A DNA stretch of 64,000 nt, taken from [Zimmermannella] bifida NBRC 103089 (lineage in GTDB: Bacteria > Actinomycetota > Actinomycetes > Actinomycetales > Microbacteriaceae). Each line of letters opens with the position of its first letter. Position 1 is the first letter of the stretch. The stretch spans positions 124,001-188,000 of the forward strand of contig NZ_BCSP01000001.1 of assembly GCF_001570925.1 (NCBI RefSeq), read 5' to 3'. Below are positions 1 to 64,000 of the stretch, one piece after another. The notes beneath the pieces are model-generated. The model had not been told where the DNA came from and ran no database searches. It was given only the letters and a program-made list of their open reading frames with translations. Both the position numbers and the translations under genes were made by a program.

Positions 1-38
1 GTTTTGTCGGCATCGCCGACCCGCTCATTGGCTACTAG
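1..38 (+). CDS. possible C-terminal tail of a gene cut by the window edge
   Basis: An open frame enters from the left edge and reads FVGIADPLIGY before a TAG stop at 36-38. It is only 11 residues, so it may be chance. A minus-strand ATG at 28 that would read leftwards out of the window is an equally weak alternative. No family can be named. Confidence 0.2.
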   Translation, partial: FVGIADPLIGY

Positions 39-111
39 ACATGTCATCTGACGCTCGTGGTGCACTAAAACCCCAGGTCAACTGACGGAACACGGGATCA
101 TTGCTGGCCGA

Positions 112-127
112 TTTCACATTTGTGAAA
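112..127. promoter_or_regulatory. inverted repeat upstream of tRNA-Asn
   Basis: TTTCACA-TT-TGTGAAA is a 7-bp perfect inverted repeat with a 2-nt centre, ending 28 bp before the tRNA-Asn gene. Its position suits an operator or part of the tRNA promoter region, but no regulator is known from the sequence. Confidence 0.3.
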
Positions 128-155
128 ATTCCGTGTTAAGCTCTTCGAGTTGTCA

Positions 156-230
156 TCCCCGATAGCTCAATGGCAGAGCAGCCGGCTGTTAACCGGCAGG
201 TTGTTGGTTCGAATCCAACTCGGGGAGCCA
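156..230 (+). tRNA. tRNA-Asn (anticodon GTT), CCA encoded
   Basis: The acceptor stem TCCCCGA pairs with TCGGGGA, followed by discriminator G and an encoded CCA at 228-230. The D-arm region GCTCAATGGCAGAGC, anticodon stem GCCGG/CCGGC with loop CTGTTAA, and T-arm GGTTCGAATCC are all present. The anticodon GTT at 188-190 gives asparagine. A strong hairpin plus T-run follows at once, so this is a single-tRNA transcription unit. Confidence 0.96.
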
Positions 231-233
231 CCA

Positions 234-263
234 GCCCTCACCCTCGCGGTGAGGGCATTTTTC
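234..263 (+). terminator. intrinsic terminator after tRNA-Asn
   Basis: Stem GCCCTCACC (234-242) pairs with GGTGAGGGC (248-256) around a 5-nt loop and is followed by ATTTTTC. This is a textbook intrinsic terminator four bases after the tRNA CCA. Confidence 0.9.
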
Positions 264-455
264 TTGCCCGCACACGGGTTGAAATCTTGTCGCATCGTGC
301 CCGCCGAAACTGGGTTTATCCGGTGTTGATTGCAACACCTAACGGAATTGATCTCGGGTTTGGAACCTCCCAGCATCCTGACAGGTCAAACGCTTAACCG
401 AAATACATATCCGGCGTAGGCTAGATATACGCTTGAAAAATTTGGGAGACCTCGG

Positions 456-1520
456 GTGAAGATGTCTGCTTGGATGCGTGGAGCGCTCGTCGCAGTACCC
501 AGCATCATCGCAATTGCCGCAACGGTTTCAGCTGTTGGAGCCGTGGTGGGGGTGTCCCAGAGCGACGTCAACACTGATGTGCCCGTTGCGATGTCGGTGC
601 AGCGCTACACGGTTGACGGCGACGACCAACGACCGTCAAAGCCTGGCGCTGACAGGGCTCCTGCAACAACAACTGACGGCAGTTACATTCAACGCGGCGG
701 AGATTTTGTTGGCGGCACTAGCGCCACGTCAACGCGCGTGCAGTGGCCGCTCAAGGGTAAAGACCAGAATCTCACTGATGGCTTTGGCCCGCGTGTGCCA
801 CCGTGCCCAGTTTGTTCCAGCAACCACCGCGGTCAAGACTTCAGTGGGACGGCCGGCGAACCTGTAGCCGCCATTGCAGATGGCAAGGTCATTGAAGTCG
901 TGCCACGTCCGGGCTTGTCGACCTTTGGCGCGTATGTTGTGCTCGAACATCAGCTTGCCGGCAAGAAAGTTCACACGGTATACGCTCACCTCGTTTCCGG
1001 CTCGGCAACGGTTCGTGTCGGCGACGTCGTTCGAGTCGGCGACCAGATCGGTCAGCTCGGCAACACCGGCGCTTCCACAGGGCCGCACCTGCACTTCGAG
1101 GTCATCGTGGATGGCGTGCACGTCGATCCACTTGCATATCTGCGTAAGTATGCCGACGGCAAGCCCGTTGAGATCCGAACACTGCCGGACGTACAGTGGC
1201 AGGACACGCCGGAAGGCGCACCAGTCGATGATGCTGCCGACGGATGGAAGCCTCCGGCAGCGACCGATCCGGCACAGCCGACACCGACAGCGCCAGCAGA
1301 ATCCGCGGACCCAACCGCTCCAAGTACGACCGATCCCTCGGAAACCGATCCTGTAGCGACGGATCCGGCCATGACGGACCCAGCAACCACCACGCCGAAA
1401 ACTCCCGTTCCTGAGGCTACCGATCCGGCAGCGCCAACGACCGAACCAGTGACTCCGCCAGCCGACGGATCGAATACGACCACACCGACTCCTGTGGATG
1501 CAGGCACGCCGACGCCGTAG
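456..1520 (+). CDS. secreted M23 (LytM-type) peptidase with Thr/Pro/Asp-rich tail
   Basis: 354 residues. M23 metallopeptidases cleave peptidoglycan cross-bridges or, when inactive, regulate amidases. A hydrophobic segment near residues 9-33 acts as signal peptide or N-terminal anchor. The peptidase domain covers about 105-230: HRGQD supplies zinc ligands H124 and D128, and HLHFE at 211-215 supplies catalytic H211 and ligand H213, so the active site is intact. Residues from about 255 to the end are a low-complexity T/P/D/A tail, likely a wall-spanning spacer. The GTG start is chosen because GGGAG at 444-448 lies 7 nt upstream; the in-frame ATG at 462 would be 13 nt away. The gene stands alone between tRNA-Asn and a convergent permease gene. 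Confidence 0.88.
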   Translation: MKMSAWMRGALVAVPSIIAIAATVSAVGAVVGVSQSDVNTDVPVAMSVQRYTVDGDDQRPSKPGADRAPATTTDGSYIQRGGDFVGGTSATSTRVQWPLKGKDQNLTDGFGPRVPPCPVCSSNHRGQDFSGTAGEPVAAIADGKVIEVVPRPGLSTFGAYVVLEHQLAGKKVHTVYAHLVSGSATVRVGDVVRVGDQIGQLGNTGASTGPHLHFEVIVDGVHVDPLAYLRKYADGKPVEIRTLPDVQWQDTPEGAPVDDAADGWKPPAATDPAQPTPTAPAESADPTAPSTTDPSETDPVATDPAMTDPATTTPKTPVPEATDPAAPTTEPVTPPADGSNTTTPTPVDAGTPTP

Positions 1521-1601
1521 TCAGCGCGCGGCCGCCAATCATTGAGGCATGTTCATCGGGGGTGAGCTTGCCCGATCCGGTGTTCGCGTGGTCCTGACAT
1601 G

Positions 1602-1618
1602 CCCCGCTGCAAGCGGGG
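1602..1618. terminator. short hairpin between convergent genes
   Basis: CCCCGCT-GCA-AGCGGGG lies in the 100-bp gap between the convergent M23 peptidase and permease genes. It lacks a clear T-run on either strand, so termination is inferred from position. Confidence 0.4.
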
Positions 1619-1620
1619 GA

Positions 1621-2904
1621 CTATTTAGCCAACGTGGATGCATTCGGTCGCGACGTCGCGCGAACAATCAGGCGGAACCCCACACCAACGGCCAGGACCG
1701 CGATGCCTGACCACACCGATAGCGGTGGCAGCGTGACCACGAGCACCAGGCACAGCGTCGCGCCGAGCAACTGCAGCCAGCGGGGGAACCTGCGGTGCGC
1801 ATCCGATTGCGACCAAGCGGCGGCATTCGCGACAAAGTAGTACACGAGCACACCCACGCTCGAGAATCCGATCACGTCGCGGATATCGCCGAAACAGACC
1901 AACACGATGTCGATGACGCCAATGATGCAGGTGAGCAGCGCCGGCACCTGGCTACGCGGCGAGATGGCAGCCAGCGCATGTGGCAGATCACGGTTCGACG
2001 CCATGGCATATCCGGTACGAGTAATGCCGGCGATACCCGCGAGCAGCGCGCCGAGTGCGGCGGTTGCGGCAATAACGGGCACCAGCGCCTGCGCCCAAGG
2101 AATACCCGCGGTTGCTGCTGATAGTGGCGCTGGCGACTTGGCAAGCTCGGCCACACCGAGCGTGTCCACCAGCGTGATCGCAATGACGACATACAGCACC
2201 GCAACAATTGGCAGGGTGATCGCAATCGCACGCGGAATGGTGCGGGTTGGCTCGCGCACCTCGTCGCCGAGCGTGGCGATACGTGCATATCCCGCGAACG
2301 CGAAGAAGATCAGCCCGCCAGCCTGAAGCGCACCCAGCGGCCCGGCTTCGGCGACTTGCGTGGCCGCCGGTACCAGCGCATCCGCACCGCCATCTACCCA
2401 AATTGAACCGAGCACAGCGGCGAGACCCACCAACACGATGGCCACGATGAACAGGGATGCGGTTGCCGTGCGGGTGATGCCGGCAAGGTTGCATGCGACC
2501 ACAACGACGATGGCAAGCACGGCGATCACACGTTGCCAAATCGAGTCCCCGCCAACGACAGACGTGGCAATGTAGGTGCCGACCGTTAGCGCCATTGCTG
2601 CCGCGGATGCGGTCTTGCCGATGACGAACCCCCACCCGGCCACAAACCCGGGCCATTCGCCCAGCTGTTCGCGGCCAAAGTGGTAGCTGCCGCCCGATGA
2701 CGGATACTGCATCGAAAGCTGTGCGGTGGCAATCGCATTGCAGACCGCAACAACCAGCGCCAGTGCAATGCCCGCAAACAGCCATTCACCGGCAACCGCT
2801 GCCGCAGGTGCGAACACGACGAAGACACCGGCGCCAATCATGGCGGCCAAGCCGATCCCACAAGCGTGGAGCAGACTGAGTTCGCGTCGCAACGCCGGAG
2901 TCAC
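1621..2904 (-). CDS. APC-family amino-acid/polyamine permease
   Basis: 427 residues, close to the family's usual 430-480, with about 12 hydrophobic segments throughout. The first helix carries MIGAGVFVVFAP, the unwound glycine-rich substrate-binding helix of the amino acid-polyamine-organocation superfamily. It should be a proton- or sodium-coupled uptake carrier in the cytoplasmic membrane; the substrate cannot be read. The GTG start at 2904 fits the family N-terminus (TPALRRELSLLHACGIGLAAM), sits 4 nt after the def stop and has GAGGG about 8 nt upstream. A longer open frame upstream overlaps def and has nonsense composition. Co-transcription with def is likely by spacing. Confidence 0.88.
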   Translation of the reverse strand: MTPALRRELSLLHACGIGLAAMIGAGVFVVFAPAAAVAGEWLFAGIALALVVAVCNAIATAQLSMQYPSSGGSYHFGREQLGEWPGFVAGWGFVIGKTASAAAMALTVGTYIATSVVGGDSIWQRVIAVLAIVVVVACNLAGITRTATASLFIVAIVLVGLAAVLGSIWVDGGADALVPAATQVAEAGPLGALQAGGLIFFAFAGYARIATLGDEVREPTRTIPRAIAITLPIVAVLYVVIAITLVDTLGVAELAKSPAPLSAATAGIPWAQALVPVIAATAALGALLAGIAGITRTGYAMASNRDLPHALAAISPRSQVPALLTCIIGVIDIVLVCFGDIRDVIGFSSVGVLVYYFVANAAAWSQSDAHRRFPRWLQLLGATLCLVLVVTLPPLSVWSGIAVLAVGVGFRLIVRATSRPNASTLAK

Positions 2905-2908
2905 GTCG

Positions 2909-3484
2909 TTAGCCCTCGAGATTGTCGACGCCGGGCATCCAGCTGAGTCCCGGCACGCCCCAACGCTGTTTGCGCATGATCTTGCCGGCCTGCTTGTGCA
3001 GTGGCAACGGCAGCCGGTCAACGTAGATGACCCCGTCGAGGTGGTCGTATTCGTGCTGCAGGATGCGGGCAAACCAGCCGGTCGCTTCGATCCGGTAGTC
3101 GTTGCCGTCGATATCGGTCGCCTCCATTAGCGCTGCCGGTGCACGGCGCAACGGGAATCGTTCACCGGGGAACGAAAGGCATCCTTCGACCTCTTCGTGT
3201 TCATCAACGGGTTCAAACGATTCGGGGATGCTTGGCGCAATCCACAGTTTCGGGTTGATTGCCTCGCCCCGATACACCGTGCCGTCCTCGTCTTCCCAGC
3301 CGTAAACGAAGATTCGCAACCCAACGCCCACCTGCGGCGCTGCCAAACCGACTCCGGGAGCGGCATCCATGGTTTCGTACATGTCGGCGACGAGCGTGCG
3401 AATCTCGTCGGTGATCTCGGGAACCTCGTCGGCACGTTTGTGCAGTACAGGTTCGCCATAAATGGTGATGGGGCGAATCGTCAT
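2909..3484 (-). CDS. def: peptide deformylase
   Basis: 191 residues. It removes the formyl group from the N-terminal methionine of new proteins. The three family motifs are intact: GVGLAAPQ (44-51), EGCLS (100-104) with metal-binding C102, and HEYDH (144-148) giving two histidine ligands and the catalytic glutamate. The start ATG at 3484 gives the standard N-terminus MTIRPITIYGEPVLHK; the frame stays open upstream, but that part is not deformylase-like. It is followed 4 bp later by a permease gene and is divergent from a DMT-type permease with a 51-bp shared control region. The methionine aminopeptidase acting next in the pathway is at 26934-27818, not linked. Confidence 0.95.
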   Translation of the reverse strand: MTIRPITIYGEPVLHKRADEVPEITDEIRTLVADMYETMDAAPGVGLAAPQVGVGLRIFVYGWEDEDGTVYRGEAINPKLWIAPSIPESFEPVDEHEEVEGCLSFPGERFPLRRAPAALMEATDIDGNDYRIEATGWFARILQHEYDHLDGVIYVDRLPLPLHKQAGKIMRKQRWGVPGLSWMPGVDNLEG

Positions 3485-3535
3485 GATCGCGAGCCTATCG
3501 CTCGCTGGTAACCGGTGTGGCCGTAAACTCGCCAC

Positions 3536-4456
3536 GTGCACTATCTCGGGATTCCCATCGCGCTCGTTGGCGCCGTGCTCATGTCGCTCAGCGCTTACTT
3601 GCAGCATCGCGGGGTCTCGCAAGCCAATGGGGACGCCCAAGCAACTGGGAGAGACAGTGAATCTGAGGGGCTCGGCGGAGCCGCGCTGCTCGCGATGCTG
3701 CGAAATCCCAGCTGGCTGATTGGCACCTTGCTTATTGGTTTGGCCATCGGCATGCAGCTGTTTGCGCTGATGTTCTCGCCCCTGGTTGTCGTGCAGCCAC
3801 TGGGTGTCGTGTCACTGGTTGTCACGACGCTGCTCACTGCATGGCAGACAAAGATGCGGATGCGTGCGGGCAAGATCACTGCCGTGTTGCTGTGTGTACT
3901 CGGTGTCGCGGCATTCGTGACTGTGGCCGCATTCGCGGCGAATCAGGGCCCGGTTGGTGACCGAGAAACCATCAATGTGCTGATTGTCCTCGCCGTGACG
4001 CTCGTGCTCGCGGCGATCGCTTTCGGTTTGCTTCGGCGCACCCGCTGGCGGGGATTCATGTACATCGTGATCGGTGGTGTGCTGTACGGGTTTGTCGCAA
4101 CGCTCGCCAGAATCGTGTTGGCACGATTCCAGAGCGGAGAGATTGGCCCGATCTTGTACGCCTGCGCCATTGGTATGGTGTTGTCCCTGCTAGCGGGTGG
4201 ATATATGGTGCAGTCCGCCTATGCGAGCGGTTCCACCGATATGGTGATTGCCGGGCTTACGGTGATCGATCCGCTCGTCGCCGTGGCGATCGGTGTTGTG
4301 CTGTTGAACGAGACAGTGGGCGCGTCGCCACTGACATTTGCACTGTTTGTCATCTTCGGTGCTATTGCGGTTGCGGGAGTCGTCGTACTTCAGCTCCACA
4401 CATCGGATGAAGAAGTGACTGCCGCGCGCAGACACGCGGTAAACAAGTCTCAGTAG
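3536..4456 (+). CDS. DMT-superfamily (EamA/NIPA-like) membrane transporter
   Basis: 306 residues with about nine hydrophobic segments, matching the DMT fold. A hydrophilic loop at about 35-55 follows the first helix, and the C-terminus is charged and cytosolic-looking. The helix VVVQPLGVVSLVVTTLL and the second-half helix TVIDPLVAVAIGVVLLNE are the paired repeats usual for EamA/NIPA-type permeases. Some actinobacterial homologues are annotated as magnesium transporters, but no substrate residue can be identified here. The GTG start at 3536 is used because it gives MHYLGIPIALVGAVLMSLSA, a complete first helix. It is divergent from def. Confidence 0.75.
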   Translation: MHYLGIPIALVGAVLMSLSAYLQHRGVSQANGDAQATGRDSESEGLGGAALLAMLRNPSWLIGTLLIGLAIGMQLFALMFSPLVVVQPLGVVSLVVTTLLTAWQTKMRMRAGKITAVLLCVLGVAAFVTVAAFAANQGPVGDRETINVLIVLAVTLVLAAIAFGLLRRTRWRGFMYIVIGGVLYGFVATLARIVLARFQSGEIGPILYACAIGMVLSLLAGGYMVQSAYASGSTDMVIAGLTVIDPLVAVAIGVVLLNETVGASPLTFALFVIFGAIAVAGVVVLQLHTSDEEVTAARRHAVNKSQ

Positions 4457-4577
4457 CGATTCATCCCGGTAACATGGCGACAAACCGCACGTGCACACTC
4501 ACGTGAGATTGCGTTTCGGATCCGATCGCCGCGCAATTCGCCCCGCACTTTGACCTCGAAACAGACAGAAGACCTTC

Positions 4578-5861
4578 ATGACCAAGCCGCTTCGCCTGCT
4601 CATTGCCGCCGATACTTTCCCACCGAATGTGAATGGTGCGGCAACGTTCACCGTGAACCTCGCAAGTGGCATGGCCGCGCGCGGTCACGATGTCCACGTG
4701 GTGGCACCGGCGGCATCGCGACGTCACGGCACCTGGACCGAAGAATACGACGGCCAGCAGATCACGGTGCACCGTTTGCCGAGTGACCGGTACTACCCGC
4801 ACGACTGGCTGCGGTACGTGAAGCCGTGGCGCGCACGCCACCACATGCGTCGAGTGCTCGATGAAGTACAGCCCGACGTCATCCACTACCAGTCGGCCGT
4901 GGTGCTAGGTCGCGCCGCCGTCCGCGAGGGTGCCGGGCGCGGCATTCGCATCATCGGCACCAACCACCTGATGCTTGAAAACATGGGCGACCACACGCTG
5001 TTGCCGAACTTCTTGCAGAACATCGCCGCCAAGATCTGGTGGCACGATGCGCACAAGACCTTCGCTGAAACCGAAGCGTTGACCACGCCCACGCGTCGCG
5101 CCGCGAACTTCTTGGAGGAAAACGGCCAACTCGAGGGAGTCCTCGCAATCTCGTGCGGTCTGCGCACCACTGACTACACCCCGCGTTTTGAACCAAAGAC
5201 GCCTCGCAGCATCCTGTTTGTTGGCCGCGTCACGGGCGAGAAACAAATCGATGTGCTGATGCGCGCTTTCCAGCAGTTGAACAATGTGCCGGATCTGCGC
5301 TTGGAAATCGTTGGTGGCGGCGATCAGAAAGAAAACCTGCAGAAACTGTCGCGCGAACTCGGTATCGACGATCGCGTCCTGTTCCACGGTTATGTGACCG
5401 ACCAGGAGCTTCGCAAGATCTACAGCGACGCCACGATTTTTGCGATTGCGTCAATTGCCGAGCTTCAGTCCATCGCCACTATGGAAGCGATGGCATCGGG
5501 TCTTCCAGTGGTCGCGGCGAACGCAATGGCGCTACCGCACCTCGTGCACGAAGGTGAGAACGGCTTCCTATTCGAACCGGGCGATGTCGGTGGATGCGCT
5601 ACGGCACTACGCACCATGCTCGAGATGCCGCGTGAAGAACGTGAGCAGTTTGGTCGTCGCGGACTCGAAATGGTGCAGGTGCACGACATCGACCGCACGA
5701 TGGAACTGTTCGAGCGCCTCTATTACGGAGAAGACCCGGTATCGGTGGGTAAGGACTCCTGGAACGAGCAGGACCATTCCCTCGATGACGTCGTTGAACC
5801 GGTGACCGGCGCACTGCCGATCATCCGCAAGCCAGAATCTAACGCCCAAGACGGTGAATAG
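4578..5861 (+). CDS. GT4-family glycosyltransferase
   Basis: 427 residues with a GT-B fold typical of the PimB/PimC/MgtA type actinobacterial mannosyltransferases. The N-terminal domain opens with LLIAADTFPPNVNGAA, the acceptor-side loop. The donor domain begins near residue 214 with LFVGRVTGEKQ, and the segment ELQSIATMEAMASGLPVVA near 294-312 is the nucleotide-sugar EX7E motif of GT4. No signal peptide, so it works on the cytoplasmic face of the membrane, probably on a lipid or lipoglycan acceptor; donor and acceptor are not readable. The last 40 residues are acidic and poorly conserved in appearance. A strong hairpin ends the unit, so it is probably monocistronic. Confidence 0.85.
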   Translation: MTKPLRLLIAADTFPPNVNGAATFTVNLASGMAARGHDVHVVAPAASRRHGTWTEEYDGQQITVHRLPSDRYYPHDWLRYVKPWRARHHMRRVLDEVQPDVIHYQSAVVLGRAAVREGAGRGIRIIGTNHLMLENMGDHTLLPNFLQNIAAKIWWHDAHKTFAETEALTTPTRRAANFLEENGQLEGVLAISCGLRTTDYTPRFEPKTPRSILFVGRVTGEKQIDVLMRAFQQLNNVPDLRLEIVGGGDQKENLQKLSRELGIDDRVLFHGYVTDQELRKIYSDATIFAIASIAELQSIATMEAMASGLPVVAANAMALPHLVHEGENGFLFEPGDVGGCATALRTMLEMPREEREQFGRRGLEMVQVHDIDRTMELFERLYYGEDPVSVGKDSWNEQDHSLDDVVEPVTGALPIIRKPESNAQDGE

Positions 5862-5867
5862 CTGCAG

Positions 5868-5907
5868 CACGGGTGTGGTGACCGATGATTCGGCCTGCAC
5901 ACCCGTG
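5868..5907. terminator. bidirectional hairpin between convergent genes
   Basis: CACGGGTGTG (5868-5877) pairs with CACACCCGTG (5898-5907), with an inner CCGA/TCGG stem. It sits between the convergent glycosyltransferase and the thiamine-binding-fold gene. Confidence 0.7.
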
Positions 5908-5918
5908 TTCAGCGGTGG

Positions 5919-6266
5919 TTAGTTGCTTTCGCTGCTGGCAACAATCGCGCGCTCAACGCGGTCGACCTTGCCCTGCATCTCGTTGCCGGCCGCATCCTGG
6001 CGAATATCGGCCTTCAACACGAGTGAGACCCGGTTCCCGAACCGGCCCGCCTCATCGCAGGCTGCCTTGACGACGGCCATGACCTCATCCCATTCGCCCT
6101 CGATTGAGGTGAACATCGCACTGGTCTCATTCGGCAGACCGCTCGCGCGAATCACCTTGACCATTGCCGCCACGGCGTTCGTGTAGGAGCCAGGCGCGTC
6201 AGGGGTGACGGTTGGGTCGGATGCGGGGCCAGATGGTGCGATCGAAATTGCGGCAATCATGCACAT
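5919..6266 (-). CDS. MTH1187/YkoF-type thiamine-binding-fold protein
   Basis: About 115 residues. The opening MIAAISIAPSG, the NETSAMFTSIEGEWDEVMAVV middle section and the short ferredoxin-like layout match the MTH1187 family, whose members bind thiamine or related small ligands and are not enzymes. The conserved pattern of a small alpha/beta protein with the T-S-IEGEWDE segment is clear. The start is uncertain: ATG at 6266 (MCMIAAIS) or 6260 (MIAAIS); neither has a clear ribosome binding site. It is convergent with the glycosyltransferase gene and divergent from proB, with about 107 bp between starts. Confidence 0.75.
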   Translation of the reverse strand: MCMIAAISIAPSGPASDPTVTPDAPGSYTNAVAAMVKVIRASGLPNETSAMFTSIEGEWDEVMAVVKAACDEAGRFGNRVSLVLKADIRQDAAGNEMQGKVDRVERAIVASSESN

Positions 6267-6373
6267 AGTTTGCCGCGCGTGGCGCATCCGCCCAACTTTG
6301 GTGTCGGTTTGAACGGCGCGGTCGATAGGCTGAATGTCATTCAATTGGATCAATTCACGGCAAGATAGGACGT

Positions 6374-7549
6374 ATGAATTCACCCATTCGTGAACGAGCA
6401 CAGTTGGCCCAGGCGCATCGTATTGTCGTCAAGATCGGGTCATCGTCACTAACTCGACCGGATGGACGATTGAATATTCCGGCGCTGCGAAAGCTGGTCG
6501 ACGTGCTCGCCGAGGAGGTCTTGCGCGGCAAACAGATCGTCCTGGTTTCTTCGGGTGCGGTTGCCGCTGGATTCGTGCCGCTCGGGTTGGCCAAGCGCCC
6601 AAACGATCTCGCAACGGCTCAGGCTGCGGCCGCTGTCGGTCAATCGTCGCTGATGGCGACCTACACGGATGCGTTCCGCGCGTACGACCTTACGGCCGGG
6701 CAGATTCTGCTCACCGCAGCCGACACCGTGCGTCGTCACCGGTATCGACACGTGGTACAGGCCTTTGAACGGATGCTCGAACTCGGTGCGGTGCCGATCG
6801 TCAACGAAAACGATGCGCTTGCCACCAGTGAGTTCCGTTTTGGCGACAATGACCGGCTTGCCGCACTCGTAGCGCAGCTCGTGCGTGCCGACGCCATGGT
6901 CTTGCTGACGGACGTCAATGGCCTGTACACGGCGCCACCAACCACGCCGGGAGCGGAACGCATTCCGGTAGTTCACGACCTGCGCGATATTCAAGGCGTG
7001 GAAGTCACCGGGCGCGGTTCGGCGTTTGGCACCGGTGGCATGATCACGAAACTGCAGTCGGCTGAGATGGCCATGGTTACGGGCATCCCCACGATGCTCA
7101 CCACCACCGGCAACATTGGCGCGGCCCTACGTGGTGAAGACGTCGGTACCTGGTTCGTGCCTTCGAGCAACCGAACGAGCCGACGCAAGGTGTGGCTGGA
7201 GCACGCAGCGCAGATGACCGGTCGACTGATCGTCGACTCCGGTGCGGAGCGCGCGCTACGTGAACGGGGTGCATCACTGCTCGCCGCCGGCATTCGCGAG
7301 GTTCGTGGCGAGTTTGCCGCAGGCGACCCGGTCGAGATCGTGTCGGAGTCGCTAGACATGATCGCGCATGGCATTGTCGGATACGCCTCGACGGAATTGC
7401 CGCAAATGCTCGGCCGCTCGACCGACGACATGCGCAAGGAACTCGGCGAAGACTATGTGCGTTCGGTTGTTCACCGCGACGACATGACCATCGTGAGCCC
7501 AACCGTGACCGACGTCATTACCGGCAACGGCCTGCCGGTAGCGGACTAA
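6374..7549 (+). CDS. proB: glutamate 5-kinase with PUA domain
   Basis: 391 residues. It phosphorylates glutamate at the gamma position, the first step of proline synthesis. The amino-acid kinase domain covers about 14-270, with KIGSSSL at 20-26 and SSGAVAAG at 59-66 for phosphate binding, and VNENDALATSEFRFGDND for substrate binding. A PUA domain fills about 295-380, giving the long form of ProB. The ATG at 6374 follows AGGA with normal spacing. proA lies 105 bp downstream on the same strand, so the pair forms the usual proBA unit. No T-box or other leader was recognised upstream. Confidence 0.95.
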   Translation: MNSPIRERAQLAQAHRIVVKIGSSSLTRPDGRLNIPALRKLVDVLAEEVLRGKQIVLVSSGAVAAGFVPLGLAKRPNDLATAQAAAAVGQSSLMATYTDAFRAYDLTAGQILLTAADTVRRHRYRHVVQAFERMLELGAVPIVNENDALATSEFRFGDNDRLAALVAQLVRADAMVLLTDVNGLYTAPPTTPGAERIPVVHDLRDIQGVEVTGRGSAFGTGGMITKLQSAEMAMVTGIPTMLTTTGNIGAALRGEDVGTWFVPSSNRTSRRKVWLEHAAQMTGRLIVDSGAERALRERGASLLAAGIREVRGEFAAGDPVEIVSESLDMIAHGIVGYASTELPQMLGRSTDDMRKELGEDYVRSVVHRDDMTIVSPTVTDVITGNGLPVAD

Positions 7550-7654
7550 CCGCATCCGCTTCTATCGTTAACTAACGCACTGGCAGCGCCACACGAAACC
7601 GGTGCATCGACATTCAACTCGGGCCGCAATGCCCGTGAGGAGTAGCTAAACATC

Positions 7655-8941
7655 ATGACGGAAACTGCCGCATCGACAACCGCGCACGACGGCGTGCGTG
7701 AGCTTGCCACCCGCGCAAAACTCGCATCCCGACAGCTTGCCACCGCATCGAGCTCGGTTAAGAACGACCTACTGCTGGGAATCGCTGATGCCCTCGATGC
7801 CAACGCTTCGGCAATCATCGCGGCCAACGCCATCGACATGGAACGCGGTCGCGAATCCGGCATGGCGCAGGGGCTGCTTGACCGCCTCAAGCTCGAAACG
7901 GGGCGCGTCGCCGCCATTGCCGCAGCGGTGCGGGAGGTCGCATCGCTGCCCGACCCGGTAGGTGAGGTTGTGCGCGGCAGCACGCTTGCCAACGGCATGA
8001 AGCTCAGCCAGGTACGCGTGCCGATGGGTGTTGTCGCCATGATTTACGAGGCTCGTCCGAACGTCACGGTCGATGCCGCGACCCTTGCGCTGAAATCGGG
8101 CAACGCCGTGCTGTTGCGCGGTGGCTCGGCAGCAATGAACTCGAACGAGCGAATCATCGCCGTCATTGGTGAGGCGATTACGGCAGCTGGTTTCTCGCCC
8201 GACCTGGTACAGACTGTGGATGCATTCGGTCGCGAGGGTGCGGTCGCGCTCATGCGGGCACGTGGTTACATCGACGTGCTCGTGCCGCGCGGTGGGGCCT
8301 CGCTGATTTCGACCGTGGTGACCGAGTCGCTCGTGCCCGTGATCGAGACGGGCACCGGTAATGTGCACATCTTCGTGGACAAGACCGCCGACCTGGCTGA
8401 TGCCAGCGAGATCCTCGTCAACGCGAAGACGCAGCGTATTGGCGTCTGCAACGCGGCAGAAACGCTGCTGGTGCACGAAGCGGTTGCGGGGGAGTTCCTC
8501 CCCAAGGTCGCGGCAGCGCTGCAGGCCCACGATGTAACGCTGCACGCTTGCGACCGCGCGCGGGCGATTTTCGGTGAATCTGCCGGTGTGGTTGCCGCAA
8601 CCGAAGCGGATTGGCTAACCGAGTACCTGTCGCTTGATTTGGCGGTCAAGGTCGTAGATTCTGTGGACGACGCCGTGGCACACATTCAGCAGTACACGTC
8701 CGGGCACACAGAAGTGATCTTGACTCAGGATGTGCGCGCAATGCAGAAGTTCACCGATCAGGTGGATGCGGCCGTCGTTGCGGTTAACGCATCGTCACGT
8801 TTCACAGATGGTGGCATGTTTGGGCTGGGCGCTGAGTTGGGTATCTCGACACAGAAGCTCCACGCGCGTGGACCGATGGGTCTTGCAGAGCTGACGACGA
8901 CCAAGTGGATCGTGATCGGCGACGGGCACGTGCGCCCGTAG
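7655..8941 (+). CDS. proA: glutamate-5-semialdehyde dehydrogenase (gamma-glutamyl phosphate reductase)
   Basis: 428 residues, the usual length. It reduces gamma-glutamyl phosphate from ProB to glutamate semialdehyde with NADPH. The aldehyde-dehydrogenase-fold sequence IYEARPNVTVDAA...KSGNAVLLRGG is present and the catalytic cysteine is C265 in RIGVCNAAET. The C-terminal FGLGAELGISTQKLHARGPMG is the family signature. The ATG at 7655 follows GAGGAG 10-15 nt upstream. It is followed by a strong hairpin, so the proBA operon ends here. Confidence 0.96.
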   Translation: MTETAASTTAHDGVRELATRAKLASRQLATASSSVKNDLLLGIADALDANASAIIAANAIDMERGRESGMAQGLLDRLKLETGRVAAIAAAVREVASLPDPVGEVVRGSTLANGMKLSQVRVPMGVVAMIYEARPNVTVDAATLALKSGNAVLLRGGSAAMNSNERIIAVIGEAITAAGFSPDLVQTVDAFGREGAVALMRARGYIDVLVPRGGASLISTVVTESLVPVIETGTGNVHIFVDKTADLADASEILVNAKTQRIGVCNAAETLLVHEAVAGEFLPKVAAALQAHDVTLHACDRARAIFGESAGVVAATEADWLTEYLSLDLAVKVVDSVDDAVAHIQQYTSGHTEVILTQDVRAMQKFTDQVDAAVVAVNASSRFTDGGMFGLGAELGISTQKLHARGPMGLAELTTTKWIVIGDGHVRP

Positions 8942-8964
8942 GGCAGTTAACAAAAACAACCGTG

Positions 8965-9001
8965 CAACAGGGCCATCCGTCATGTTCGGGTGGCCCTGTT
9001 G
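8965..9001. terminator. bidirectional terminator between proA and the tRNA locus
   Basis: CAACAGGGCCATCCG (8965-8979) pairs over 15 positions with CGGGTGGCCCTGTTG (8987-9001). The minus strand continues into a GTTGTTTTTG T-run, so it should stop transcription coming from the tRNA on that strand as well as from proA. Confidence 0.85.
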
Positions 9002-9008
9002 TGCTGCG

Positions 9009-9086
9009 CTGGTGGGGCGGACGGGGCTTGAACCCCGCGACGCGATTGAGCGTTGCGCGCCCCTGCGCCAACGTGAGTGGTTACGA
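9009..9086 (-). pseudogene. decayed tandem copy of the neighbouring tRNA-CAT
   Basis: Bases 9009-9035 are identical to 9089-9115, the 3' end (CCA, acceptor 3' strand and most of the T-arm) of the intact tRNA. The offset is 80 bp, about one tRNA length plus spacer. The rest of the copy (9036-9086) does not form an acceptor 5' strand, D-arm or recognisable anticodon arm, and one extra base disturbs the T-stem. It reads either as a tandem tRNA duplicate whose 5' half decayed or as a 3'-end duplication left by an integration event. Confidence 0.6.
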
Positions 9087-9089
9087 AAC

Positions 9090-9166
9090 TGGTGGGGCGG
9101 ACGGGGCTTGAACCCGTGACCGACGGATTATGAGTCCGCTGCTCTAACCGGCTGAGCTACCGCCCC
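9090..9166 (-). tRNA. tRNA with CAT anticodon (elongator Met, or Ile2)
   Basis: On the minus strand the acceptor GGGGCGG pairs with CCGCCCC, followed by discriminator A and an encoded CCA. The D-arm GCTCAGCCGGTTAGAGC, anticodon arm CGGACTCATAATCCG and T-arm GGGTTCAAGCCCC are standard. Loop CTCATAA carries anticodon CAT. The D-loop and lack of an initiator-type acceptor mismatch exclude initiator Met; elongator Met is the usual call, but an Ile2 tRNA needing TilS modification cannot be excluded by reading alone. Confidence 0.93.
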
Positions 9167-9243
9167 AGAGAATGCAATGCTACCTGCAAAATGGCGGTAT
9201 AAAACTTGGGTTTGTGTTTACTCGCATCTGTATCGTGACAGAC

Positions 9244-11790
9244 GTGAAGGCATTTGACTCATTCCACGTCCTCCCTGTCCTCCCCGAATCGTTGCAGCCG
9301 CTTCGAGACCTCGCCATGAACCTTCGCTGGTCGTGGCGCGAGCAGGCGCACAATCTCTTCCGGTCAATGGATCCGGCGCTGTGGAGCAAGACGGGTCACA
9401 ACCCGATCATGATGCTGCAGCAGCTTCCGGCAAGCCGTATGAACGAGCTCGCAAACGACGAGTCATTCCTGCTGTGGATGAACCAGGAAGTGGCAGACCT
9501 CCACGAATACCTGACCAAGGACCTCTGGTTCTCGAAGACGACCGCCGAAACCGAAGACGCAGCCACCTCGATTGCCTACTTCTCGATGGAGTTCGGCGTG
9601 CACCAGTCGCTGCCGATCTACTCGGGCGGTCTTGGCGTCCTGGCCGGTGACCACCTGAAGTCGGCTTCCGACCTTGGCGTGCCACTGGTGGGCATTGGCA
9701 TGCTCTACACGTTTGGCTACTTCAGCCAGTCGCTATCGGCCGAAGGCTGGCAGCAGGAAATCTACGAGTCGCACGCACCGGAGACCCTTGCGGTGGCACC
9801 GGTCCTTGATGAACAGGGCAACCACCTCGAAGTTTCGGTGCTCTTCCCGGGCGACCGTATCGCGAACATCCGCGTCTGGAAGGCCGCCATCGGCCGCGTC
9901 ACGCTGCTGCTGCTCGACACCAACCTCGAGTCGAACCCAGAAGACTTCCGCAGCATCACCGACCGGCTCTACGGTGGCGACGTCGAGCACCGCATCAAGC
10001 AGGAACTCGTGCTCGGTGTGGGCGGTGTCCGTGCGGTGCAGCGCTACTGCGACATCAACGGAGCAGCCCGTCCAGACGTCTACCACATGAACGAAGGCCA
10101 CGCCGGCTTCCTCGGTATCGAACGTATCGGTCAGATGATTGGCGAGGGCGAAGACTGGGCAACCGCACTCGCAACGGTGCGCGCATCCACCCTCTTCACC
10201 ACCCACACGCCAGTTCCCGCCGGAATCGACCGCTTCGAGAACCACATGGTGGAGCGCTACCTGCAAGGAGGCGACGACGGCACCTCGCGACTTACCCCGG
10301 GCGTACCAGTTCACGAAGTCATGCAGCTTGGCCGCGAAGATGACCCGTCGCGCTTCAACATGGCGCACCTTGGCCTGCGTCTGGCCCAGTACGCAAACGG
10401 TGTAGCAAAGCTTCACGGTGCCGTATCGCGCGGCATGTTTAAGGGGCTCTACCCGAACTTCGACGAGCCTGAGGTGCCGATCACCTCGATCACGAACGGT
10501 GTCCACACCCCAACTTGGACGCGCGGTCCGATCAAGCCACTCGTCAATGCGCTGGCCGGTGGTGAAGAACTTGCGACGGTCGAAGCGTGGAAGCACACCG
10601 ATGCGGTCACCGCGGCAGAACTGTGGAACGTGCGTAACGAACTGCGCACCGAGCTCGTGACTCGTGCACGAGGGCTGGTTTCGGACTCGTGGCAGGAACG
10701 CGGCGCCCAAGAAGCCGAACTTGGCTGGACCAAGAACATCTTGGATCCAAACGCCCTGACCGTTGGTTTCGCGCGTCGCGTCTCCACCTACAAGCGACTG
10801 ACGCTGATGCTGCAGCAGCCAGACCGCCTGCGCGCCATTCTGCTGAACGAAGAACGCCCGGTGCAGTTTGTCATCGCCGGCAAGGCACACCCGGCTGACA
10901 TGGGCGGTAAGCAGCTCCTGCAGGAACTCGTGCGCTTCGCTGATGAAGCCGGCGTGCGTGACCGCATCGTGTTCATCCCCGACTACAACATCTCGATGGG
11001 CAAGTTCCTCGTTGCCGGTTCGGACATTTGGTTGAACAACCCGGTTCGTCCGCAGGAAGCATCGGGTACTTCGGGAATGAAAGCCGTCATGAACGGGGGC
11101 CTGACGCTGTCGATTTCTGACGGCTGGTGGGATGAAGTTGCCGACGATGAGATCGGCTGGACGATTCCAACCGCGCCGCACGGCGACGACAGCCAGCGCG
11201 ACCGTTGGGAAGCTCAGGCGCTCTACGACATGCTCGAACACGAAGTGGTACCAATGTTCTACGACCGTGACGAAGACGGCGTACCGCAGGAGTGGATTGC
11301 AAAGGTCCGTAACTCGATGTCGCAAATTGGTGCTCGGATGAGTGCAGAACGCATGGTGCGCGACTACTGCACCGAGCTGTACCTGCCGGCAGGCCGCAGC
11401 GCACGCATGGCGGCCGACCGTGAGCGTACGCGCGCATTCGCGCAGTGGAAGGTTCGCATCGCCGAGAATTGGGACGGCGTACGCGTGCTGTCGGCTTCGG
11501 CCGGTGAAGCTGCCACCGCGGCGGGCAGCGCAAGCCGACTGCAGGCCACGGTCGACCTGGGTGCGCTCATGAGCAGTGACGTCGCCGTACAGGGCGTCTA
11601 CGGACGACGTGGCGCTGATGGTGAACTTATTGCACCGACTGTGGTCAACATGACCCCGACCAGCGACGGCAATTACGAAGTTGCCACCGTTGTGGATGCA
11701 CCAGGTGACTACGGCTTTACGGTTCGGGTAGTGCCGGCGCACGAAATGCTCCGCTCGCCAGCCGAGCTCGGCCTAGTTCGGTACGCCTAG
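9244..11790 (+). CDS. glgP: alpha-glucan (glycogen/maltodextrin) phosphorylase
   Basis: 848 residues from the chosen start. It releases glucose 1-phosphate from alpha-1,4-glucans using pyridoxal phosphate. The N-terminal 110 residues are the DUF3417 domain common in actinobacterial GlgP (VLPVLPESLQPLRDLAMNLRWSW). The PLP-lysine motif EASGTSGMKAVMNGG places the lysine near residue 613, and YFSMEFGVHQSLPIYSGGLG is the phosphorylase glucan/PLP site. GTG 9244 (MKAFDSFHVLPVLP) matches the family N-terminus; an in-frame ATG at 9172 would lie only 6 bp from the divergent tRNA and adds unlike sequence. No good ribosome site precedes GTG 9244 or GTG 9235, so a short or absent leader is possible. Confidence 0.93.
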   Translation: MKAFDSFHVLPVLPESLQPLRDLAMNLRWSWREQAHNLFRSMDPALWSKTGHNPIMMLQQLPASRMNELANDESFLLWMNQEVADLHEYLTKDLWFSKTTAETEDAATSIAYFSMEFGVHQSLPIYSGGLGVLAGDHLKSASDLGVPLVGIGMLYTFGYFSQSLSAEGWQQEIYESHAPETLAVAPVLDEQGNHLEVSVLFPGDRIANIRVWKAAIGRVTLLLLDTNLESNPEDFRSITDRLYGGDVEHRIKQELVLGVGGVRAVQRYCDINGAARPDVYHMNEGHAGFLGIERIGQMIGEGEDWATALATVRASTLFTTHTPVPAGIDRFENHMVERYLQGGDDGTSRLTPGVPVHEVMQLGREDDPSRFNMAHLGLRLAQYANGVAKLHGAVSRGMFKGLYPNFDEPEVPITSITNGVHTPTWTRGPIKPLVNALAGGEELATVEAWKHTDAVTAAELWNVRNELRTELVTRARGLVSDSWQERGAQEAELGWTKNILDPNALTVGFARRVSTYKRLTLMLQQPDRLRAILLNEERPVQFVIAGKAHPADMGGKQLLQELVRFADEAGVRDRIVFIPDYNISMGKFLVAGSDIWLNNPVRPQEASGTSGMKAVMNGGLTLSISDGWWDEVADDEIGWTIPTAPHGDDSQRDRWEAQALYDMLEHEVVPMFYDRDEDGVPQEWIAKVRNSMSQIGARMSAERMVRDYCTELYLPAGRSARMAADRERTRAFAQWKVRIAENWDGVRVLSASAGEAATAAGSASRLQATVDLGALMSSDVAVQGVYGRRGADGELIAPTVVNMTPTSDGNYEVATVVDAPGDYGFTVRVVPAHEMLRSPAELGLVRYA

Positions 11791-11830
11791 CCTCGACCGT
11801 CACCAGCCAAGTAGTCGTTGAAACGGTACG

Positions 11831-11864
11831 AAGTGGCCCTCACACATCGGTGTGGGGGCCACTT
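11831..11864 (+). terminator. terminator after glgP
   Basis: AAGTGGCCCTCACAC (11831-11845) pairs with GTGTGGGGGCCACTT (11850-11864) around an ATCG tetraloop, 40 bp after the glgP stop. The T-run is short (TTCCCGTT). Confidence 0.75.
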
Positions 11865-12020
11865 CCCGTTAACACGCCGCCAGGTTGAATCACATGCTTG
11901 TGGTTCATAGCTAACATCGGGCATAATTCCTGACGACAGTCGAATACCGTAGGGCAGCCAAGCCTCATTCACGAATGGTCGTAGGGGAAGACGTACCAAC
12001 CCGTGAAATCTGGAGGAAAC

Positions 12021-12524
12021 ATGGCTGCAAACACCACGCAGGGAGTACTTTACGTACACTCTGCTCCTCGTGCGCTCTGTCAGCACGTGGAGTGGGGGAT
12101 CGGTCGCGCTCTTGGCGAGCCGGTGAACCTGCAATGGACGAGCCAGCCCGTTATCCGGGGCAGCGTCCGCGCAACCTACACCTGGCGAGGAACCGCTGGC
12201 ACCGCCGCGGCTATCGCATCCCAATTGCGTGGGTGGGAACACCTGCGCTTCGAAGTGACCGAGGACGCCAGCGAAGGCACCGACGGCGGCCGCTGGATGC
12301 ACACGCCAGGCCTTGGCATCTTCTACGCACAGATGGATGCGGCCGGCAACATGGTCGTACCCGAAGACCGCATCCGTTACGCCATGGAACTTGCCGGCGG
12401 CAACGCAACGGAACTCCACCGTGAACTGCAGCTCGCACTGGGCCAGGCGTGGGATGAGGAACTCGAACCATTCCGTGCTGACGGTGGCGACACTTCCGTC
12501 GTGTGGATGCACCGCGTCGGCTAA
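12021..12524 (+). CDS. DUF3145 family protein
   Basis: 167 residues. The opening TTQGVLYVHSAPRALCQHVEWGIG and the segment RGSVRATYTWRGTAGTAAAIASQLRGWEHLRFEVTED match DUF3145, a protein family seen almost only in actinobacteria and of unknown function. It has no signal peptide or membrane segment and looks like a soluble alpha/beta protein. The ATG at 12021 follows GGAGG at 12012-12016, so the start is secure. It stands alone, converging on the fatty-acid operon with a strong shared terminator between them. Conservation next to the fab genes is common in this group, but nothing here shows a functional link. Confidence 0.85.
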   Translation: MAANTTQGVLYVHSAPRALCQHVEWGIGRALGEPVNLQWTSQPVIRGSVRATYTWRGTAGTAAAIASQLRGWEHLRFEVTEDASEGTDGGRWMHTPGLGIFYAQMDAAGNMVVPEDRIRYAMELAGGNATELHRELQLALGQAWDEELEPFRADGGDTSVVWMHRVG

Positions 12525-12661
12525 ACGCTGACCGCGCTGGGCCACCACGCGAGCTTATGCACATCGTCTCGTGCGTAGCTTCGCGCCCACGAGCTTGGTA
12601 GCTGACCCACACCGCGTGGTGGCGATCGCTTCCCTCCAGTAGGCGATCACGCCGAAACGTA

Positions 12662-12705
12662 AAACGGCGGGAACGCTGGCCTGTAGCCAGACGTTCCCGC
12701 CGTTT
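12662..12705. terminator. bidirectional terminator between DUF3145 gene and fabF
   Basis: AAACGGCGGGAACG (12662-12675) pairs perfectly with CGTTCCCGCCGTTT (12692-12705); an inner CTGGC/GCCAG stem fills the loop. It lies between two convergent genes and serves both. Confidence 0.88.
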
Positions 12706-12720
12706 CGTTGTGTGTGGTGG

Positions 12721-13971
12721 TTACGCGTACTTACGCAGCGCAACGACGGCGTTGTGTCCGCCGAAACCGAACGAGGTTGAAATCGCGAGGCCTCCGACCG
12801 GGATGTCGACCTTACGCGGCTCAAGCACCACGTCGAGGTTGATCTCAGGGTCCATTTCGTCAACGTTGATCGTTGGTGGCAGCAGGTTCTGCTGCAGGGC
12901 CAGCGCGGTGAACATGGCTTCGATTGCCCCAGCGCCACCGAGCAGGTGACCGGTCGAGGCCTTGGTGGCCGAAACCGGGATCTCCCGGGCACGTTCGCCA
13001 AAGAAGTTGGCGAACGCGGTGGCTTCAGCAATGTCGCCGACCGGCGTCGAAGTGGCGTGCGCATTGATGTGCACGACCTCGTCCGGCGTGGCGCCCGCCT
13101 GCTGCAGGGCAGCTTCCATGGCGCGGATGGCACCAGCACCGTTGGGGTCAGGCGCGGTGATGTGGTAGGCGTCAGAGGTGACGCCGCCACCGGCAACTTC
13201 GGCAATGATCGTGGCGCCGCGGGCCAGCGCGTGTTCTTCGGTCTCCAGCACGAGCGCGGCAGCACCCTCACCGAGTACGAAGCCGTCACGGTTGACGTCG
13301 TACGGGCGGGATGCGGTTGCCGGGTCGTCGTTCTTTCGCGAGAGCGCCTGCATGGAAGCGAATGCGGCGATGGGCAGCGGGTGCACGGCGGCTTCTGAGC
13401 CACCGGCAATGATCACATCGGCAAGGCCTGCCTGCAGGTGATCGTAAGCGTTGATGATCGACTCGGTACTCGAGGCACAGGCCGACACCGCGGAACGGAT
13501 TCCGCCGCGGGCTTCCAGATCCATGCCGATTGCTGCGGCAGGGCCGTTTGGCATGAGCATGGGAACGGTAAGGGGGAGGACACGACGCGCGCCGCGGTCA
13601 CGGAGCGTGTCCCACGCATCCAGCAGCGTCCAAACGCCGCCAATACCGGTAGCCCAGTCGACCATGAGTCGTTCTGGTGCCACGCTACCCACTTCGAGCC
13701 CCGCATTTGCGAATGCTTCACGGCCGGCAAGCAGCGCGTACTGGCTGGAGGGGTCAAGTCGCTTTGCCGCGACACGCTCAAGGTGGTCGCTGGCGGGTTC
13801 CTTCACCGTGGCGGCGAAGTTGACCGGGATCTCTACGTCGTATTTGCAGATGTCTTCCGGAAGGTCACGTGCACCGGATTCGCCCCGGAGCAATGCTTCC
13901 CAGGTTGCGGCAGCATTTGGACCGAGCGGGCTGAATGCGCCAACTCCGGTGATTACGATTTTTTTGGTCAT
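12721..13971 (-). CDS. fabF: beta-ketoacyl-ACP synthase II
   Basis: 416 residues, the usual length. It condenses malonyl-ACP with acyl-ACP in fatty acid elongation. The thiolase-fold catalytic residues are all visible: C165 in SACASSTES, H305 in INAHATSTP, K337 and H342 in KASTGHLLGGAG. The ATG at 13971 gives the standard start MTKKIVITGVG. It is the last gene of the fabD-fabH-acpP-fabF operon, 73 bp after acpP, and ends at a strong terminator. A single FabF in the operon serving all elongation rounds is the usual Micrococcales arrangement. Confidence 0.96.
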   Translation of the reverse strand: MTKKIVITGVGAFSPLGPNAAATWEALLRGESGARDLPEDICKYDVEIPVNFAATVKEPASDHLERVAAKRLDPSSQYALLAGREAFANAGLEVGSVAPERLMVDWATGIGGVWTLLDAWDTLRDRGARRVLPLTVPMLMPNGPAAAIGMDLEARGGIRSAVSACASSTESIINAYDHLQAGLADVIIAGGSEAAVHPLPIAAFASMQALSRKNDDPATASRPYDVNRDGFVLGEGAAALVLETEEHALARGATIIAEVAGGGVTSDAYHITAPDPNGAGAIRAMEAALQQAGATPDEVVHINAHATSTPVGDIAEATAFANFFGERAREIPVSATKASTGHLLGGAGAIEAMFTALALQQNLLPPTINVDEMDPEINLDVVLEPRKVDIPVGGLAISTSFGFGGHNAVVALRKYA

Positions 13972-14044
13972 GCGCGTGGCTTCCTAATCAAAACAGGGGT
14001 CGTGTGGGCTACGCCGACTTGACGTAGCCCACACGCGATGCGTA

Positions 14045-14293
14045 CTAGGCCTGGGCAGCAGCGATGAAGCTAACTGCGTCCTGAACGGTCTTGAGGTTCT
14101 CGACCTCTGAGTCCGGGATCTCTACGTCGAACTTCGATTCTGCGTTAACAACGATGGTCATCATCGAGATCGAGTCGATGTCGAGGTCGTCGGTGAACGA
14201 CTTGTCGGCGGTTACGGTGTCAGCCGCGATACCGGTTTCTTCATTAACGAGCTCGGCCAGGCCAGCCAGGATTTCTTCGTTGGTGAGTGCCAT
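14045..14293 (-). CDS. acpP: acyl carrier protein
   Basis: 82 residues, acidic, four-helix ACP pattern. The phosphopantetheine site is S41 in DLDIDSISMM, a DSI variant of the common DSL motif. It carries growing acyl chains between the Fab enzymes. The ATG at 14293 follows AGGAG with 8-nt spacing. It lies between fabH and fabF in the operon, the usual position. Confidence 0.96.
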   Translation of the reverse strand: MALTNEEILAGLAELVNEETGIAADTVTADKSFTDDLDIDSISMMTIVVNAESKFDVEIPDSEVENLKTVQDAVSFIAAAQA

Positions 14294-14369
14294 GATTTCT
14301 CCTTATTTTGTGGGGGTCGTAGTGGATGGTCAGGGAGTTTGTGTGTGGTGTTCGGTGTCAACGCTGCCA

Positions 14370-15377
14370 CTAGGGCAGGCGAACAACCTGGGCAGCATAT
14401 GCCAATCCGGCACCAAAACCGATTTGCAGCGCGTATCCGCCGCGAACCTCAGGGTGCTCTTGCAGCAAGCGATGCGTGGCCAGCGGTACCGAGGCGCCTG
14501 AGGTGTTCCCGGTGTCCTGAATGTCGCGGGCAATGATGACCGATTCGGGCACACCGAGCTGCTTTGCGAACTCATCGATGATGCGCATGTTCGCCTGGTG
14601 TGGGATGAACGCAGCGAGTTGGTCGGCAGTGATTCCGGCAACTTCAAGGGCTTCGCGGGCGACCTTGGCCATTTCCCATACGGCCCAGCGGAATACCGCC
14701 TTGCCGTCCTGACGCAGCGTCGGGAACGGCTCGAGACCGAGACGGTGCTTGTGCAGCTCACCGCTCATCGAGACCGCATCCCATTTGGAACCGTCTGAGC
14801 CGATTACCGAGCGCGAGATTCCGGGGGTGTCCGATGGGCCAACCACGGTGGCACCGGCTCCGTCACCGAGTAGGAACGAGATGCTTCGGTCCGTTGGATC
14901 GATGAAGTCCGAGAGCTTTTCGGAACCAACTACGAGTACGTACTCGGCGATACCAGCGCGAATCAGCGCATCCGCCTGGGCAATGGCGTAGCAATAGCCA
15001 GCGCAACCTGCCGAAATGTCGTACGCGGTTGGATCCTTGATGCCCAGACCATCGGCGATACGCGTTGCCGCGGCTGGCGTCTGCATCATGTTGGTGACGG
15101 TGGCGACAATGACCGCACCGATCTGTTCCGGCTGCACACCGGAGGCCTGCAGGGCATCGGCACCGGCAGCAACACCCATGGTGACCACGTTCTGGTCTTC
15201 GCCGGCGCGCGCACGCGTGATGATGCCGGTGCGCTGACGAATCCATTCGTCAGACGAGTTGATCGGCTCGGCGATGTCCTCGTTGGTCACGGCATGTTCA
15301 CCGCGGTAGGCACCGAGGCCGTAGATGCGAGTGAATGCTGGACCGGTCGCGGTGTTAAGCGTTACGGAAGTAGACAA
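14370..15377 (-). CDS. fabH: beta-ketoacyl-ACP synthase III
   Basis: 335 residues. It starts fatty acid synthesis by condensing an acyl-CoA primer with malonyl-ACP; in this group branched primers are normal, though primer choice is not readable here. The catalytic triad is C125 (SAGCAGYCYAI), H260 (FIPHQANMRI) and N291 (DTGNTSGAS). GDGAGATVV lies near 171-179. The start ATG at 15377 follows GGAGCG. It lies 12 bp after fabD and 76 bp before acpP, so it is co-transcribed with both. Confidence 0.96.
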   Translation of the reverse strand: MSTSVTLNTATGPAFTRIYGLGAYRGEHAVTNEDIAEPINSSDEWIRQRTGIITRARAGEDQNVVTMGVAAGADALQASGVQPEQIGAVIVATVTNMMQTPAAATRIADGLGIKDPTAYDISAGCAGYCYAIAQADALIRAGIAEYVLVVGSEKLSDFIDPTDRSISFLLGDGAGATVVGPSDTPGISRSVIGSDGSKWDAVSMSGELHKHRLGLEPFPTLRQDGKAVFRWAVWEMAKVAREALEVAGITADQLAAFIPHQANMRIIDEFAKQLGVPESVIIARDIQDTGNTSGASVPLATHRLLQEHPEVRGGYALQIGFGAGLAYAAQVVRLP

Positions 15378-15389
15378 CGTGCAGCGCTC

Positions 15390-16304
15390 CTATTCTGCGA
15401 TTGCGTCGATGAGGGCATCGATGTCCGCCGGAGCGTTGATGGCGATGCGATCAAATTCGGGAAGGGCACGCTTCGCGAGCCCGGTAAGCGTACCTGCTGG
15501 TGTCGCCTCAGCGATCAGTCGGTGGCCGTCGCGTGCGAATGCGTCCATGCAGCGGTTCCAACGCACCGGGCGCGAAACCTGGTCCACGAGCAGCTGGCGG
15601 AAAGTTTCGCCCGACTCGACGCGTGTGCCGTCGGCGTTGGTGTAGATGGGCAGCTTGGGGTCGGCAACCGGGAACGAATCGATCTGTTCGTTCAGGGCGT
15701 CGTGAGCTGTCTGCATCCAGTGCGTGTGGAACGCACCTGCCACCTTCAGCGGAATCACGCGCGTACCTGGCGCCGGGTTTGCCTTGAGGTCTGCGAGGGC
15801 CTCGGGAGTTCCTGCCGCGACGATCTGCCCGGCACCGTTGAAGTTGGCCGGCACAATCTCACGTGCCTCAAGGTAGGCGATCACTTCTTCTTCGACACCG
15901 CCAAGAACCGCTGACATCGACGTGGTCACGGCAGCGGCATCGGCAGCCATGAGCTGGGCACGCTGCGCAACGAAGCGCATCGCGGTTTCCGCGTCAAAGA
16001 TTCCTGCCGCGTATGCCGCGGTGATTTCACCAACAGAGTGGCCGGCAACGGCGAGATTGTCCACCGACATGCCGCGTGCCACGAATGCATCCCAGGTGAG
16101 TATTCCGGCGGCCACGATCAGCGGCTGAGCAATTGCCGTGTCACGGATTGTCTCGGCGTCGGATTCGGTGCCGTGGGTGATGAGGTCACAGCCAATGGCG
16201 TCAGAAATAGTGGCGAGCTTGGTGCGCGCCGTTTCGTCTTCGAGCCATGGCGCAAGGAACCCGGGTGTTTGCGAGCCCTGTCCGGGGAAGGTGAATACGG
16301 TCAT
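15390..16304 (-). CDS. fabD: malonyl-CoA:ACP transacylase
   Basis: 304 residues. It moves malonyl from CoA to ACP. The oxyanion loop GQGSQ is at 9-13, the nucleophile is S90 in GHSVGE, and the partner histidine is H193 in VAGAFHTHW. The sequence is standard for bacterial FabD. It is the first structural gene of the fab operon and lies 97 bp downstream of the FasR-like regulator gene on the same strand; that gap holds an inverted repeat described separately. Confidence 0.95.
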   Translation of the reverse strand: MTVFTFPGQGSQTPGFLAPWLEDETARTKLATISDAIGCDLITHGTESDAETIRDTAIAQPLIVAAGILTWDAFVARGMSVDNLAVAGHSVGEITAAYAAGIFDAETAMRFVAQRAQLMAADAAAVTTSMSAVLGGVEEEVIAYLEAREIVPANFNGAGQIVAAGTPEALADLKANPAPGTRVIPLKVAGAFHTHWMQTAHDALNEQIDSFPVADPKLPIYTNADGTRVESGETFRQLLVDQVSRPVRWNRCMDAFARDGHRLIAEATPAGTLTGLAKRALPEFDRIAINAPADIDALIDAIAE

Positions 16305-16341
16305 AATTTCGCTTCTATGTGCTTCGGTTCTGAGTTATCGA

Positions 16342-16393
16342 TGCCAAATGGGACTGAGTCGAGCGTGCAACATGCTAGTGCCCCCCATTGGCA
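16342..16393. promoter_or_regulatory. inverted repeat in the fasR-fabD gap (candidate operator)
   Basis: TGCCAAATGGG (16342-16352) and CCCATTGGCA (16384-16393) form a near-perfect inverted repeat separated by 31 bp, 38 bp upstream of the fabD start. The place is right for a fab-operon operator, and the regulator gene is adjacent. That FasR binds here is inference. Confidence 0.35.
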
Positions 16394-16401
16394 GGAGTGA
16401 G

Positions 16402-17613
16402 CTATCGTTTCGCCGACTTGCCTGTCGACTTGCCCTCGCCGCCGTGATGCTCTGCGATACGCCCCAAGATGAGCGCGCATTGCAGGATCAGCGACTCGCG
16501 CGGCCCGGTTGCATCCCAACCGATGATCTCGGTGATGCGCTTGAGGCGGTAGCGCACCGTGTTGGGATGCACGAACAGTTCGCGTGCGGTGGCTTCGAGC
16601 GAGCGGCCATTGTCGAGATAACAGCCCAGCGTGCTGAGCAGCTCGGACTGGTGATCGGCGAGCGGCATGTAGACCCGCTGGATGAGCGCCTGTCGCGCGA
16701 GCGGATCACCGGCAAGTGCCCGTTCTGGCAGCAGGTCTTCGGCGAGCGTTGGACGCTCGAGGTTGCGGTAGGCGTGAGCCACCGAGAACGCCGCAAGTGC
16801 AGCGCGTGCGCTGCGTGATGCCTCGACCACTGAGGGCACGGTCGGTCCGAGGATGAGCGGACCGGTGCCGAACCCGTGCTCCAAACAACGGGTGATCTCG
16901 AGGAACGAGTGCTCGTTGTTTCCCTCGTGTTCTGCATCGACGTTGCGGCCAACAAACAGCACAAGCCGGTTGCCCTGAATACCGACCAACAGATCGGTGT
17001 GGTTGTGGCGGGCGATCCGTCGAAGTTGATCAACTTCGAGCACCTTGGGGGTGGTGCCAACGATGACCGCGACTTCGCCGTGGCTTGACCAGCCGAGGGC
17101 GGCAACGCGGCTGGGCAGTTCGGCGTCGTGTTCACCGGTGAGGATCGAGTCGACGACCAACGCTTCCAGGCGCGCATCCCACAGCCCCCGAGCTTCGGCA
17201 GCACGCGCGTAGACTTCGGCAGCCGCGAAGGCGATGTCGCGCGAATACCGCAATACGCCCTCACGAATCTCGGGGGAGGCACCGGATACGCGCTCCTCGA
17301 ACACCTCAACAACGACCTGCACCAATTGCAGGGTCTGTTGCAAGCTCACGGAGCGCACGAGTTCACGCGGTGCCGAGTCGAAGACGTCTCGTGCGACCCA
17401 AGTGGCCTCGGATCCCTGTTCGAACCAGTCAACGATTGCGGTAATGCCCGATTGCGCGACCATGCCAACGGCCGAGCGACGGCCCGGTGGCATGTCGGCA
17501 AACCACGGCAGGGTTTGCTCCATGCGGCGCATGACGGTTGACGAAAGGTCGCCGGTCATGCTCCGGAGCCACGCAACTTCGCGGCTGCGTTCAGCAGAAT
17601 TCGATGCAGTCAT
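16402..17613 (-). CDS. fasR: PucR/CdaR-type transcriptional regulator, FasR-like
   Basis: 403 residues without transmembrane segments. The C-terminal helix-turn-helix ARELFVHPNTVRYRLKRI near 345-368 is the PucR HTH_30 domain; the middle section is the GGDEF-like fold usual in this family, and the N-terminus is helical. In Streptomyces a homologue directly upstream of fabD, FasR, activates fatty acid synthesis genes. The same gene order here (regulator, fabD, fabH, acpP, fabF, one strand) supports that role. aceE lies 15 bp upstream of it on the same strand ordering, ending at 17629, so read-through from aceE may add to its expression. Confidence 0.85.
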   Translation of the reverse strand: MTASNSAERSREVAWLRSMTGDLSSTVMRRMEQTLPWFADMPPGRRSAVGMVAQSGITAIVDWFEQGSEATWVARDVFDSAPRELVRSVSLQQTLQLVQVVVEVFEERVSGASPEIREGVLRYSRDIAFAAAEVYARAAEARGLWDARLEALVVDSILTGEHDAELPSRVAALGWSSHGEVAVIVGTTPKVLEVDQLRRIARHNHTDLLVGIQGNRLVLFVGRNVDAEHEGNNEHSFLEITRCLEHGFGTGPLILGPTVPSVVEASRSARAALAAFSVAHAYRNLERPTLAEDLLPERALAGDPLARQALIQRVYMPLADHQSELLSTLGCYLDNGRSLEATARELFVHPNTVRYRLKRITEIIGWDATGPRESLILQCALILGRIAEHHGGEGKSTGKSAKR

Positions 17614-17628
17614 GTCCTAGTGCGCCGC

Positions 17629-20358
17629 CTACGCGTCGCCACCGGCAGTACCGGAAGTACCGGCAGCTGCGTTGTGGAGGTCGTAGCGATCAATTGCGGT
17701 CTGTACCACCGAGCGGTCAACTTCGCCGCGCTTGGCGAGTTCAGCCAGCGTACGAACCACGATCGAGTGCGAGTCGATCTTGAAGTGACGACGGGCAGCC
17801 TGACGGGTATCCGAGAAGCCGAAGTCGTCGGCACCGAGGGTGACGTAGTCACCCGGAACGTACGGACGGATCATGTCCTGCAGTGAGTGCGAGAAGTCGC
17901 TCACGCCGAGGAACACACCGTTCGAGCCCGACAGCTTGTCGGTGAGGTACGGGATGCGCGGGGTCTCGTTCGGGTGCGTCCAGTTGTACTCTTCGGCCGC
18001 GAGACCATCGCGACGAAGTTCGCTCCAGCTGGTAACCGACCAAACGTGGGCGCGCACACCCCACTCTTCGTCGAGAATGCGCTGCGCTTCGATGATCCAC
18101 GGCACAGCAACACCGGATGCGAGCAGTTGCGCTTCAGGACCGTCGGTGCGGGTCGGGGCTTTCGCGTAGTAGATGCCCTTGACGACACCTTCTACGTCGA
18201 GGTTTTCCGGCTCGGCAGGCTGCACCATTGGCTCGTTGTAGATGGTGATGTAGTACATCACGTTCGGGTCTTCGTGTTTGCCGCCGTACATGCGCTCGAT
18301 ACCGGCGCGCATGATGTGGCCGATCTCGTAGACGTAGGCAGGGTCGTAGCAGACCATGGCCGGGTTGGTTGCGGCCAGCACGTGCGAGTGGCCGTCCATG
18401 TGCTGGAGGCCCTCACCGGTGAGCGTGGTGCGGCCAGCGGTAGCGCCCATGATGAACCCGCGGGTAAGCGAGTCGGCAGCGGCCCAGAACCCGTCACCGG
18501 TGCGCTGGAATCCGAACATCGAGTAGAAGATGTAGATCGGCACCATGACTTCGCCGTGGGTCGAGTACGAGGTACCGACGGCACTCATTGAGGCAACCGC
18601 ACCGGCTTCGTTGATACCCACGTGCATGAGCTGACCCTGGGCACCCTCACGGTAAGCAAGGAGCTGTTCACGGTCAACCGCCATGTAATTCTGGCCGTGC
18701 GGGTTGTAGATCTTTGCGGTCGGGAAGAACGCATCCAGACCGAAGGTACGCGCCTCATCCGGAATGATCGGCACGATGCGACTACCGAACTCACCGTCGC
18801 GCATGAGGTCCTTGAGCAGACGGACGAAGCCCATCGTGGTGGCAACCTGCTGCGTACCCGAACCGCGCTTGGCGATCTCGTAGGTCTTGTCCTTCGGCAG
18901 GTCAATCTGCGTGTACTTGCTGCGACGCTCAGGTACCGGGCCACCGAGCTCGCGGCGACGCTCGATCATGTACTCGAGCGCCGGGTCGTTCGCCTCGGGG
19001 CGGTAGTACGGAATGTTGTAGAGATCGCCCTCGAGCTGCGCATCCGAGATCGGAATCTGCATGCCGTCGCGGAAGTTCTTGAGGTCCTGCAGCGTCAGCT
19101 TCTTCATCTGGTGAGTGGCGTTGCGACCTTCAAAGCGGGTGCCGAGGCCGTAGCCCTTAATGGTGTGCGCCAGGATGACCGTTGGCTGTCCCTTGTGCTC
19201 CATCGCTGCCTTGTATGCAGCGTAAAGCTTGCGGTAGTCGTGGCCACCGCGCTTGAGTGCCCAAATCTGGTCGTCGGTGTAGTTCTCGACGAGCTTGAGC
19301 GCTTCGGGGTCGCGGGCGAAGAAGTTTTCGCGCACGAACTTGCCGGACTCTGCCTTGTAAGTCTGGAAGTCGCCGTCGGGGGTTTCGTTCATCAGGCGGC
19401 GCAGCGCGCCGTGTGAGTCGCGGGCGAGCAGGTCGTCCCATTCGCGGCCCCAGATCACCTTGATGACGTGCCAGCCGGCACCGCGGAAGAACGACTCGAG
19501 TTCCTGAATGATCTTGCCGTTACCGCGAACCGGGCCGTCGAGGCGCTGCAGGTTGCAATTGACCACGAACGTGAGGTTGTCGAGACCGTACTGTGCCGCA
19601 ACCTGAAGCTGTCCACGCGACTCGGGCTCATCCATCTCGCCGTCGCCGAGGAACGCCCACACGTGAGAGCCGGAGGCATCCTTGATGCCACGGTTTGTGA
19701 GGTACTGGTTGAACTGTGCCTGCCAGATCGCGTTCATAGGGCCAAGGCCCATGGACACGGTGGGGAACTGCCAGAAATCGGGCATAAGACGAGGGTGGGG
19801 GTACGAGCTCAAGCCATTCGGCGCCTTCGACGACTCCTGACGGAATGCGTTCAGCTGGTCCTCGGTTACCCGGCCTTCAAGAAATGCACGCGCATAGTTA
19901 CCGGGGGAGGCGTGGCCCTGGAAGAACACCTGGTCTGGACCCTGCGGGTGGTCGTAGCCCTTGAAGAAGTGGTTGAGACCGACTTCGTACATTGCCGATT
20001 GTGCGGCGTACGACGAAATGTGTCCACCAACCGAGATGTCTGGCGACTGCGAGTTGTGCACCGTGACGGCGGCATTCCAGCGAATCCAGCGGCGGTAAGT
20101 GCGCTCAAGCTGCTCATCGCCGGGAAACTCAGCCTCGTCTTCGGGCGCGATGGTGTTGATGTAGTCAGTGACCGGGTGCATTGGCACGCCGAGGTGTTTC
20201 TGGCGCGAGTGCTCGAGCAGTGAGAGCATGATCTCGCGACCGCGCTGGTGACCGCGCTCGTCAATGACGGCGTCGAGGGACTCGTTCCACTCCGCAGTTT
20301 CCTGCGGGTCGGTGTCCACGTACTCTTCCGAATACGGGTCCTGGTGATGTACTGGCAC
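17629..20358 (-). CDS. aceE: pyruvate dehydrogenase E1 component, homodimeric type
   Basis: 909 residues from the chosen start. It decarboxylates pyruvate and passes the acetyl group to a lipoyl E2. The thiamine diphosphate motif starts at GDGEMDEPE near residue 238 and closes with NLTFVVNCN. The long single-chain form is that of gammaproteobacteria and actinobacteria. GTG 20358 ([14 protein letters not shown]) is preferred because AGAGG lies 5 nt upstream; upstream in-frame ATGs at 20383 and 20448 are possible but less supported. The fasR-fab genes follow in the same direction, so acetyl-CoA formation and fatty acid synthesis sit side by side. E2 and E3 (37597-40717) are elsewhere. Confidence 0.94.
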
Positions 20359-20734
20359 GGCAACCTCTTTCAATGTTTGCATGCGTGGAGCAACTACTGC
20401 GGAGCGGCGGATTGGAATCCACTCGAACAGTTTAGCGATACCGCACAACGAATTCGCGAATTTGCATGAGGGTTTATGCAGTCGGAGTAGGTGTTTGCGG
20501 CACGGTCAGCACCGGCGGTGGGATTTCACTTCCGCAGCAAGATCCTAGAAATAGCAGGGAAACGAAGCCTGTTCATTTGGGGTGGTGGATGCGGGTTTTC
20601 CGTCGCGGATGCGACACGCGAGCTGTCGTGGTTGGGCGTGTTGGGGATGAGTATCGGGCCGGATCGAGCAATCGCTGCCTGTGCGTCACCAAACTTGCCT
20701 GGTGGATGTAACCCCAGCGGTGGACAATGGCGCT
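20359..20734. other. 376-bp divergent control region between aceE and a peroxiredoxin gene
   Basis: No convincing gene is seen here; the open frames are short and lack ribosome sites. It must hold the aceE promoter on the minus strand and the peroxiredoxin promoter on the plus strand. A perfect 12-bp palindrome lies at 20451-20462. Confidence 0.6.
20451..20462. promoter_or_regulatory. perfect 12-bp palindrome upstream of aceE
   Basis: AATTCGCGAATT is a perfect palindrome centred about 98 bp upstream of the chosen aceE start. It is more A/T-rich than its surroundings and is a candidate operator for a dimeric regulator. Confidence 0.35.
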
Positions 20735-21214
20735 ATGACTGAGCAGCCCGGTACCCAGAACGTTGCGCAACTGATCGTGCGAACGCACCGCGGAGATCAG
20801 ATCGATGTGCTGGGCGCGGGTGGCGCTCGACTCGTCATGTTTATTCCGGCCGCGTTCACGCCAACCTGCACACAAGAGGTTTGCGATCTTGGCGAGCTTG
20901 CCGCGCGCGCTGCGGCATTGCGCGTGCAGATCATGGTGGCGTCCTGTGACGCGCCGGCAACGCTGGCGCGCTGGTTGCAAGATCTCGGTGTGTCGTCGAC
21001 GGTGCTTGGATTGTCGGATCACTGGCCGCACGGCGCATTGGCGAAGCGACTGGGTGCATTCGATGAGCGTTTCGGACAAGCACTGCGTCACTCCTGGGCG
21101 ATACGTGCTGACGGTACCCGGATGCGGGTGGCTGCGGTGGCATCTGGCGAGAAGCGCACCATGCGCGACCACCTGCAGGGTGTCTATTGGGCCAGTGAGC
21201 AGCAACAAACCTAG
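20735..21214 (+). CDS. AhpC/TSA-family peroxiredoxin (AhpE/Bcp-like)
   Basis: 159 residues. The motif FTPTCTQEVC at 41-50 is the thioredoxin-fold peroxidatic site, with peroxidatic C45 preceded by T42/P43 and followed five residues later by C50, which could be a resolving cysteine. Enzymes of this family reduce hydroperoxides. The sequence is shorter in its second half than classical AhpC, and the arginine expected late in the fold lies around TRMRVAAVASGEKR. ATG 20735 begins MTEQPG; no strong ribosome site is present. It is divergent from aceE and followed by tRNA-Val. Confidence 0.8.
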   Translation: MTEQPGTQNVAQLIVRTHRGDQIDVLGAGGARLVMFIPAAFTPTCTQEVCDLGELAARAAALRVQIMVASCDAPATLARWLQDLGVSSTVLGLSDHWPHGALAKRLGAFDERFGQALRHSWAIRADGTRMRVAAVASGEKRTMRDHLQGVYWASEQQQT

Positions 21215-21341
21215 GTTTCGACACGCCGAAGGGATGCGGGCGTGTTCCGCATAGTTACGCGGAAGTTGGTGGCATTGATCATTTGGATACGCGCCGATTT
21301 GACACGGTCAAAAACGTTCACCTATGCTTAATCAGTCGCAA

Positions 21342-21415
21342 GGGCCTTTAGCTCAGTTGGTTAGAGCATCTGGTTTACACCCAGAGGGTCGGGGGTTCGA
21401 GTCCCTCAGGGCCCA
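21342..21415 (+). tRNA. tRNA-Val (anticodon TAC), no encoded CCA
   Basis: Acceptor GGGCCTT pairs with AGGGCCC (one T-G pair), discriminator A at 21415. D-arm GCTCAGTTGGTTAGAGC, anticodon arm TCTGGTTTACACCCAGA and T-arm GGGGGTTCGAGTCCCTC are standard. Anticodon TAC gives valine. CTG follows instead of CCA, unlike the other two tRNAs in the window. Its 3' end is repeated twice downstream. Confidence 0.95.
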
Positions 21416-21424
21416 CTGATACGG

Positions 21425-21456
21425 AATTCGGTCCAGCCATTTGGCTGGGCCGAATT
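21425..21456 (+). terminator. tRNA-Val terminator, repeat unit 1
   Basis: AATTCGGTCCAGCC pairs with GGCTGGGCCGAATT around ATTT (one T-G pair), followed by GCGTTTCC. It starts 10 bp after the tRNA. Confidence 0.85.
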
Positions 21457-21585
21457 GCGTTTCCTGTGGAGTTTGGTGGAGCACGAGAACCCTTTAGTGG
21501 GGCCCCGGCCGCGGGAGGCTCGCGGCGCTGCGGGCAGCGTTGCGAGGAGCGGCGGGGGAGTCGAGTCCCTCAGGGCCCACTGATA

Positions 21586-21627
21586 CGACTAGCGGTCCAG
21601 CCTTTTGGCTGGGCCGCTAGTCGTTTT
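21586..21627 (+). terminator. terminator of repeat unit 2, with compensated stem changes
   Basis: CGACTAGCGGTCCAGCC pairs with GGCTGGGCCGCTAGTCG around TTTT, followed by TTTT. The inner stem GGTCCAGCC/GGCTGGGCC is the same as in unit 1, but the outer stem differs on both sides so that pairing is kept. Confidence 0.85.
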
Positions 21628-21772
21628 CCGTGGAATCTGGCAGAGTCTCGAACCGCCTTGGGTGGGGCCCCGTTGCTGGAGGCTCTGTGCGCCGCTCGCG
21701 GTGCGCAGAGATGGCAAATGGGGAGTCGAGTCCCTCAGGGCCCACTGGCCAGGGGCACTACGTGGCGAAGCC

Positions 21773-22378
21773 TTAGCGAACGAAGTGTCGCCGGGCATCC
21801 AATTGCAACTGCTCGACAGTCTCGTATCTCCAGGTGCCCACCGGGTGCGCATTAACCAGTCCAATGGCACAGAACAGCGCGTAGCAGGTGACCGGACCCA
21901 CGAACGTAAACCCCCACCGTTTGAGCGTCTGCGAGAGCGCAACAGACTCGGGAGACTGCGTCGGGACCGACTGCTCATTTGTAAACCCCGTACGCACCGT
22001 CGGGACGTGCTGCCACACCAATTCGTGAAGCGGCACGGCATCGCGAGCAGCGACGCTGGCACGGGCATTCCCGATTGTGGCGAGAATCTTGCGCCGGTTG
22101 CGCACGATCGACGCATCGGCCATGCACCGTGCGATGTCGTCTTTGGTGAACTGCGCGACCGCATCCGGATCAAAACCCGCGAACGCGCGTCGGAACGCAT
22201 CCCGTTTGTGGAGGATCGTGGACCAGCTCAATCCGGATTGGAACGCCTCCAACGTCAACCGTTCAAACACACCACGTTCATCGGTGACCGGCACGCCCCA
22301 TTCGGTGTCGTAGTAGGCGCGCAGCAGTTCGCTTGCTTCTGCCCAGCGTGGGCGCACCTTGTCACCGACAGGAGTCAT
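21773..22378 (-). CDS. tag: DNA-3-methyladenine glycosylase I family protein lacking zinc ligands
   Basis: 201 residues, normal Tag length. Tag excises 3-methyladenine from alkylated DNA. The family core is intact: the base-recognition segment LEAFQSGLSW, with the conserved glutamate near 43 and tryptophan near 51, and CYALFCAIGLVNAH near the end. The zinc ligands are mostly gone: the usual Cys of RCxW is replaced in RPRW, the usual histidine of YHDxEWG is tyrosine in YYDTEWG, and the C-terminal HxxxC is HPVGT. One ligand of four remains. The start ATG at 22378 overlaps the apt stop by 4 bp (ATGA), so the two are translationally coupled. Confidence 0.9.
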   Translation of the reverse strand: MTPVGDKVRPRWAEASELLRAYYDTEWGVPVTDERGVFERLTLEAFQSGLSWSTILHKRDAFRRAFAGFDPDAVAQFTKDDIARCMADASIVRNRRKILATIGNARASVAARDAVPLHELVWQHVPTVRTGFTNEQSVPTQSPESVALSQTLKRWGFTFVGPVTCYALFCAIGLVNAHPVGTWRYETVEQLQLDARRHFVR

Positions 22379-22917
22379 TCGGTGTATCCGGAAACCTGCT
22401 CGGGAAATACGCAGTGCAGGGGAGCGGTGAGGTGCTTTCGGCCACCGAGTTCAACAATCTCGAGCAGCACAGCGTGGCCAACAACGGTGGCGCCGAGCTT
22501 GTTGATGAGCGTTTCACTCGCCGACAGGGTGCCGCCAGTAGCAAGCACATCATCAAGAATGAGTACGCGCGCGCCCGCTGCGATATCGGCCTGCGCCTCG
22601 ATGGCGGCACTGCCATATTCGAGGGTGTAGCGAACCTTCGCTGCAGGGCGAGGGAGCTTTCCTGCCTTTCGGATCGGCAACATTCCCACACCCGTGTGCG
22701 CGGCCACAGCGCCGGCAAGCAAGAATCCGCGGGCTTCAACACCAGCCACGACGTCAAACATGCCCGCAAACGGTTCGATCAGGTGTCGCACAACCGCCTG
22801 CAACGCATCACCATTCGCCAGCACTGGCATGACGTCTTGGAAGATGATGCCGGGTTCCGGATAGTCCGGAATCTGGTGAATGAGTGCCTGGGCGTCGCGA
22901 ATCGAGCACTTAGGCAT
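22375..22917 (-). CDS. apt: adenine phosphoribosyltransferase
   Basis: 180 residues. It salvages adenine with PRPP to form AMP. The PRPP loop is VLILDDVLATGGT and the dimer/substrate hood segment is VAGVEARGFLLAGAVA; the N-terminus IPDYPEPGIIFQDVMPVL is typical. ATG 22917 (MPKCSIRD) overlaps the stop of the PH-domain gene by 8 bp; an upstream ATG at 22944 is possible but adds sequence not usual for Apt. It is the middle gene of a PH-domain protein, apt, tag operon joined by overlaps. Placing tag after apt is suggestive of shared adenine handling, as Tag frees 3-methyladenine, but that base is not a known Apt substrate. Confidence 0.94.
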   Translation of the reverse strand: MPKCSIRDAQALIHQIPDYPEPGIIFQDVMPVLANGDALQAVVRHLIEPFAGMFDVVAGVEARGFLLAGAVAAHTGVGMLPIRKAGKLPRPAAKVRYTLEYGSAAIEAQADIAAGARVLILDDVLATGGTLSASETLINKLGATVVGHAVLLEIVELGGRKHLTAPLHCVFPEQVSGYTE

Positions 22918-23416
22918 CGGTGCGGTTTCCGCCCTGGCCAGCATTGAACAGCAACTCGGTCATGCGAACGTGTACCTGTTCGATGCGAGGAATGTCATCG
23001 AGGTGCACGGGGTTCTCGGCACTCGTTTCAAGAATGAGCGTGCCGCAACGGAACATCCGGTCGACCAGCGAACGGTCATACGACACGTTCGAGATCCGGC
23101 TCAGCGGAATGTCGTGCCCGCGCTTGTTGAAGATGCCCGTGCGGGTAATGATGCGGCGATCGGTGATCGTGTAGGTGTTGGTGAGCCAGTTCAACCAGGG
23201 GACAATGACCACGGGGACGAGCAGCACCACGCACAGGCCCCAAACGATGTAGTTACCAATGGGCTGTGCTTCCTTGGGCATGAAGATCGACCCGGCGATC
23301 GCTGCTGCAATCAACAGCACGCCGAGCAAGAGCCATCCGAGAATGCGCTTGATGTGCGTGCGAAGGTGGAAAACGATGTGTTCGTCGGCGCCGAGCAGCC
23401 GCTTAGGTAGTGCCAT
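22910..23416 (-). CDS. membrane protein with bacterial PH domain
   Basis: 168 residues. Two adjacent transmembrane helices at about 24-46 and 52-76 are followed by a bacterial PH (YdbS/bPH2-like) domain: WLTNTYTITDRRIITRTGIFNKRGHDIPLSRISNVSYDRS. The domain faces the cytoplasm. Function of this family is unknown; some members are needed for envelope stress or secretion. The start ATG at 23416 gives MALPKRLLGADEHIVFHLRTHIK, the usual opening. It begins the operon with apt and tag and is divergent from the Nif3-like gene with 37 bp between starts. Confidence 0.85.
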   Translation of the reverse strand: MALPKRLLGADEHIVFHLRTHIKRILGWLLLGVLLIAAAIAGSIFMPKEAQPIGNYIVWGLCVVLLVPVVIVPWLNWLTNTYTITDRRIITRTGIFNKRGHDIPLSRISNVSYDRSLVDRMFRCGTLILETSAENPVHLDDIPRIEQVHVRMTELLFNAGQGGNRTDA

Positions 23417-23453
23417 AGGCCTAACCCTAGCGTGCAGCAGTTACGCTGACGTC

Positions 23454-24293
23454 ATGACGACCCTGCGCGAATTGCAACAGACGTTCCAAGAGTTCTATCC
23501 AGAACAAGACGCCGAATCCTGGGACTCCGTCGGCCTTACTGCCGGCGATCCGAACGCCGAAGTCACGCGAGTGCTGCTGGCCGTGGATGCGGTGGCCGAG
23601 ACCGTTGCCGAAGCCGTCGATTCTGGTGCGCAACTGCTGTTCACGCACCATCCACTCTTGCTTCGCGGCGTGACCACAATTGCTGAGGACACGTATAAGG
23701 GTGCGCTGCTGGCGCGGTTGATTCGTGGCGGATGCGCGCTGTTCAGCGCACACACGAACGCGGATGTCGTTGAGACGGGACCGACCGGCGTCATCTTTGA
23801 TCGCCTCGGGATTCCGCAAGGGCCTAGCAACCGCACACCGATCAAGCCCACGGCACCGGACTCACCGCGCGGTATCGGGCTGGTGGGGGATCTTCCCGAG
23901 CCCGTATCGCTCGCCGATTTCGCGGCTCACGTGGCCGAAGTGTTTCCGGCAACTGCCGGTGGCGTCCGGGTAGCGGGGGATGCACAGCGGCAGGTGCAAC
24001 GCATCGCTTGCTGTTCGGGCGCGGGGGACAGCCTGCTATCGCATCCGCTGGTACGCAGCGCCGATGTGTACCTGACGAGCGATCTGCGCCATCACCCCGC
24101 GTCGGAGTCGCTCGAACACACCGCGCTTGGCGAAGGACCAGCGCTCGTTGACACCGCGCACTACGCGAGTGAGTGGCTGTGGCTGGATGGGCTGGCCGCA
24201 CGTTTGCGGGAACGTCACCCGGACCTTACGGTCACGGTTTCGCACCGCAACACTGACCCGTGGTCGTTTGTCATCGGCGCCCAATCGCTCTAG
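23454..24293 (+). CDS. Nif3-like dinuclear metal centre protein (GTP cyclohydrolase I type 2 family)
   Basis: 279 residues. Metal-binding motifs of the NIF3/YbgI family are visible: HHPLLLRG (two histidines) near 66-73, SAHTNADVV near 100, and DTAHYASEW near 232-240 with histidine and glutamate. The fold forms a hexameric toroid with two metals per subunit; the reaction is unsettled. ATG 23454 gives MTTLRELQQTFQEFYPEQDAESWDSVGL, the family start; the frame is open further upstream but that segment overlaps the divergent gene and is unlike the family. The zinc-ribbon-family gene and RNase HI follow in the same direction, the order seen in many actinobacteria. Confidence 0.88.
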   Translation: MTTLRELQQTFQEFYPEQDAESWDSVGLTAGDPNAEVTRVLLAVDAVAETVAEAVDSGAQLLFTHHPLLLRGVTTIAEDTYKGALLARLIRGGCALFSAHTNADVVETGPTGVIFDRLGIPQGPSNRTPIKPTAPDSPRGIGLVGDLPEPVSLADFAAHVAEVFPATAGGVRVAGDAQRQVQRIACCSGAGDSLLSHPLVRSADVYLTSDLRHHPASESLEHTALGEGPALVDTAHYASEWLWLDGLAARLRERHPDLTVTVSHRNTDPWSFVIGAQSL

Positions 24294-24377
24294 GCCGATG
24301 GATTCATGGGCAGCCGCCGTCCGGTGTGTTTCGAGCCGGTGCCGTCCGTGTCAGCGGAAACAACTAGGGTTAGCACT

Positions 24378-25112
24378 ATGAAGGCTCACCCGAACGAGCA
24401 GCTCAAGCTGCTAGAACTTGCCCGAATCGACGCTGGCTTTGCGCGCCTGCAGCACCTCGCATCCAACCTGCCAGAACAGCAACACTTGGTGTCGATCGAG
24501 CAGGATCGTCGATCGCGTCGCGCGGCGGCAGCATCAGCTCTGGGTGAGCTCGAGGATCTGCAGACGCAATTAGCACGCGTGCAGGACGACATCGTCAAGG
24601 CTGGTCAACGCCGGGCACACGATGAGGCCACCATGCTGGCATCGAGCGATACGAAGGTGATCGCTGGGTTGCAGCGCGAGATTGACTCGCTTGAACGTCG
24701 CGAAGCTCGTCTGCGAGACGACGCCGATGCACTGACCGCAGCCGTGGCAGACGCGACCACCAGCTACGAGACTGCTCGCGACACAATGCGAGAACTCGAA
24801 GATCTCGCATCCGATTTGCTTGAGCGCCGAGAACTGGCGAAACGCAACCTGCAAATTGAAGCGAAGACGCTTCGCGATGACCGGAAAGCGCTCGTGTCGG
24901 GTATCGATGCTGAGCTGTTAAAGCTCTACGATGACCGCCGCAAGCGCACCGGTATCGGCGCGGCCGAGCTTGTGGGCAATGTTTCCTCGGCATCAAACGA
25001 GGTCATCGAAACGGCCGATATGGTGCGGATGCGGTCGCTCGCGGCTGACGATGTGACGTTCTGTCCGCACACCGGCACCGTGCTCATCCGTACCGACCGG
25101 TCTGACGTATGA
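24378..25112 (+). CDS. coiled-coil protein of the C4 zinc-ribbon family, zinc ligands lost
   Basis: 244 residues. Residues about 1-175 form a long antiparallel coiled coil with heptads rich in L, R and E; the C-terminal 50 residues correspond to the zinc ribbon of this family (homologues of mycobacterial Rv2229c). That family normally has two CxxC pairs. Here the first pair is replaced (VGNVSSASNEV) and only one cysteine of the second remains (FCPHTGTVLIR), so zinc binding is unlikely. The function of the family is unclear; gene order beside Nif3-like and RNase HI genes is conserved. ATG 24378 starts MKAHPNEQLKLLELARID, typical. The stop overlaps the RNase HI start (ATGA). Confidence 0.85.
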   Translation: MKAHPNEQLKLLELARIDAGFARLQHLASNLPEQQHLVSIEQDRRSRRAAAASALGELEDLQTQLARVQDDIVKAGQRRAHDEATMLASSDTKVIAGLQREIDSLERREARLRDDADALTAAVADATTSYETARDTMRELEDLASDLLERRELAKRNLQIEAKTLRDDRKALVSGIDAELLKLYDDRRKRTGIGAAELVGNVSSASNEVIETADMVRMRSLAADDVTFCPHTGTVLIRTDRSDV

Positions 25113-25573
25113 GCCGCAAATTCATCCTTGAAGCAGACGGCGGCTCGCGGGGTAATCCCGGACCTGCCGGATCCGGCACCGTGATCATCGATGGCGAAAG
25201 CGGGGAAGTGCTCGAAACGATCTCCCGCTCGCTCGGCACCTGCACCAACAACGTGGCCGAATACACCGGACTCGTACTCGGTCTCGAACGCATCCTGAAG
25301 TACTACCCGGATGCTGAAATCGACGTTCGCATGGACTCCAAGCTTGTCGTCGAGCAAATGTCGGGTCGTTGGAAGATCAAGCACCCCGACATGAAGGTGC
25401 TTGCGGCACGTGCTCGTGAAGTGTCGGCAACAGCTACGTCGGTGACCTATACCTGGGTACCGCGTGCCGAGAACAAGCGGGCGGATGCGGCTGCGAACGC
25501 TGCCATGGACGACCCGGCAGCACACGCCGGGCCAAATCCGCTCACGGATGCGGGCGCGGCACTGTTCGACTAG
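25109..25573 (+). CDS. ribonuclease HI family protein
   Basis: 154 residues. It should cleave RNA in RNA-DNA hybrids. The four catalytic acidic residues are D10 (LEADGGSRGNPG), E51 (NNVAEYTGL), D76 (VRMDSKLVVEQ) and D126 (ENKRADAAAN), so it is predicted active. In mycobacteria the matching gene (Rv2228c) is fused to a C-terminal phosphatase domain; here the protein ends after the RNase H domain with about 25 extra residues. Its ATG overlaps the preceding stop by 4 bp. The RNase P RNA gene begins 27 bp after its stop. Confidence 0.92.
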   Translation: MSRKFILEADGGSRGNPGPAGSGTVIIDGESGEVLETISRSLGTCTNNVAEYTGLVLGLERILKYYPDAEIDVRMDSKLVVEQMSGRWKIKHPDMKVLAARAREVSATATSVTYTWVPRAENKRADAAANAAMDDPAAHAGPNPLTDAGAALFD

Positions 25574-25600
25574 GTCGACGTCAAGTAAACTTGGCCGAAT

Positions 25601-25950
25601 GAGTGGGCCAGCCAGATGGTCGCGGATCGCTTGTCGATTCGAGGAAAGTCCGGGCTCCACAGAGCAGGACGGTGGGTAACGCCCACCCGGGGTAACCCGC
25701 GAGACAGTGCCACAGAAAGCAAACCGCCCGCAAGGGTAAGGGTGAAAGGGTGGGGTAAGAGCCCACCGGGGTCGCGGTGACGCGACTCGCACGGTAAACC
25801 TCGTCCGGAGCAAGGCCAACAGGAAATGTCGACGCTGCTCGCCGAGTTTCCGGGTGTGCTGCTAGAGCGATGCGGCAACGTATCGTCCAGATAGATGGTC
25901 ATCCCAAACCCAGTGTTTGGACAGAACCCGGCTTATCGGCTGGCCCACTC
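25601..25950 (+). ncRNA. rnpB: RNase P RNA (bacterial type A)
   Basis: The ends GAGTGGGCCAGCC and GGCTGGCCCACTC pair to form helix P1. Inside are the universal conserved blocks: GAGGAAAGTCCGGGCTCC near 25640, ACAGTGCCACAGAAAGCAAACCG near 25704-25728, and AAGGGTGAAAGGGTG near 25735-25752, with AGATAGATGGTCATC near the 3' end. It is the catalytic RNA that trims tRNA 5' ends. It follows RNase HI on the same strand, a common actinobacterial arrangement. Ends are set by P1 pairing. Confidence 0.96.
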
Positions 25951-26059
25951 AATCACTTGCTACAAGCAGTTGGCCGTCAAAGTCCGACGACGCTTTGCGC
26001 CGATGCGCCCGGCATCGGCAGGCCCACATTCAGCCGCCCGGTTTCGGGCGATGCCGCTG

Positions 26060-26845
26060 CTAGTCCCAGCCTTCAGCACCGAGCAGCGCTGCGCCAATGA
26101 TTCCGGCGTTGTTGGTGAGTCCCGCAACTTCGATCGGTGTCTGGCAGTCGATGTACGGCAGAAATGTTTCGGGGCGTTTAGAGACGCCACCCGAGACGAT
26201 GAACGCATCCGGGCAGATCAACTGCTCAAGCTTCTGGAAGTACGGCGTAAGACGCGTTTGGGCCCAAGCCTTAAAGCTCAAGCCCGAAACTTCGCGCCCG
26301 CGGGCTGAACCAACTCGTTCAAAGTCGGGATGCCCGTCAAGCTCCAAGTGGCCAAGCTCGGTGTTTGGGAACAGCTTGCCGTTGTAGATCAGCGCCGAGC
26401 CAATACCGGTACCGAGCGTGATCACCAAGATGCTGCCGGAGGTGTCTCGTGCCGCACCGAAGCGCACCTCACCGTACCCAGCCGCATCCGCATCATTCAC
26501 CAACGAAACCCGTTGTCCAAGTGCCTCTGAGAAGCCGGTTGCAGCCTCGTACCCAACCCACTCGGGCGCAATGTTCGCCGCGGTGCAGGAACGGCCGTGA
26601 CGGATCACTGAGGGCATGCAGATACCCACCGGCAGGTAGCGCGGTAGATCAAGCGCCTGTGAACAGATCGACGTACGAAGCGTAGCAACCGCATCGAGTA
26701 CCTCGGTGATCGAAGCGCCCTCGGGTGTCTTGACCTTGCAGCGCTCACCAACCAGCGTGCCGTCGGCCACGTTCACGACGGCGCCCTTAATGCCGGTGCC
26801 GCCAATATCGATCCCGATTGCGTAACGCGTAGCTTCAGCAGTCAT
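26060..26845 (-). CDS. ppgK: polyphosphate glucokinase
   Basis: 261 residues, ROK-type kinase. It phosphorylates glucose using polyphosphate or ATP. The phosphate-binding motif GIDIGGTGIKG is at 11-21, the catalytic aspartates lie in VNDADAAG near 116-123, and ITLGTGIGSALIYNGKLFPNTELGHLELDG is the PPGK signature; the classical ROK zinc motif CxCGxxGC is absent, as normal for PPGK. ATG 26845 (MTAEATRYAIGIDIGG) fits the family; an upstream ATG adds 11 unlike residues. It follows map on the same strand with an 88-bp gap. Confidence 0.93.
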   Translation of the reverse strand: MTAEATRYAIGIDIGGTGIKGAVVNVADGTLVGERCKVKTPEGASITEVLDAVATLRTSICSQALDLPRYLPVGICMPSVIRHGRSCTAANIAPEWVGYEAATGFSEALGQRVSLVNDADAAGYGEVRFGAARDTSGSILVITLGTGIGSALIYNGKLFPNTELGHLELDGHPDFERVGSARGREVSGLSFKAWAQTRLTPYFQKLEQLICPDAFIVSGGVSKRPETFLPYIDCQTPIEVAGLTNNAGIIGAALLGAEGWD

Positions 26846-26933
26846 GTGGCTTAGCGTAGGTGCTCTCAGGCGCGGCAAGCTGCAAGACTGGCAATAGTTC
26901 GGCCAGCAGATTCTCCCCCGTGCAGGCCCGACG

Positions 26934-27818
26934 CTAGTCGAGTTGCGACGGCGGCAACGTCAGGATTTCCGCACCGTTCTCGGTGATGAGAATGGTGTGC
27001 TCGTACTGCGCGCACCACGAACCATCGCGGGTGACCACGGTCCAGTCGTCATCCCACTGCTCCCAGTCTTGGGATCCGGTTACGAGCATGGGCTCGACCG
27101 TAAAGATCATGCCTGGTTCAATGACATCGCGGAACTGATCGCTATCGTGGTGCGGCACGATCAGACCCGAGTGGAAAGCTCGGCCGACACCGTGACCGGT
27201 GTAGTCGCGTACGGATTCGTAGTTGAAACGGCCGGCGTACTTTTCAATCACGCGGCCGATTACGTTTACTTCGCGACCGGGCTTTGCGGCCTTGATTCCG
27301 CGCATCATGGCTTCGTGCGCACGTTCAACCAGCAAGCGTGCGTCTTCGTCAACGTCACCGACGAGATACATGCGGTTGGTGTCACCGTGCATGCCATTGA
27401 GGTAGGCCGTGACATCGATGTTGAGAATGTCGCCGTCTTGCAGCACGGTGTCGTCAGGAATGCCGTGGCAGATGACCTCGTTGAGCGAGGTGCAGCAGGA
27501 CTTTGGGTAGCCGCGGTAGCCGAGGGTTGACGGATAGGCGTCGTGTGCCACGAGGAACTCGTGCGCAATACGGTCGAGCTCTTCGGTGGTCACTCCCGGT
27601 ACGACGAACTGTTCGAGGTGCTCGAGCGTTGCCGCGGCCAATCGCGAAGCCGCGCGCACGCGGTCGATTTCCTCGGCGGTGTAAAAGTCACCGGTGCCGT
27701 CTGGCTCGTTTGGTGTTGCCTTGCCAACGTATTCGGGGCGCGGGATGTGGTTAGGTACGCTCCGCATCGGCGTGACGGTTCCTGGGGTCAATCGAGCTGT
27801 TTCAGAATTTCGCGGCAT
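26934..27818 (-). CDS. map: methionine aminopeptidase, type I
   Basis: 294 residues. It removes the initiator methionine after deformylation. The five metal ligands are present in context: two aspartates in [17 protein letters not shown], histidine in [10 protein letters not shown], glutamate in FTVEPML and glutamate in QYEHTILIT. An N-terminal extension of about 45 residues with [22 protein letters not shown] is typical for actinobacterial MapB. ATG 27818 matches that extension; a GAGGG lies only 1 nt before it, too close for a normal ribosome site. The divergent small gene starts 12 bp away, leaving little room for leaders. Confidence 0.93.
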
Positions 27819-27830
27819 ACCCTCGATCAT

Positions 27831-28046
27831 ATGGCTACCGAAAACAACGCATCGAACCCGACCCCTGAGTTCTTCTTCAACAGCCGCACCGGCGAAGTTG
27901 AACAGGGCAAGCTCTCACCCGCACACGAACGCATCGGTCCGTTTGCGACGGCCGAAGAAGCCGCGCACGCTAACGAAAAGCTTGCGGCAAATGCGCAAGC
28001 TTGGGCCGAGGAAGACGCCCGCGAAGCTGCAGAAGACGATGCCTAG
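27831..28046 (+). CDS. small acidic SPOR-like hypothetical protein
   Basis: 71 residues, very acidic C-terminus. [45 protein letters not shown] resembles the short SPOR-like proteins often found beside map in Micrococcales; no membrane segment or enzyme motif. The function is unknown. ATG 27831 is directly adjacent to an alternative minus-strand ATG of map (27830), and no ribosome site is visible, which fits a leaderless transcript. Its stop shares the CTAG at 28043-28046 with the convergent panB stop. Confidence 0.8.
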
Positions 28047-28861
28047 CGGCTAAAGCTCTCAGACTCGGACGGGAAATGGCCTCGGCGAACGTCGTCGGCG
28101 TACTTGGCAGCTGCATCAAGGAGTTGCTCGCCGAGATTCGCGTACTGACGCACGAATGACGGTACGCGGCCTCGGTTCCAGCCGAACGCATCCTGCCAAA
28201 CGAGAATTTGACCATCGCATCCGGCACCGCCGCCGATACCGATGGTTGGGATGCGTAGTGCTGCGGTGAGTTCGCTGGCGACATCTGCCGGGACCATCTC
28301 GATGACCACGGCGAAAGCCCCCGCGGCCTCTACAGCGCGCGCGTCGTCGAGAAGGGCGGCATCTTGGCCGCGGCGACCCTGCACCACGTGGCCGCCAAGA
28401 CCGTGCTCGGCCTGTGGGGTGTAGCCGATGTGGGCAACTACCGGGATACCGGCATCGGTGATGGCACGGATGCGCTCGGCCATGCGGGTGCCGCCCTCGA
28501 GTTTGACCGCGTGCGCGCCGCCCTCTTTCATGAGCCGAACCGCGCTGGCAACCGCGGTCGCGTTATCAGCCTCATAACTGCCGAAGGGGAGATCGGCCAC
28601 AACAAGTGCCGTCTGCACGGTACTGCTAACCGCGCGGGTGAGCATGATCATCTGATCGAGCGTGATCGACAGGGTCGTCGGCTGCCCCAAGACCACGTTT
28701 GCCGCGGAATCTCCGACCAAGAGCACATCGATGCCGGCCTCGTCGAAGATCGCTGCAGTTGGGGCGTCGTAGGCCGTAAGCGCAACGATCTTGGTGCCCT
28801 GTGCTTTCGCTTGAGCCAGCGAGCGGGTGCGAACGCGTTTGCGCGGGGGAGTATCAACCAT
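28043..28861 (-). CDS. panB: 3-methyl-2-oxobutanoate hydroxymethyltransferase
   Basis: 272 residues. It transfers a hydroxymethyl group to ketoisovalerate to make ketopantoate for coenzyme A synthesis. [36 protein letters not shown] is the canonical magnesium- and substrate-binding start, with [10 protein letters not shown] and the catalytic glutamate in [10 protein letters not shown]. It is transcribed towards, and overlaps by 4 bp, the small SPOR-like gene. No panC or panD is seen nearby. It is divergent from glnA2 with a 155-bp gap. Confidence 0.94.
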
Positions 28862-29016
28862 GCTTCGAGTCTACGAGTGGATGTGCATTCGCGTCGCCGA
28901 ACTGACGAACCGTGACGCTGGCGATTGATCCGAGCCCGACAGCTCGAACGACCGGCATTTGTCGATATGCCGGGCGCGCTCATGTTCCCCTGGCTGTGGT
29001 TGCCTAGGGTAGAACT

Positions 29017-30348
29017 ATGACGAAGCAGCAAGATTATGTGCTCCAGACCATCGAAGAACGTGACATCAAGTTCGTTCGCTGCTGGTTCACCGATGTGCTC
29101 GGCACATTGAAGTCCGTCGTGCTGGCCCCAGCCGAAGTCGAAGGCGCATTTGCCGAAGGCATTGGCTTCGACGGTTCGACCATCGAGGGGCTCACCCGGC
29201 GCAGCGAGTCAGACATGCTGCTGCACCCCGACCCGAGTACCTTCCAGATTCTTTCGTGGTCGATGGACGACGCCACAGGGCGGATGTTCTGCGACCTCAG
29301 CACACCAGACAACCAGCCGGCCATGGCTGACCCGCGACAGGTGCTGCGTCGCACGCTGGAACGGGCCGCAAAGCTCGGGTTCACCTGCCAGATTCACCCC
29401 GAAGTCGAGTTCTACATTCTTAAGTCGAATGAGCTCGTTGACGGCAAACCGGTTCCGGTTGATGACGCCGGCTACTTCGACAATATTTCCGGAGGTATAG
29501 CTCACCGTTTCCGCGGACGTGCGGTCCGAATGCTTGAAGAACTCGGCATCTCGGTCGAGTACACCCACCACGAAGGCGGCCCCGGCCAGAACGAGATCGA
29601 CCTGCGCTATGCCGACGCGCTCACCATGGCCGACAACCTCATGACGGTACGCACAGTTGTGCATGAAGTTGCCGCCGAACTTGGTGTGCATGCCACGTTC
29701 ATGCCCAAGCCAAATGCCGATTGGCCGGGCTCAGGTATGCACTGTCACATTTCGCTCTTTGAAGGCGAAACGAATGCTTTCTACGAGGCTGGAGCACAGC
29801 ACCAGCTCTCGATTACCGGTCGCCGATTCATTGCCGGCATGCTCCGCCACGCGCGCGAGATCAGCGCCATCACCAACCAATCGGTCAACTCGTACAAGCG
29901 ACTGTGGGGCGGCGACGAAGCCCCGAGCTGGGTCTGCTGGGGACACAACAACTCGAGCGCACTCATTCGTGTACCCACCTATAAGCCAGACAAGCCACGT
30001 TCGGCACGCGTCGAATACCGCGCGATCGACACCGTCGCCAACCCGTACCTCGCATTCGCGGTCATGCTCGAGGCCGGTCTACGCGGGATCGAAGGTGAAT
30101 ACGAGGTGCCCGAGGAGATTGACGGTGACCTTCGGGATCTCTCCGCTCGTGAACGCAAGGTGCTCGGGTACGAGTCGCTGCCCGGCAGCCTGGATGAAGC
30201 AATCGCGGCCTGTGAACAATCGGAACTCGTCGCATCCACCTTGGGCGAGCAGCTGTTTGATTACTTCTTGAACAACAAGCGCGCCGAGTGGGAGGCCTAC
30301 CGCACGCAGGTCACCGACTTTGAATTGCGTTCGGGACTCAACCGATAG
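29017..30348 (+). CDS. glnA2: type I glutamine synthetase, GlnA2-like
   Basis: 443 residues, shorter than GlnA1 downstream. It carries the full glutamine synthetase signature: GFDGSTIEG, KPNADWPGSGMHCHISL and the NSYKRLWGGDEAPSWVCWG substrate segment. At the place where GlnA1 has its adenylylation tyrosine (DLYELPPEE), this protein has DLRDLSARE, so GlnE should not modify it. The actinobacterial GlnA2 class has roles in glutamine or polyamine/D-amino acid metabolism; the exact substrate cannot be settled here. glnE follows 17 bp downstream on the same strand. Confidence 0.9.
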   Translation: MTKQQDYVLQTIEERDIKFVRCWFTDVLGTLKSVVLAPAEVEGAFAEGIGFDGSTIEGLTRRSESDMLLHPDPSTFQILSWSMDDATGRMFCDLSTPDNQPAMADPRQVLRRTLERAAKLGFTCQIHPEVEFYILKSNELVDGKPVPVDDAGYFDNISGGIAHRFRGRAVRMLEELGISVEYTHHEGGPGQNEIDLRYADALTMADNLMTVRTVVHEVAAELGVHATFMPKPNADWPGSGMHCHISLFEGETNAFYEAGAQHQLSITGRRFIAGMLRHAREISAITNQSVNSYKRLWGGDEAPSWVCWGHNNSSALIRVPTYKPDKPRSARVEYRAIDTVANPYLAFAVMLEAGLRGIEGEYEVPEEIDGDLRDLSARERKVLGYESLPGSLDEAIAACEQSELVASTLGEQLFDYFLNNKRAEWEAYRTQVTDFELRSGLNR

Positions 30349-30365
30349 CTCATACGCCACACACC

Positions 30366-33338
30366 ATGAATCGCATGAGTATTCGCACGCGAGTGCTGCG
30401 CATTGGCTTCATCGACTCAACCGAGGCCGTTGCCAAATTAACCGCCCTGAGCGAGCTGCTCGGAATTAGTGACGAGGTCTTGCTAGAAAGTGTCGAGCGA
30501 CACGATCCGGACCCAGACGCGGCACTGCTGGGACTCGAGGAAGTGGCCGAGCATGAACCCAAGGCGGCACGTGCTTGGGCTGAAACCCCCGAGTTATTGC
30601 GTAGTGCCATCTCATTGATGTCGGCCTCTACGGCATTCGTGGGTCTCTTGCGACGTCATCCGGATGCGTTGGCAGAGATTCACGAGCAATCGCACGAACT
30701 CGCTACACCGGAGCAAATCGAGCAGCGGATGCAGCACCGAATTGCACAGGCCGGCGATAGCACCGACGCGGCCGTCTCGGCTCTGCGCATCCAGTACCTC
30801 ATCGAGATCGCCAAGATCGCGCTCTATGACCTGCGCCTGCCCGAACCGGTAGTGTCAATTCAACGAATCGGCGAGGCGCTGGCTGCTCTTGCGGATGCGG
30901 CCATGCGCGCGGCCCTCGAGATTGCTAAGCGGCAATTGGTGTCGGCCGAACCCGGATTTGGAAAGTGCAGCGCTGAAGAACTCGCGGCATTGGACTTTGC
31001 GGTGATCGGTTTCGGCAAGTGCGGCGCGCAAGAACTCAACTACATTTCGGACATCGACGTCATGTTCATCGCCGAACCGAAGGTGGACAGCGATCTCGAA
31101 GTGCATCGTGCGGTGAAACTCGGTACGCGACTGGCGCAGACGCTCATGCGGGTTACCAGCGATTTTGACGTGGAACCTGCCCTGTGGGAAGTGGATGCGG
31201 GACTTCGGCCCGAGGGCAAGGACGGCGCCCTGGTGCGCACGCTCTCGAGTTACCTGCAGTACTACGAACGCTGGGCCAAGAACTGGGAGTTCATGGCGCT
31301 GCTCAAGGCTCGCCCGATGGCGGGTGACCGTGCCCTTGCCGAGCGATTCGTCGAGGCCATCACGCCGCTGGTCTGGAACTCCGGCAGCCGTGACGAGTTC
31401 GTGCAAGAAATGCGACGGATGCGTAAGCGGGTGATCGACCACATTCCGGCGAATGAAGCCGGTCGCGACCTCAAGCTCGGTTCCGGTGGCCTGCGTGATG
31501 TTGAGTTTCCGGTGCAGCTGCTGCAACTCGTGCACGGCCAGATTGACGAGTCGCTACGCGAACCCGGGACCCTCAACGCGATTTCGGTGCTGGCCGCAGG
31601 CGGATATATCGGACGTGATGACGCATCCGAATTCACCAACGACTATCGATTCTTGCGCCTCTTGGAGCACCGCGTTCAGTTGCGTACGCTGCACCGTACG
31701 CACATGCTGCCAGACTCCGAGCAAGAGCTGCGCGCCTTGGCACGCGGGGCCCGCATCCCATCGGTGAGTGACCTGCAACGCGAAGTCGCGCAGGTGCAGC
31801 GCCGAGTACGTACCCTGCACAAGAAGCTGTTCTACCGTCCGCTGGTCGCCGCTGCCGCATCGCTCGGTCCTGAAGCCTTTCAGTTGGCAAGCGACCGGAT
31901 CGTCACCCGATTGCGCGCCATCGGCTACCTCGACCCGCAGGGGGCGCTTACGCATATCCGTGCGCTCACCAGTGGTGTCGCCCGGCGGAGCAGCATGCAG
32001 CGGCAGCTCCTACCGGTGCTGCTTGAGTGGCTGGCTGAGGGCTCAAATCCCGACCAGGGGCTACTCGCATTCCGCAAACTCTCCGAGCAGAACGGGGATG
32101 CATCCTGGTACCTGCGATTGCTGCGCGATTCGAATCTCGCGGCACGTCGGCTGTGCGATGCGCTGGCCAATAGCGAGTTCTGTGCCACGTTCCTCGAACT
32201 CTTTCCCGAGGCCGTGCAGTGGCTCGACCGAGACGAACTGTTGCGGCCACGGACGAGCGAACAATTGGCGCCAGAACTCGAGGGAGCATTCAGCCGGTAC
32301 GACGATGAAGTCCGGCTCGGGCGCATTATTCGCGCGCTGCGTCGTCGCGAAGTTCTGCGTTTGGCACTCGGCGCGGTTCTTGGCGTCAATGAGATCGATG
32401 CCACCGCACGGGGCCTCACCACGATCGCCGATGTCACGATCGCTGCCGGGATGCGCGCCGTACGCCGGATCGATGACCGTGAGTATCCGCCACTCGCGAT
32501 CATCGCAATGGGGCGCTACGGCGGCGCTGAACTCGGATTCGGTTCTGACCTCGACGTGCTCTATGTGTTCGGCACCGAAGGCTACGACGGCAGCAACGCG
32601 GCGGGCGCTGCCCGGACGTTCGTGAACCGGCTGACTGCGGTGCTCGACGATGTGAGACTCCCCATCGATTTGGATGCGGATCTGCGTCCTGAAGGTCGGG
32701 CAGGGGAGTTGGTTCGGTCGCTTGCGGCGTACTCGACCTATTACGAGAAATGGTCGCTCGGCTGGGAAGCACAAGCGCTGCTTCGTGCCCGCGGAGCTGC
32801 CGGTGACCCGGATCTCATCGACGGGTTTATGGCGATCGCGGACCGCACTCGCTATCGAGACACGGGTTTGAGTAAGTCGGAGATGCGAGAGATTCGCCGC
32901 ATCAAGGCCCGCGTCGAAGACGAACGCCTGCCCCACGGTGCCGATCCAAAGCGTCACCTGAAACTTGGCCGCGGTTCGCTCTCAGATGTTGAGTGGCTAG
33001 CGCAAACAATTCAGCTCAATCACGGTCATGCCATTCTCGAGTTGCGCACGACCTCGACACTCGATGCGCTCCGGGTTGCCAGCGAGCACCAAATCATTTC
33101 GCATACGGATGCGCAGACCCTCAACCGAGCCTGGCGATTGGCAAGTCAGGTGCGCTCAGCTGTCTACCTTTACACGAATGCGCAGACCGACGTGTTGCCG
33201 AACGATCACGCTGCGCTTGAGCGTGTCGCGCGTCTACTCGGATACGACGAGGGCAGCGGCGTGGAGCTCGAAAATGACTATCTGAACGCGACTCGTAGGG
33301 CTCGTTCGGCCTTTGAGCGGTTGTTCTACGGCGACTAG
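30366..33338 (+). CDS. glnE: bifunctional glutamine synthetase adenylyltransferase/deadenylase
   Basis: 990 residues, full length. It adds AMP to, or removes it from, glutamine synthetase in response to nitrogen. Two nucleotidyltransferase domains are visible: the deadenylase half with GKCGAQELNYISDIDVMF near 217-235, and the adenylyltransferase half with GRYGGAELGFGSDLDVLYV near 716-734; each is followed by helical segments with GSGGLRDVEFPVQ and GRGSLSDVEWLAQ. The start is 30366 or the in-frame ATG at 30375; neither has a clear ribosome site, so coupling to glnA2 is likely. The predicted target GlnA1 is convergent downstream. Confidence 0.95.
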   Translation: MNRMSIRTRVLRIGFIDSTEAVAKLTALSELLGISDEVLLESVERHDPDPDAALLGLEEVAEHEPKAARAWAETPELLRSAISLMSASTAFVGLLRRHPDALAEIHEQSHELATPEQIEQRMQHRIAQAGDSTDAAVSALRIQYLIEIAKIALYDLRLPEPVVSIQRIGEALAALADAAMRAALEIAKRQLVSAEPGFGKCSAEELAALDFAVIGFGKCGAQELNYISDIDVMFIAEPKVDSDLEVHRAVKLGTRLAQTLMRVTSDFDVEPALWEVDAGLRPEGKDGALVRTLSSYLQYYERWAKNWEFMALLKARPMAGDRALAERFVEAITPLVWNSGSRDEFVQEMRRMRKRVIDHIPANEAGRDLKLGSGGLRDVEFPVQLLQLVHGQIDESLREPGTLNAISVLAAGGYIGRDDASEFTNDYRFLRLLEHRVQLRTLHRTHMLPDSEQELRALARGARIPSVSDLQREVAQVQRRVRTLHKKLFYRPLVAAAASLGPEAFQLASDRIVTRLRAIGYLDPQGALTHIRALTSGVARRSSMQRQLLPVLLEWLAEGSNPDQGLLAFRKLSEQNGDASWYLRLLRDSNLAARRLCDALANSEFCATFLELFPEAVQWLDRDELLRPRTSEQLAPELEGAFSRYDDEVRLGRIIRALRRREVLRLALGAVLGVNEIDATARGLTTIADVTIAAGMRAVRRIDDREYPPLAIIAMGRYGGAELGFGSDLDVLYVFGTEGYDGSNAAGAARTFVNRLTAVLDDVRLPIDLDADLRPEGRAGELVRSLAAYSTYYEKWSLGWEAQALLRARGAAGDPDLIDGFMAIADRTRYRDTGLSKSEMREIRRIKARVEDERLPHGADPKRHLKLGRGSLSDVEWLAQTIQLNHGHAILELRTTSTLDALRVASEHQIISHTDAQTLNRAWRLASQVRSAVYLYTNAQTDVLPNDHAALERVARLLGYDEGSGVELENDYLNATRRARSAFERLFYGD

Positions 33339-33376
33339 CTCGCTCCAGCAGCAACTGACACAATCGGAAAACGGCG

Positions 33377-33408
33377 GTGCGCCGCAGGAATGCTATCCTG
33401 CGGCGCAC
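33377..33408. terminator. bidirectional terminator between glnE and glnA1
   Basis: GTGCGCCGCAGGA (33377-33389) pairs perfectly with TCCTGCGGCGCAC (33396-33408) around ATGCTA. It separates the convergent glnE and glnA1 genes. Confidence 0.85.
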
Positions 33409-33428
33409 TGTACGTTAGCTGGCCGAAA

Positions 33429-34853
33429 CTAGCAGCCGAACGTGAGGTCGTACTCGTATGGGTGCGGACGCTCAGCGAGTGCGGTCACTTCGGTGGCCAT
33501 CTTGTAGTCGATCCACGTACGGATGAGGTCTTCGGTGAAGACGCCACCCTTAAGCAGGTATTCGTGGTCGGCTTCAAGCGCGTTGAGCGACTCAAGCAGC
33601 GACGTCGACATCTGCGGGATGCTCTTTGCCTCTTCTGGTGGCAGCTCGTAGAGGTCCTTGTCGATCGGGTCGAGCGGCTCAATGCGGTTCTGAATGCCGT
33701 CGAGTCCAGCCATGAGCTGGGCTGCGAACGAAAGATACGGGTTTGCCGAACCGTCCGGCGCGCGGAACTCAATGCGCTTTGCCTTCGGGTTCGTGCCCGT
33801 GGTGGGGATGCGGATGGCAGCCGAACGGTTACCGGCCGAGTACACCAGGTTGATCGGAGCTTCGTAGCCCTTGACCAGGCGGTGGTACGAGTTAGCGCTC
33901 GGGTTCGAGAACGCCGCAAGCGACTTCGCGTGCTTCAGCAGACCACCGATGTACCAGCGAGCGGTGTCCGACAGCGAGCCGTAGCCAGCCTCGTCGTAGA
34001 ACAGCGGGTCGCCGCCCTTCCACAGCGACTGGTGCACGTGCATACCGGATCCGGCAACACCGTACATTGGCTTCGGCATAAACGTCGCGACCATGTTCCA
34101 GTCGTTAGCAACGTTCTTCACGATGTACTTGAACTTCAGCAGGTCGTCTGCTGAGTGCACCATCGTGTTGAAGCGGTAGTTGATCTCCTGCTGGCCGGCG
34201 GTGCCGACCTCATGGTGGGCACGCTCGAGGTCAAAACCGGCCTCGATGAGGGCGACCGAGATCGCGTCACGGACCTCCGCGGTCTGGTCTACGGGGGTTA
34301 CCGGGAAGTACCCGCCCTTGATCTTGACCTTGTTACTGAGGTTGCCGCCCTCTTCTTCGCGAGCGGAATTCCACGAGCCCTCAATCGAGTCAACCTCGTA
34401 GAAGCTACGCTCCGGCTTCGTTTCGAAGCGCACCGAGTCGAAGATGTAGAACTCGGCTTCGGGCGCGAAGAACGCGGTGTCGGCGATGCCGGTCGACTCG
34501 AGGTACTTCTCGGCCTTCTTTGCCACCTGACGCGGGTCGCGGTGGTAGATCTCGCCGGTGCGGGGGCTATAGATGTCAAAGAGGATGATCAGCGTCGGCT
34601 CGCTACGGAAAGGATCCATGTAGGCCGTCGTGATGTCCGGGATCAGCTGCAGGTCGCTGTCCTGAATGCTGGCGAATCCAGCAATCGAAGAACCGTCGAA
34701 GAGTTGGCCTTCGCTAAAGAAGTCTTCATCCACCATTGTGGCGGGGATGTTGAAGTGTTGCTGCACACCCGGAAGGTCGGTGAATCGAATGTCGATGAAC
34801 CGCACCTTCTTTTCCTTGATGTACTCCATCAGTTCGGTGGGTGAGTTGAACAT
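33429..34853 (-). CDS. glnA1: type I glutamine synthetase, main assimilatory form
   Basis: 474 residues, the standard length for the GSI-beta class. It makes glutamine from glutamate and ammonia. Motifs are [28 protein letters not shown] and [17 protein letters not shown]. The adenylylation site is Y402 in [11 protein letters not shown], matching regulation by the neighbouring GlnE. ATG 34853 is supported by GGAG 5 nt upstream; a longer frame adds ten unlike residues. It is divergent from the RDD-family gene with about 105 bp between starts. Confidence 0.96.
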
Positions 34854-34958
34854 GTAGCTCCGTCCAATGCGTTTGGAAAACAATAGGAATAGTCTACGTC
34901 GCCGCGGCGGGGGACTATGAACGTTCTGGGAGTGTTCCGGGCTACGTACAATTGCGAT

Positions 34959-35375
34959 ATGCCAGCATCCACACGAGGTTCGAACGATACGAATGATTTC
35001 CCGGGCCAGCGGCTCGGGCTGCCAGAGACGGGTGTTGGTTCGCTGGCACCGATGGGGCCGCGCATCCTCGGCCTCATCATCGACTGGGGCATCGCCTCAC
35101 TGATCTCGTGGACGTGGTTCGCATATGACCCGATTGCGATCATGGCGCTGTTCCTGGGCCTGAGCTACCTGAGCATCATTTTGCTCGGCGGCACCATTGG
35201 CCACTTGGTTGTCGGCATGCGGCTGAATACGGTCGCAGGCGAAGCTCCCGGATACTGGCGCCCGGCACTCCGACAAGTGCTGCTCACCCTTGTTGTACCC
35301 GCTCTTGTCGTGGATGAGGACGGTCGCGGCGCCCATGATGTCCTGCCTGGTCTCGTGTTGCGTCGGTTCCGCTAA
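34959..35375 (+). CDS. RDD-family small membrane protein
   Basis: 138 residues. The RDD domain signature is visible: the first helix [20 protein letters not shown] carries the R and D, followed by a second helix with [20 protein letters not shown], and a third near [18 protein letters not shown] proteins are membrane proteins of uncertain, possibly transport, function. It has a hydrophilic N-terminal 35 residues in the cytoplasm. The gene lies between glnA1 and the DUF4191 gene, a position common in this group. Start ATG 34959 has no clear ribosome site. Confidence 0.85.
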
Positions 35376-35400
35376 CGGTCTTTCCGCAGCTGCCTGTAAA

Positions 35401-35439
35401 CGAAATATCCCCGCACCTGAGTGGTGCGGGGATATTTCG
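35401..35439. terminator. bidirectional terminator between RDD and DUF4191 genes
   Basis: CGAAATATCCCCGCACC (35401-35417) pairs perfectly over 17 bp with GGTGCGGGGATATTTCG (35423-35439) around TGAGT. The A/T ends give a T-rich tail on both strands. It is one of the strongest hairpins in the window. Confidence 0.9.
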
Positions 35440-35464
35440 TGTTGCGACGGGCGCAGCGTCGTTG

Positions 35465-36169
35465 CTAGCGCAGGTTCGAACGCGATGGGCGGATGCGGTT
35501 GGGGTCGACACCCTTCGGGATCGGCAGGTTCTGGCGCTGCAGCGAAGCGAGTCGGGCGTCAATCGCCAGGATCTCCTCACGGCGGATCTTCTTCGGCAGC
35601 TTCTTTACTTCGCCACGGAGGTCAGCGAGTTTGACGCCTGCTGGGCCAACGAGGATGTGGTGGACGGGTACGTTCGGCAGCGTACGCTGCAGCTTTCGCT
35701 GTTCGTCAGTGAGCAGCTTCTTTGCTGCAGCACTATTTGACTCCGTGAACAGCACCACACCTGGCTTGCCGATGGCACGGAATACCACATCCTTGGTGCG
35801 CGGGTTGATGGCTACGGGCATATCGCTCGATCGCCACTGACCGCGCAGGCTTGCCTGGAGCACCGCGCCAGTTGCACCTGGCTGGCCCTCAATCTGCGAG
35901 TACATGACTCGCTCGGCACGCCAGTTCAGGATGCGCATGAACAGGAAGAACCCGATCATCAGTCCAAGCAGCATGAGCAGGATCCACATGATGACGTTGT
36001 TGTCGTAGACAAAGATCGAGGCAAGTACCGCTGCGATGATCGGCAGCACCAGTGCCACGATCATCATGGCAATGCCTGGCTTGTCGTACTTGGCCGTCAT
36101 CTTGAAGACGTCGACCAGTTGCTTCATGCGGCCGGGCTCACCCGCACCGCGTTCGTTCGTAGTTGCCAT
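35465..36169 (-). CDS. DUF4191 membrane protein
   Basis: 234 residues. Two transmembrane helices at about 31-54 and 59-80 (MMIVALVLPIIAAVLASIF; IMWILLMLLGLMIGFFLFM) are followed by a cytoplasmic basic domain with RGQWRSSDMPVAINPRTKDVVFRAIGKPGVVL. This matches DUF4191, an actinobacterial family usually encoded beside lipA-lipB and glnA. Function unknown. Here lipA and lipB are not adjacent; a pseudokinase-like gene takes the next position, divergent, with about 113 bp between starts. Confidence 0.88.
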   Translation of the reverse strand: MATTNERGAGEPGRMKQLVDVFKMTAKYDKPGIAMMIVALVLPIIAAVLASIFVYDNNVIMWILLMLLGLMIGFFLFMRILNWRAERVMYSQIEGQPGATGAVLQASLRGQWRSSDMPVAINPRTKDVVFRAIGKPGVVLFTESNSAAAKKLLTDEQRKLQRTLPNVPVHHILVGPAGVKLADLRGEVKKLPKKIRREEILAIDARLASLQRQNLPIPKGVDPNRIRPSRSNLR

Positions 36170-36282
36170 AGTGCCCCCAGGATACCCCCAGCTTGGCTAT
36201 CCACAGGCGTCGAACACCGGGAGTTATTCACAAAATTTCGATTCCGTCACCGAACACCGTGCCGTGCGGCAATCTATGACGC

Positions 36283-37482
36283 ATGCATACTTCATCGCCA
36301 CCATTTGCCATCGGTTCGATCATCGCCGGCTGGAAACTTGTCCGTCGCCTTTCCTCCGGTGACGATGACGGAACCATGCATTTTGCCGCGGTAGCCGAAT
36401 CCGGTGCGGACATCGGGCAACCGGCCTCCCCACATTGGGATGATGCCGCGATCGTTTCGCCGGTGGCGCAGCATCGCACCGCTCACTTGCAAATTGCGAT
36501 GGGGGAGCAAGCCGGGGCCATGCTTGCTGCCGAAGCAGCTGTGCGAAGCCGGCTTGGGGGCGATTTCATTATCGAGTTCAGTGAATGCATCCGGACCGAG
36601 CAGGCTGTTGTCGGCGTTCGGCCCTGGCAGCAATTGCGTTCCTACGCCGAGATCATTGGCGATGAGGTGCGATTCTCGCCGGGGGTTGTCGTAACGATGA
36701 TCGTGCCGCTGCTCGAAACGATCATGCTGGCACATCGCGTGGGTGTCTTGCCACGGCGCATCCAGCTTCGCGACTGCTATTTGGATGCACAGGGTCGCCC
36801 CGTTTTTGAATGGTGGCGGTCCGCGTTCGTCGCCGACGACCATTCGGCACTTCGTGGCGACGTGCTGAGACAAGACCATGCGAAGCAGGTATTCGCCATC
36901 ATCGATGCGCTACTACACCGTGTTCGCGGCTCGGTGCCGCAGCATATTCGTGATCAGCTTTCCCCGTTAGCGAGTGGACGTGCAGGGGCTGACGAATACC
37001 TGGTGCTGCAAGATCTTCTGTTTGCCTGGTCGCCTGCTGAACCGGCGCATCTGTACGCGCGATCTGGGTTGGCAAATGCAGTTGATTCTGGTCAAGCTGC
37101 CAATGAATGCTGCGAAACCGGGCACCAACAGCCGAGTAAAAACGTTCGGAATCGAAGCACGGGAGGATCGACGCAAATACGAACAGCGATACATACGGGC
37201 ACCGCGCCGGGTCGCCGCGGTGGGCATCGCCGGGCTGAGTCAACGAAATCGGTCGACCCGGGCGGTGACCTAATTGATGACAATCTGCCCTTGCCAACCA
37301 AGGATGCGGTCAAACGACCCGTGCGTCGGTCGCTGAATTCGACGCAACAGGTGACCCTTCGCGAACGGATGCGGGAACTGCAGTTTCAGTTGATCGCGCG
37401 CAGTGCTGCCGTACGCCCCACTATTTGGCTCGCGCTGGCCGGAACGGGTGCGTTCGTGACTATGACCGGTGCGTTGGCATAG
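36283..37482 (+). CDS. degenerate protein-kinase-like protein with C-terminal membrane anchor
   Basis: 399 residues. The N-terminus GSIIAGWKLVRRLSSGDDDG resembles the start of a Ser/Thr kinase domain with a broken glycine loop. Near 149-182, LAHRVGVLPRRIQLRDCYLDAQGRPVFEWW (shown here as two ideas: HRVGVLP, then DAQGRPVFEWW) follows the kinase catalytic-loop layout but lacks the HRD aspartate and the DFG motif. Residues 275-365 are low complexity, and IWLALAGTGAFVTMTGALA at the end is a membrane helix. I read it as a pseudokinase; the family link is by layout, not strong identity. No clear ribosome site. It lies between DUF4191 and sucB. Confidence 0.55.
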   Translation: MHTSSPPFAIGSIIAGWKLVRRLSSGDDDGTMHFAAVAESGADIGQPASPHWDDAAIVSPVAQHRTAHLQIAMGEQAGAMLAAEAAVRSRLGGDFIIEFSECIRTEQAVVGVRPWQQLRSYAEIIGDEVRFSPGVVVTMIVPLLETIMLAHRVGVLPRRIQLRDCYLDAQGRPVFEWWRSAFVADDHSALRGDVLRQDHAKQVFAIIDALLHRVRGSVPQHIRDQLSPLASGRAGADEYLVLQDLLFAWSPAEPAHLYARSGLANAVDSGQAANECCETGHQQPSKNVRNRSTGGSTQIRTAIHTGTAPGRRGGHRRAESTKSVDPGGDLIDDNLPLPTKDAVKRPVRRSLNSTQQVTLRERMRELQFQLIARSAAVRPTIWLALAGTGAFVTMTGALA

Positions 37483-37525
37483 CGGTCACTCCTCGCCGGA
37501 ACCACTGCGAAGGGCTGGAAACGCG

Positions 37526-37562
37526 GTGTGGGACCGACGATCACATCGCCAGCCCCACACCT
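37526..37562. terminator. hairpin between convergent pseudokinase and sucB genes
   Basis: GGTGTGGG (37526-37533) pairs with CCCACACC (37555-37562), with an inner CGAT/ATCG stem. It lies in the 114-bp gap between convergent genes; no T-run. Confidence 0.5.
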
Positions 37563-37596
37563 GCTCGCCACAGGGATACCCGTAGCGAAGACCGAA

Positions 37597-39312
37597 CTAG
37601 ATTCCGAGGTTTGGTTCGAAGTTGCCGTTCTCGAGACGCCGCTTCATCTGGCTCAGGAAGCGAGCCGCATCGGCACCGTCGATAATTCGGTGATCGTAGC
37701 TCAGTGCCAGGTAAACCATCGAACGAATGGCAATGGCCTCGCCACCATCATCGGTCTTGATAACGGCAGGTTCCTTAACGACCGCACCTGTGCCCAGGAT
37801 TGCCTGCTGCGGCAGGAACACCAGTGGCGTGTCGAACAGCGCGCCACGCGAACCGGTGTTGGTGACCGTGAAGGTACCACCAGCAAGTTCATCCGGGGTT
37901 AGCTTGTTGTCACGAGTACGCGAGGCGAGGTCATCAATCGACTTGGCCAGGTCTGCAAGCGACATGCCACCGGCATTCTTCACGACCGGGGTCAGCAGGC
38001 CACGCTCGGTGTCCACTGCGATCGAGATGTTCTCGTGGTCGGGGTAGTGAATCTCGTCGTCCTTGACGGTCGAGTTGATCACCGGGTAGGACTGCAGCGC
38101 TTCGACGGCGGCCAGCGTGAAGAACGGCAAGAACGACAGCTTGCTACCAGTCTTCTCCAAGAACTCCTGTTTCTTGGCCTGACGGAGCGCAGCAACGCGG
38201 GTGACGTCAACCTTGACCATGGTCGTGAGCTGAGCGGTCTGCTGCATCGATTCAACGGCACGAGCAGCAATAACCTTGCGCAGGCGCGACATCTTCTGCG
38301 TGGTGCCACGCAGTTCCGAAACCTCGAAGGTGTCCGGCGCCGAGGCCACCGGGGTAGCGTCAGGCGCAGCGGATGCTGCCGGTGCCGGCGCGGCCTGTGC
38401 TTCAGCGGCCTTGAGTACATCTTCCTTGCGGATGCGGCCGCCCACACCAGTGCCGCTGACCTGCGTGAGGTCTACGCCCTTAGCCGTGGCGAGCTTGCGA
38501 ACGATTGGCGTGACGTAACGCGGGTCGCTTGCCGAAGCCGGACGCTTTGGCGGCTGCGGAGCAGCGGGTGCCGAGGCGGGCGCAGCAGCAGGTGCAGGTG
38601 TGGCTGGAGCCGATGCCGCTGGTGCTGACGGAGCTGGCGCGGCCGGTGCTTCAACGGCAGGTTCCGGCTCAGCGGGAGCAGGCGACTCCGCCGCAGGCTG
38701 CGAGTCTGGCGCCGCAGCACCATCACCAACAAGCGCGAGGACCGCACCAACTTCAGCGGTTTCATCCTCGTTAACGCGGATCTCGAGCAGCGTGCCGGCA
38801 AACGGCGAAGGAACCTCGGTGTCAACCTTGTCGGTCGAGACCTCAACGAGCGCCTCGTCGACGTTCACCTGGTCGCCAACCTGCTTCAGCCAGCGGGTCA
38901 CCGTACCTTCGGTGACGCTTTCACCAAGCGACGGCAGCGTTACTTCATTTGCATCGCCGGTCTGGGGCGACGGCGAGGGGGATGCGGCTGGTTCCGCAGT
39001 CGGTGCCGCAGCAGGCTCCGCCGCGGGAGCCGCGGCCTCTTCTTGAGGTGCCGATGCTGCGGCTGGTGCGGCTGCGCCATCACCGATGCGAGCGAGAATG
39101 GCGCCAACCTCAGCGGTTTCGTCTTCGGCAACGAGGATTTCCTGCAAGGTGCCGGCAAACGGCGAGGGCACTTCGGTGTCAACCTTGTCGGTCGAAACCT
39201 CGACCAGTGGCTCGTCAACGGCCACGGTGTCGCCCACGTTCTTCAACCAGCGGGTAACAGTACCCTCAGTCACGCTCTCGCCAAGCGAGGGCAGGGTGAC
39301 GTCCTGACTCAT
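37597..39312 (-). CDS. sucB: dihydrolipoamide acyltransferase (E2) with two lipoyl domains
   Basis: 571 residues. Domain order: lipoyl domain 1 (1-78, lipoyl K43 in STDKVDTE), Ala/Pro/Glu linker, lipoyl domain 2 (122-198, K162), long Ala/Pro linker, E1/E3-binding domain (about 263-305, RYVTPIVRKLATAKGVDL), and catalytic acyltransferase domain with H541 and D545 in SYDHRIIDGAD. In actinobacteria this gene product serves as the E2 shared by pyruvate and, with KGD, 2-oxoglutarate dehydrogenase. It lies 31 bp after lpdA on the same strand, so E3 and E2 are co-expressed; AceE is encoded 17 kb away. Both lysines need lipoylation. Confidence 0.94.
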   Translation of the reverse strand: MSQDVTLPSLGESVTEGTVTRWLKNVGDTVAVDEPLVEVSTDKVDTEVPSPFAGTLQEILVAEDETAEVGAILARIGDGAAAPAAASAPQEEAAAPAAEPAAAPTAEPAASPSPSPQTGDANEVTLPSLGESVTEGTVTRWLKQVGDQVNVDEALVEVSTDKVDTEVPSPFAGTLLEIRVNEDETAEVGAVLALVGDGAAAPDSQPAAESPAPAEPEPAVEAPAAPAPSAPAASAPATPAPAAAPASAPAAPQPPKRPASASDPRYVTPIVRKLATAKGVDLTQVSGTGVGGRIRKEDVLKAAEAQAAPAPAASAAPDATPVASAPDTFEVSELRGTTQKMSRLRKVIAARAVESMQQTAQLTTMVKVDVTRVAALRQAKKQEFLEKTGSKLSFLPFFTLAAVEALQSYPVINSTVKDDEIHYPDHENISIAVDTERGLLTPVVKNAGGMSLADLAKSIDDLASRTRDNKLTPDELAGGTFTVTNTGSRGALFDTPLVFLPQQAILGTGAVVKEPAVIKTDDGGEAIAIRSMVYLALSYDHRIIDGADAARFLSQMKRRLENGNFEPNLGI

Positions 39313-39343
39313 TACGTTCTCCTAAAAAATCTCAGTTCGAGGG

Positions 39344-40717
39344 TTACATCGCGTGGAGCGGACGGCCAGCGAGGGCCATCATCGTCTCGCCGATAGTTTC
39401 GTTCTGGGTTGGGTGGGCATGGATCAACTGGGCAACATCTTCTGGGAATGCTTCCCAGTTCACGATGAGCTGTGCCTGGCCGACAAGTTCGCCAACGCGA
39501 GCACCGATCATGTGGATGCCGAGAACGGGGCCATCGTTCAGACGAATAGCCTTCACGAAACCGGCGGTGCCGAGGATCGAGCTCTTTGCATTACCGGCAA
39601 GGTTGTATTCATAGGCGGTGACGTTGTCGGCGCCGTGAATTTCCTTGGCCTTTGCTTCGCTGAGGCCTACCGATGCCATCTGTGGCTCACAGTAGGTGAC
39701 CTTCGGGATGTTGACATCGTCAACCATGACCGGTTCCATGCCGGCGATCTGCTCGGCCACGAAAACACCGTGCTGGTAGCTGCGGTGCGCGAGCTGCAGG
39801 CCTGGAACGATGTCACCGATCGCATACACGCCGGGGACGCTGGTCTCAAGACGCTCGTTGACAGTGACGAAACCGCGATCCATTGCGATTCCGACTTCTT
39901 CAAAGCCCATGTTCTGGGTAACCGGTCCACGACCAACGGCAACCATGAGCACGTCACCGTCGATGGTTTCGCCCTTGTCCGTCTTGACGTGCACGCCGTA
40001 TTCATCCTGCGTGACCGATTCGAATTTCGTGGAGACCTGGAAGTTGATGCCGCGCTTCTTGAAGGCGCGTTCCAGAGACTTCGAAATGGCTTCGTCTTCG
40101 GCAGGTGCCAGGTGGGGTAGGCCTTCAATGATGGTGACCTCAGCGCCCAGCGAACGCCACAGGCTCGCAAACTCAAGTCCAATAACACCGCCGCCGAGCA
40201 CGACAGCGCGCTTCGGAATCCAGGTCATCTGCAGTGCCTGGTCGCTGGTGATCACGTTGCCGGTGATGTCAAGTCCCGGGATTGAACGCGAGTACGAACC
40301 CGTTGCGAGGACTACGTTCTTGGCGACCAGTACGTCGTCACCCACAGCAACCTTGTTCGCGGCGAGCAGCTTGCCCTCACCTGCGAAAACGTTGACCTTC
40401 TTCGCCTTGAGCAGACCCTGCAGGCCCTTGAACTTGCTCGAAACGATGCCGTCACGGAATGCTCCCAGCTGTTCCGCATCGACCGAATTGAGTGTCAGCG
40501 AAACGCCTACGCGAGCGCCGTCTTCAACGGCCTCGGCAACTTCTGCCGCATGCAGCATGGCCTTGGTAGGAACGCAGCCGCGGTGCAAACACGTGCCACC
40601 AAGCTTGTCCTTTTCTACGAGGGCAACTTGCATGCCCAGCTGGGTCGCTCGAATTGCAGCGGCGTAGCCTGCGCTACCGCCTCCGAGGACGACGAGGTCG
40701 AAGTTCTGTTCGGCCAC
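39344..40717 (-). CDS. lpdA: dihydrolipoyl dehydrogenase (E3)
   Basis: 457 residues. It reoxidises the dihydrolipoyl group of E2 with NAD+. FAD-binding GGGSAGYAAA is at 12-21; the redox disulfide is C43/C48 in GTCLHRGCVP; the NAD site is VLGGGVIGLEFA; and the acid-base pair H435/E440 is in HAHPTQNE. All catalytic parts are intact. It is followed by sucB after 31 bp, and preceded by pepA with about 207 bp between. Confidence 0.96.
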   Translation of the reverse strand: MAEQNFDLVVLGGGSAGYAAAIRATQLGMQVALVEKDKLGGTCLHRGCVPTKAMLHAAEVAEAVEDGARVGVSLTLNSVDAEQLGAFRDGIVSSKFKGLQGLLKAKKVNVFAGEGKLLAANKVAVGDDVLVAKNVVLATGSYSRSIPGLDITGNVITSDQALQMTWIPKRAVVLGGGVIGLEFASLWRSLGAEVTIIEGLPHLAPAEDEAISKSLERAFKKRGINFQVSTKFESVTQDEYGVHVKTDKGETIDGDVLMVAVGRGPVTQNMGFEEVGIAMDRGFVTVNERLETSVPGVYAIGDIVPGLQLAHRSYQHGVFVAEQIAGMEPVMVDDVNIPKVTYCEPQMASVGLSEAKAKEIHGADNVTAYEYNLAGNAKSSILGTAGFVKAIRLNDGPVLGIHMIGARVGELVGQAQLIVNWEAFPEDVAQLIHAHPTQNETIGETMMALAGRPLHAM

Positions 40718-40880
40718 TCGAATCGCTCCCTGTCTTCAGTCACGGCCGGTGGACCACAGTGTGGAGATTCGGCCAGTAGTGGATGCGTGACCCGCAGGTT
40801 GTTCGGATCTCGCGCTAGGTAAGGGGTTGGGTTGGCGCATGGTTTGCGCACCGGATCGCCAGCCTACACCCGGAGTATGG

Positions 40881-40917
40881 CGGTGACCTCAGCGGCAAAT
40901 CGCTACTGAGGTCACCG
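40881..40917. terminator. hairpin downstream of pepA
   Basis: CGGTGACCTCAG (40881-40892) pairs with CTGAGGTCACCG (40906-40917), with an inner AGCG/CGCT stem. It begins 8 bp after the pepA stop on the minus strand. No T-run follows, so it would be a hairpin-only terminator. Confidence 0.7.
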
Positions 40918-40924
40918 GTTTGAA

Positions 40925-42397
40925 CTAGTTCTTGGTGAGCGCTTCGAAGAGCGAAACGAGCGTGCGTACCGGCACACCGCTACCGCCTTCGGGCACGTAA
41001 CCGTAGGCCGACTTGGTCTCGGCTGGTCCTGCAATATCGAGGTGGAGCCAGGGGAGTGCCTTGCCCGATTCGTCGTCGCCAACAAAACGCTCGAGGAACG
41101 CTGCTGCGAACAGCATGCCTGCGGAACGGTCACCCGGCTTCGAGTTGACCATGTCAGCAACTGGCGACTTGAGACGCTCAGCGATCTCTTCTGGGATCGG
41201 CATCGGCCAGAAGTCTTCGCCGCTTTTCTTCGACGCCGCCATTGCGCGGTCTACCCACGCCTGGTCGTTACCGACCATGCCGGTGGTGCGGTCACCGAGC
41301 GCGACGATGGCAGCGCCGGTGAGGGTAGCGATGTCGATGATCAGATCTGGCTGCTGCTCGGATGCGAGCGTCAGTCCGTCGCAGAGCACCAGTCGACCTT
41401 CGGCGTCGGTGTTTGTGACTTCAACCGTCTTGCCGGAACGCGTAACGAGTACATCATCGGGCTTGATGGCGCTACCCGATGGCATGTTCTCGGCCAGCAT
41501 GCACCAACCGGTGATCGCGATAGGCAGGCCGAGCTCAGCAACGGCGCGCACGGTGCCGAGCACCGACGCTGCACCACCCATGTCGAATTTCATGCCGACC
41601 ATCGAACCGGCAGGCTTGATCGAAAGGCCGCCCGAGTCAAAGGTGATGCCCTTACCCACCAGAGCAACGTGCGTTGTAGCACCTTCAGGTGCGTAGTTAA
41701 GGCGAACAACGTGAGGTGGGTTCTCGGAACCCTGCCCCACACCGAGGATGCCGCCACAGGACTCTTCAACGAGGCGCTCTTCATCCCAAACCTCAACTTC
41801 AACCGCGCTGTCGGTGAACAGGTCGAGTGCAAAGTCAGCAAAGTCTTCTGGAACCAGCGCACTCGGGGGAGTGTTCACCAGGTCGCGAGTGATGCGAACT
41901 GCACCAGCAATGGCGTTGACACGGGTAATGACTGCCTCGCCCACACCAACGGCGCTGAGCTGCTGTGGCTCCGCCGACACGGTCTCGTCAGCTTCACCAC
42001 GGAAGCGATCGAAACGGTAGCCACCGAGCAAGTGACCGGTCAGCAGTGCCTCGAGCTCTACATCCGTCGCTTCCTTGAGGTCGTATACGACGGTCGATTC
42101 GCTTTTAAGCGCACGTGCCGCAATACCGGCGGCGCGGCGCAGTGCCTCAGCGGTGCGTTCCTTACCAGCACCGACCAGGAGCACGGGTGCTTCTTCGGAA
42201 GCGGATTCGGCGGTTACGAGTACGCGGAGCGTTTCGCCTGCCTTACCCGTCACGCCAAGGCGCGCAAGACGATCGGCGTCAATGCCGAGGTCGCTGCTTG
42301 CGCAACATTCTGGGGTGGTGCCAGCGAGAACCGGGACTACGGTTACTGCATCGCTGGAGTACTGTGTCAGATCTGTTTTCAACTCAGCCATAGTCAT
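40925..42397 (-). CDS. pepA: leucyl aminopeptidase (M17)
   Basis: 490 residues. It removes N-terminal residues from peptides using two zinc or manganese ions. The catalytic core is intact: GKGITFDSGGLSIKP, VEVTNTDAEGRLVL (the M17 signature) and MKFDMGGAASV. The N-terminal 165 residues form the usual regulatory macro-like domain. ATG 42397 (MTMAELK) has AGG about 10 nt upstream; ATG 42391 is an alternative. A longer upstream frame runs into the divergent PAC2 gene and is rejected. It is divergent from the PAC2 gene with 38 bp between starts. Confidence 0.94.
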   Translation of the reverse strand: MTMAELKTDLTQYSSDAVTVVPVLAGTTPECCASSDLGIDADRLARLGVTGKAGETLRVLVTAESASEEAPVLLVGAGKERTAEALRRAAGIAARALKSESTVVYDLKEATDVELEALLTGHLLGGYRFDRFRGEADETVSAEPQQLSAVGVGEAVITRVNAIAGAVRITRDLVNTPPSALVPEDFADFALDLFTDSAVEVEVWDEERLVEESCGGILGVGQGSENPPHVVRLNYAPEGATTHVALVGKGITFDSGGLSIKPAGSMVGMKFDMGGAASVLGTVRAVAELGLPIAITGWCMLAENMPSGSAIKPDDVLVTRSGKTVEVTNTDAEGRLVLCDGLTLASEQQPDLIIDIATLTGAAIVALGDRTTGMVGNDQAWVDRAMAASKKSGEDFWPMPIPEEIAERLKSPVADMVNSKPGDRSAGMLFAAAFLERFVGDDESGKALPWLHLDIAGPAETKSAYGYVPEGGSGVPVRTLVSLFEALTKN

Positions 42398-42435
42398 GCA
42401 GACGAGCCTACGCTGCCTAGGCGTACTATTGCCGC

Positions 42436-43344
42436 ATGTTCCCCGAAGACCCGTTGTACCAACCGGCCCCAGCCTGGTCTCTGGTCGAGCCTGGACTCCC
42501 GATGATCGCGCTGCTTGCTGGATACCGCGACGCCGGGGCCACGCTGTTCCAGGCAAATGCAAGCCTGATGCAGCAAGACGAAGGCGAGCTCGTGGCACGG
42601 TTTCATGCGGATGCGCTGCTCGACTACCGTGCGCGTCGCCCGCGAGTGCAAATCGAGGACCACCAGATCGTGCGGTTTCGCCAGCCCGCGCTTGATCTGC
42701 GCTTAATGCGAGACTCCCTTGGGCAGAAGTACCTCTTGCTGCACGGATATGAACCGGACTTCAAGTGGGAGAAGTTCGCCCGCGCGGTATTGGCATGTAT
42801 CCAGCATTTCCGGGTGGAATCATTCACTTGGGCGCATGCAATCCCGATGCCGGTACCGCACACCCGACCAATCCGCCTGGCGGCAACGGGGAATCGCGAA
42901 GAGCTCATCGAACGCCTCTCCATGTGGGAGAGCGATATCGAGGCCCCGGCCCACGCACTGCACCTGGTCGAGTTTGAACTGACGCGCGCATCCATTCCGG
43001 TCGTCGACTTGGTCGTCTTGGTGCCGCACTATCTTGCCGAGGGAACCGTGCCGGCAGCTGCGCACCGTTTGCTCGAGTCGATTGGCACCGCATCCGGTCG
43101 CATGATCGAAACCGAGTCGCTCCGTGAACGAGAGCGAACGGTTCGTGCCGAAGTCGATGCGCAGATTGCGGAGAACGAAGAAGCTCAGCGCATGATCGGG
43201 CTGTTGGAATCGCAATACGACGGGTTCATTAAGGGCACACCCCAGGAGAATCCGTTTGCCGATGCCGATGGCGAACTGCCAAGTGCCGATGCCATCGCCG
43301 CTGAACTAGAGCGGTACCTCTCGGCCCGCCGAAATATCGACTAG
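42436..43344 (+). CDS. PAC2 family (proteasome-assembly-chaperone-like) protein
   Basis: 302 residues, soluble. LIALLAGYRDAGATLFQANASL (shown in part) and HYRARRP-like segment DYRARRPRVQIEDHQIVRF belong to the PAC2 fold, found in actinobacteria near proteases; it may assist assembly or ligand binding, with no proven reaction. HAIPMPVPHTRP is a typical conserved stretch. The C-terminal 70 residues are helical and acidic. ATG 42436 starts MFPEDPLYQPAPAW, which is family-like. It is divergent from pepA; its association with a peptidase gene is common, but a functional link is inference. No proteasome genes are in the window. Confidence 0.88.
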   Translation: MFPEDPLYQPAPAWSLVEPGLPMIALLAGYRDAGATLFQANASLMQQDEGELVARFHADALLDYRARRPRVQIEDHQIVRFRQPALDLRLMRDSLGQKYLLLHGYEPDFKWEKFARAVLACIQHFRVESFTWAHAIPMPVPHTRPIRLAATGNREELIERLSMWESDIEAPAHALHLVEFELTRASIPVVDLVVLVPHYLAEGTVPAAAHRLLESIGTASGRMIETESLRERERTVRAEVDAQIAENEEAQRMIGLLESQYDGFIKGTPQENPFADADGELPSADAIAAELERYLSARRNID

Positions 43345-43500
43345 CGATCGACTCGCACGACGGGACGAAGCTGTCGCCCAAATTCACCACGAGAACTGGC
43401 ACGGCAGTCAGCACCCCAGCTGACTGCGCCACCGGTTCTCCAACATGCACTACGGCCGGACAACGTGGCCGACCGACCCGACGAAGCAGGTGAGACATTC

Positions 43501-44844
43501 ATGGATCCGCAGGTACCCAACACGCAAGTCTTGGCAACGATTCCTCGACGGCTACCCGGGATCATGTTTGCGCTCGCGCTGCTTGCGTATGCCTTCGCGG
43601 TGACGCAGCGAACATCACTTGGTGTGGCGGGTCTGGAGGCACAATCGCGCTGGGATGCCTCGGCAACTGCGCTTTCGGGGCTCGCGCTGCTGCAGATCGT
43701 CGTCTATGCGCTGGCGCAGATTCCCGTTGGCATGATGCTCGATCGCTTTGGTCCGTCTCGGTTGATTATTGGCGGTGCGCTGCTCATGGGTGCGGGCCAG
43801 TTAATCGTGGCACTGGCGCCAACTATCGAGGTGGCCACCGGTGGGCGAGTGCTCCTTGGCCTGGGGGATGCGACCACCTTCGTTAGCGCGCTTCGGCTAG
43901 TTTCTGCCTGGTTCCGTCCGCGCAAAGTGCCGGTCATGCAGCAGTGGCTTGCTAACGGTGGACAGTTCGGCCAGTTCTTATCGGCGGTCCCGTTCGCGAT
44001 GCTGCTTCACTTAACCGCTTGGGAGACGGCATTTATCAGTGTTGCGGCGATCAGCTTCATCGTTGCCGTAATCGGCATTGCGGCGTTCAAGGATGCACCG
44101 GGTACGCGATTCGAGTCCAATCCAGTTTCGCTTCGAGAAGCGTTTGCGAAACTCGGCGCCGCGTTCGCCCGTCCCGGCACCCGGCTTGGCTATTGGTCAC
44201 ACTTCACACTGCTTTTTCCGGGGCTCGTGTTTGGTCTGCTCTGGGGCTTCCCATTGATGGTGCAGGGCCTCGGTATTGACGAACGCGTTGCCGCGGCTTT
44301 TCTGCTTATTCCCGTCTTGTCTGGTGTGGTTATCGGTCCGGTGCTCGGTATTCTTACCGCGCGATTCCCGCTGCGTCGGTCGACGCTGGTCATGTCGATC
44401 AGCGTGGTGGTGGCTTTGTTCTGGATCGGGGTCATTATGTGGCCGGGTCAGCCACCGCTGTGGTTCTTCTTGCTGACGCTCATTATTACCGGTCTCGGAT
44501 CGACGGGATCCACAATTGGCTTTGACTTTGCGCGTACCTTCAACCCGACTTCGAGCTACGGCTCCGCATCCGGCATCGTCAACGTAGGTGGGTTCACATC
44601 GGGCTCAATTGCTCTGCTGATGATTGGTTTGTTGTTGGATGCGGTGACGCACGGAAGCACCCCCGATTGGGCGGCGTTCCGCATCGCATTTTGGGCCGTA
44701 CCCATCACCATTGGCATTGGCATTTTGGGGGTCTGGGATTCTCGTCACCGCACGCGTGCGCTTGCGGCCGAAGAAGGTGTGGTTGTCGCGCCGCTTTGGG
44801 GCGTCATTGCCCGCCGTTGGCGCCGTCGCACCAACGAACCGTAA
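43501..44844 (+). CDS. MFS transporter
   Basis: 447 residues with about 12 hydrophobic segments in two halves. The loop GMMLDRFGPSRLIIGG between helices 2 and 3 is the MFS motif A region, and the second half repeats it weakly at GILTARFPLRRSTLV. No substrate residues can be named. ATG 43501 (MDPQVPNTQ) has AGGTGAG about 10 nt upstream; a GTG at 43465 would extend it by 12 residues and is less likely. It stands between the PAC2 gene and sigA on the same strand, 156 bp and 219 bp away. Confidence 0.85.
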   Translation: MDPQVPNTQVLATIPRRLPGIMFALALLAYAFAVTQRTSLGVAGLEAQSRWDASATALSGLALLQIVVYALAQIPVGMMLDRFGPSRLIIGGALLMGAGQLIVALAPTIEVATGGRVLLGLGDATTFVSALRLVSAWFRPRKVPVMQQWLANGGQFGQFLSAVPFAMLLHLTAWETAFISVAAISFIVAVIGIAAFKDAPGTRFESNPVSLREAFAKLGAAFARPGTRLGYWSHFTLLFPGLVFGLLWGFPLMVQGLGIDERVAAAFLLIPVLSGVVIGPVLGILTARFPLRRSTLVMSISVVVALFWIGVIMWPGQPPLWFFLLTLIITGLGSTGSTIGFDFARTFNPTSSYGSASGIVNVGGFTSGSIALLMIGLLLDAVTHGSTPDWAAFRIAFWAVPITIGIGILGVWDSRHRTRALAAEEGVVVAPLWGVIARRWRRRTNEP

Positions 44845-44936
44845 TCACGAACGAGTGTTTGGCATCGATGTTAGTTCGGCCAACAGATGCGGGCGCATGC
44901 ACGTGTGAACAACGCATGATCGATCGCAAACAGCTC

Positions 44937-44985
44937 TTGACAAACGCTGTTGCTGGGAATAGTGCAGGGTCGCACCGTGTAGAAT
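44937..44985 (+). promoter_or_regulatory. candidate sigA promoter elements
   Basis: TTGACA at 44937-44942 is a perfect -35 hexamer, with AATAGT at 44958-44963 as a weak -10 at 15-bp spacing. A separate TAGAAT at 44980-44985 is a good -10, with no matching -35. A second TTGACA at 45021-45026 lies closer to the gene. Which is used cannot be decided by reading. Confidence 0.35.
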
Positions 44986-45063
44986 TGTGGACACTGACCC
45001 AGTCAGCCGTTGTCGCGGCTTGACATGGGCTCTCATTTTTTGCCCGAATCTCAGGGAGTATCA

Positions 45064-46485
45064 ATGGCAGCACGTGCATCCACCTCCACTTCGACCTACA
45101 GCGCCGAAACGCTTGCAGGTAAGACGGTCGCCGAGCTTCGCGCGATCGCTAAGGAGACGGGTCTGAAGGGCGCATCGGCGCTGCGGAAGACCGACCTCGT
45201 GGAAGCGCTTGTGGCACACACCGCATCCAGCTCGGACGCAGCACCAGCGAAGAAGTCGGCAGCGACCAAGAGCGCGTCAGCCGCACCAAAGAAGGCCGCG
45301 CCCAAGAAGACTGAGGCAGCCAAGTCCAAGTCCAAGGTCGAGGACGACGAGATCGACGAAGACGACATTGACGAGGTCGATCTCGAAGAGGTCGAGGACG
45401 AAGTCGACGAAGTCGAGAACGACGATGACCCAGATATGGGTAAGCGTGACGAGAAGAGCGAAGACCCCGAAGAAGACCAGGTCAAGGCAGAGTCGGCCGT
45501 GAAGGCTGCGGGTGCGCTTGTTCTGAAGAACACCGACGACGATGAGGCGCCCGTCTACTCGGCCCAGATCACCGGTGCGACCGCCGACCCGGTCAAGGAC
45601 TACCTGAAGCAGATCGGTAAGGTTCCGCTGCTGGACGCGGCCGAAGAGGTCGACCTGGCGATGCGAATCGAAGCTGGTCTCTACGCCGAAGACAAGCTGC
45701 TGCGCAATCCTGACTTTGACCCGAAGTTCAAGCGCGAACTCAAGTGGATTGTCCGTGACGGTCGCCGCGCTAAGAGCCACCTGCTGGGCGCCAACCTCCG
45801 TCTGGTCGTTTCGCTCGCAAAGCGTTACACGGGTCGTGGGATGCAGTTCCTCGACTTGATTCAGGAAGGTAACCTCGGTCTGATTCGCGCGGTTGAGAAG
45901 TTCGACTACACCAAGGGCTTTAAGTTCTCGACCTACGCAACCTGGTGGATTCGTCAGGCAATCACGCGCGCCATGGCCGACCAGGCCCGCACCATCCGTA
46001 TTCCGGTGCACATGGTCGAAGTCATTAACAAGCTTGCCCGTGTTCAGCGTCAGATGCTGCAGGACCTCGGCCGTGAACCAACTCCGGAAGAGCTCGCCCA
46101 CGAGCTCGACATGACCCCTGAGAAGGTCATCGAGGTTCAGAAGTACGGTCGCGAGCCCATTTCGCTGCACACCCCGCTTGGCGAAGACGGCGACTCGGAG
46201 TTCGGTGACCTCATTGAGGACACCGAAGCCGTTGTTCCCGCCGATGCCGTGAGCTTTACGATGCTGCAGCGCCAGCTCGAGTCGCTGCTCGATTCGCTGT
46301 CGGAGCGCGAAGCGGGCGTCATCCGCATGCGCTTCGGCCTCGGTGACGGTATGCCAAAGACGCTCGACCAAATCGGGGAGACCTTCGGCGTCACCCGTGA
46401 GCGCATCCGCCAGATTGAGTCGAAGACGATGGCAAAGCTGCGCCACCCATCGCGTTCACAGTCTCTGCGCGACTACCTCGAGTAA
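45064..46485 (+). CDS. sigA: primary RNA polymerase sigma factor
   Basis: 473 residues. Residues about 12-50 ([18 protein letters not shown] then [14 protein letters not shown]) look like a Rho N-terminal (SAP-like) domain; about 55-165 is a K/A- then D/E-rich low-complexity region. From about 170 on are the conserved sigma-70 regions: 1.2 ([12 protein letters not shown]), 2 ([19 protein letters not shown] and [14 protein letters not shown]), 3, and 4.2 ([17 protein letters not shown]). It directs transcription of housekeeping genes and partners with RbpA (58125-58652). ATG 45064 follows AGGGAG at 7-8 nt, so the start is secure. No terminator with T-run was seen after it. Confidence 0.96.
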
Positions 46486-46561
46486 ACAATTCGGGTACTC
46501 GCAACGCACTGATGCGTGCGTCATTATCGACGCCACAAACAATTGACTTAGGAGCTGCACG

Positions 46562-47257
46562 TTGCAAGCTAACGAGGGAAAATCCCTGGAATCGACCGTT
46601 GACGGCATCACGTATGAACGCCTGCCAATTAAGACTCACGTAGTCATGGACGGTGATGACCTGCGCAGCTTCGTGAAGCAGTACGCGCAGGACGTCATCG
46701 AACCGGGTGACGTCCTGTTCGTCACCGAAAAGATCGTAGCGATCACGCAGGGCCGTTCCATGCTCGTGAGCGATGTCGAACCGCGCCCGCTGGCAACGTT
46801 CCTGTCGAAGTACGTAAAGAAGACGCCGTACGGCATCGGTCTTGGCATGCCAGAAACGATGGAGATGGCACTGCGCGAATGCGGTACCCCGCGCATCCTC
46901 GCTGCCGCTGGAATCTCGGTGATCTCGAAGGCGCTCGGCCGCAGCGGTGACTTCTACCGCGTGGCCGGCGAACGTGCCCGCGCCATTGACGGCCCCACCG
47001 AGGGCACCATCCCGCCATATGACGAATCGATTGTGCTCGGCCCCGAACACCCCGAGCGCGTTGCCCGCGACCTCAAGATTCTGCTCGGCAACAAGGTTGA
47101 TGTGCTCATCGTCGACATCAACGACATCGGCGGAAACATCCTCGGCTCGACCCTCGATGACGAGCTCAACGATCACTGGGTCGCCGTACTACAAGACAAT
47201 CCGCTTGGCCAGGGCGCACAATCCACGCCAATGGGCATCCTGCGCAAGAAGAACTAA
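46562..47257 (+). CDS. CofE-like (F420-0:L-glutamate ligase family) protein
   Basis: 231 residues. The fold of coenzyme F420-0:gamma-glutamyl ligases is suggested by LPIKTHVVMDGDDLRSFVKQY, GDVLFVTEKIVAITQG and VDVLIVDINDIGGNILG; these enzymes form amide bonds with GTP. No FbiB-type C-terminal nitroreductase domain is present and no other F420 gene lies nearby, so a different glutamylation target is likely. The TTG start at 46562 is supported by AGGAG 7 nt upstream. The next gene starts 29 bp downstream, so it leads a three-gene cluster with two ATP-grasp paralogues. The call as CofE-like is fairly sure; the substrate is unknown. Confidence 0.75.
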   Translation: MQANEGKSLESTVDGITYERLPIKTHVVMDGDDLRSFVKQYAQDVIEPGDVLFVTEKIVAITQGRSMLVSDVEPRPLATFLSKYVKKTPYGIGLGMPETMEMALRECGTPRILAAAGISVISKALGRSGDFYRVAGERARAIDGPTEGTIPPYDESIVLGPEHPERVARDLKILLGNKVDVLIVDINDIGGNILGSTLDDELNDHWVAVLQDNPLGQGAQSTPMGILRKKN

Positions 47258-47286
47258 TCCTTCAACGCTATTAGAAAGGCACTTGG

Positions 47287-48306
47287 ATGCGCTGGTTTAT
47301 TGCGCGAATCCGGTACGTGTTTGAACGCGCGACCAAGATCAACTTCAAGCGAATCATTGGGTTCGCTCGCCAAGCTCAACGCGTAACCCCACGCACGCCG
47401 CTGTGGATCATCATCCCGGACATGTTCTTCTGCGTCGTGCGTTACCAGACCACGTTCGAGCACTACGCGCAATGGGACTACCGTCTGCTTCGTGGTCGCG
47501 AACGCGCCACGTTCATGACCGAGCCGAAGTCGGCGATGCTTTCGCGTGCCTTCAACTCGCAGGCTAAGCGCAAGATTTTCGATGACAAGGTTGAGTTCGC
47601 CAAGGTCTTCAGCGACTGCATCGGTCGCGAGTGGATTGACCTGCGCACCGCATCCGAAACCGAAATCGCTGATTTCGTAGCGCGACACCCCAAGGTGATC
47701 GCCAAGGACCCTGAGGGTGTCGGTGGCGATGACATCAAGGTGTACAACGTGGCGGACTACGCCGATGTACAGACTTGGGCGAAGGAAGCCAAGCGTGCAC
47801 GCACGCCACTGGTTGAAGAGTTCCTGACGCAGCACCCCGAAATGTCGCGCCTGTACCCAGAAGCCGTCAACACGATGCGCATCGTGACGTATGTTGACCC
47901 TGCGAAGAAGGTGCATGTGCTCGCCCGCGTCCTCAAGATGGGTAACGGTGGCAACATCGACAACTACAGCGGTGGCGGCATGTACACGATGATGGATGAA
48001 CACGGTCACGCTCTGCACGCCGCGTACGACGGCAACGGCACCGTGTTTGAGATCCACCCGGCCACCAAGGTCCGCATCGCTGACTTCCAAGTACCGATGT
48101 TCGACGAGGTCATCGAGTTTGCGAAGAAGCTCGCAGTACGCGTTCCCGAAATGCCGTACATCGGTTGGGACATTGCGCTCACGCCTGAAGGGCCGGTGGT
48201 TATTGAAGGTAACCACAACACCGGTGTGTTCCAGACTCGCCCCGCAGTGACGGGAACCAAGGAAGGCCTGTTGCCCGTTTACCAGCGTGCAATGAAGTTC
48301 AAGTAA
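47287..48306 (+). CDS. sugar-transfer-associated ATP-grasp protein, paralogue 1
   Basis: 339 residues. The C-terminal half is an ATP-grasp domain: VNTMRIVTYVDPAKKVHVLARVL, GGGMYTMMDEHG, and GWDIALTPEGPVVIEGNHN carry the metal-binding acid and asparagine residues. The nucleotide-binding lysine lies in KVIAKDPEGVGGDD near 138-152; its glycine loop is less canonical than in paralogue 2. Proteins of this class join acidic or amino groups to sugars or amino acids; the target is not known. AGAAAGG sits 8 nt before ATG 47287. The neighbour genes are the CofE-like gene before it and paralogue 2 after it. Confidence 0.8.
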   Translation: MRWFIARIRYVFERATKINFKRIIGFARQAQRVTPRTPLWIIIPDMFFCVVRYQTTFEHYAQWDYRLLRGRERATFMTEPKSAMLSRAFNSQAKRKIFDDKVEFAKVFSDCIGREWIDLRTASETEIADFVARHPKVIAKDPEGVGGDDIKVYNVADYADVQTWAKEAKRARTPLVEEFLTQHPEMSRLYPEAVNTMRIVTYVDPAKKVHVLARVLKMGNGGNIDNYSGGGMYTMMDEHGHALHAAYDGNGTVFEIHPATKVRIADFQVPMFDEVIEFAKKLAVRVPEMPYIGWDIALTPEGPVVIEGNHNTGVFQTRPAVTGTKEGLLPVYQRAMKFK

Positions 48307-48311
48307 CCCAT

Positions 48312-49331
48312 ATGAGCAACCCAATCCTTGCAAAGCTTGCGTTCTATGCGGAGCGCGCCGCACGGCTGAGCCCCGCAAACCTCGCGGCGTTTGCCCGACA
48401 GTCCAAGCCGATTACCAGGAAACCAACGCCGGTAATCATCGCCGACATGCTGTGGTGCTCGGTCCGGCACGAGCTCGGTTTCCGCGACTACGCCATGTGG
48501 GAGTTTGCTTCGCTCAACGCACGCGAACGCAAAACCTGGATGACGCACCCCAAGTCGCACCTCATTAACGAGCGCTACAACGACGAACACGATCGCAAGC
48601 TATTCAGCGACAAGCTCGCGTTCTACCAGCGCTTTGATGATCTGCTTGGCCGTGCCTGGATCGACGCTCGTAGCGCCACGGATGCAGAGTTTGCCGCATT
48701 CATCGCCGAACATCCACAGGTCGTCGTCAAACCATTCGATGGTCACGGTGGGGCAGGGGTTGCCAAGCGTGATTTCACTGACGTAACCGACGCTGCTGCG
48801 CTTCGTGCCGAACTGCTGGCCTCGAACCAGTCGCTGGTGGAAGCCTGCATCGAACAGCACCCGGAGCTTGCCCGGCTGCATCCACAGAGCGTCAACACGA
48901 TCCGCATCATCGGGTTTAACAAGGGCAAGGGTGACTTCCGCCTGCTCGCCGCCGTGCTGCGCATCGGATGCGGCGACGCCGTCGACAACTTCGCCAGCGG
49001 CGGCATGTACACCATGCTCGACGAGCACGGCACCGCGCTGTACCCGGGCGTCAACAAGAACGGTGAAGTCTTTGCCACACACCCGCTGACGAACGAGCAG
49101 ATCGCCGGATTCCAGGTGCCGCACTTCGAAGAGATCATGACGATGCTCGAAGACGCGGCCAGCCGCATCCCGTCGGTACCGTACGTTGGCTGGGACGTGG
49201 CGGTAACCGAGCACGGGCCACTGATCATCGAAGGCAACCACAACTCGAGCGTCTTCCAGGCAAAACCCTCGGTTTCGGGGTCGAAGATCGGATTGCTGCC
49301 GCACTACCAGCGACAGATCAACGGTGCCTAG
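48312..49331 (+). CDS. sugar-transfer-associated ATP-grasp protein, paralogue 2
   Basis: 339 residues, the same length as paralogue 1 and clearly homologous along its whole length. The ATP-grasp features are fuller: VVVKPFDGHGGAGV near 137-150 (lysine and glycine loop), VNTIRIIGFNKG, SGGMYTMLDEHG and GWDVAVTEHGPLIIEGNHN. It starts 5 bp after paralogue 1 stops, so translation is probably coupled. Pairing of one canonical and one slightly divergent copy suggests a heteromer or two sequential ligations; this is inference. A hairpin 73 bp downstream closes the cluster. Confidence 0.82.
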   Translation: MSNPILAKLAFYAERAARLSPANLAAFARQSKPITRKPTPVIIADMLWCSVRHELGFRDYAMWEFASLNARERKTWMTHPKSHLINERYNDEHDRKLFSDKLAFYQRFDDLLGRAWIDARSATDAEFAAFIAEHPQVVVKPFDGHGGAGVAKRDFTDVTDAAALRAELLASNQSLVEACIEQHPELARLHPQSVNTIRIIGFNKGKGDFRLLAAVLRIGCGDAVDNFASGGMYTMLDEHGTALYPGVNKNGEVFATHPLTNEQIAGFQVPHFEEIMTMLEDAASRIPSVPYVGWDVAVTEHGPLIIEGNHNSSVFQAKPSVSGSKIGLLPHYQRQINGA

Positions 49332-49403
49332 TCCACGTCGAAGCGGTTTGTCCAGTCATCGACCACAGCTTCAACGATCAATGGCACGGATGCGGTCGCG
49401 ATT

Positions 49404-49422
49404 GGCCAGTATTTGACTGGCC
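49404..49422 (+). terminator. hairpin after the ATP-grasp cluster
   Basis: GGCCAGT (49404-49410) pairs with ACTGGCC (49416-49422) around ATTTG. It has no T-run, so termination is likely but not certain. Confidence 0.5.
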
Positions 49423-49448
49423 GGTGCGTCCAACACACATCATGCAAG

Positions 49449-49483
49449 AGGCCTCCTAGAATTGCCAAGATTCAAGGAGGCCT
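49449..49483 (+). promoter_or_regulatory. hairpin covering the parE ribosome binding site
   Basis: AGGCCTCCT (49449-49457) is exactly complementary to AGGAGGCCT (49475-49483), which contains the parE Shine-Dalgarno sequence. The loop is 17 nt. If both arms are in the mRNA, the hairpin hides the ribosome site and would lower or control translation of parE. Confidence 0.55.
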
Positions 49484-49488
49484 TCTGC

Positions 49489-51618
49489 ATGTCAGCTACC
49501 ACCCCCGGTGCCAAGACGACCGTTAAGGAAACCGGAGCGGATTCGTACAACGCCGACAACCTGCAAGTACTTGAAGGGCTTGAAGCCGTTCGCAAACGCC
49601 CCGGCATGTACATCGGTTCCACCGACTCGCGTGGCCTCATGCACTGCCTGTGGGAAATCATCGACAACTCGGTCGATGAAGCACTCGGCGGCCACGGTGA
49701 GCGCATCGAAATTATCCTGCACCCCGATCACTCAGTAGAGGTCCGCGACAACGGCCGCGGTGTGCCCACCGATATCGAGCCAAGAACGGGTTGGACCGGC
49801 GTTCAGGTGGTCTACACGAAGCTGCACGCGGGTGGAAAGTTTGGTGGTAGCAACTACGGCGCAGCCGGTGGTCTGCACGGTGTTGGCGCCTCGGTTGTCA
49901 ACGCGCTGTCGTCGCGAATGGACGTTGAAGTTGATCGCGGTGGTGCCACCTATGCCATGAGCTTCCAGCGTGGCCACGCGGGCGTGTTCGATGACAAATC
50001 CGGAACCCCATCGCCGGACGCATCGTTCACCCCTGAGCCAGGCAAAGCAACGTTGCGCAAGATTGGTAAGGCCAAGCGCGGCGTTACTGGTACGCGTGTG
50101 CGGTACTGGGCCGACCCGCAGGTGTTTGTACGGGATGCGGATTTTCAGCTCGACAAGCTCCGCGACCGCGCTCGCCAAACGGCGTTTCTCGTGCCGGGTT
50201 TGGAGATTTCGCTCAGCGACAACCGGGGGAGTGAACCGGTTGCGGAGTCGTTCAAGTACGACGGCGGCATCTCAGAGTTTGTTGAGTTCCTGGCGCCCGA
50301 TCAGGCACTGACCGATACCTGGCGGCTTCAGGGCGAAGGCGCCTACACCGAGACGATCCCAGTGCTCGATGAAGCGACCGGTCACATGGTTTCACGCGAA
50401 GTCGATCGCAACATGGAAGTGGATCTCGCCCTTCGCTGGGGTGGGGGATACGACACCACACTGCGCAGCTTCGTGAACATCATCGCCACACCCAAGGGCG
50501 GAACCCACCAGGCCGGTTTCGAAGCCGGACTCATCAAGGTCGTACGCGACGAGGTCACGAAGAACGCACGGAAGCTCAAGGCTGGCAATGACAAGCTCGA
50601 GAAGGACGACGTACTTGCCGGGCTGACCGCGGTCGTAACCGTCCGCATCCCTGAACCGCAGTTTGAGGGACAGACCAAAGAAGTCCTCGGTACGCCGCAG
50701 GCACGCGCCATTGTGCAGCGCACCATCGTCAACGGCATGAAGGAACGTTTCAGCAGCACGAAGCGACAGGACAAGACCGAGACTTCGCTGCTGCTCGAGA
50801 AGATCGTCACCGAGATGAAGAGCCGCATCGCGGCGCGCGCCCACAAAGAGACGCAGCGGCGCAAGAACGCGCTCGAGAATTCATCCCTGCCGGCCAAGCT
50901 CGTCGACTGCCGCACTAACGAGGTCGAGCGTTCTGAACTGTTCATCGTTGAGGGTGACTCGGCACTCGGTACGGCGAAGCCAGCGCGCGATTCGGAGTAC
51001 CAAGCGTTGTTCCCCATCCGAGGCAAGATTCTTAACGTGCAGAAGGCCTCTCTTGCCGACATGTTGAAGAACGCCGAGTGCGCGAACATCATTCAGGTAC
51101 TGGGTGCCGGTTCGGGGCGTAGCTTTGACCTCTCGGCAGCACGTTACGGCAAGGTGATCATCATGTCGGATGCGGATGTCGACGGTGCGCACATCCGCAC
51201 GCTGCTGCTCACGCTGTTCTTCCGATACATGCGACCGATGCTCGAGGCCGGGCGCGTGTACGCCGCAGTACCGCCGCTGCACCGCGTTGTCGTGCTCAAC
51301 CCCGGCAAGAAGGCCAACGAGACGATCTACACCTATTCTGAGGCCGAGCTGCAGAAGCTGCTGAAGAAGCTCGAACGTGCCGGTAAGAAGTACCAGGACC
51401 CAATCCAGCGCTACAAGGGTCTGGGTGAGATGGATGAAGACCAGCTGTGGGAGACAACCATGAACCCGCAGGCTCGACTGCTACGCCGAATGAACCTGCA
51501 GGACGCCGCTGAGGCAGAGAAGGTCTTTGAAGTACTCATGGGTAATGAGGTAGCCCCTCGTCGCGAGTTCATTGTCGAGGGCGCCCAGCACGTCGTGCCG
51601 CAGCTCATCGACGCCTAA
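49489..51618 (+). CDS. parE: type IIA DNA topoisomerase ATPase subunit (topoisomerase IV subunit B, ParE-like)
   Basis: 709 residues. It supplies the ATPase of topoisomerase IV, which separates linked chromosomes. The GHKL domain shows EIIDNSVDEALGG and GGLHGVGASVVNALS; the TOPRIM domain shows VEGDSALGTAK, the ALG form seen in ParE rather than the AGG of GyrB, and DADVDGAHIRTLLL. The ending is short as in ParE. ATG 49489 follows a perfect AAGGAGG at 49474-49480, so the start is sure. That ribosome site lies in an inverted repeat. ParC is not in the window. Confidence 0.9.
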   Translation: MSATTPGAKTTVKETGADSYNADNLQVLEGLEAVRKRPGMYIGSTDSRGLMHCLWEIIDNSVDEALGGHGERIEIILHPDHSVEVRDNGRGVPTDIEPRTGWTGVQVVYTKLHAGGKFGGSNYGAAGGLHGVGASVVNALSSRMDVEVDRGGATYAMSFQRGHAGVFDDKSGTPSPDASFTPEPGKATLRKIGKAKRGVTGTRVRYWADPQVFVRDADFQLDKLRDRARQTAFLVPGLEISLSDNRGSEPVAESFKYDGGISEFVEFLAPDQALTDTWRLQGEGAYTETIPVLDEATGHMVSREVDRNMEVDLALRWGGGYDTTLRSFVNIIATPKGGTHQAGFEAGLIKVVRDEVTKNARKLKAGNDKLEKDDVLAGLTAVVTVRIPEPQFEGQTKEVLGTPQARAIVQRTIVNGMKERFSSTKRQDKTETSLLLEKIVTEMKSRIAARAHKETQRRKNALENSSLPAKLVDCRTNEVERSELFIVEGDSALGTAKPARDSEYQALFPIRGKILNVQKASLADMLKNAECANIIQVLGAGSGRSFDLSAARYGKVIIMSDADVDGAHIRTLLLTLFFRYMRPMLEAGRVYAAVPPLHRVVVLNPGKKANETIYTYSEAELQKLLKKLERAGKKYQDPIQRYKGLGEMDEDQLWETTMNPQARLLRRMNLQDAAEAEKVFEVLMGNEVAPRREFIVEGAQHVVPQLIDA

Positions 51619-51647
51619 GCGGCCGAACAGCAACGCTGCTCGGCCGC
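51619..51647. terminator. bidirectional terminator between parE and the HtrA-like gene
   Basis: GCGGCCGA (51619-51626) pairs with TCGGCCGC (51640-51647); the inner CAGC/GCTG stem extends it to 12 pairs. It begins at the base after the parE stop and lies between convergent genes. Confidence 0.78.
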
Positions 51648-51667
51648 AGGCTCGCGTCGACCGAAGC

Positions 51668-53155
51668 CTAGTTCAGCGTGGGGGATTCACCGAGTGTGAC
51701 GTCCACGGTGTGTGTTTTACCGTCACGCAAGTACTCCACGGTGACCTCGTCACCGGCCAAGTAGGTGCGAACTTCACCAACCAATTGCGAGGCTCCGGAA
51801 ATTTCCGTATCGCCCACGCGAATGATGACGTCGCCGGGCTGAATGCCGACTCCGCTGCTCGGGCCGGTCGGCTCGATCGAGCGCACCTCGGCGCCGACGC
51901 GCGTTCCCGAACCGTCTGCTGCCGCCCCATCCACCGTTGAAATGCCGAGCCACGCGTGTGCTACTTTGCCGTCCTTGATCAGTTCATTCGCAACCTGGGT
52001 GACGAGCTTTTGCGGAATCGCAAAGCCAATGCCGATCGAACCAGACTTTGCCCCGCCAACGGTCGCAATTGACGAGTTGATGCCGATGAGCTCACCGCGG
52101 TGATTCACTAGCGCGCCACCGGAATTGCCGGGGTTTAGGGGAGCAGAAGTTTGGATGGCGTTGGTCACGACCGAGTTGCCTTCGGTCTTGCCCGTGGTCA
52201 CGGGTCGATCGAGTGCCGAGACAATGCCGGTAGTAAACGAATCGTGGAGCCCCAGTGGAGAGCCGATCGCCATGACGTTCTCGCCAATCTGTACTTTCTC
52301 AGAATCGCCCTGCGGTATCGGCACGACTTGGTCGGGGAGCCCGTTGACTTTCAGCACGGCAAGGTCGGTTGCCGGGTCGGAGCCGACGAGTTCGGCGGTA
52401 AACGACTGGTTATTGACGAGCACGGTGATCTCGGTGGCATCCGTCGCGGTCGCCAGTTCAATGACGTGGTGGTTGGTCACAATGTGACCGTCAGTGTCCC
52501 AAACGACACCAGACCCCTGCGAGGATTGTTTGCCGTCTCGAAGTTTGATCGACACCACACTTTCGCCAGCGGATGCTGCGGCAACCGTCCAATCCTGCTG
52601 GCTAATGACCTCTGCCGGTGCCGCGGGAGCCGACGCTTGGGCCGGTGCGGGCGCGAATGCGCGGTCAAGCATGGCATTGGCCGCGCTGACGACGAGTGCG
52701 GTGATCGCGGCAGTGGCGATGATCGCACCCCATGGCGTATTTGATTGGCGCAGGCCGGACTGCGCAGGACGAGTGGTAGCAGGGCCAAAGGTGCCCGGTG
52801 CGGTAGCTGCGTTCGGGCGGACGCGCGCTGCGAACTGTTCCCGCGGTGCACGAGTAGATCCGCGACCGCGACGGTACATCACCGGCGACTGCATGCGCAC
52901 ATCTGCGTACATTGGCAGCTGCGGTGGATGCAGGGGAGCGGCGGGGGTGGAAAGCGGCGCAATCCGTTCGGTCGCGTTTGCCGGTGTCGGTACGCCGTAC
53001 TTCGAACTCATCGGCATCGACGCGCGGCTGCTCCCGGCCGCAGCGTGTGAGGAACCGTATGGTGCCGTTTGACGAATCGGATCTGTGCCCGCGGGAAGAT
53101 CGGGAGACTGCGGTGGCAGTGGCGGCAACGGTGGCAGATCGAATTGATTGGTCAT
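51668..53155 (-). CDS. membrane-anchored HtrA-type serine protease (S1C) with PDZ domain
   Basis: 495 residues. Residues 1-150 are a Pro/Ala-rich cytoplasmic region; one membrane helix follows (GAIIATAAITALVVSAANAM). The trypsin-like domain has the triad histidine in VTNHHVIEL, aspartate in ATDLAVLKV and serine in LNPGNSGGALV, so it is active by motif. The last 100 residues form a PDZ domain (GVGIQPGDVIIRVGD). Such proteases cut misfolded envelope proteins outside the membrane. ATG 53155 has GAGGA 8 nt upstream. It is convergent with parE and divergent from the surface-protein gene. Confidence 0.92.
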   Translation of the reverse strand: MTNQFDLPPLPPLPPQSPDLPAGTDPIRQTAPYGSSHAAAGSSRASMPMSSKYGVPTPANATERIAPLSTPAAPLHPPQLPMYADVRMQSPVMYRRGRGSTRAPREQFAARVRPNAATAPGTFGPATTRPAQSGLRQSNTPWGAIIATAAITALVVSAANAMLDRAFAPAPAQASAPAAPAEVISQQDWTVAAASAGESVVSIKLRDGKQSSQGSGVVWDTDGHIVTNHHVIELATATDATEITVLVNNQSFTAELVGSDPATDLAVLKVNGLPDQVVPIPQGDSEKVQIGENVMAIGSPLGLHDSFTTGIVSALDRPVTTGKTEGNSVVTNAIQTSAPLNPGNSGGALVNHRGELIGINSSIATVGGAKSGSIGIGFAIPQKLVTQVANELIKDGKVAHAWLGISTVDGAAADGSGTRVGAEVRSIEPTGPSSGVGIQPGDVIIRVGDTEISGASQLVGEVRTYLAGDEVTVEYLRDGKTHTVDVTLGESPTLN

Positions 53156-53364
53156 GCTGAGATCCTCGTCTTCTGGACAGTAAAACGAGTGTGGCACCGA
53201 GAACTGAAACCTGGGACAACTACAGCGGCTTTTCCACCATGTGGACGATCACAAGGGTCCCGTGGGATGATCGTGGCGAATTCGAAGGGTTCGTAAGACT
53301 AAGCAGACCGCCGATGCTGTCGACATCAGGATGCTGCGAGCCAGCCGATGGTTATGTAAATCGT

Positions 53365-53370
53365 TAAAAT
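53365..53370 (+). promoter_or_regulatory. candidate -10 box giving a leaderless surface-protein mRNA
   Basis: TAAAAT at 53365-53370 matches a -10 box. A start about 7 bases downstream would fall at 53376-53378, on or next to ATG 53378. No ribosome site precedes that ATG. No clear -35 was found. Confidence 0.4.
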
Positions 53371-53377
53371 GTGTTTT

Positions 53378-55555
53378 ATGGCCACGAATTTCAGTACTGT
53401 GCGGTCCTTGACGTCACGTTGGCGTACGCTTTTGACCGCGGCCCTTGCCAGCGCCCTAGTTGCGTCTGCTGTCACGCTTCCGCCAAGCCAGGCATTCGCT
53501 GGCACTGCGGAGACCTACCCAGACGAACCTGCGACCGAGACCATTGCGGTTGAGGACGGCAACCATTTCTTGCCTGACCATGCTGACTACCTGATTCGTT
53601 TCGACGACGGTAACAACCACGGTGCCGAGTATGCTCCCGAGATTCGCGACATGATTCAGCGCGAAGGCCAGGACATCCTCATCACCACGAATAGCGGCAA
53701 AGTCGTGAACTTGAGCTGGACATTCAACGACATGCGTAACGCTTGGCTCGCCAAGAAAGACTCTCCGGAAGAGTCAGAAGCCGTACGTACGGCGCTCAAT
53801 GATCAGCGATACACGTCGTTCTTCAATCCCACCAGAACTCAGGGGACTACTGGACTTGGGATCATTGACTTCGTGCTCCGTGAAGACAACCAAACGGGAG
53901 ACCTGAATCTCGTCATTCCATTCGCGGGGTCCTGGCGAAACACGGGATTCAACCCGGGCGACACGCTATATCGATCAGTGAAGTTCCACGTAAATGATGG
54001 CGCCGCACCCATCGTAAGTCGAGCGGATGTTGCAATGTTCGTGTTTGAACTGCCGGTCGTCAAGGGTGCAAATGGCGACTGGCAAGCAAGCAACCAGTAT
54101 CGCTACGGGGAGCTTCGAGATCTCGTCATTGATGGCACACCATCACCGGTCTTCGACTCGCGCGAGTCACAAATCACCGTCGATGCCGCTGGTAAAGAGT
54201 CGGCGGTGTGGCAGAACTTCTATAACCGTTCGACAGATGGCGACCACTTTACCCGGCACTTCCAATTTGCCTACGATGTGCCAAAGGACCAGCTTGTACA
54301 GGTGCAGTTCCGTAACAACTTCCGCACCACCGGAATATCCAACTCCGCCACAACGGTATTTACCCGGCAACAGTTTGAGCGAATCCCGCAGGTTGAAGTG
54401 CACCACGTACTGGACAAGAACTATCGAGAACTGATGGGTTACGAACCCACTGCGGCATTGTTGACCCGACCAAACAAGGTTGCGCTTGACCGTAATGCGG
54501 ATGCTGCCGCACCACGTCAGCAGCGTGTTGGTTATTTGCCATTGGGAATCGATGAACTCGCGCCGTCCGTTGAGGCGTACAACCTCCAGGGCCTACGCGT
54601 TTCGCCCGACAGTCCGTTTGAACAGCGGCTCATGAACCACGATTTTCCAAATTACCCAATCTCGCCGACATCCGAGGAATGGGCCAACTCGCTCAACGCG
54701 ACCGTGCCGGGATATGTATTTGTCGATGACGATCTACCAGACGACACGAACCTTACATACACATATTTGCCCGACCCCGTAACTGGTGAAGTACTGCTGC
54801 GCCAACACCTCTACCGCACCTATCGCTCGATCCCCGGGGCAGTTGAAATTGCCAAGTCGGACGCCGCCACTGAAGCTGCACTTGCGGGGGCAGAGTTCGA
54901 ACTATGGTCCGCTGACCACACCACAAAACTGACAGAGGCGACCTTCACCACCGACGCATCCGGAAAGGTACGTCTCTACAACGGTGACCTGGCTGCACTA
55001 GCGGACGATGAATCCGTACGTCAGTTGCCGCAGGCGGACAGCCACGGCATCATCGTCACTGAAAATGGTCTGCTTCTCGAGCCGGGTTCCTACTCACTCC
55101 GAGAGGTGACCGTGCCAGAAGGATACGAGACTCCGTCCGAGCAAGCAGCTTTCACGGATTTTACCGTTGCCAAACGTGCCACCGAGCAAGAACGCATCAG
55201 CGCCGTTTCAGTCGGCGTGACGAACACTCCTGTGCCGGGGCCAAGCGAGCCTGAGCCAAGCGAGCCTGAGCCAAGCCCGCCAGGACCTAGCGAATCGACA
55301 CCGAGCGAATCGACACCGAGCGAGACGACACCGAGCGAGACGACACCGAGCGAGACGACACCGGCTACGCCTGAAACCCCCGGCGACGAAACTGTTTCCC
55401 CAGTGCCAATCCCAGCATCGCCCGAGCCAGCTGCTGGACTCGCTGCCACAGGTAATACCCCTGAGCCCGTATTCATCGGAGCACTGGCAACACTCGCTGC
55501 AGGCCTTGCGCTGTTGATGACGACTCGACGTCGAAATGCTAACAACCTCGACTAG
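53378..55555 (+). CDS. LAXTG-type cell-wall-anchored surface protein with SpaA-like domain
   Basis: 725 residues. A signal peptide covers about 1-42 (basic start, hydrophobic core, then AFAGTAET). Residues 43-490 are a large extracellular region without a family I can name. Around 490-610 lies a SpaA/Cna-B-like domain (VEIAKSDAATEAALAGAEFELWSAD, shown in part as AGAEFELWS), followed by PSE/PST repeats at about 620-665. The C-terminus has LAATG, a hydrophobic helix and RRR: a sortase sorting signal of the LAXTG (class E type) form. No sortase gene is in the window. ATG 53378 is preferred over ATG 53369, which overlaps the -10 box. Composition is less GC-rich than the neighbours. Confidence 0.82.
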   Translation: MATNFSTVRSLTSRWRTLLTAALASALVASAVTLPPSQAFAGTAETYPDEPATETIAVEDGNHFLPDHADYLIRFDDGNNHGAEYAPEIRDMIQREGQDILITTNSGKVVNLSWTFNDMRNAWLAKKDSPEESEAVRTALNDQRYTSFFNPTRTQGTTGLGIIDFVLREDNQTGDLNLVIPFAGSWRNTGFNPGDTLYRSVKFHVNDGAAPIVSRADVAMFVFELPVVKGANGDWQASNQYRYGELRDLVIDGTPSPVFDSRESQITVDAAGKESAVWQNFYNRSTDGDHFTRHFQFAYDVPKDQLVQVQFRNNFRTTGISNSATTVFTRQQFERIPQVEVHHVLDKNYRELMGYEPTAALLTRPNKVALDRNADAAAPRQQRVGYLPLGIDELAPSVEAYNLQGLRVSPDSPFEQRLMNHDFPNYPISPTSEEWANSLNATVPGYVFVDDDLPDDTNLTYTYLPDPVTGEVLLRQHLYRTYRSIPGAVEIAKSDAATEAALAGAEFELWSADHTTKLTEATFTTDASGKVRLYNGDLAALADDESVRQLPQADSHGIIVTENGLLLEPGSYSLREVTVPEGYETPSEQAAFTDFTVAKRATEQERISAVSVGVTNTPVPGPSEPEPSEPEPSPPGPSESTPSESTPSETTPSETTPSETTPATPETPGDETVSPVPIPASPEPAAGLAATGNTPEPVFIGALATLAAGLALLMTTRRRNANNLD

Positions 55556-55563
55556 CTAGCCAC

Positions 55564-55606
55564 AGTGGGTGGGGAAGTGCTGCGAGCTTCCTCACCCACT
55601 CTTGTT
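55564..55606 (+). terminator. terminator after the surface-protein gene
   Basis: AGTGGGTGGGGAAG (55564-55577) pairs with CTTCCTCACCCACT (55587-55600, one T-G pair) and is followed by CTTGTTTTCC. It starts 8 bp after the stop. Confidence 0.85.
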
Positions 55607-56215
55607 TTCCCGAATCAGTGAGGTCGACCTACGTACGACCTCAGGTGCGCTCTTGCGGTGACACCAAATAGCAGTAGCGTCCTTCAGCACATGATTTCGC
55701 AACGGTTCAGGCGGGGTGGGAATATTCGGAATACGGACCTCGCAACGCAAAATTACCCGTTCGGTTCAAGCAGAAGCACGCATTGCCAGATCGTGTACGA
55801 CTTGCCTGGGTGTCATGTGCTGAGTGCTAGGTCGATCGATCTCTGACTTGAATGGATGATCGCGATCGCAACAACATCTGCAATGCGCAAATCGATAGTC
55901 AGCAGTGAATTCGTAAATGTGTTGAGTCGACAGGTTAAGTTGCAGGTGACCACGACTTGTTCTAGCAGCAGACGACATCGGGTGGGAGTCGACAGATCTG
56001 AGTCAACACTGTCGCTCAGGGAGCAGGAGGAAGGGGGCATTGCCTTCAACTCATAATGACATAATGTGCATTATCGGATAATGCTCGTGCGGCGAAACAA
56101 TACGCACACTTGACGGACGCAGATAGTTCAACGTACTCCGAACCGGCGCGCCCGCAAGCAACCTCGCCAGGATTCTCCGACACGAACGGCGCTCAAGTTC
56201 GGCAATACTGACTTC
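55607..56215. other. gene-poor, lower-GC spacer
   Basis: About 600 bp with no convincing gene. Open frames of 60-80 codons occur on both strands but have no ribosome sites, family-like sequence or supporting gene order. The base composition is visibly richer in A/T than the surrounding chromosome. It contains a cluster of ATAATG motifs near 56053-56083. It may be a remnant of inserted DNA together with the surface-protein gene. Confidence 0.6.
56053..56083. repeat. cluster of four ATAATG half-sites
   Basis: ATAATG occurs at 56053-56058, 56061-56066 and 56078-56083, and in reverse as CATTAT at 56069-56074. The middle pair forms the inverted repeat ATAATG-TG-CATTAT. Four copies within 31 bp in a GC-rich genome are unlikely to be chance. 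Confidence 0.5.
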
Positions 56216-56235
56216 TTGACGTAAGATCAACATCA

Positions 56236-56248
56236 GTGCGTTACGCAC
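56236..56248. promoter_or_regulatory. perfect 13-nt inverted repeat upstream of a small membrane protein
   Basis: GTGCGT-T-ACGCAC is a perfect inverted repeat. TTGACG at 56216-56221 could be a -35, placing the repeat over the -10/start region. This suits an operator. It also contains a GTG that could be misread as the start of the next gene. Confidence 0.4.
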
Positions 56249-56283
56249 GGACGTTTTCCATCGTTCGTTTCTGGGAGAAACAC

Positions 56284-56463
56284 TTGTCTGCGATCATCAC
56301 CGTACTTTGCATCCTAATCTTTGGAGCTGGCCTTGGCTGCTACGCTCTCGCATTCGAGATGGGTGACCCAACCATGTCGTTCTTGCTGTTCACTGCAGGC
56401 ATCCTGCTGAACTCGCTGGCGTTCTTCATCCCGTGGCAGATCGTCGGCCACAGCCGCAAGTAA
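56284..56463 (+). CDS. small membrane protein with two helices, unknown function
   Basis: 59 residues from a TTG start. Two hydrophobic helices (AIITVLCILIFGAGLGCYALAF and FLLFTAGILLNSLAFFIPW, given in part) are joined by a short acidic loop, with a basic C-terminal HSRK. No family can be named. The TTG at 56284 is favoured by GGGAG at 56273-56277, 6 nt upstream; an in-frame GTG at 56236 would add 16 residues but lies inside an inverted repeat without a ribosome site. A terminator follows 16 bp after the stop, so this is its own transcription unit. Confidence 0.65.
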   Translation: MSAIITVLCILIFGAGLGCYALAFEMGDPTMSFLLFTAGILLNSLAFFIPWQIVGHSRK

Positions 56464-56478
56464 CGATTTTCGACGCGT

Positions 56479-56511
56479 AATCGCTCCTGGTCATCGATCA
56501 GGAGCGATTTG
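56479..56511 (+). terminator. terminator after the small membrane protein gene
   Basis: AATCGCTCCTG (56479-56489) pairs with CAGGAGCGATT (56499-56509), followed by TG. The A/T end of the stem supplies a short T-tail. Confidence 0.75.
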
Positions 56512-56576
56512 CATTCACGCAGCCCGAATTGCTGCGCTGAAGCCCACCCATCTCACGCCAGTTGCAAGGAAAGATC

Positions 56577-57050
56577 ATGCACAGCGCTTCTCTGGACATG
56601 TCCGTACGCTTCTCGGTGCCGGCCGAATACGTTTGGTACGTGCTCACCACACCGAGTGAAACCGCTCACTGGTGGCCAGACCTGCAACTCACTCGACGCA
56701 AAGGCAGCAAGGTGCATCTGGTGACACCTCGCCCACGCAAGAAACGGCCGCGCACCATCGAGGGCAAGGTGATTTCCGCCGCAAAGCAGCCGTACATCCG
56801 TGCTTTTGTCCGCGCAACGCCGCGTGGGTACACAACCGAACTCACGCTTCAGGTTGCCCAACTTGCCAGTGCGACTCGACTTCGCATCATCGAAACCGAG
56901 TTTCCGGATGTTGAGAACGCCGGTGTGATCGTGAGTGAGTGCCGTGATGGCTGGCGTTCGTTCGTCGCCGCACTCGCCGATCATCTCAAAAATCCAGCTA
57001 CCCTGGCTCGGCTTCGTGCCACGCTCGACGGTGAATTTCCCACGCGTTAG
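56577..57050 (+). CDS. SRPBCC-like protein, probably DUF2505 family
   Basis: 157 residues. The start SLDMSVRFSVPAEYVWYVLTTPSETAHWWPD is the beta-strand/helix opening of the START/SRPBCC lipid-binding fold, and the last 30 residues form the long C-terminal helix (CRDGWRSFVAALADHLK). The family binds hydrophobic ligands; some members are DUF2505, which is my best guess. No catalytic residues can be named. ATG 56577 follows AAGGA with 6-nt spacing. It stands alone and converges on the SDR gene with a strong shared terminator. Confidence 0.65.
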   Translation: MHSASLDMSVRFSVPAEYVWYVLTTPSETAHWWPDLQLTRRKGSKVHLVTPRPRKKRPRTIEGKVISAAKQPYIRAFVRATPRGYTTELTLQVAQLASATRLRIIETEFPDVENAGVIVSECRDGWRSFVAALADHLKNPATLARLRATLDGEFPTR

Positions 57051-57057
57051 TGACATA

Positions 57058-57101
57058 ATATTGGCCGCATCCAGCGATTACCTCGGGGATGCGGCCAATA
57101 T
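57058..57101. terminator. bidirectional terminator between SRPBCC and SDR genes
   Basis: A 15-bp perfect stem, ATATTGGCCGCATCC (57058-57072) with GGATGCGGCCAATAT (57087-57101), lies between convergent genes. A/T-rich ends favour release on both strands. Confidence 0.85.
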
Positions 57102-57122
57102 CGTCTCGTGTCGATTCGTCGC

Positions 57123-57902
57123 CTAGTTCTCAGCTACGAAGCTCGAAACGTCGCCGACGAGTCGCAGGTTGTTTTCCGGCACCGGTTCTACCGCCGCAAG
57201 TGCGACTTCGGCAGCAAACTCGGCTACGTTGTACAGCTTGCCAGCCTGCTCACGGCGGGCTTCAATGGCGCCGGGGTTCAGACGATTCAGCAGCGTGGCG
57301 GTAATCGTGCCCTCAATCATGTCCCCAGATACCACGACGAACCCGATTCCGGCTTCCGCAAGCCCTGGAACGCGTGCGAGCAGGGCGTCCTCCCCCGCAC
57401 GCTTTGACAGCGCGACGGGCTCGTACTCGGGCATCGTTGGTGTGGTGCGAATGAAGTGGGCCTGGTGGCTCGTGACAAACACGACACGTGCACCTTCATT
57501 CATAAGCGGGAGCGCCGCATCCAGCAGACCAACCTGTGCGTCACGATTCAGACGAAGTGCGTAGTCCTCCCCCATGTTCGATTCCATACCGCCAGAAGCG
57601 TTCAGGACGAGTACGTCGAGCCCGCCAAATGCATCCTGAATGGTCGCCATCATGCCGGCGACCGAGTCGGCGTCGGTAATGTCGCAACCAACGGCAATCG
57701 CGGTACCGCCAGCTGCAGTGATCTCCGAGACAATCTTCTCGGCGCGGGCGGCCTTGTTGCGGTAGTTCACGACGACTTGGGCGCCGGCCGCTGCAAAGTA
57801 GCGAATAGTGTCGGCTCCGACTCCGCGCGACGATCCGGTTACCAGGATGCGCTTGCCTGCCAGCGAGTTCGGGGCGAGTGGGTTTGTGGTTTCAAGTGCC
57901 AT
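57123..57902 (-). CDS. short-chain dehydrogenase/reductase with unusual active-site region
   Basis: 259 residues, classical SDR length. The cofactor motif GSSRGVG (about 23-29) with an arginine and a later NYRNKAAR suggests NADP(H). LVLNASGG replaces the usual NNAG/NAG motif. At the active site the usual YxxxK is not seen: the lysine lies in VALSKRAGED, four residues after valine, and the nearest tyrosine is seven before it (EYEPVALSK). A serine and a histidine precede in VTSHQAHF. Either the tyrosine is shifted or catalysis is changed. Substrate unknown. The ATG at 57902 gives MALETTNPL. It is divergent from rbpA. Confidence 0.82.
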   Translation of the reverse strand: MALETTNPLAPNSLAGKRILVTGSSRGVGADTIRYFAAAGAQVVVNYRNKAARAEKIVSEITAAGGTAIAVGCDITDADSVAGMMATIQDAFGGLDVLVLNASGGMESNMGEDYALRLNRDAQVGLLDAALPLMNEGARVVFVTSHQAHFIRTTPTMPEYEPVALSKRAGEDALLARVPGLAEAGIGFVVVSGDMIEGTITATLLNRLNPGAIEARREQAGKLYNVAEFAAEVALAAVEPVPENNLRLVGDVSSFVAEN

Positions 57903-58065
57903 GCGAGCAATGCTAGTTGTGGTGCATCCACAGCGGCTGCAGGCGATTCGCCAAGTCTTTGCCAGATTCGTGGTGCGAATGCCACAGTCTGCCATTCGGT
58001 CAGGCGATATCGATGAGCGTGGATGCGTATCCGGCGGTATCGCAGACTCCCCGATCGTTTGGCGG

Positions 58066-58071
58066 TAGAAT
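58066..58071 (+). promoter_or_regulatory. candidate rbpA -10 box
   Basis: TAGAAT at 58066-58071 is the same -10 hexamer seen upstream of sigA (44980-44985). It lies 54 bp before the rbpA start. No good -35 at 17 bp was found. Confidence 0.35.
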
Positions 58072-58124
58072 GGAGAAATCTGCCCGCGCTTGCTCGCGGG
58101 CACACGTACGAAAGGAGCCAGGCG

Positions 58125-58652
58125 ATGGCAGATCGAAGCTTGCGCGGTATGCGCCTCGGCGCACAGAGTTTGCAGAGTGACGAGGGCGTAATCCTCGTTG
58201 ATCACCAGCTGCGTACCTACCAGACCGAAGACGGTGAGCGGTTTGCGGTGACCTTTGCCGCCGATGCTGAAGCTCCGGAAACTTGGGCGTCACCAAAGAC
58301 CGGTAACGAGGGGCGTCTGATCGACGAAGACTCGGGCGAATTCGTGCCGTACGAGGCTCCCGAAACCAAGCCACAACGCACCCACTGGGACATGCTGCTC
58401 GAGCGTCGCACCGCAGAAGAACTCGAAGAGGTGCTCGACATTCGTCTCGAGTACCTGCGTGAGCGTCGCGGTACTCAGGTACGTCGCGAACCTACCGCTG
58501 GCCGTCCACAGACCACCGGCCGTTCGTCGGAGCCCGCCCCGGCACCACTCGAGATCGAGGGCCGCGCACGCGCCCAGACGAAGGCCGAGAAAGAAGCCGC
58601 AGCCAAGGCCGAAAAGAAGAAGAAGGCTGCTGCCGCCAAAAAGAAAAAGTAA
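58125..58652 (+). CDS. rbpA: RNA polymerase-binding protein RbpA with long Lys/Ala-rich tail
   Basis: 175 residues; most RbpA proteins are about 110-125. RbpA binds SigA and stabilises the open complex. The N-terminal tail ADRSLRGMRLGAQSLQSDEG, the core with YQTEDGERFAVTF, the basic linker, and the sigma-interacting helix RTHWDMLLERRTAEELEEVL are all present. The core has no cysteines, so it cannot bind zinc as the Streptomyces protein does; the M. tuberculosis protein is also reported without them. About 60 extra C-terminal residues end in alternating A and K. ATG 58125 follows AAAGGAG at 7 nt, so the start is sure. Confidence 0.94.
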   Translation: MADRSLRGMRLGAQSLQSDEGVILVDHQLRTYQTEDGERFAVTFAADAEAPETWASPKTGNEGRLIDEDSGEFVPYEAPETKPQRTHWDMLLERRTAEELEEVLDIRLEYLRERRGTQVRREPTAGRPQTTGRSSEPAPAPLEIEGRARAQTKAEKEAAAKAEKKKKAAAAKKKK

Positions 58653-58695
58653 CGAGCGAAGAAGTCGCTAGCAAGACAGCTTGCTGTGTTTGCTC

Positions 58696-58735
58696 CGTAG
58701 CGCCGCACAGGTCACCTGATTGCTGCGGCGCTACG
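58696..58735. terminator. bidirectional terminator between rbpA and lnt
   Basis: CGTAGCGCCGCA (58696-58707) pairs with TGCGGCGCTACG (58724-58735), with an inner CAGGT/ACCTG stem. It separates convergent genes. Confidence 0.8.
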
Positions 58736-58747
58736 ACGTTTCCGTCG

Positions 58748-60415
58748 CTACTCGCGACGGGGACGCATTCCAAACGCGAGCAGTACGCCCATTGCGCTCA
58801 CTGCTGCTTCGAGCCAGCGTCCGATGGCAACGGCGGGCGTGGTTCCCGTGCGCAAGGGCACGGTCACGAGCATGGCATCACTGGTGTACCAGGGCAGAGC
58901 ATCGAGGACGGCGCCATCGGGCGCGTAGCTGGCGCTCATGCCAACGGTAGAAACCTGTACGAGCGAACGACCAGTCTCGACCGCCCGCATCCGCGCAAAT
59001 GCCAGTTGCTGCGCCGCTTCGTGGGTATAGGCAAAGTCAGCGTTATTCGTTGGAGCAAGCAGCACCTGAGCACCTTCACGAACGGCAGTGCGCGCAAGCT
59101 CGTCATCCACGATGTCGAAGCAAATGAATATGCCGTATGCGACGTCATTCACTGCGAGCACATTGCTGCGCTCCCCCGGTAGATATTCGCGCTGAATGAG
59201 ACCGATGAGATCTGGCACGATCGCTTCGTAGATGTGCCGATCGGGCACGTATTCGCCAAATGGTACGGGGCGTCGCTTGTCGTATTGGCCGGCGATGGCA
59301 CCATCCGTCCACAGCACCTGCGAGTTGTAGAACTCAGCATCGTCAGACTGCAGCTTGCCCTGCCAAGTGACGGTATTCGCCAGAAGCGGTGCCCCAGCCC
59401 GCTCAGTCAGCTTGTTCAACGCGGTTTCCACCGACGTGTTCAGCACAGGATTTACGTCCAGCGAACCTTCGGGCCACAGGATGAGGTCGGGTCGCGCCTG
59501 CGGATTTGCCTCGAGGGCGTCATAACTCGCATCGAGGTGCTCTCGGATGATCTGCCCGGGTGCTGACGGGATGAAATAGCTCGCGCCGGGCGAGTTACCT
59601 TGCACGGCCAGGATGGTGGTCTCCCCCTGCGTGTCGCCCGGTGTCAGCGTCGCCCACGCCGGAATGACGGCGAGGACTGAAAGTGCTGCCAGTCCCCCAG
59701 CCATCTGGCCAAGGAATCGCGCTGCCGTACCGGTGCGGACGTGCCTCACGATGGCCAGTGTTCGGTGCTGGTCTCCGGCAGCAACTACGTTTCGTTCACC
59801 CCGGGCAGCGTGCGCTCGGTACTGTACGACGAGCTCCAGCGCGAAGGCTGCGCACCAGACGAGGGCGAAGCTTAGGCCCGAGGTACCCAGCCACGAGACA
59901 GCTTCGAGAACAGGCGAGTCTTGCTGCGATTGCGCGACGCGCCCCCAGGCGAACCCGTTGTACGGCAACGTTGACGAACACCACTCGCGGAAGGTCCAGA
60001 GCCCCGCGATTGCCAGTGCCATGATCGCCGCGGATGTAGCCGGCTTTGCCATCGCGGAACCTGTTCGGAGTCGCTGATATGCCACGGCGATGACTGCGCC
60101 GAACCCGGCCCACCACAGCGTCATCAGCCCGGCCAACGCAAGCCACGGAATCGGACCGAGGAACTCCTGCGCCCAAGAAATATGCGCCAAGTAGAACGAC
60201 GCACCCGCCGCGGCGCCAATGAGCGCGCCCTGGCCCGGACGGCTGCCGCGCAATGCCCCCAGCATGCACATCAACGCTGGCAAGATGAGCCACCAGAGGC
60301 CATAGTCGGGGAATGCGAACACCATCAGGAGTCCGCCGAGCACTGCCCAGCAGACGCGCAACGCAAACTGTTGGCGACTATTCGACGCGACAACCGTCAT
60401 CGAGGTCCGGCTCAC
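58748..60415 (-). CDS. lnt: apolipoprotein N-acyltransferase
   Basis: 555 residues. It adds the third acyl chain to lipoproteins. Residues 1-240 hold about six membrane helices; the nitrilase domain follows on the outer face. The triad is glutamate in LILWPEGSLD, lysine in QYDKRRPVPFGEYVPD, and cysteine in GIFICFDIVDD; the residues after the cysteine are FD instead of the usual YE. The GTG start at 60415 overlaps the helicase stop (GTGA) and has GAGG about 7 nt upstream; ATG 60400 is an alternative. It is the last gene of the tatA-tatC-helicase-lnt series. Confidence 0.92.
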   Translation of the reverse strand: MSRTSMTVVASNSRQQFALRVCWAVLGGLLMVFAFPDYGLWWLILPALMCMLGALRGSRPGQGALIGAAAGASFYLAHISWAQEFLGPIPWLALAGLMTLWWAGFGAVIAVAYQRLRTGSAMAKPATSAAIMALAIAGLWTFREWCSSTLPYNGFAWGRVAQSQQDSPVLEAVSWLGTSGLSFALVWCAAFALELVVQYRAHAARGERNVVAAGDQHRTLAIVRHVRTGTAARFLGQMAGGLAALSVLAVIPAWATLTPGDTQGETTILAVQGNSPGASYFIPSAPGQIIREHLDASYDALEANPQARPDLILWPEGSLDVNPVLNTSVETALNKLTERAGAPLLANTVTWQGKLQSDDAEFYNSQVLWTDGAIAGQYDKRRPVPFGEYVPDRHIYEAIVPDLIGLIQREYLPGERSNVLAVNDVAYGIFICFDIVDDELARTAVREGAQVLLAPTNNADFAYTHEAAQQLAFARMRAVETGRSLVQVSTVGMSASYAPDGAVLDALPWYTSDAMLVTVPLRTGTTPAVAIGRWLEAAVSAMGVLLAFGMRPRRE

Positions 60416-62835
60416 TCGACCTCGGCCCCGGTGTGTGCGACGATGCCGCGGAAGATCAATTGTCGAGACTGCTTGGCAGTCGCAGCGAGTCGGCCACCGG
60501 CAACCGTGTGCAATTGGTCGAGCAGGTCAAGCACCTGTCGCACCTGACGCACAAAGTCGCCCGCTGCGAGGTCGGTCCGTTCCAGCACCCGATCAAGCGG
60601 TACGCCACTCGCCCAGCGATACATGGCCGGCACCAGCGCGGTACTCAGCGGAACCGTGCGCGGCACGTGGAATTCGTCTTCGAGCTCGTCTAGGCGCATC
60701 CAGATCTGCTCGGTTGCCGTCATCGCCTCGCGGAACTTGCCCTTTGGCAGGTGCCCTTCTGGCGGGTTCTCTTCTTCGCGTCGAGGCTCAAACGTCAGCG
60801 CGCAGCACATGGCGGCCAATTGCGCCGGGTCGAGGTCGAGCCAGACCTGCTTGCGGATGCATTCGGCAACGAGCAGGTCTCGCTCGCCAAAGATGCGTTG
60901 CAGGTTGGTGCCGTGCATGCTGGCCGTCAGCCGCGCGGTTGCGGGATCATCGACGATGTATCCCAAGCGGATGAGGAGGTCGGTGATGCGGTCAAAGGTT
61001 CGGGCCACGGAGCCGGTGCGGTCGTGAACTTCGTCGATGAGTCGCTGGGTGTCGCGCTCAAGTCGCCAGTATCGTTCTGCCCAACGAGCGTGCGATTCGC
61101 GCTCCGCGCAGTCGTGGCAGGCATGACGCTTCATGGCATCACGCAGGCCGGTCAACTGTTCGTTGCGCTGTTGGCGAGCCGTGGCAGTGCCGCTCTCGCC
61201 CTTTGGAATGCGTTGCTTTTCGACTTCGCTGAGCTCACGGCGCAGCCGGGAGTACTCGAGGAAGTCTCCACGATGGCACTCCATGGCGTCGCGATACCCC
61301 TGCAGCGCCGCTTGTTGCTGAGTAACTCGCTGTGCGATATCCACGACCGCGCGGTCGGCCTGGAACTGCGCAAATGACGATTCCAAGAGTTCGCGCGTAC
61401 GTTCCCGGCCGAAGCGCCCGATGAGGTTGACGGCCATGTTGTACGTCGGGCGAAACGAGGAGTTCAGCGGGTACGAGCGACGCGAGGCCAGGCTCGCAAC
61501 GGCTGAGGGATGCATTCCCTCGCGCCACTGTACGACCGCGTGGCCTTCGGTATCGATACCGCGTCGACCGGCACGTCCGGTGAGCTGGGTGTACTCGCCT
61601 GGTGTGATGGGCACACGTGCGACACCGTTGAACTTGTCAAGTTTCTCGAGCACCACGGTTCGAGCCGGCATATTGATGCCCAGCGCAAGGGTTTCGGTCG
61701 CAAACACGACCTTGACCAGCCGGCGCTGAAACAGGGTTTCGACGACTTCCTTGAACACTGGGAGGAGACCGGCGTGATGCGACGCGATACCGCGTTCAAG
61801 TGCATCCCGCCACTGCCAGAACCCAAGCACGGCGAGGTCTTCGTCGAGCAAATTGCGGGTTGCGCCCTCGACAATTTCGCGAATTTCTTCGCGCTCATCT
61901 CGGGTGGTCAGCGAGATGCCGTATCGACAGACTTGGCGAACCGCGTCGTCGCAGGCCGCTCGCGAAAAGATGAAGAAAATGGCCGGCAGCAGGTTGAATT
62001 CGTCGAGCATGTCAACGAACGGGCCTCGGTCCAACCGCTGATGCTCCCGACGGTGATAGCCGCCACGCTTTGATCGGTTACTCCCCCGTCCACCGGCTGC
62101 CTGCGTGGCGCGTTCGAGTTCGGGATTCACCTGATTTGTGCTGCGACCATCTCGCTGGCGGAACAGGTCGTGCATCCGGTCGCCAACCAGTACGTGCTGG
62201 TACAGCGGTGTGGGTCGTTTCTCGGACACGATCACATCGGTGCTACCGCGCACCGTTTGCAGCCAATCACCGAACTCTTCGGCGTTGGACACAGTGGCGG
62301 AGAGCGCGACCATGCGCACTTCGCTGCCGAGGTGAATGATGACTTCTTCCCAAACCGCACCGCGGAATCGGTCGGCGAGATAGTGCACTTCGTCCATGAC
62401 CACGAAGGCAAGGTCATCGAGCAGCGAACTCGAGGCGTAGATCATGTTTCGCAGTACTTCGGTGGTCATCACCACGATGCGTGCCTGCGAATTGATGTTG
62501 ACATCGCCGGTCAGCAACCCGACTTCGGAGGCGCCGTATGTCTCTACGAGTTCGCGAAACTTCTGGTTCGAGAGCGCCTTGATTGGCGTGGTGTAAAAGA
62601 TCTTCGCGTTCGGGTCGCGCATTGTGCAGAACACGGCGAACTCGGCGACGATGGTCTTACCTGCACCGGTCGGTGCTGCCACGAGCACCGAATTGCCTTC
62701 TTCAAGCGATTCACAGGCACGGCGCTGGAAGTCATCCAGGTCGAATCGCTGCAGGCGACAAAAGAGCGACAGGCTCGGATGCGCGGCGTCACGCTTCGAC
62801 TGCGCGTACCGTTCCGACGGGCTCGGCTCCGACAT
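60412..62835 (-). CDS. Ski2-like DEVH-box RNA helicase
   Basis: 807 residues. Walker A is AAPTGAGKTIVAEF near 55-68; the DEVH box is VVMDEVHYLADRFRG; motif VI is QLTGRAGRRGID. The C-terminal 350 residues form the helical Ski2/DOB1-type domains with a hydrophilic insert. Actinobacterial homologues (HelY in M. tuberculosis) are believed to unwind RNA. ATG 62835 (MSEPSPSERYAQ) is chosen; a GTG at 62841 is also possible since AGGAG lies 4 nt before that and 10 nt before the ATG. tatC starts 32 bp upstream and lnt overlaps the stop, so an operon is likely. Confidence 0.9.
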   Translation of the reverse strand: MSEPSPSERYAQSKRDAAHPSLSLFCRLQRFDLDDFQRRACESLEEGNSVLVAAPTGAGKTIVAEFAVFCTMRDPNAKIFYTTPIKALSNQKFRELVETYGASEVGLLTGDVNINSQARIVVMTTEVLRNMIYASSSLLDDLAFVVMDEVHYLADRFRGAVWEEVIIHLGSEVRMVALSATVSNAEEFGDWLQTVRGSTDVIVSEKRPTPLYQHVLVGDRMHDLFRQRDGRSTNQVNPELERATQAAGGRGSNRSKRGGYHRREHQRLDRGPFVDMLDEFNLLPAIFFIFSRAACDDAVRQVCRYGISLTTRDEREEIREIVEGATRNLLDEDLAVLGFWQWRDALERGIASHHAGLLPVFKEVVETLFQRRLVKVVFATETLALGINMPARTVVLEKLDKFNGVARVPITPGEYTQLTGRAGRRGIDTEGHAVVQWREGMHPSAVASLASRRSYPLNSSFRPTYNMAVNLIGRFGRERTRELLESSFAQFQADRAVVDIAQRVTQQQAALQGYRDAMECHRGDFLEYSRLRRELSEVEKQRIPKGESGTATARQQRNEQLTGLRDAMKRHACHDCAERESHARWAERYWRLERDTQRLIDEVHDRTGSVARTFDRITDLLIRLGYIVDDPATARLTASMHGTNLQRIFGERDLLVAECIRKQVWLDLDPAQLAAMCCALTFEPRREEENPPEGHLPKGKFREAMTATEQIWMRLDELEDEFHVPRTVPLSTALVPAMYRWASGVPLDRVLERTDLAAGDFVRQVRQVLDLLDQLHTVAGGRLAATAKQSRQLIFRGIVAHTGAEVE

Positions 62836-62866
62836 CCTCACTCAGCTCCTAGGTAGTTGATGGCGG

Positions 62867-63703
62867 TTAGGCCTGCGTGTTGAGCTCGTCTTCGAGCGCA
62901 GCTTCTCGTTTTCGTTGGCGGCGATCAGCACCGCGGTCATGCACGAGCGCAATGCCCGTGGCGATGAAGTAAAGCAAAATCATCGGGATCATCAGCAGAA
63001 ACATGCTGAGCACATCTGCTGATGGGGTTGCCATGGCGCTAAAGAGCGCTGAGACCATGACAGCCATACGCCAGGCTTTCAGAATCGTCTTGCCGCGCAA
63101 AAGGCCAGCAAAGTTCAGCATGACCAGGACCACCGGCACTACGAACGCAATTCCTACCGCCACACAGAGTGTTAGTGCGAACGAGTAGTACATCTTCGCT
63201 TCGTACCAAACAGTGTCTTGCTTGGGCGCGAAGGTCGCCATGACCTCCACGATGCGCGGCATCACCACGACACCGAGCACGACGCCACCCAAGAAGAGCG
63301 GAATTGCCGCGCCCAGGAAGCCGAGCGCATACCGGCGCTCGGTTTTCTTCAGGCCCGGCATGAGGAACATCCAGAACTGATACAGCCAGACCGGCGAGGC
63401 GATCACCACACCCAGCGTCAGCGCCATCTGCAGGCGCAAATCGAATGCGGTGGTGACGTTTCCGAAGTTGATGGAGACCCGGCCGCCACGCTCTTCGGTG
63501 AGCATTTCGACGGGGCGACGCAACAGATCGAAGACCGCATCCGAAACCACGAACCCAACGACCATCGCCAGGACAATGGCGATGGTCGAGATGACAAAGC
63601 GGTTGCGAAACTCGACAAGGTGATCCATCAGGCCCATGGCGCCTTCGGGATTGTGCTTGCGTGAGTACTTCGGCCGCTTTGTAACGGAACGGGAAGCGGT
63701 CAC
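62867..63703 (-). CDS. tatC: Sec-independent protein translocase TatC
   Basis: 278 residues with six membrane helices. TatC binds the twin-arginine signal. The N-terminal amphipathic segment NPEGAMGLMDHLVEFRNRF is the family signature; a proline- and glycine-rich periplasmic loop and FVVPVVLVMLNFAGLL follow. A basic C-terminal tail (RGADRRQRKREAAL) is cytoplasmic. The GTG at 63703 starts 5 bp after the tatA stop and gives the actinobacterial N-terminus; a clear ribosome site is missing, so coupling to tatA is likely. Confidence 0.95.
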   Translation of the reverse strand: MTASRSVTKRPKYSRKHNPEGAMGLMDHLVEFRNRFVISTIAIVLAMVVGFVVSDAVFDLLRRPVEMLTEERGGRVSINFGNVTTAFDLRLQMALTLGVVIASPVWLYQFWMFLMPGLKKTERRYALGFLGAAIPLFLGGVVLGVVVMPRIVEVMATFAPKQDTVWYEAKMYYSFALTLCVAVGIAFVVPVVLVMLNFAGLLRGKTILKAWRMAVMVSALFSAMATPSADVLSMFLLMIPMILLYFIATGIALVHDRGADRRQRKREAALEDELNTQA

Positions 63704-63707
63704 GGGA

Positions 63708-63953
63708 CTAGTTGGTGGTGGACGAGTCCGAGTCGTTCTTCGCAGCCGACGACTGCTGTGCGTTGTTCGACGGCGCAGTCGACGAGTCGGCAGCGTTTCC
63801 TTCTTGCTTCATCTCACGCATTTCGCCACGGAAGATGCGCATCGACTGGCCAAGGCTCTTCGCGAGCTGCGGCAGCTTTGGTGCTCCGAACAGCAGCAGA
63901 ACGAGCACGAGGATGATGACAAGGTGCCATCCCTGAAGTCCAGCAACAGGCAT
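63708..63953 (-). CDS. tatA: Sec-independent protein translocase TatA
   Basis: 81 residues. One N-terminal membrane helix (LVIILVLVLLLFGAPKLP) with the FG hinge is followed by an amphipathic helix (QLAKSLGQSMRIFRGEMREM) and a polar, Ser/Asn/Thr-rich tail. It forms the Tat pore. ATG 63953 overlaps the stop of the preceding open frame by one base (TAATG), with AAGGGA about 6 nt upstream. It leads tatC. Confidence 0.95.
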   Translation of the reverse strand: MPVAGLQGWHLVIILVLVLLLFGAPKLPQLAKSLGQSMRIFRGEMREMKQEGNAADSSTAPSNNAQQSSAAKNDSDSSTTN

Positions 63954-64000
63954 TAGTTTCCCTTCGTTTTGGCGTCAACCAGGTGTTGAAACCGTTTCGG
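63953..64000 (-). CDS. C-terminal end of an upstream gene, probably a WYL-domain (PafC-type) protein
   Basis: An open frame enters from the right edge on the minus strand and reads PKRFQHLVDAKTKGN before TAA at 63953-63955. Only 15 residues are visible. In related genomes the gene directly upstream of tatA is usually the WYL-domain regulator PafC; the call rests on that gene order, not on the residues. Confidence 0.4.
   Translation of the reverse strand, partial: PKRFQHLVDAKTKGN

Follow-up and report, generated by a model that had tools for sequence, protein, structure and literature searches.

Group-B cell walls, catalogued since the 1970s, are cross-linked from the D-Glu at position 2 rather than from the diamino acid at position 3, and their bridge uses the same D-Glu carboxyl that is amidated by MurT-GatD. 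In the literature searched, no paper was found that names the ligases making group-B cross-bridges. The closest described systems are MurT-GatD, the lipid II isoglutaminyl synthase, in which a Mur ligase works with a glutaminase partner (PMC3266927, PMC6113224), the peptidoglycan amidotransferase AsnB/LtsA (PMC8554201, PMC7920481), the F420-0:glutamate ligase CofE and the N-domain of FbiB (TIGR01916; PDB 2phn, 7uld), and the RimK/LysX ATP-grasp peptide ligases.

The locus described here lies in a 64,000-nucleotide stretch of the [Zimmermannella] bifida genome ("the window", meaning the whole stretch of DNA analysed). Its edges are sigA on the left (45010..46485) and parE on the right (49462..51618), both on the + strand and both outside the system. 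The slot between them holds three ORFs, also on the + strand: one encoding a CofE-fold amide ligase, our candidate MurT-GatD replacement (46562..47257; 231 aa, TTG start; PF01996), followed by ag1 (47287..48306) and ag2 (48312..49331), which encode two ATPgrasp_ST ligases (PF14397) of 339 aa each. By ORF coordinates, 29 bases separate the CofE-like gene from ag1 and 5 bases separate ag1 from ag2, and a whole-genome search of the 2.13 Mb genome returned these three genes as its sole PF01996 match and its sole two PF14397 matches. A first-pass annotation had described three tightly spaced genes, one for a CofE-fold protein and two for ATP-grasp paralogues, and the ORFs, the Pfam scores and the 43% identity between the paralogues (over 333 aa) confirm that description. 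We consider it reasonably likely that the sigA-parE genes are one version of a Microbacteriaceae cell-wall cassette, in which a CofE-fold ligase has replaced MurT-GatD in place and would serve in bridge formation. The window cassette contains neither a racemase nor an EctB gene, and no neighbouring gene pointed to a defence, natural product or phage context. Further along the window, the product of 53369-55555 is large and secreted, and its C-terminus carries a LAATGN-like sorting motif and a transmembrane tail; it is probably anchored at the cell surface by a sortase.

The CofE-like protein scores 46.8 bits against PF01996 (F420_ligase), above the Pfam gathering cut-off of 25, and its nearest named relatives (75-76%) are from Gulosibacter sediminis and G. 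chungangensis, which places the window in a Gulosibacter-like member of the Microbacteriaceae. The best PDB match of its AlphaFold2 model (pLDDT 85.9) was Archaeoglobus fulgidus CofE (2phn; Z 15.0, 3.2 A, 182 residues aligned), with no other clear match and the next rows at Z 4, and Foldseek placed the model on the CofE fold at E 1.3e-10. As modelled, then, the 231-aa protein has a CofE fold. Its likeness to CofE and the FbiB N-domain consists of this fold and of membership in the amide-forming PF01996, but identity is only about 20%. The strongly conserved motifs of the family are its own (SEKIVAITQGRS, GIGLGxPxTM, GxFY, IDGPT, DxNDxGxNxLG and DNPLGQ..TP), and GIGLGxPxTM, IDGPT, DxNDxGxNxLG and DNPLGQ set its C-terminal half apart from CofE. 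Pfam and NCBIfam-type profile searches gave no match to the MurT or GatD families.

In relatives, the usual ligase of this slot is a divergent MurT-GatD pair, and in other species the place of that pair is taken exactly by the CofE-like gene. The order sigA-murT-gatD was found in 23/23 examined MurT loci, among which sigA-murT-gatD-parE is the common family arrangement, and in three ATP-grasp loci that have no CofE-like gene, murT-gatD sits between sigA and the ATP-grasp gene. Across 120 Microbacteriaceae genomes, MurT was present in 97 and the CofE-like gene in 18, with both in one (where they are adjacent) and neither in six; MurT was counted with a sensitive profile, setting aside partial matches of about 1e-13 in G249 and G336 as other Mur ligases, and five weak partial CofE-like matches were likewise set aside. 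Among 396 genomes of the order, 138 had MurT_C and 55 the CofE-like domain, after exclusion of three weak partial matches to the latter, with an overlap of 0. The six genomes with neither enzyme and those with both weigh against the proposal. The same slot, the near-complete exclusion, the company of wall genes described below and the CofE fold together argue that the CofE-like protein replaces MurT-GatD, and it very probably acts as a ligase on peptidoglycan precursors in the stead of that pair. It would be a nucleotide-dependent amide ligase in place of a two-protein lipid II ligase, sharing with MurT an ATP-dependent activation of a stem-peptide carboxyl, but carried out by an unrelated fold and, here, with no partner glutaminase. 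By analogy with MurT, the target is likely to be D-Glu, the second residue of the lipid II stem, whose alpha-carboxyl would be activated and joined to an amine.

The GatD proteins of the slot bear on the nature of that amine. In the sigA-linked GatDs (about 10 distinct, alignable), the catalytic Cys of ICGLYQLFG is replaced (THNALE, VSGGMQ, IAGGWQ, IGGGME) and the His of YLHG is also gone in most; unlinked canonical copies keep both residues. Since C94S or C94G abolishes amidation by S. aureus GatD (PMC6113224), glutamine-derived ammonia is unlikely for the slot enzyme, and judging by these residues the slot MurT-GatD probably does not use it. Members of the Microbacteriaceae have group-B walls (PMC10978784); a partial hydrolysate of the Rhodoluna lacicola wall contained D-Ala-D-Dab together with Gly-D-Glu, a hallmark of this wall type (PMC4156110), and Gulosibacter walls contain diaminobutyrate or D-ornithine (PMC6113628), the former matching a diaminobutyrate transaminase encoded in the G. 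chungangensis cassette. The amine in this family may be an amino acid, in which case the step would start the group-B (2-4) cross-bridge. As a hypothesis we give this about an even chance; it is opposed by approximately 12 Microbacteriaceae genomes whose only MurT-GatD is canonical, Cys-intact and away from sigA, so that replacement of plain amidation is possible as well.

Outside the slot, an AsnB-type glutamine-dependent enzyme of other Actinomycetota carries the CofE-like domain at its C-terminus (five families) or has it encoded by the next gene. In a rival reading, the CofE-like protein does the ordinary job of MurT-GatD, amidating the D-Glu of lipid II with ammonia, while the ATP-grasp proteins act separately on a wall precursor. 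Canonical MurT-GatD is precisely what the AsnB-CofE genomes of three families (f6, f12 and f18) are missing, and AsnB, which keeps both the glutaminase Cys and the PP-loop in about 34/44 fusions, could supply the ammonia. We nevertheless judge plain amidation unlikely, because the displaced Microbacteriaceae GatD is itself glutaminase-dead, no glutaminase accompanies the free-standing CofE-like protein, and in about 10/44 fusions CofE is retained although both AsnB sites are gone; furthermore, group-B walls use the same carboxyl for their bridge. The window cassette also differs from AsnB/LtsA in having no AsnB gene. The AsnB-dead fusions fall in two families (L048 3711-6200, L330, L322, L335, L324, L051, L339, L342, L345 and L346), and in them AsnB has lost its N-terminal glutaminase Cys and its SGGLDSS loop, whereas the CofE domain is conserved. 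More distant CofE-like genes in other Actinomycetota directly precede a class-III aminotransferase or an Orn/Lys/Arg decarboxylase (L188 7576-8943, L195 7297-8826).

The gene content of the sigA-parE interval was counted in 80 named CofE loci. SigA precedes the CofE-like gene in 80/80, parE forms the right edge in most relatives whose stretch extends that far, and at least one ATPgrasp_ST gene, mostly convergent, lies in the interval in 77/80. An alanine-racemase-like gene is present in 55/80 and the lipid II flippase MurJ in 5/80, the MurJ of L217 scoring above the TIGR01695 (NCBIfam) cut-off. Three cassettes (L085, L086 and L221) carry a diaminobutyrate transaminase, that of G. chungangensis (L085) reaching 594 bits against a cut-off of 552. 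Beyond these cassettes, MurJ is a neighbour of the CofE-like gene in four more genomes (Pfam 246-302 bits) and in another one by tblastn, and in L187, from a different class within the phylum that we read as Coriobacteriia, a MurT-GatD fusion precedes the CofE-like gene. Its gene content marks the sigA-parE interval as a cell-wall cassette of the Microbacteriaceae.

These counts bear on several earlier proposals. The linkage and stable chromosomal role suggested by the first-pass annotation extend to relatives, where the genes are linked too, and its suggestion of bond-forming ligases, with an envelope polymer among its guesses, appears from the sequences to have been well placed. Its unique three-ligase pathway did not survive, as most relatives carry one ATP-grasp gene, on the opposite strand, and stepwise glutamylation seems less likely, since the racemase, MurJ, diaminobutyrate transaminase and AsnB fusions point to peptidoglycan precursors instead. 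Overall, that interpretation is supported in part: the genes are a linked group of ligases unrelated to F420, but the CofE-like gene can be exchanged for murT-gatD at one and the same position. An alanine racemase as constant partner was also rejected, given its 55/80 occurrence and its absence from the window cassette; racemase-fold proteins encoded elsewhere in this genome were assigned at the level of Pfam.

In Microbacterium, the racemase-like gene may vary with wall chemistry. It is present in the D-ornithine species M. testaceum, M. galbinum and M. oxydans and absent in the L-lysine M. enclense type strain, M. kunmingense and M. saccharophilum (wall types from PMC10757982 and PMC10978784). 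The pattern fits 10/12 genomes (p 0.06, with n small), the exceptions being M. radiodurans and a strain labelled M. schleiferi. For M. arborescens, one of the 12, we assume the wall type from its clade. The one racemase-like gene scored, in the Microbacterium locus L035, scores below the alr equivalog cut-off. In G. chungangensis, the ATP-grasp gene is followed by two alanine-racemase-like genes in a row (L085 9175-10973); the match of the second is mostly to the C-terminal half of the profile, and the protein may therefore be split. Two further loci are of note for their labels: a contig in the Stenotrophomonas maltophilia P13 assembly carries a Microbacterium-like sigA-cofE-ATPgrasp-parE order (L129), probably through assembly contamination, and two genomes both labelled M. 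enclense have wholly different cassettes (MurJ, two ATP-grasp genes and a racemase in L087, none in L097), suggesting a misnamed strain.

The envelope setting, and the naming of PF14397 ATPgrasp_ST after sugar-transfer loci, would also suit a cassette that links amino acids to an envelope glycopolymer, in the manner of a teichuronopeptide, rather than to peptidoglycan. We find this improbable: no glycosyltransferase was seen in the sigA-parE intervals examined, the swap partner MurT-GatD and the neighbours AsnB, MurT-GatD and MurJ are peptidoglycan genes, and the TupA ATP-grasp family of teichuronopeptide synthesis (PF14305) gave no match at E<=1.

A further concern is that the exclusion between the CofE-like gene and MurT could reflect a common location and ancestry of functionally unrelated genes, as one slot can take one insert and the Fisher values (9e-15 for the 120 genomes and 7e-12 for the 396) come from genomes that share ancestry and are not independent. 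For that reason the switches within genera make the better argument, and both states occur within at least seven genera (g2, g3, g18, g73, g115, g117 and g121). Moreover, in families f6, f12 and f18 the AsnB-fused CofE-like domain lies away from the sigA slot and its overlap with MurT is still 0, so a shared slot cannot explain the exclusion there, and the genomes that have both (G445 and the Coriobacteriia L187) place them side by side. The chance that the exclusion arose in this way therefore seems slim. Synthesis of a cofactor tail (F420 or a related poly-glutamate), to which the fold and weak CofE similarity might point, is very hard to sustain, given a score of 28.8 bits against the CofE equivalog TIGR01916 (cut-off 180.65), 0 matches to CofD (PF01933) in the whole 2.13 Mb genome (controls positive in 10/14), and CofE-like genes that adjoin wall genes across the phylum. 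The earlier view that there is no F420 system here is thus upheld: the absence of CofD argues against an ordinary F420 pathway in this genome, a further difference from CofE and FbiB, and none is completed by genes elsewhere.

The two ATP-grasp proteins match PF14397 at 162.6 bits (ag1) and 168.4 bits (ag2), against a gathering cut-off of 31.4, as do 43/43 relatives; a literature search on PF14397 found no paper. The AlphaFold2 model of ag2 (pLDDT 93.3) has an ATP-grasp fold whose nearest solved structures are LysX/RimK (Z 13.7-13.0), with D-Ala-D-Ala ligases close behind; it is set apart from RimK/LysX by its sequence family and by about 80 additional residues that form a helical N-terminus. 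The first paralogue does differ at its ATP loop (KVIAKDPEGVGGDD), as had been remarked, but this is no sign of loss, because the same loop is variable throughout the whole family and the residues invariant in 43 homologues (e.g. K140, R198, D295, E307 and N309 in ag2 numbering), nucleotide-binding residues included, are kept in both proteins. A degenerate ag1 was accordingly rejected, and from these alignments neither copy looks dead. A species-local duplication was rejected as well, since the two fall in separate clades, each common to the tandem of six Microbacterium genomes that have cofE-ag1-ag2 on one strand (M. saccharophilum, M. radiodurans, M. oleivorans, M. arborescens and two more species): ag1 groups with the first ATP-grasp gene of this co-directional arrangement, and ag2 with the second and with L134/L159-type copies. 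G. sediminis and G. chungangensis have a single, convergent copy. Pairs of diverged ATPgrasp_ST-like genes also occur in another setting in two Microbacteriaceae genomes (L215 7277-10073 in G443 and L216 7349-10151 in G408), one gene lying within a very long ORF.

Within the Microbacteriaceae set, ATPgrasp_ST is present in 15/18 CofE genomes and 6/97 MurT genomes. It is missing from 3/80 CofE loci and from most MurT loci, so not all group-B walls can require it. What ag1 and ag2 do is the least secure part of our proposal: their fold predicts ligases and their linkage connects them with the cassette, yet some species manage without them. They may add or connect further bridge residues, to which the racemase-like and diaminobutyrate-transaminase genes of relatives might contribute a D-diamino acid.

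In its fullest form, to which we give somewhat under even odds, the model has two unrelated enzymes, MurT-GatD and the CofE-fold ligase, acting on the D-Glu carboxyl of lipid II, with the sigA-parE cassette in either version, its glutaminase lost, building group-B bridges. If the replacement holds, the protein annotated as an F420 enzyme in many Actinomycetota genomes would be a wall enzyme. MurT-GatD is a proposed drug target, and it would then be open to bypass by an unrelated protein. The same finding could help explain how Microbacteriaceae build their unusual wall cross-links.
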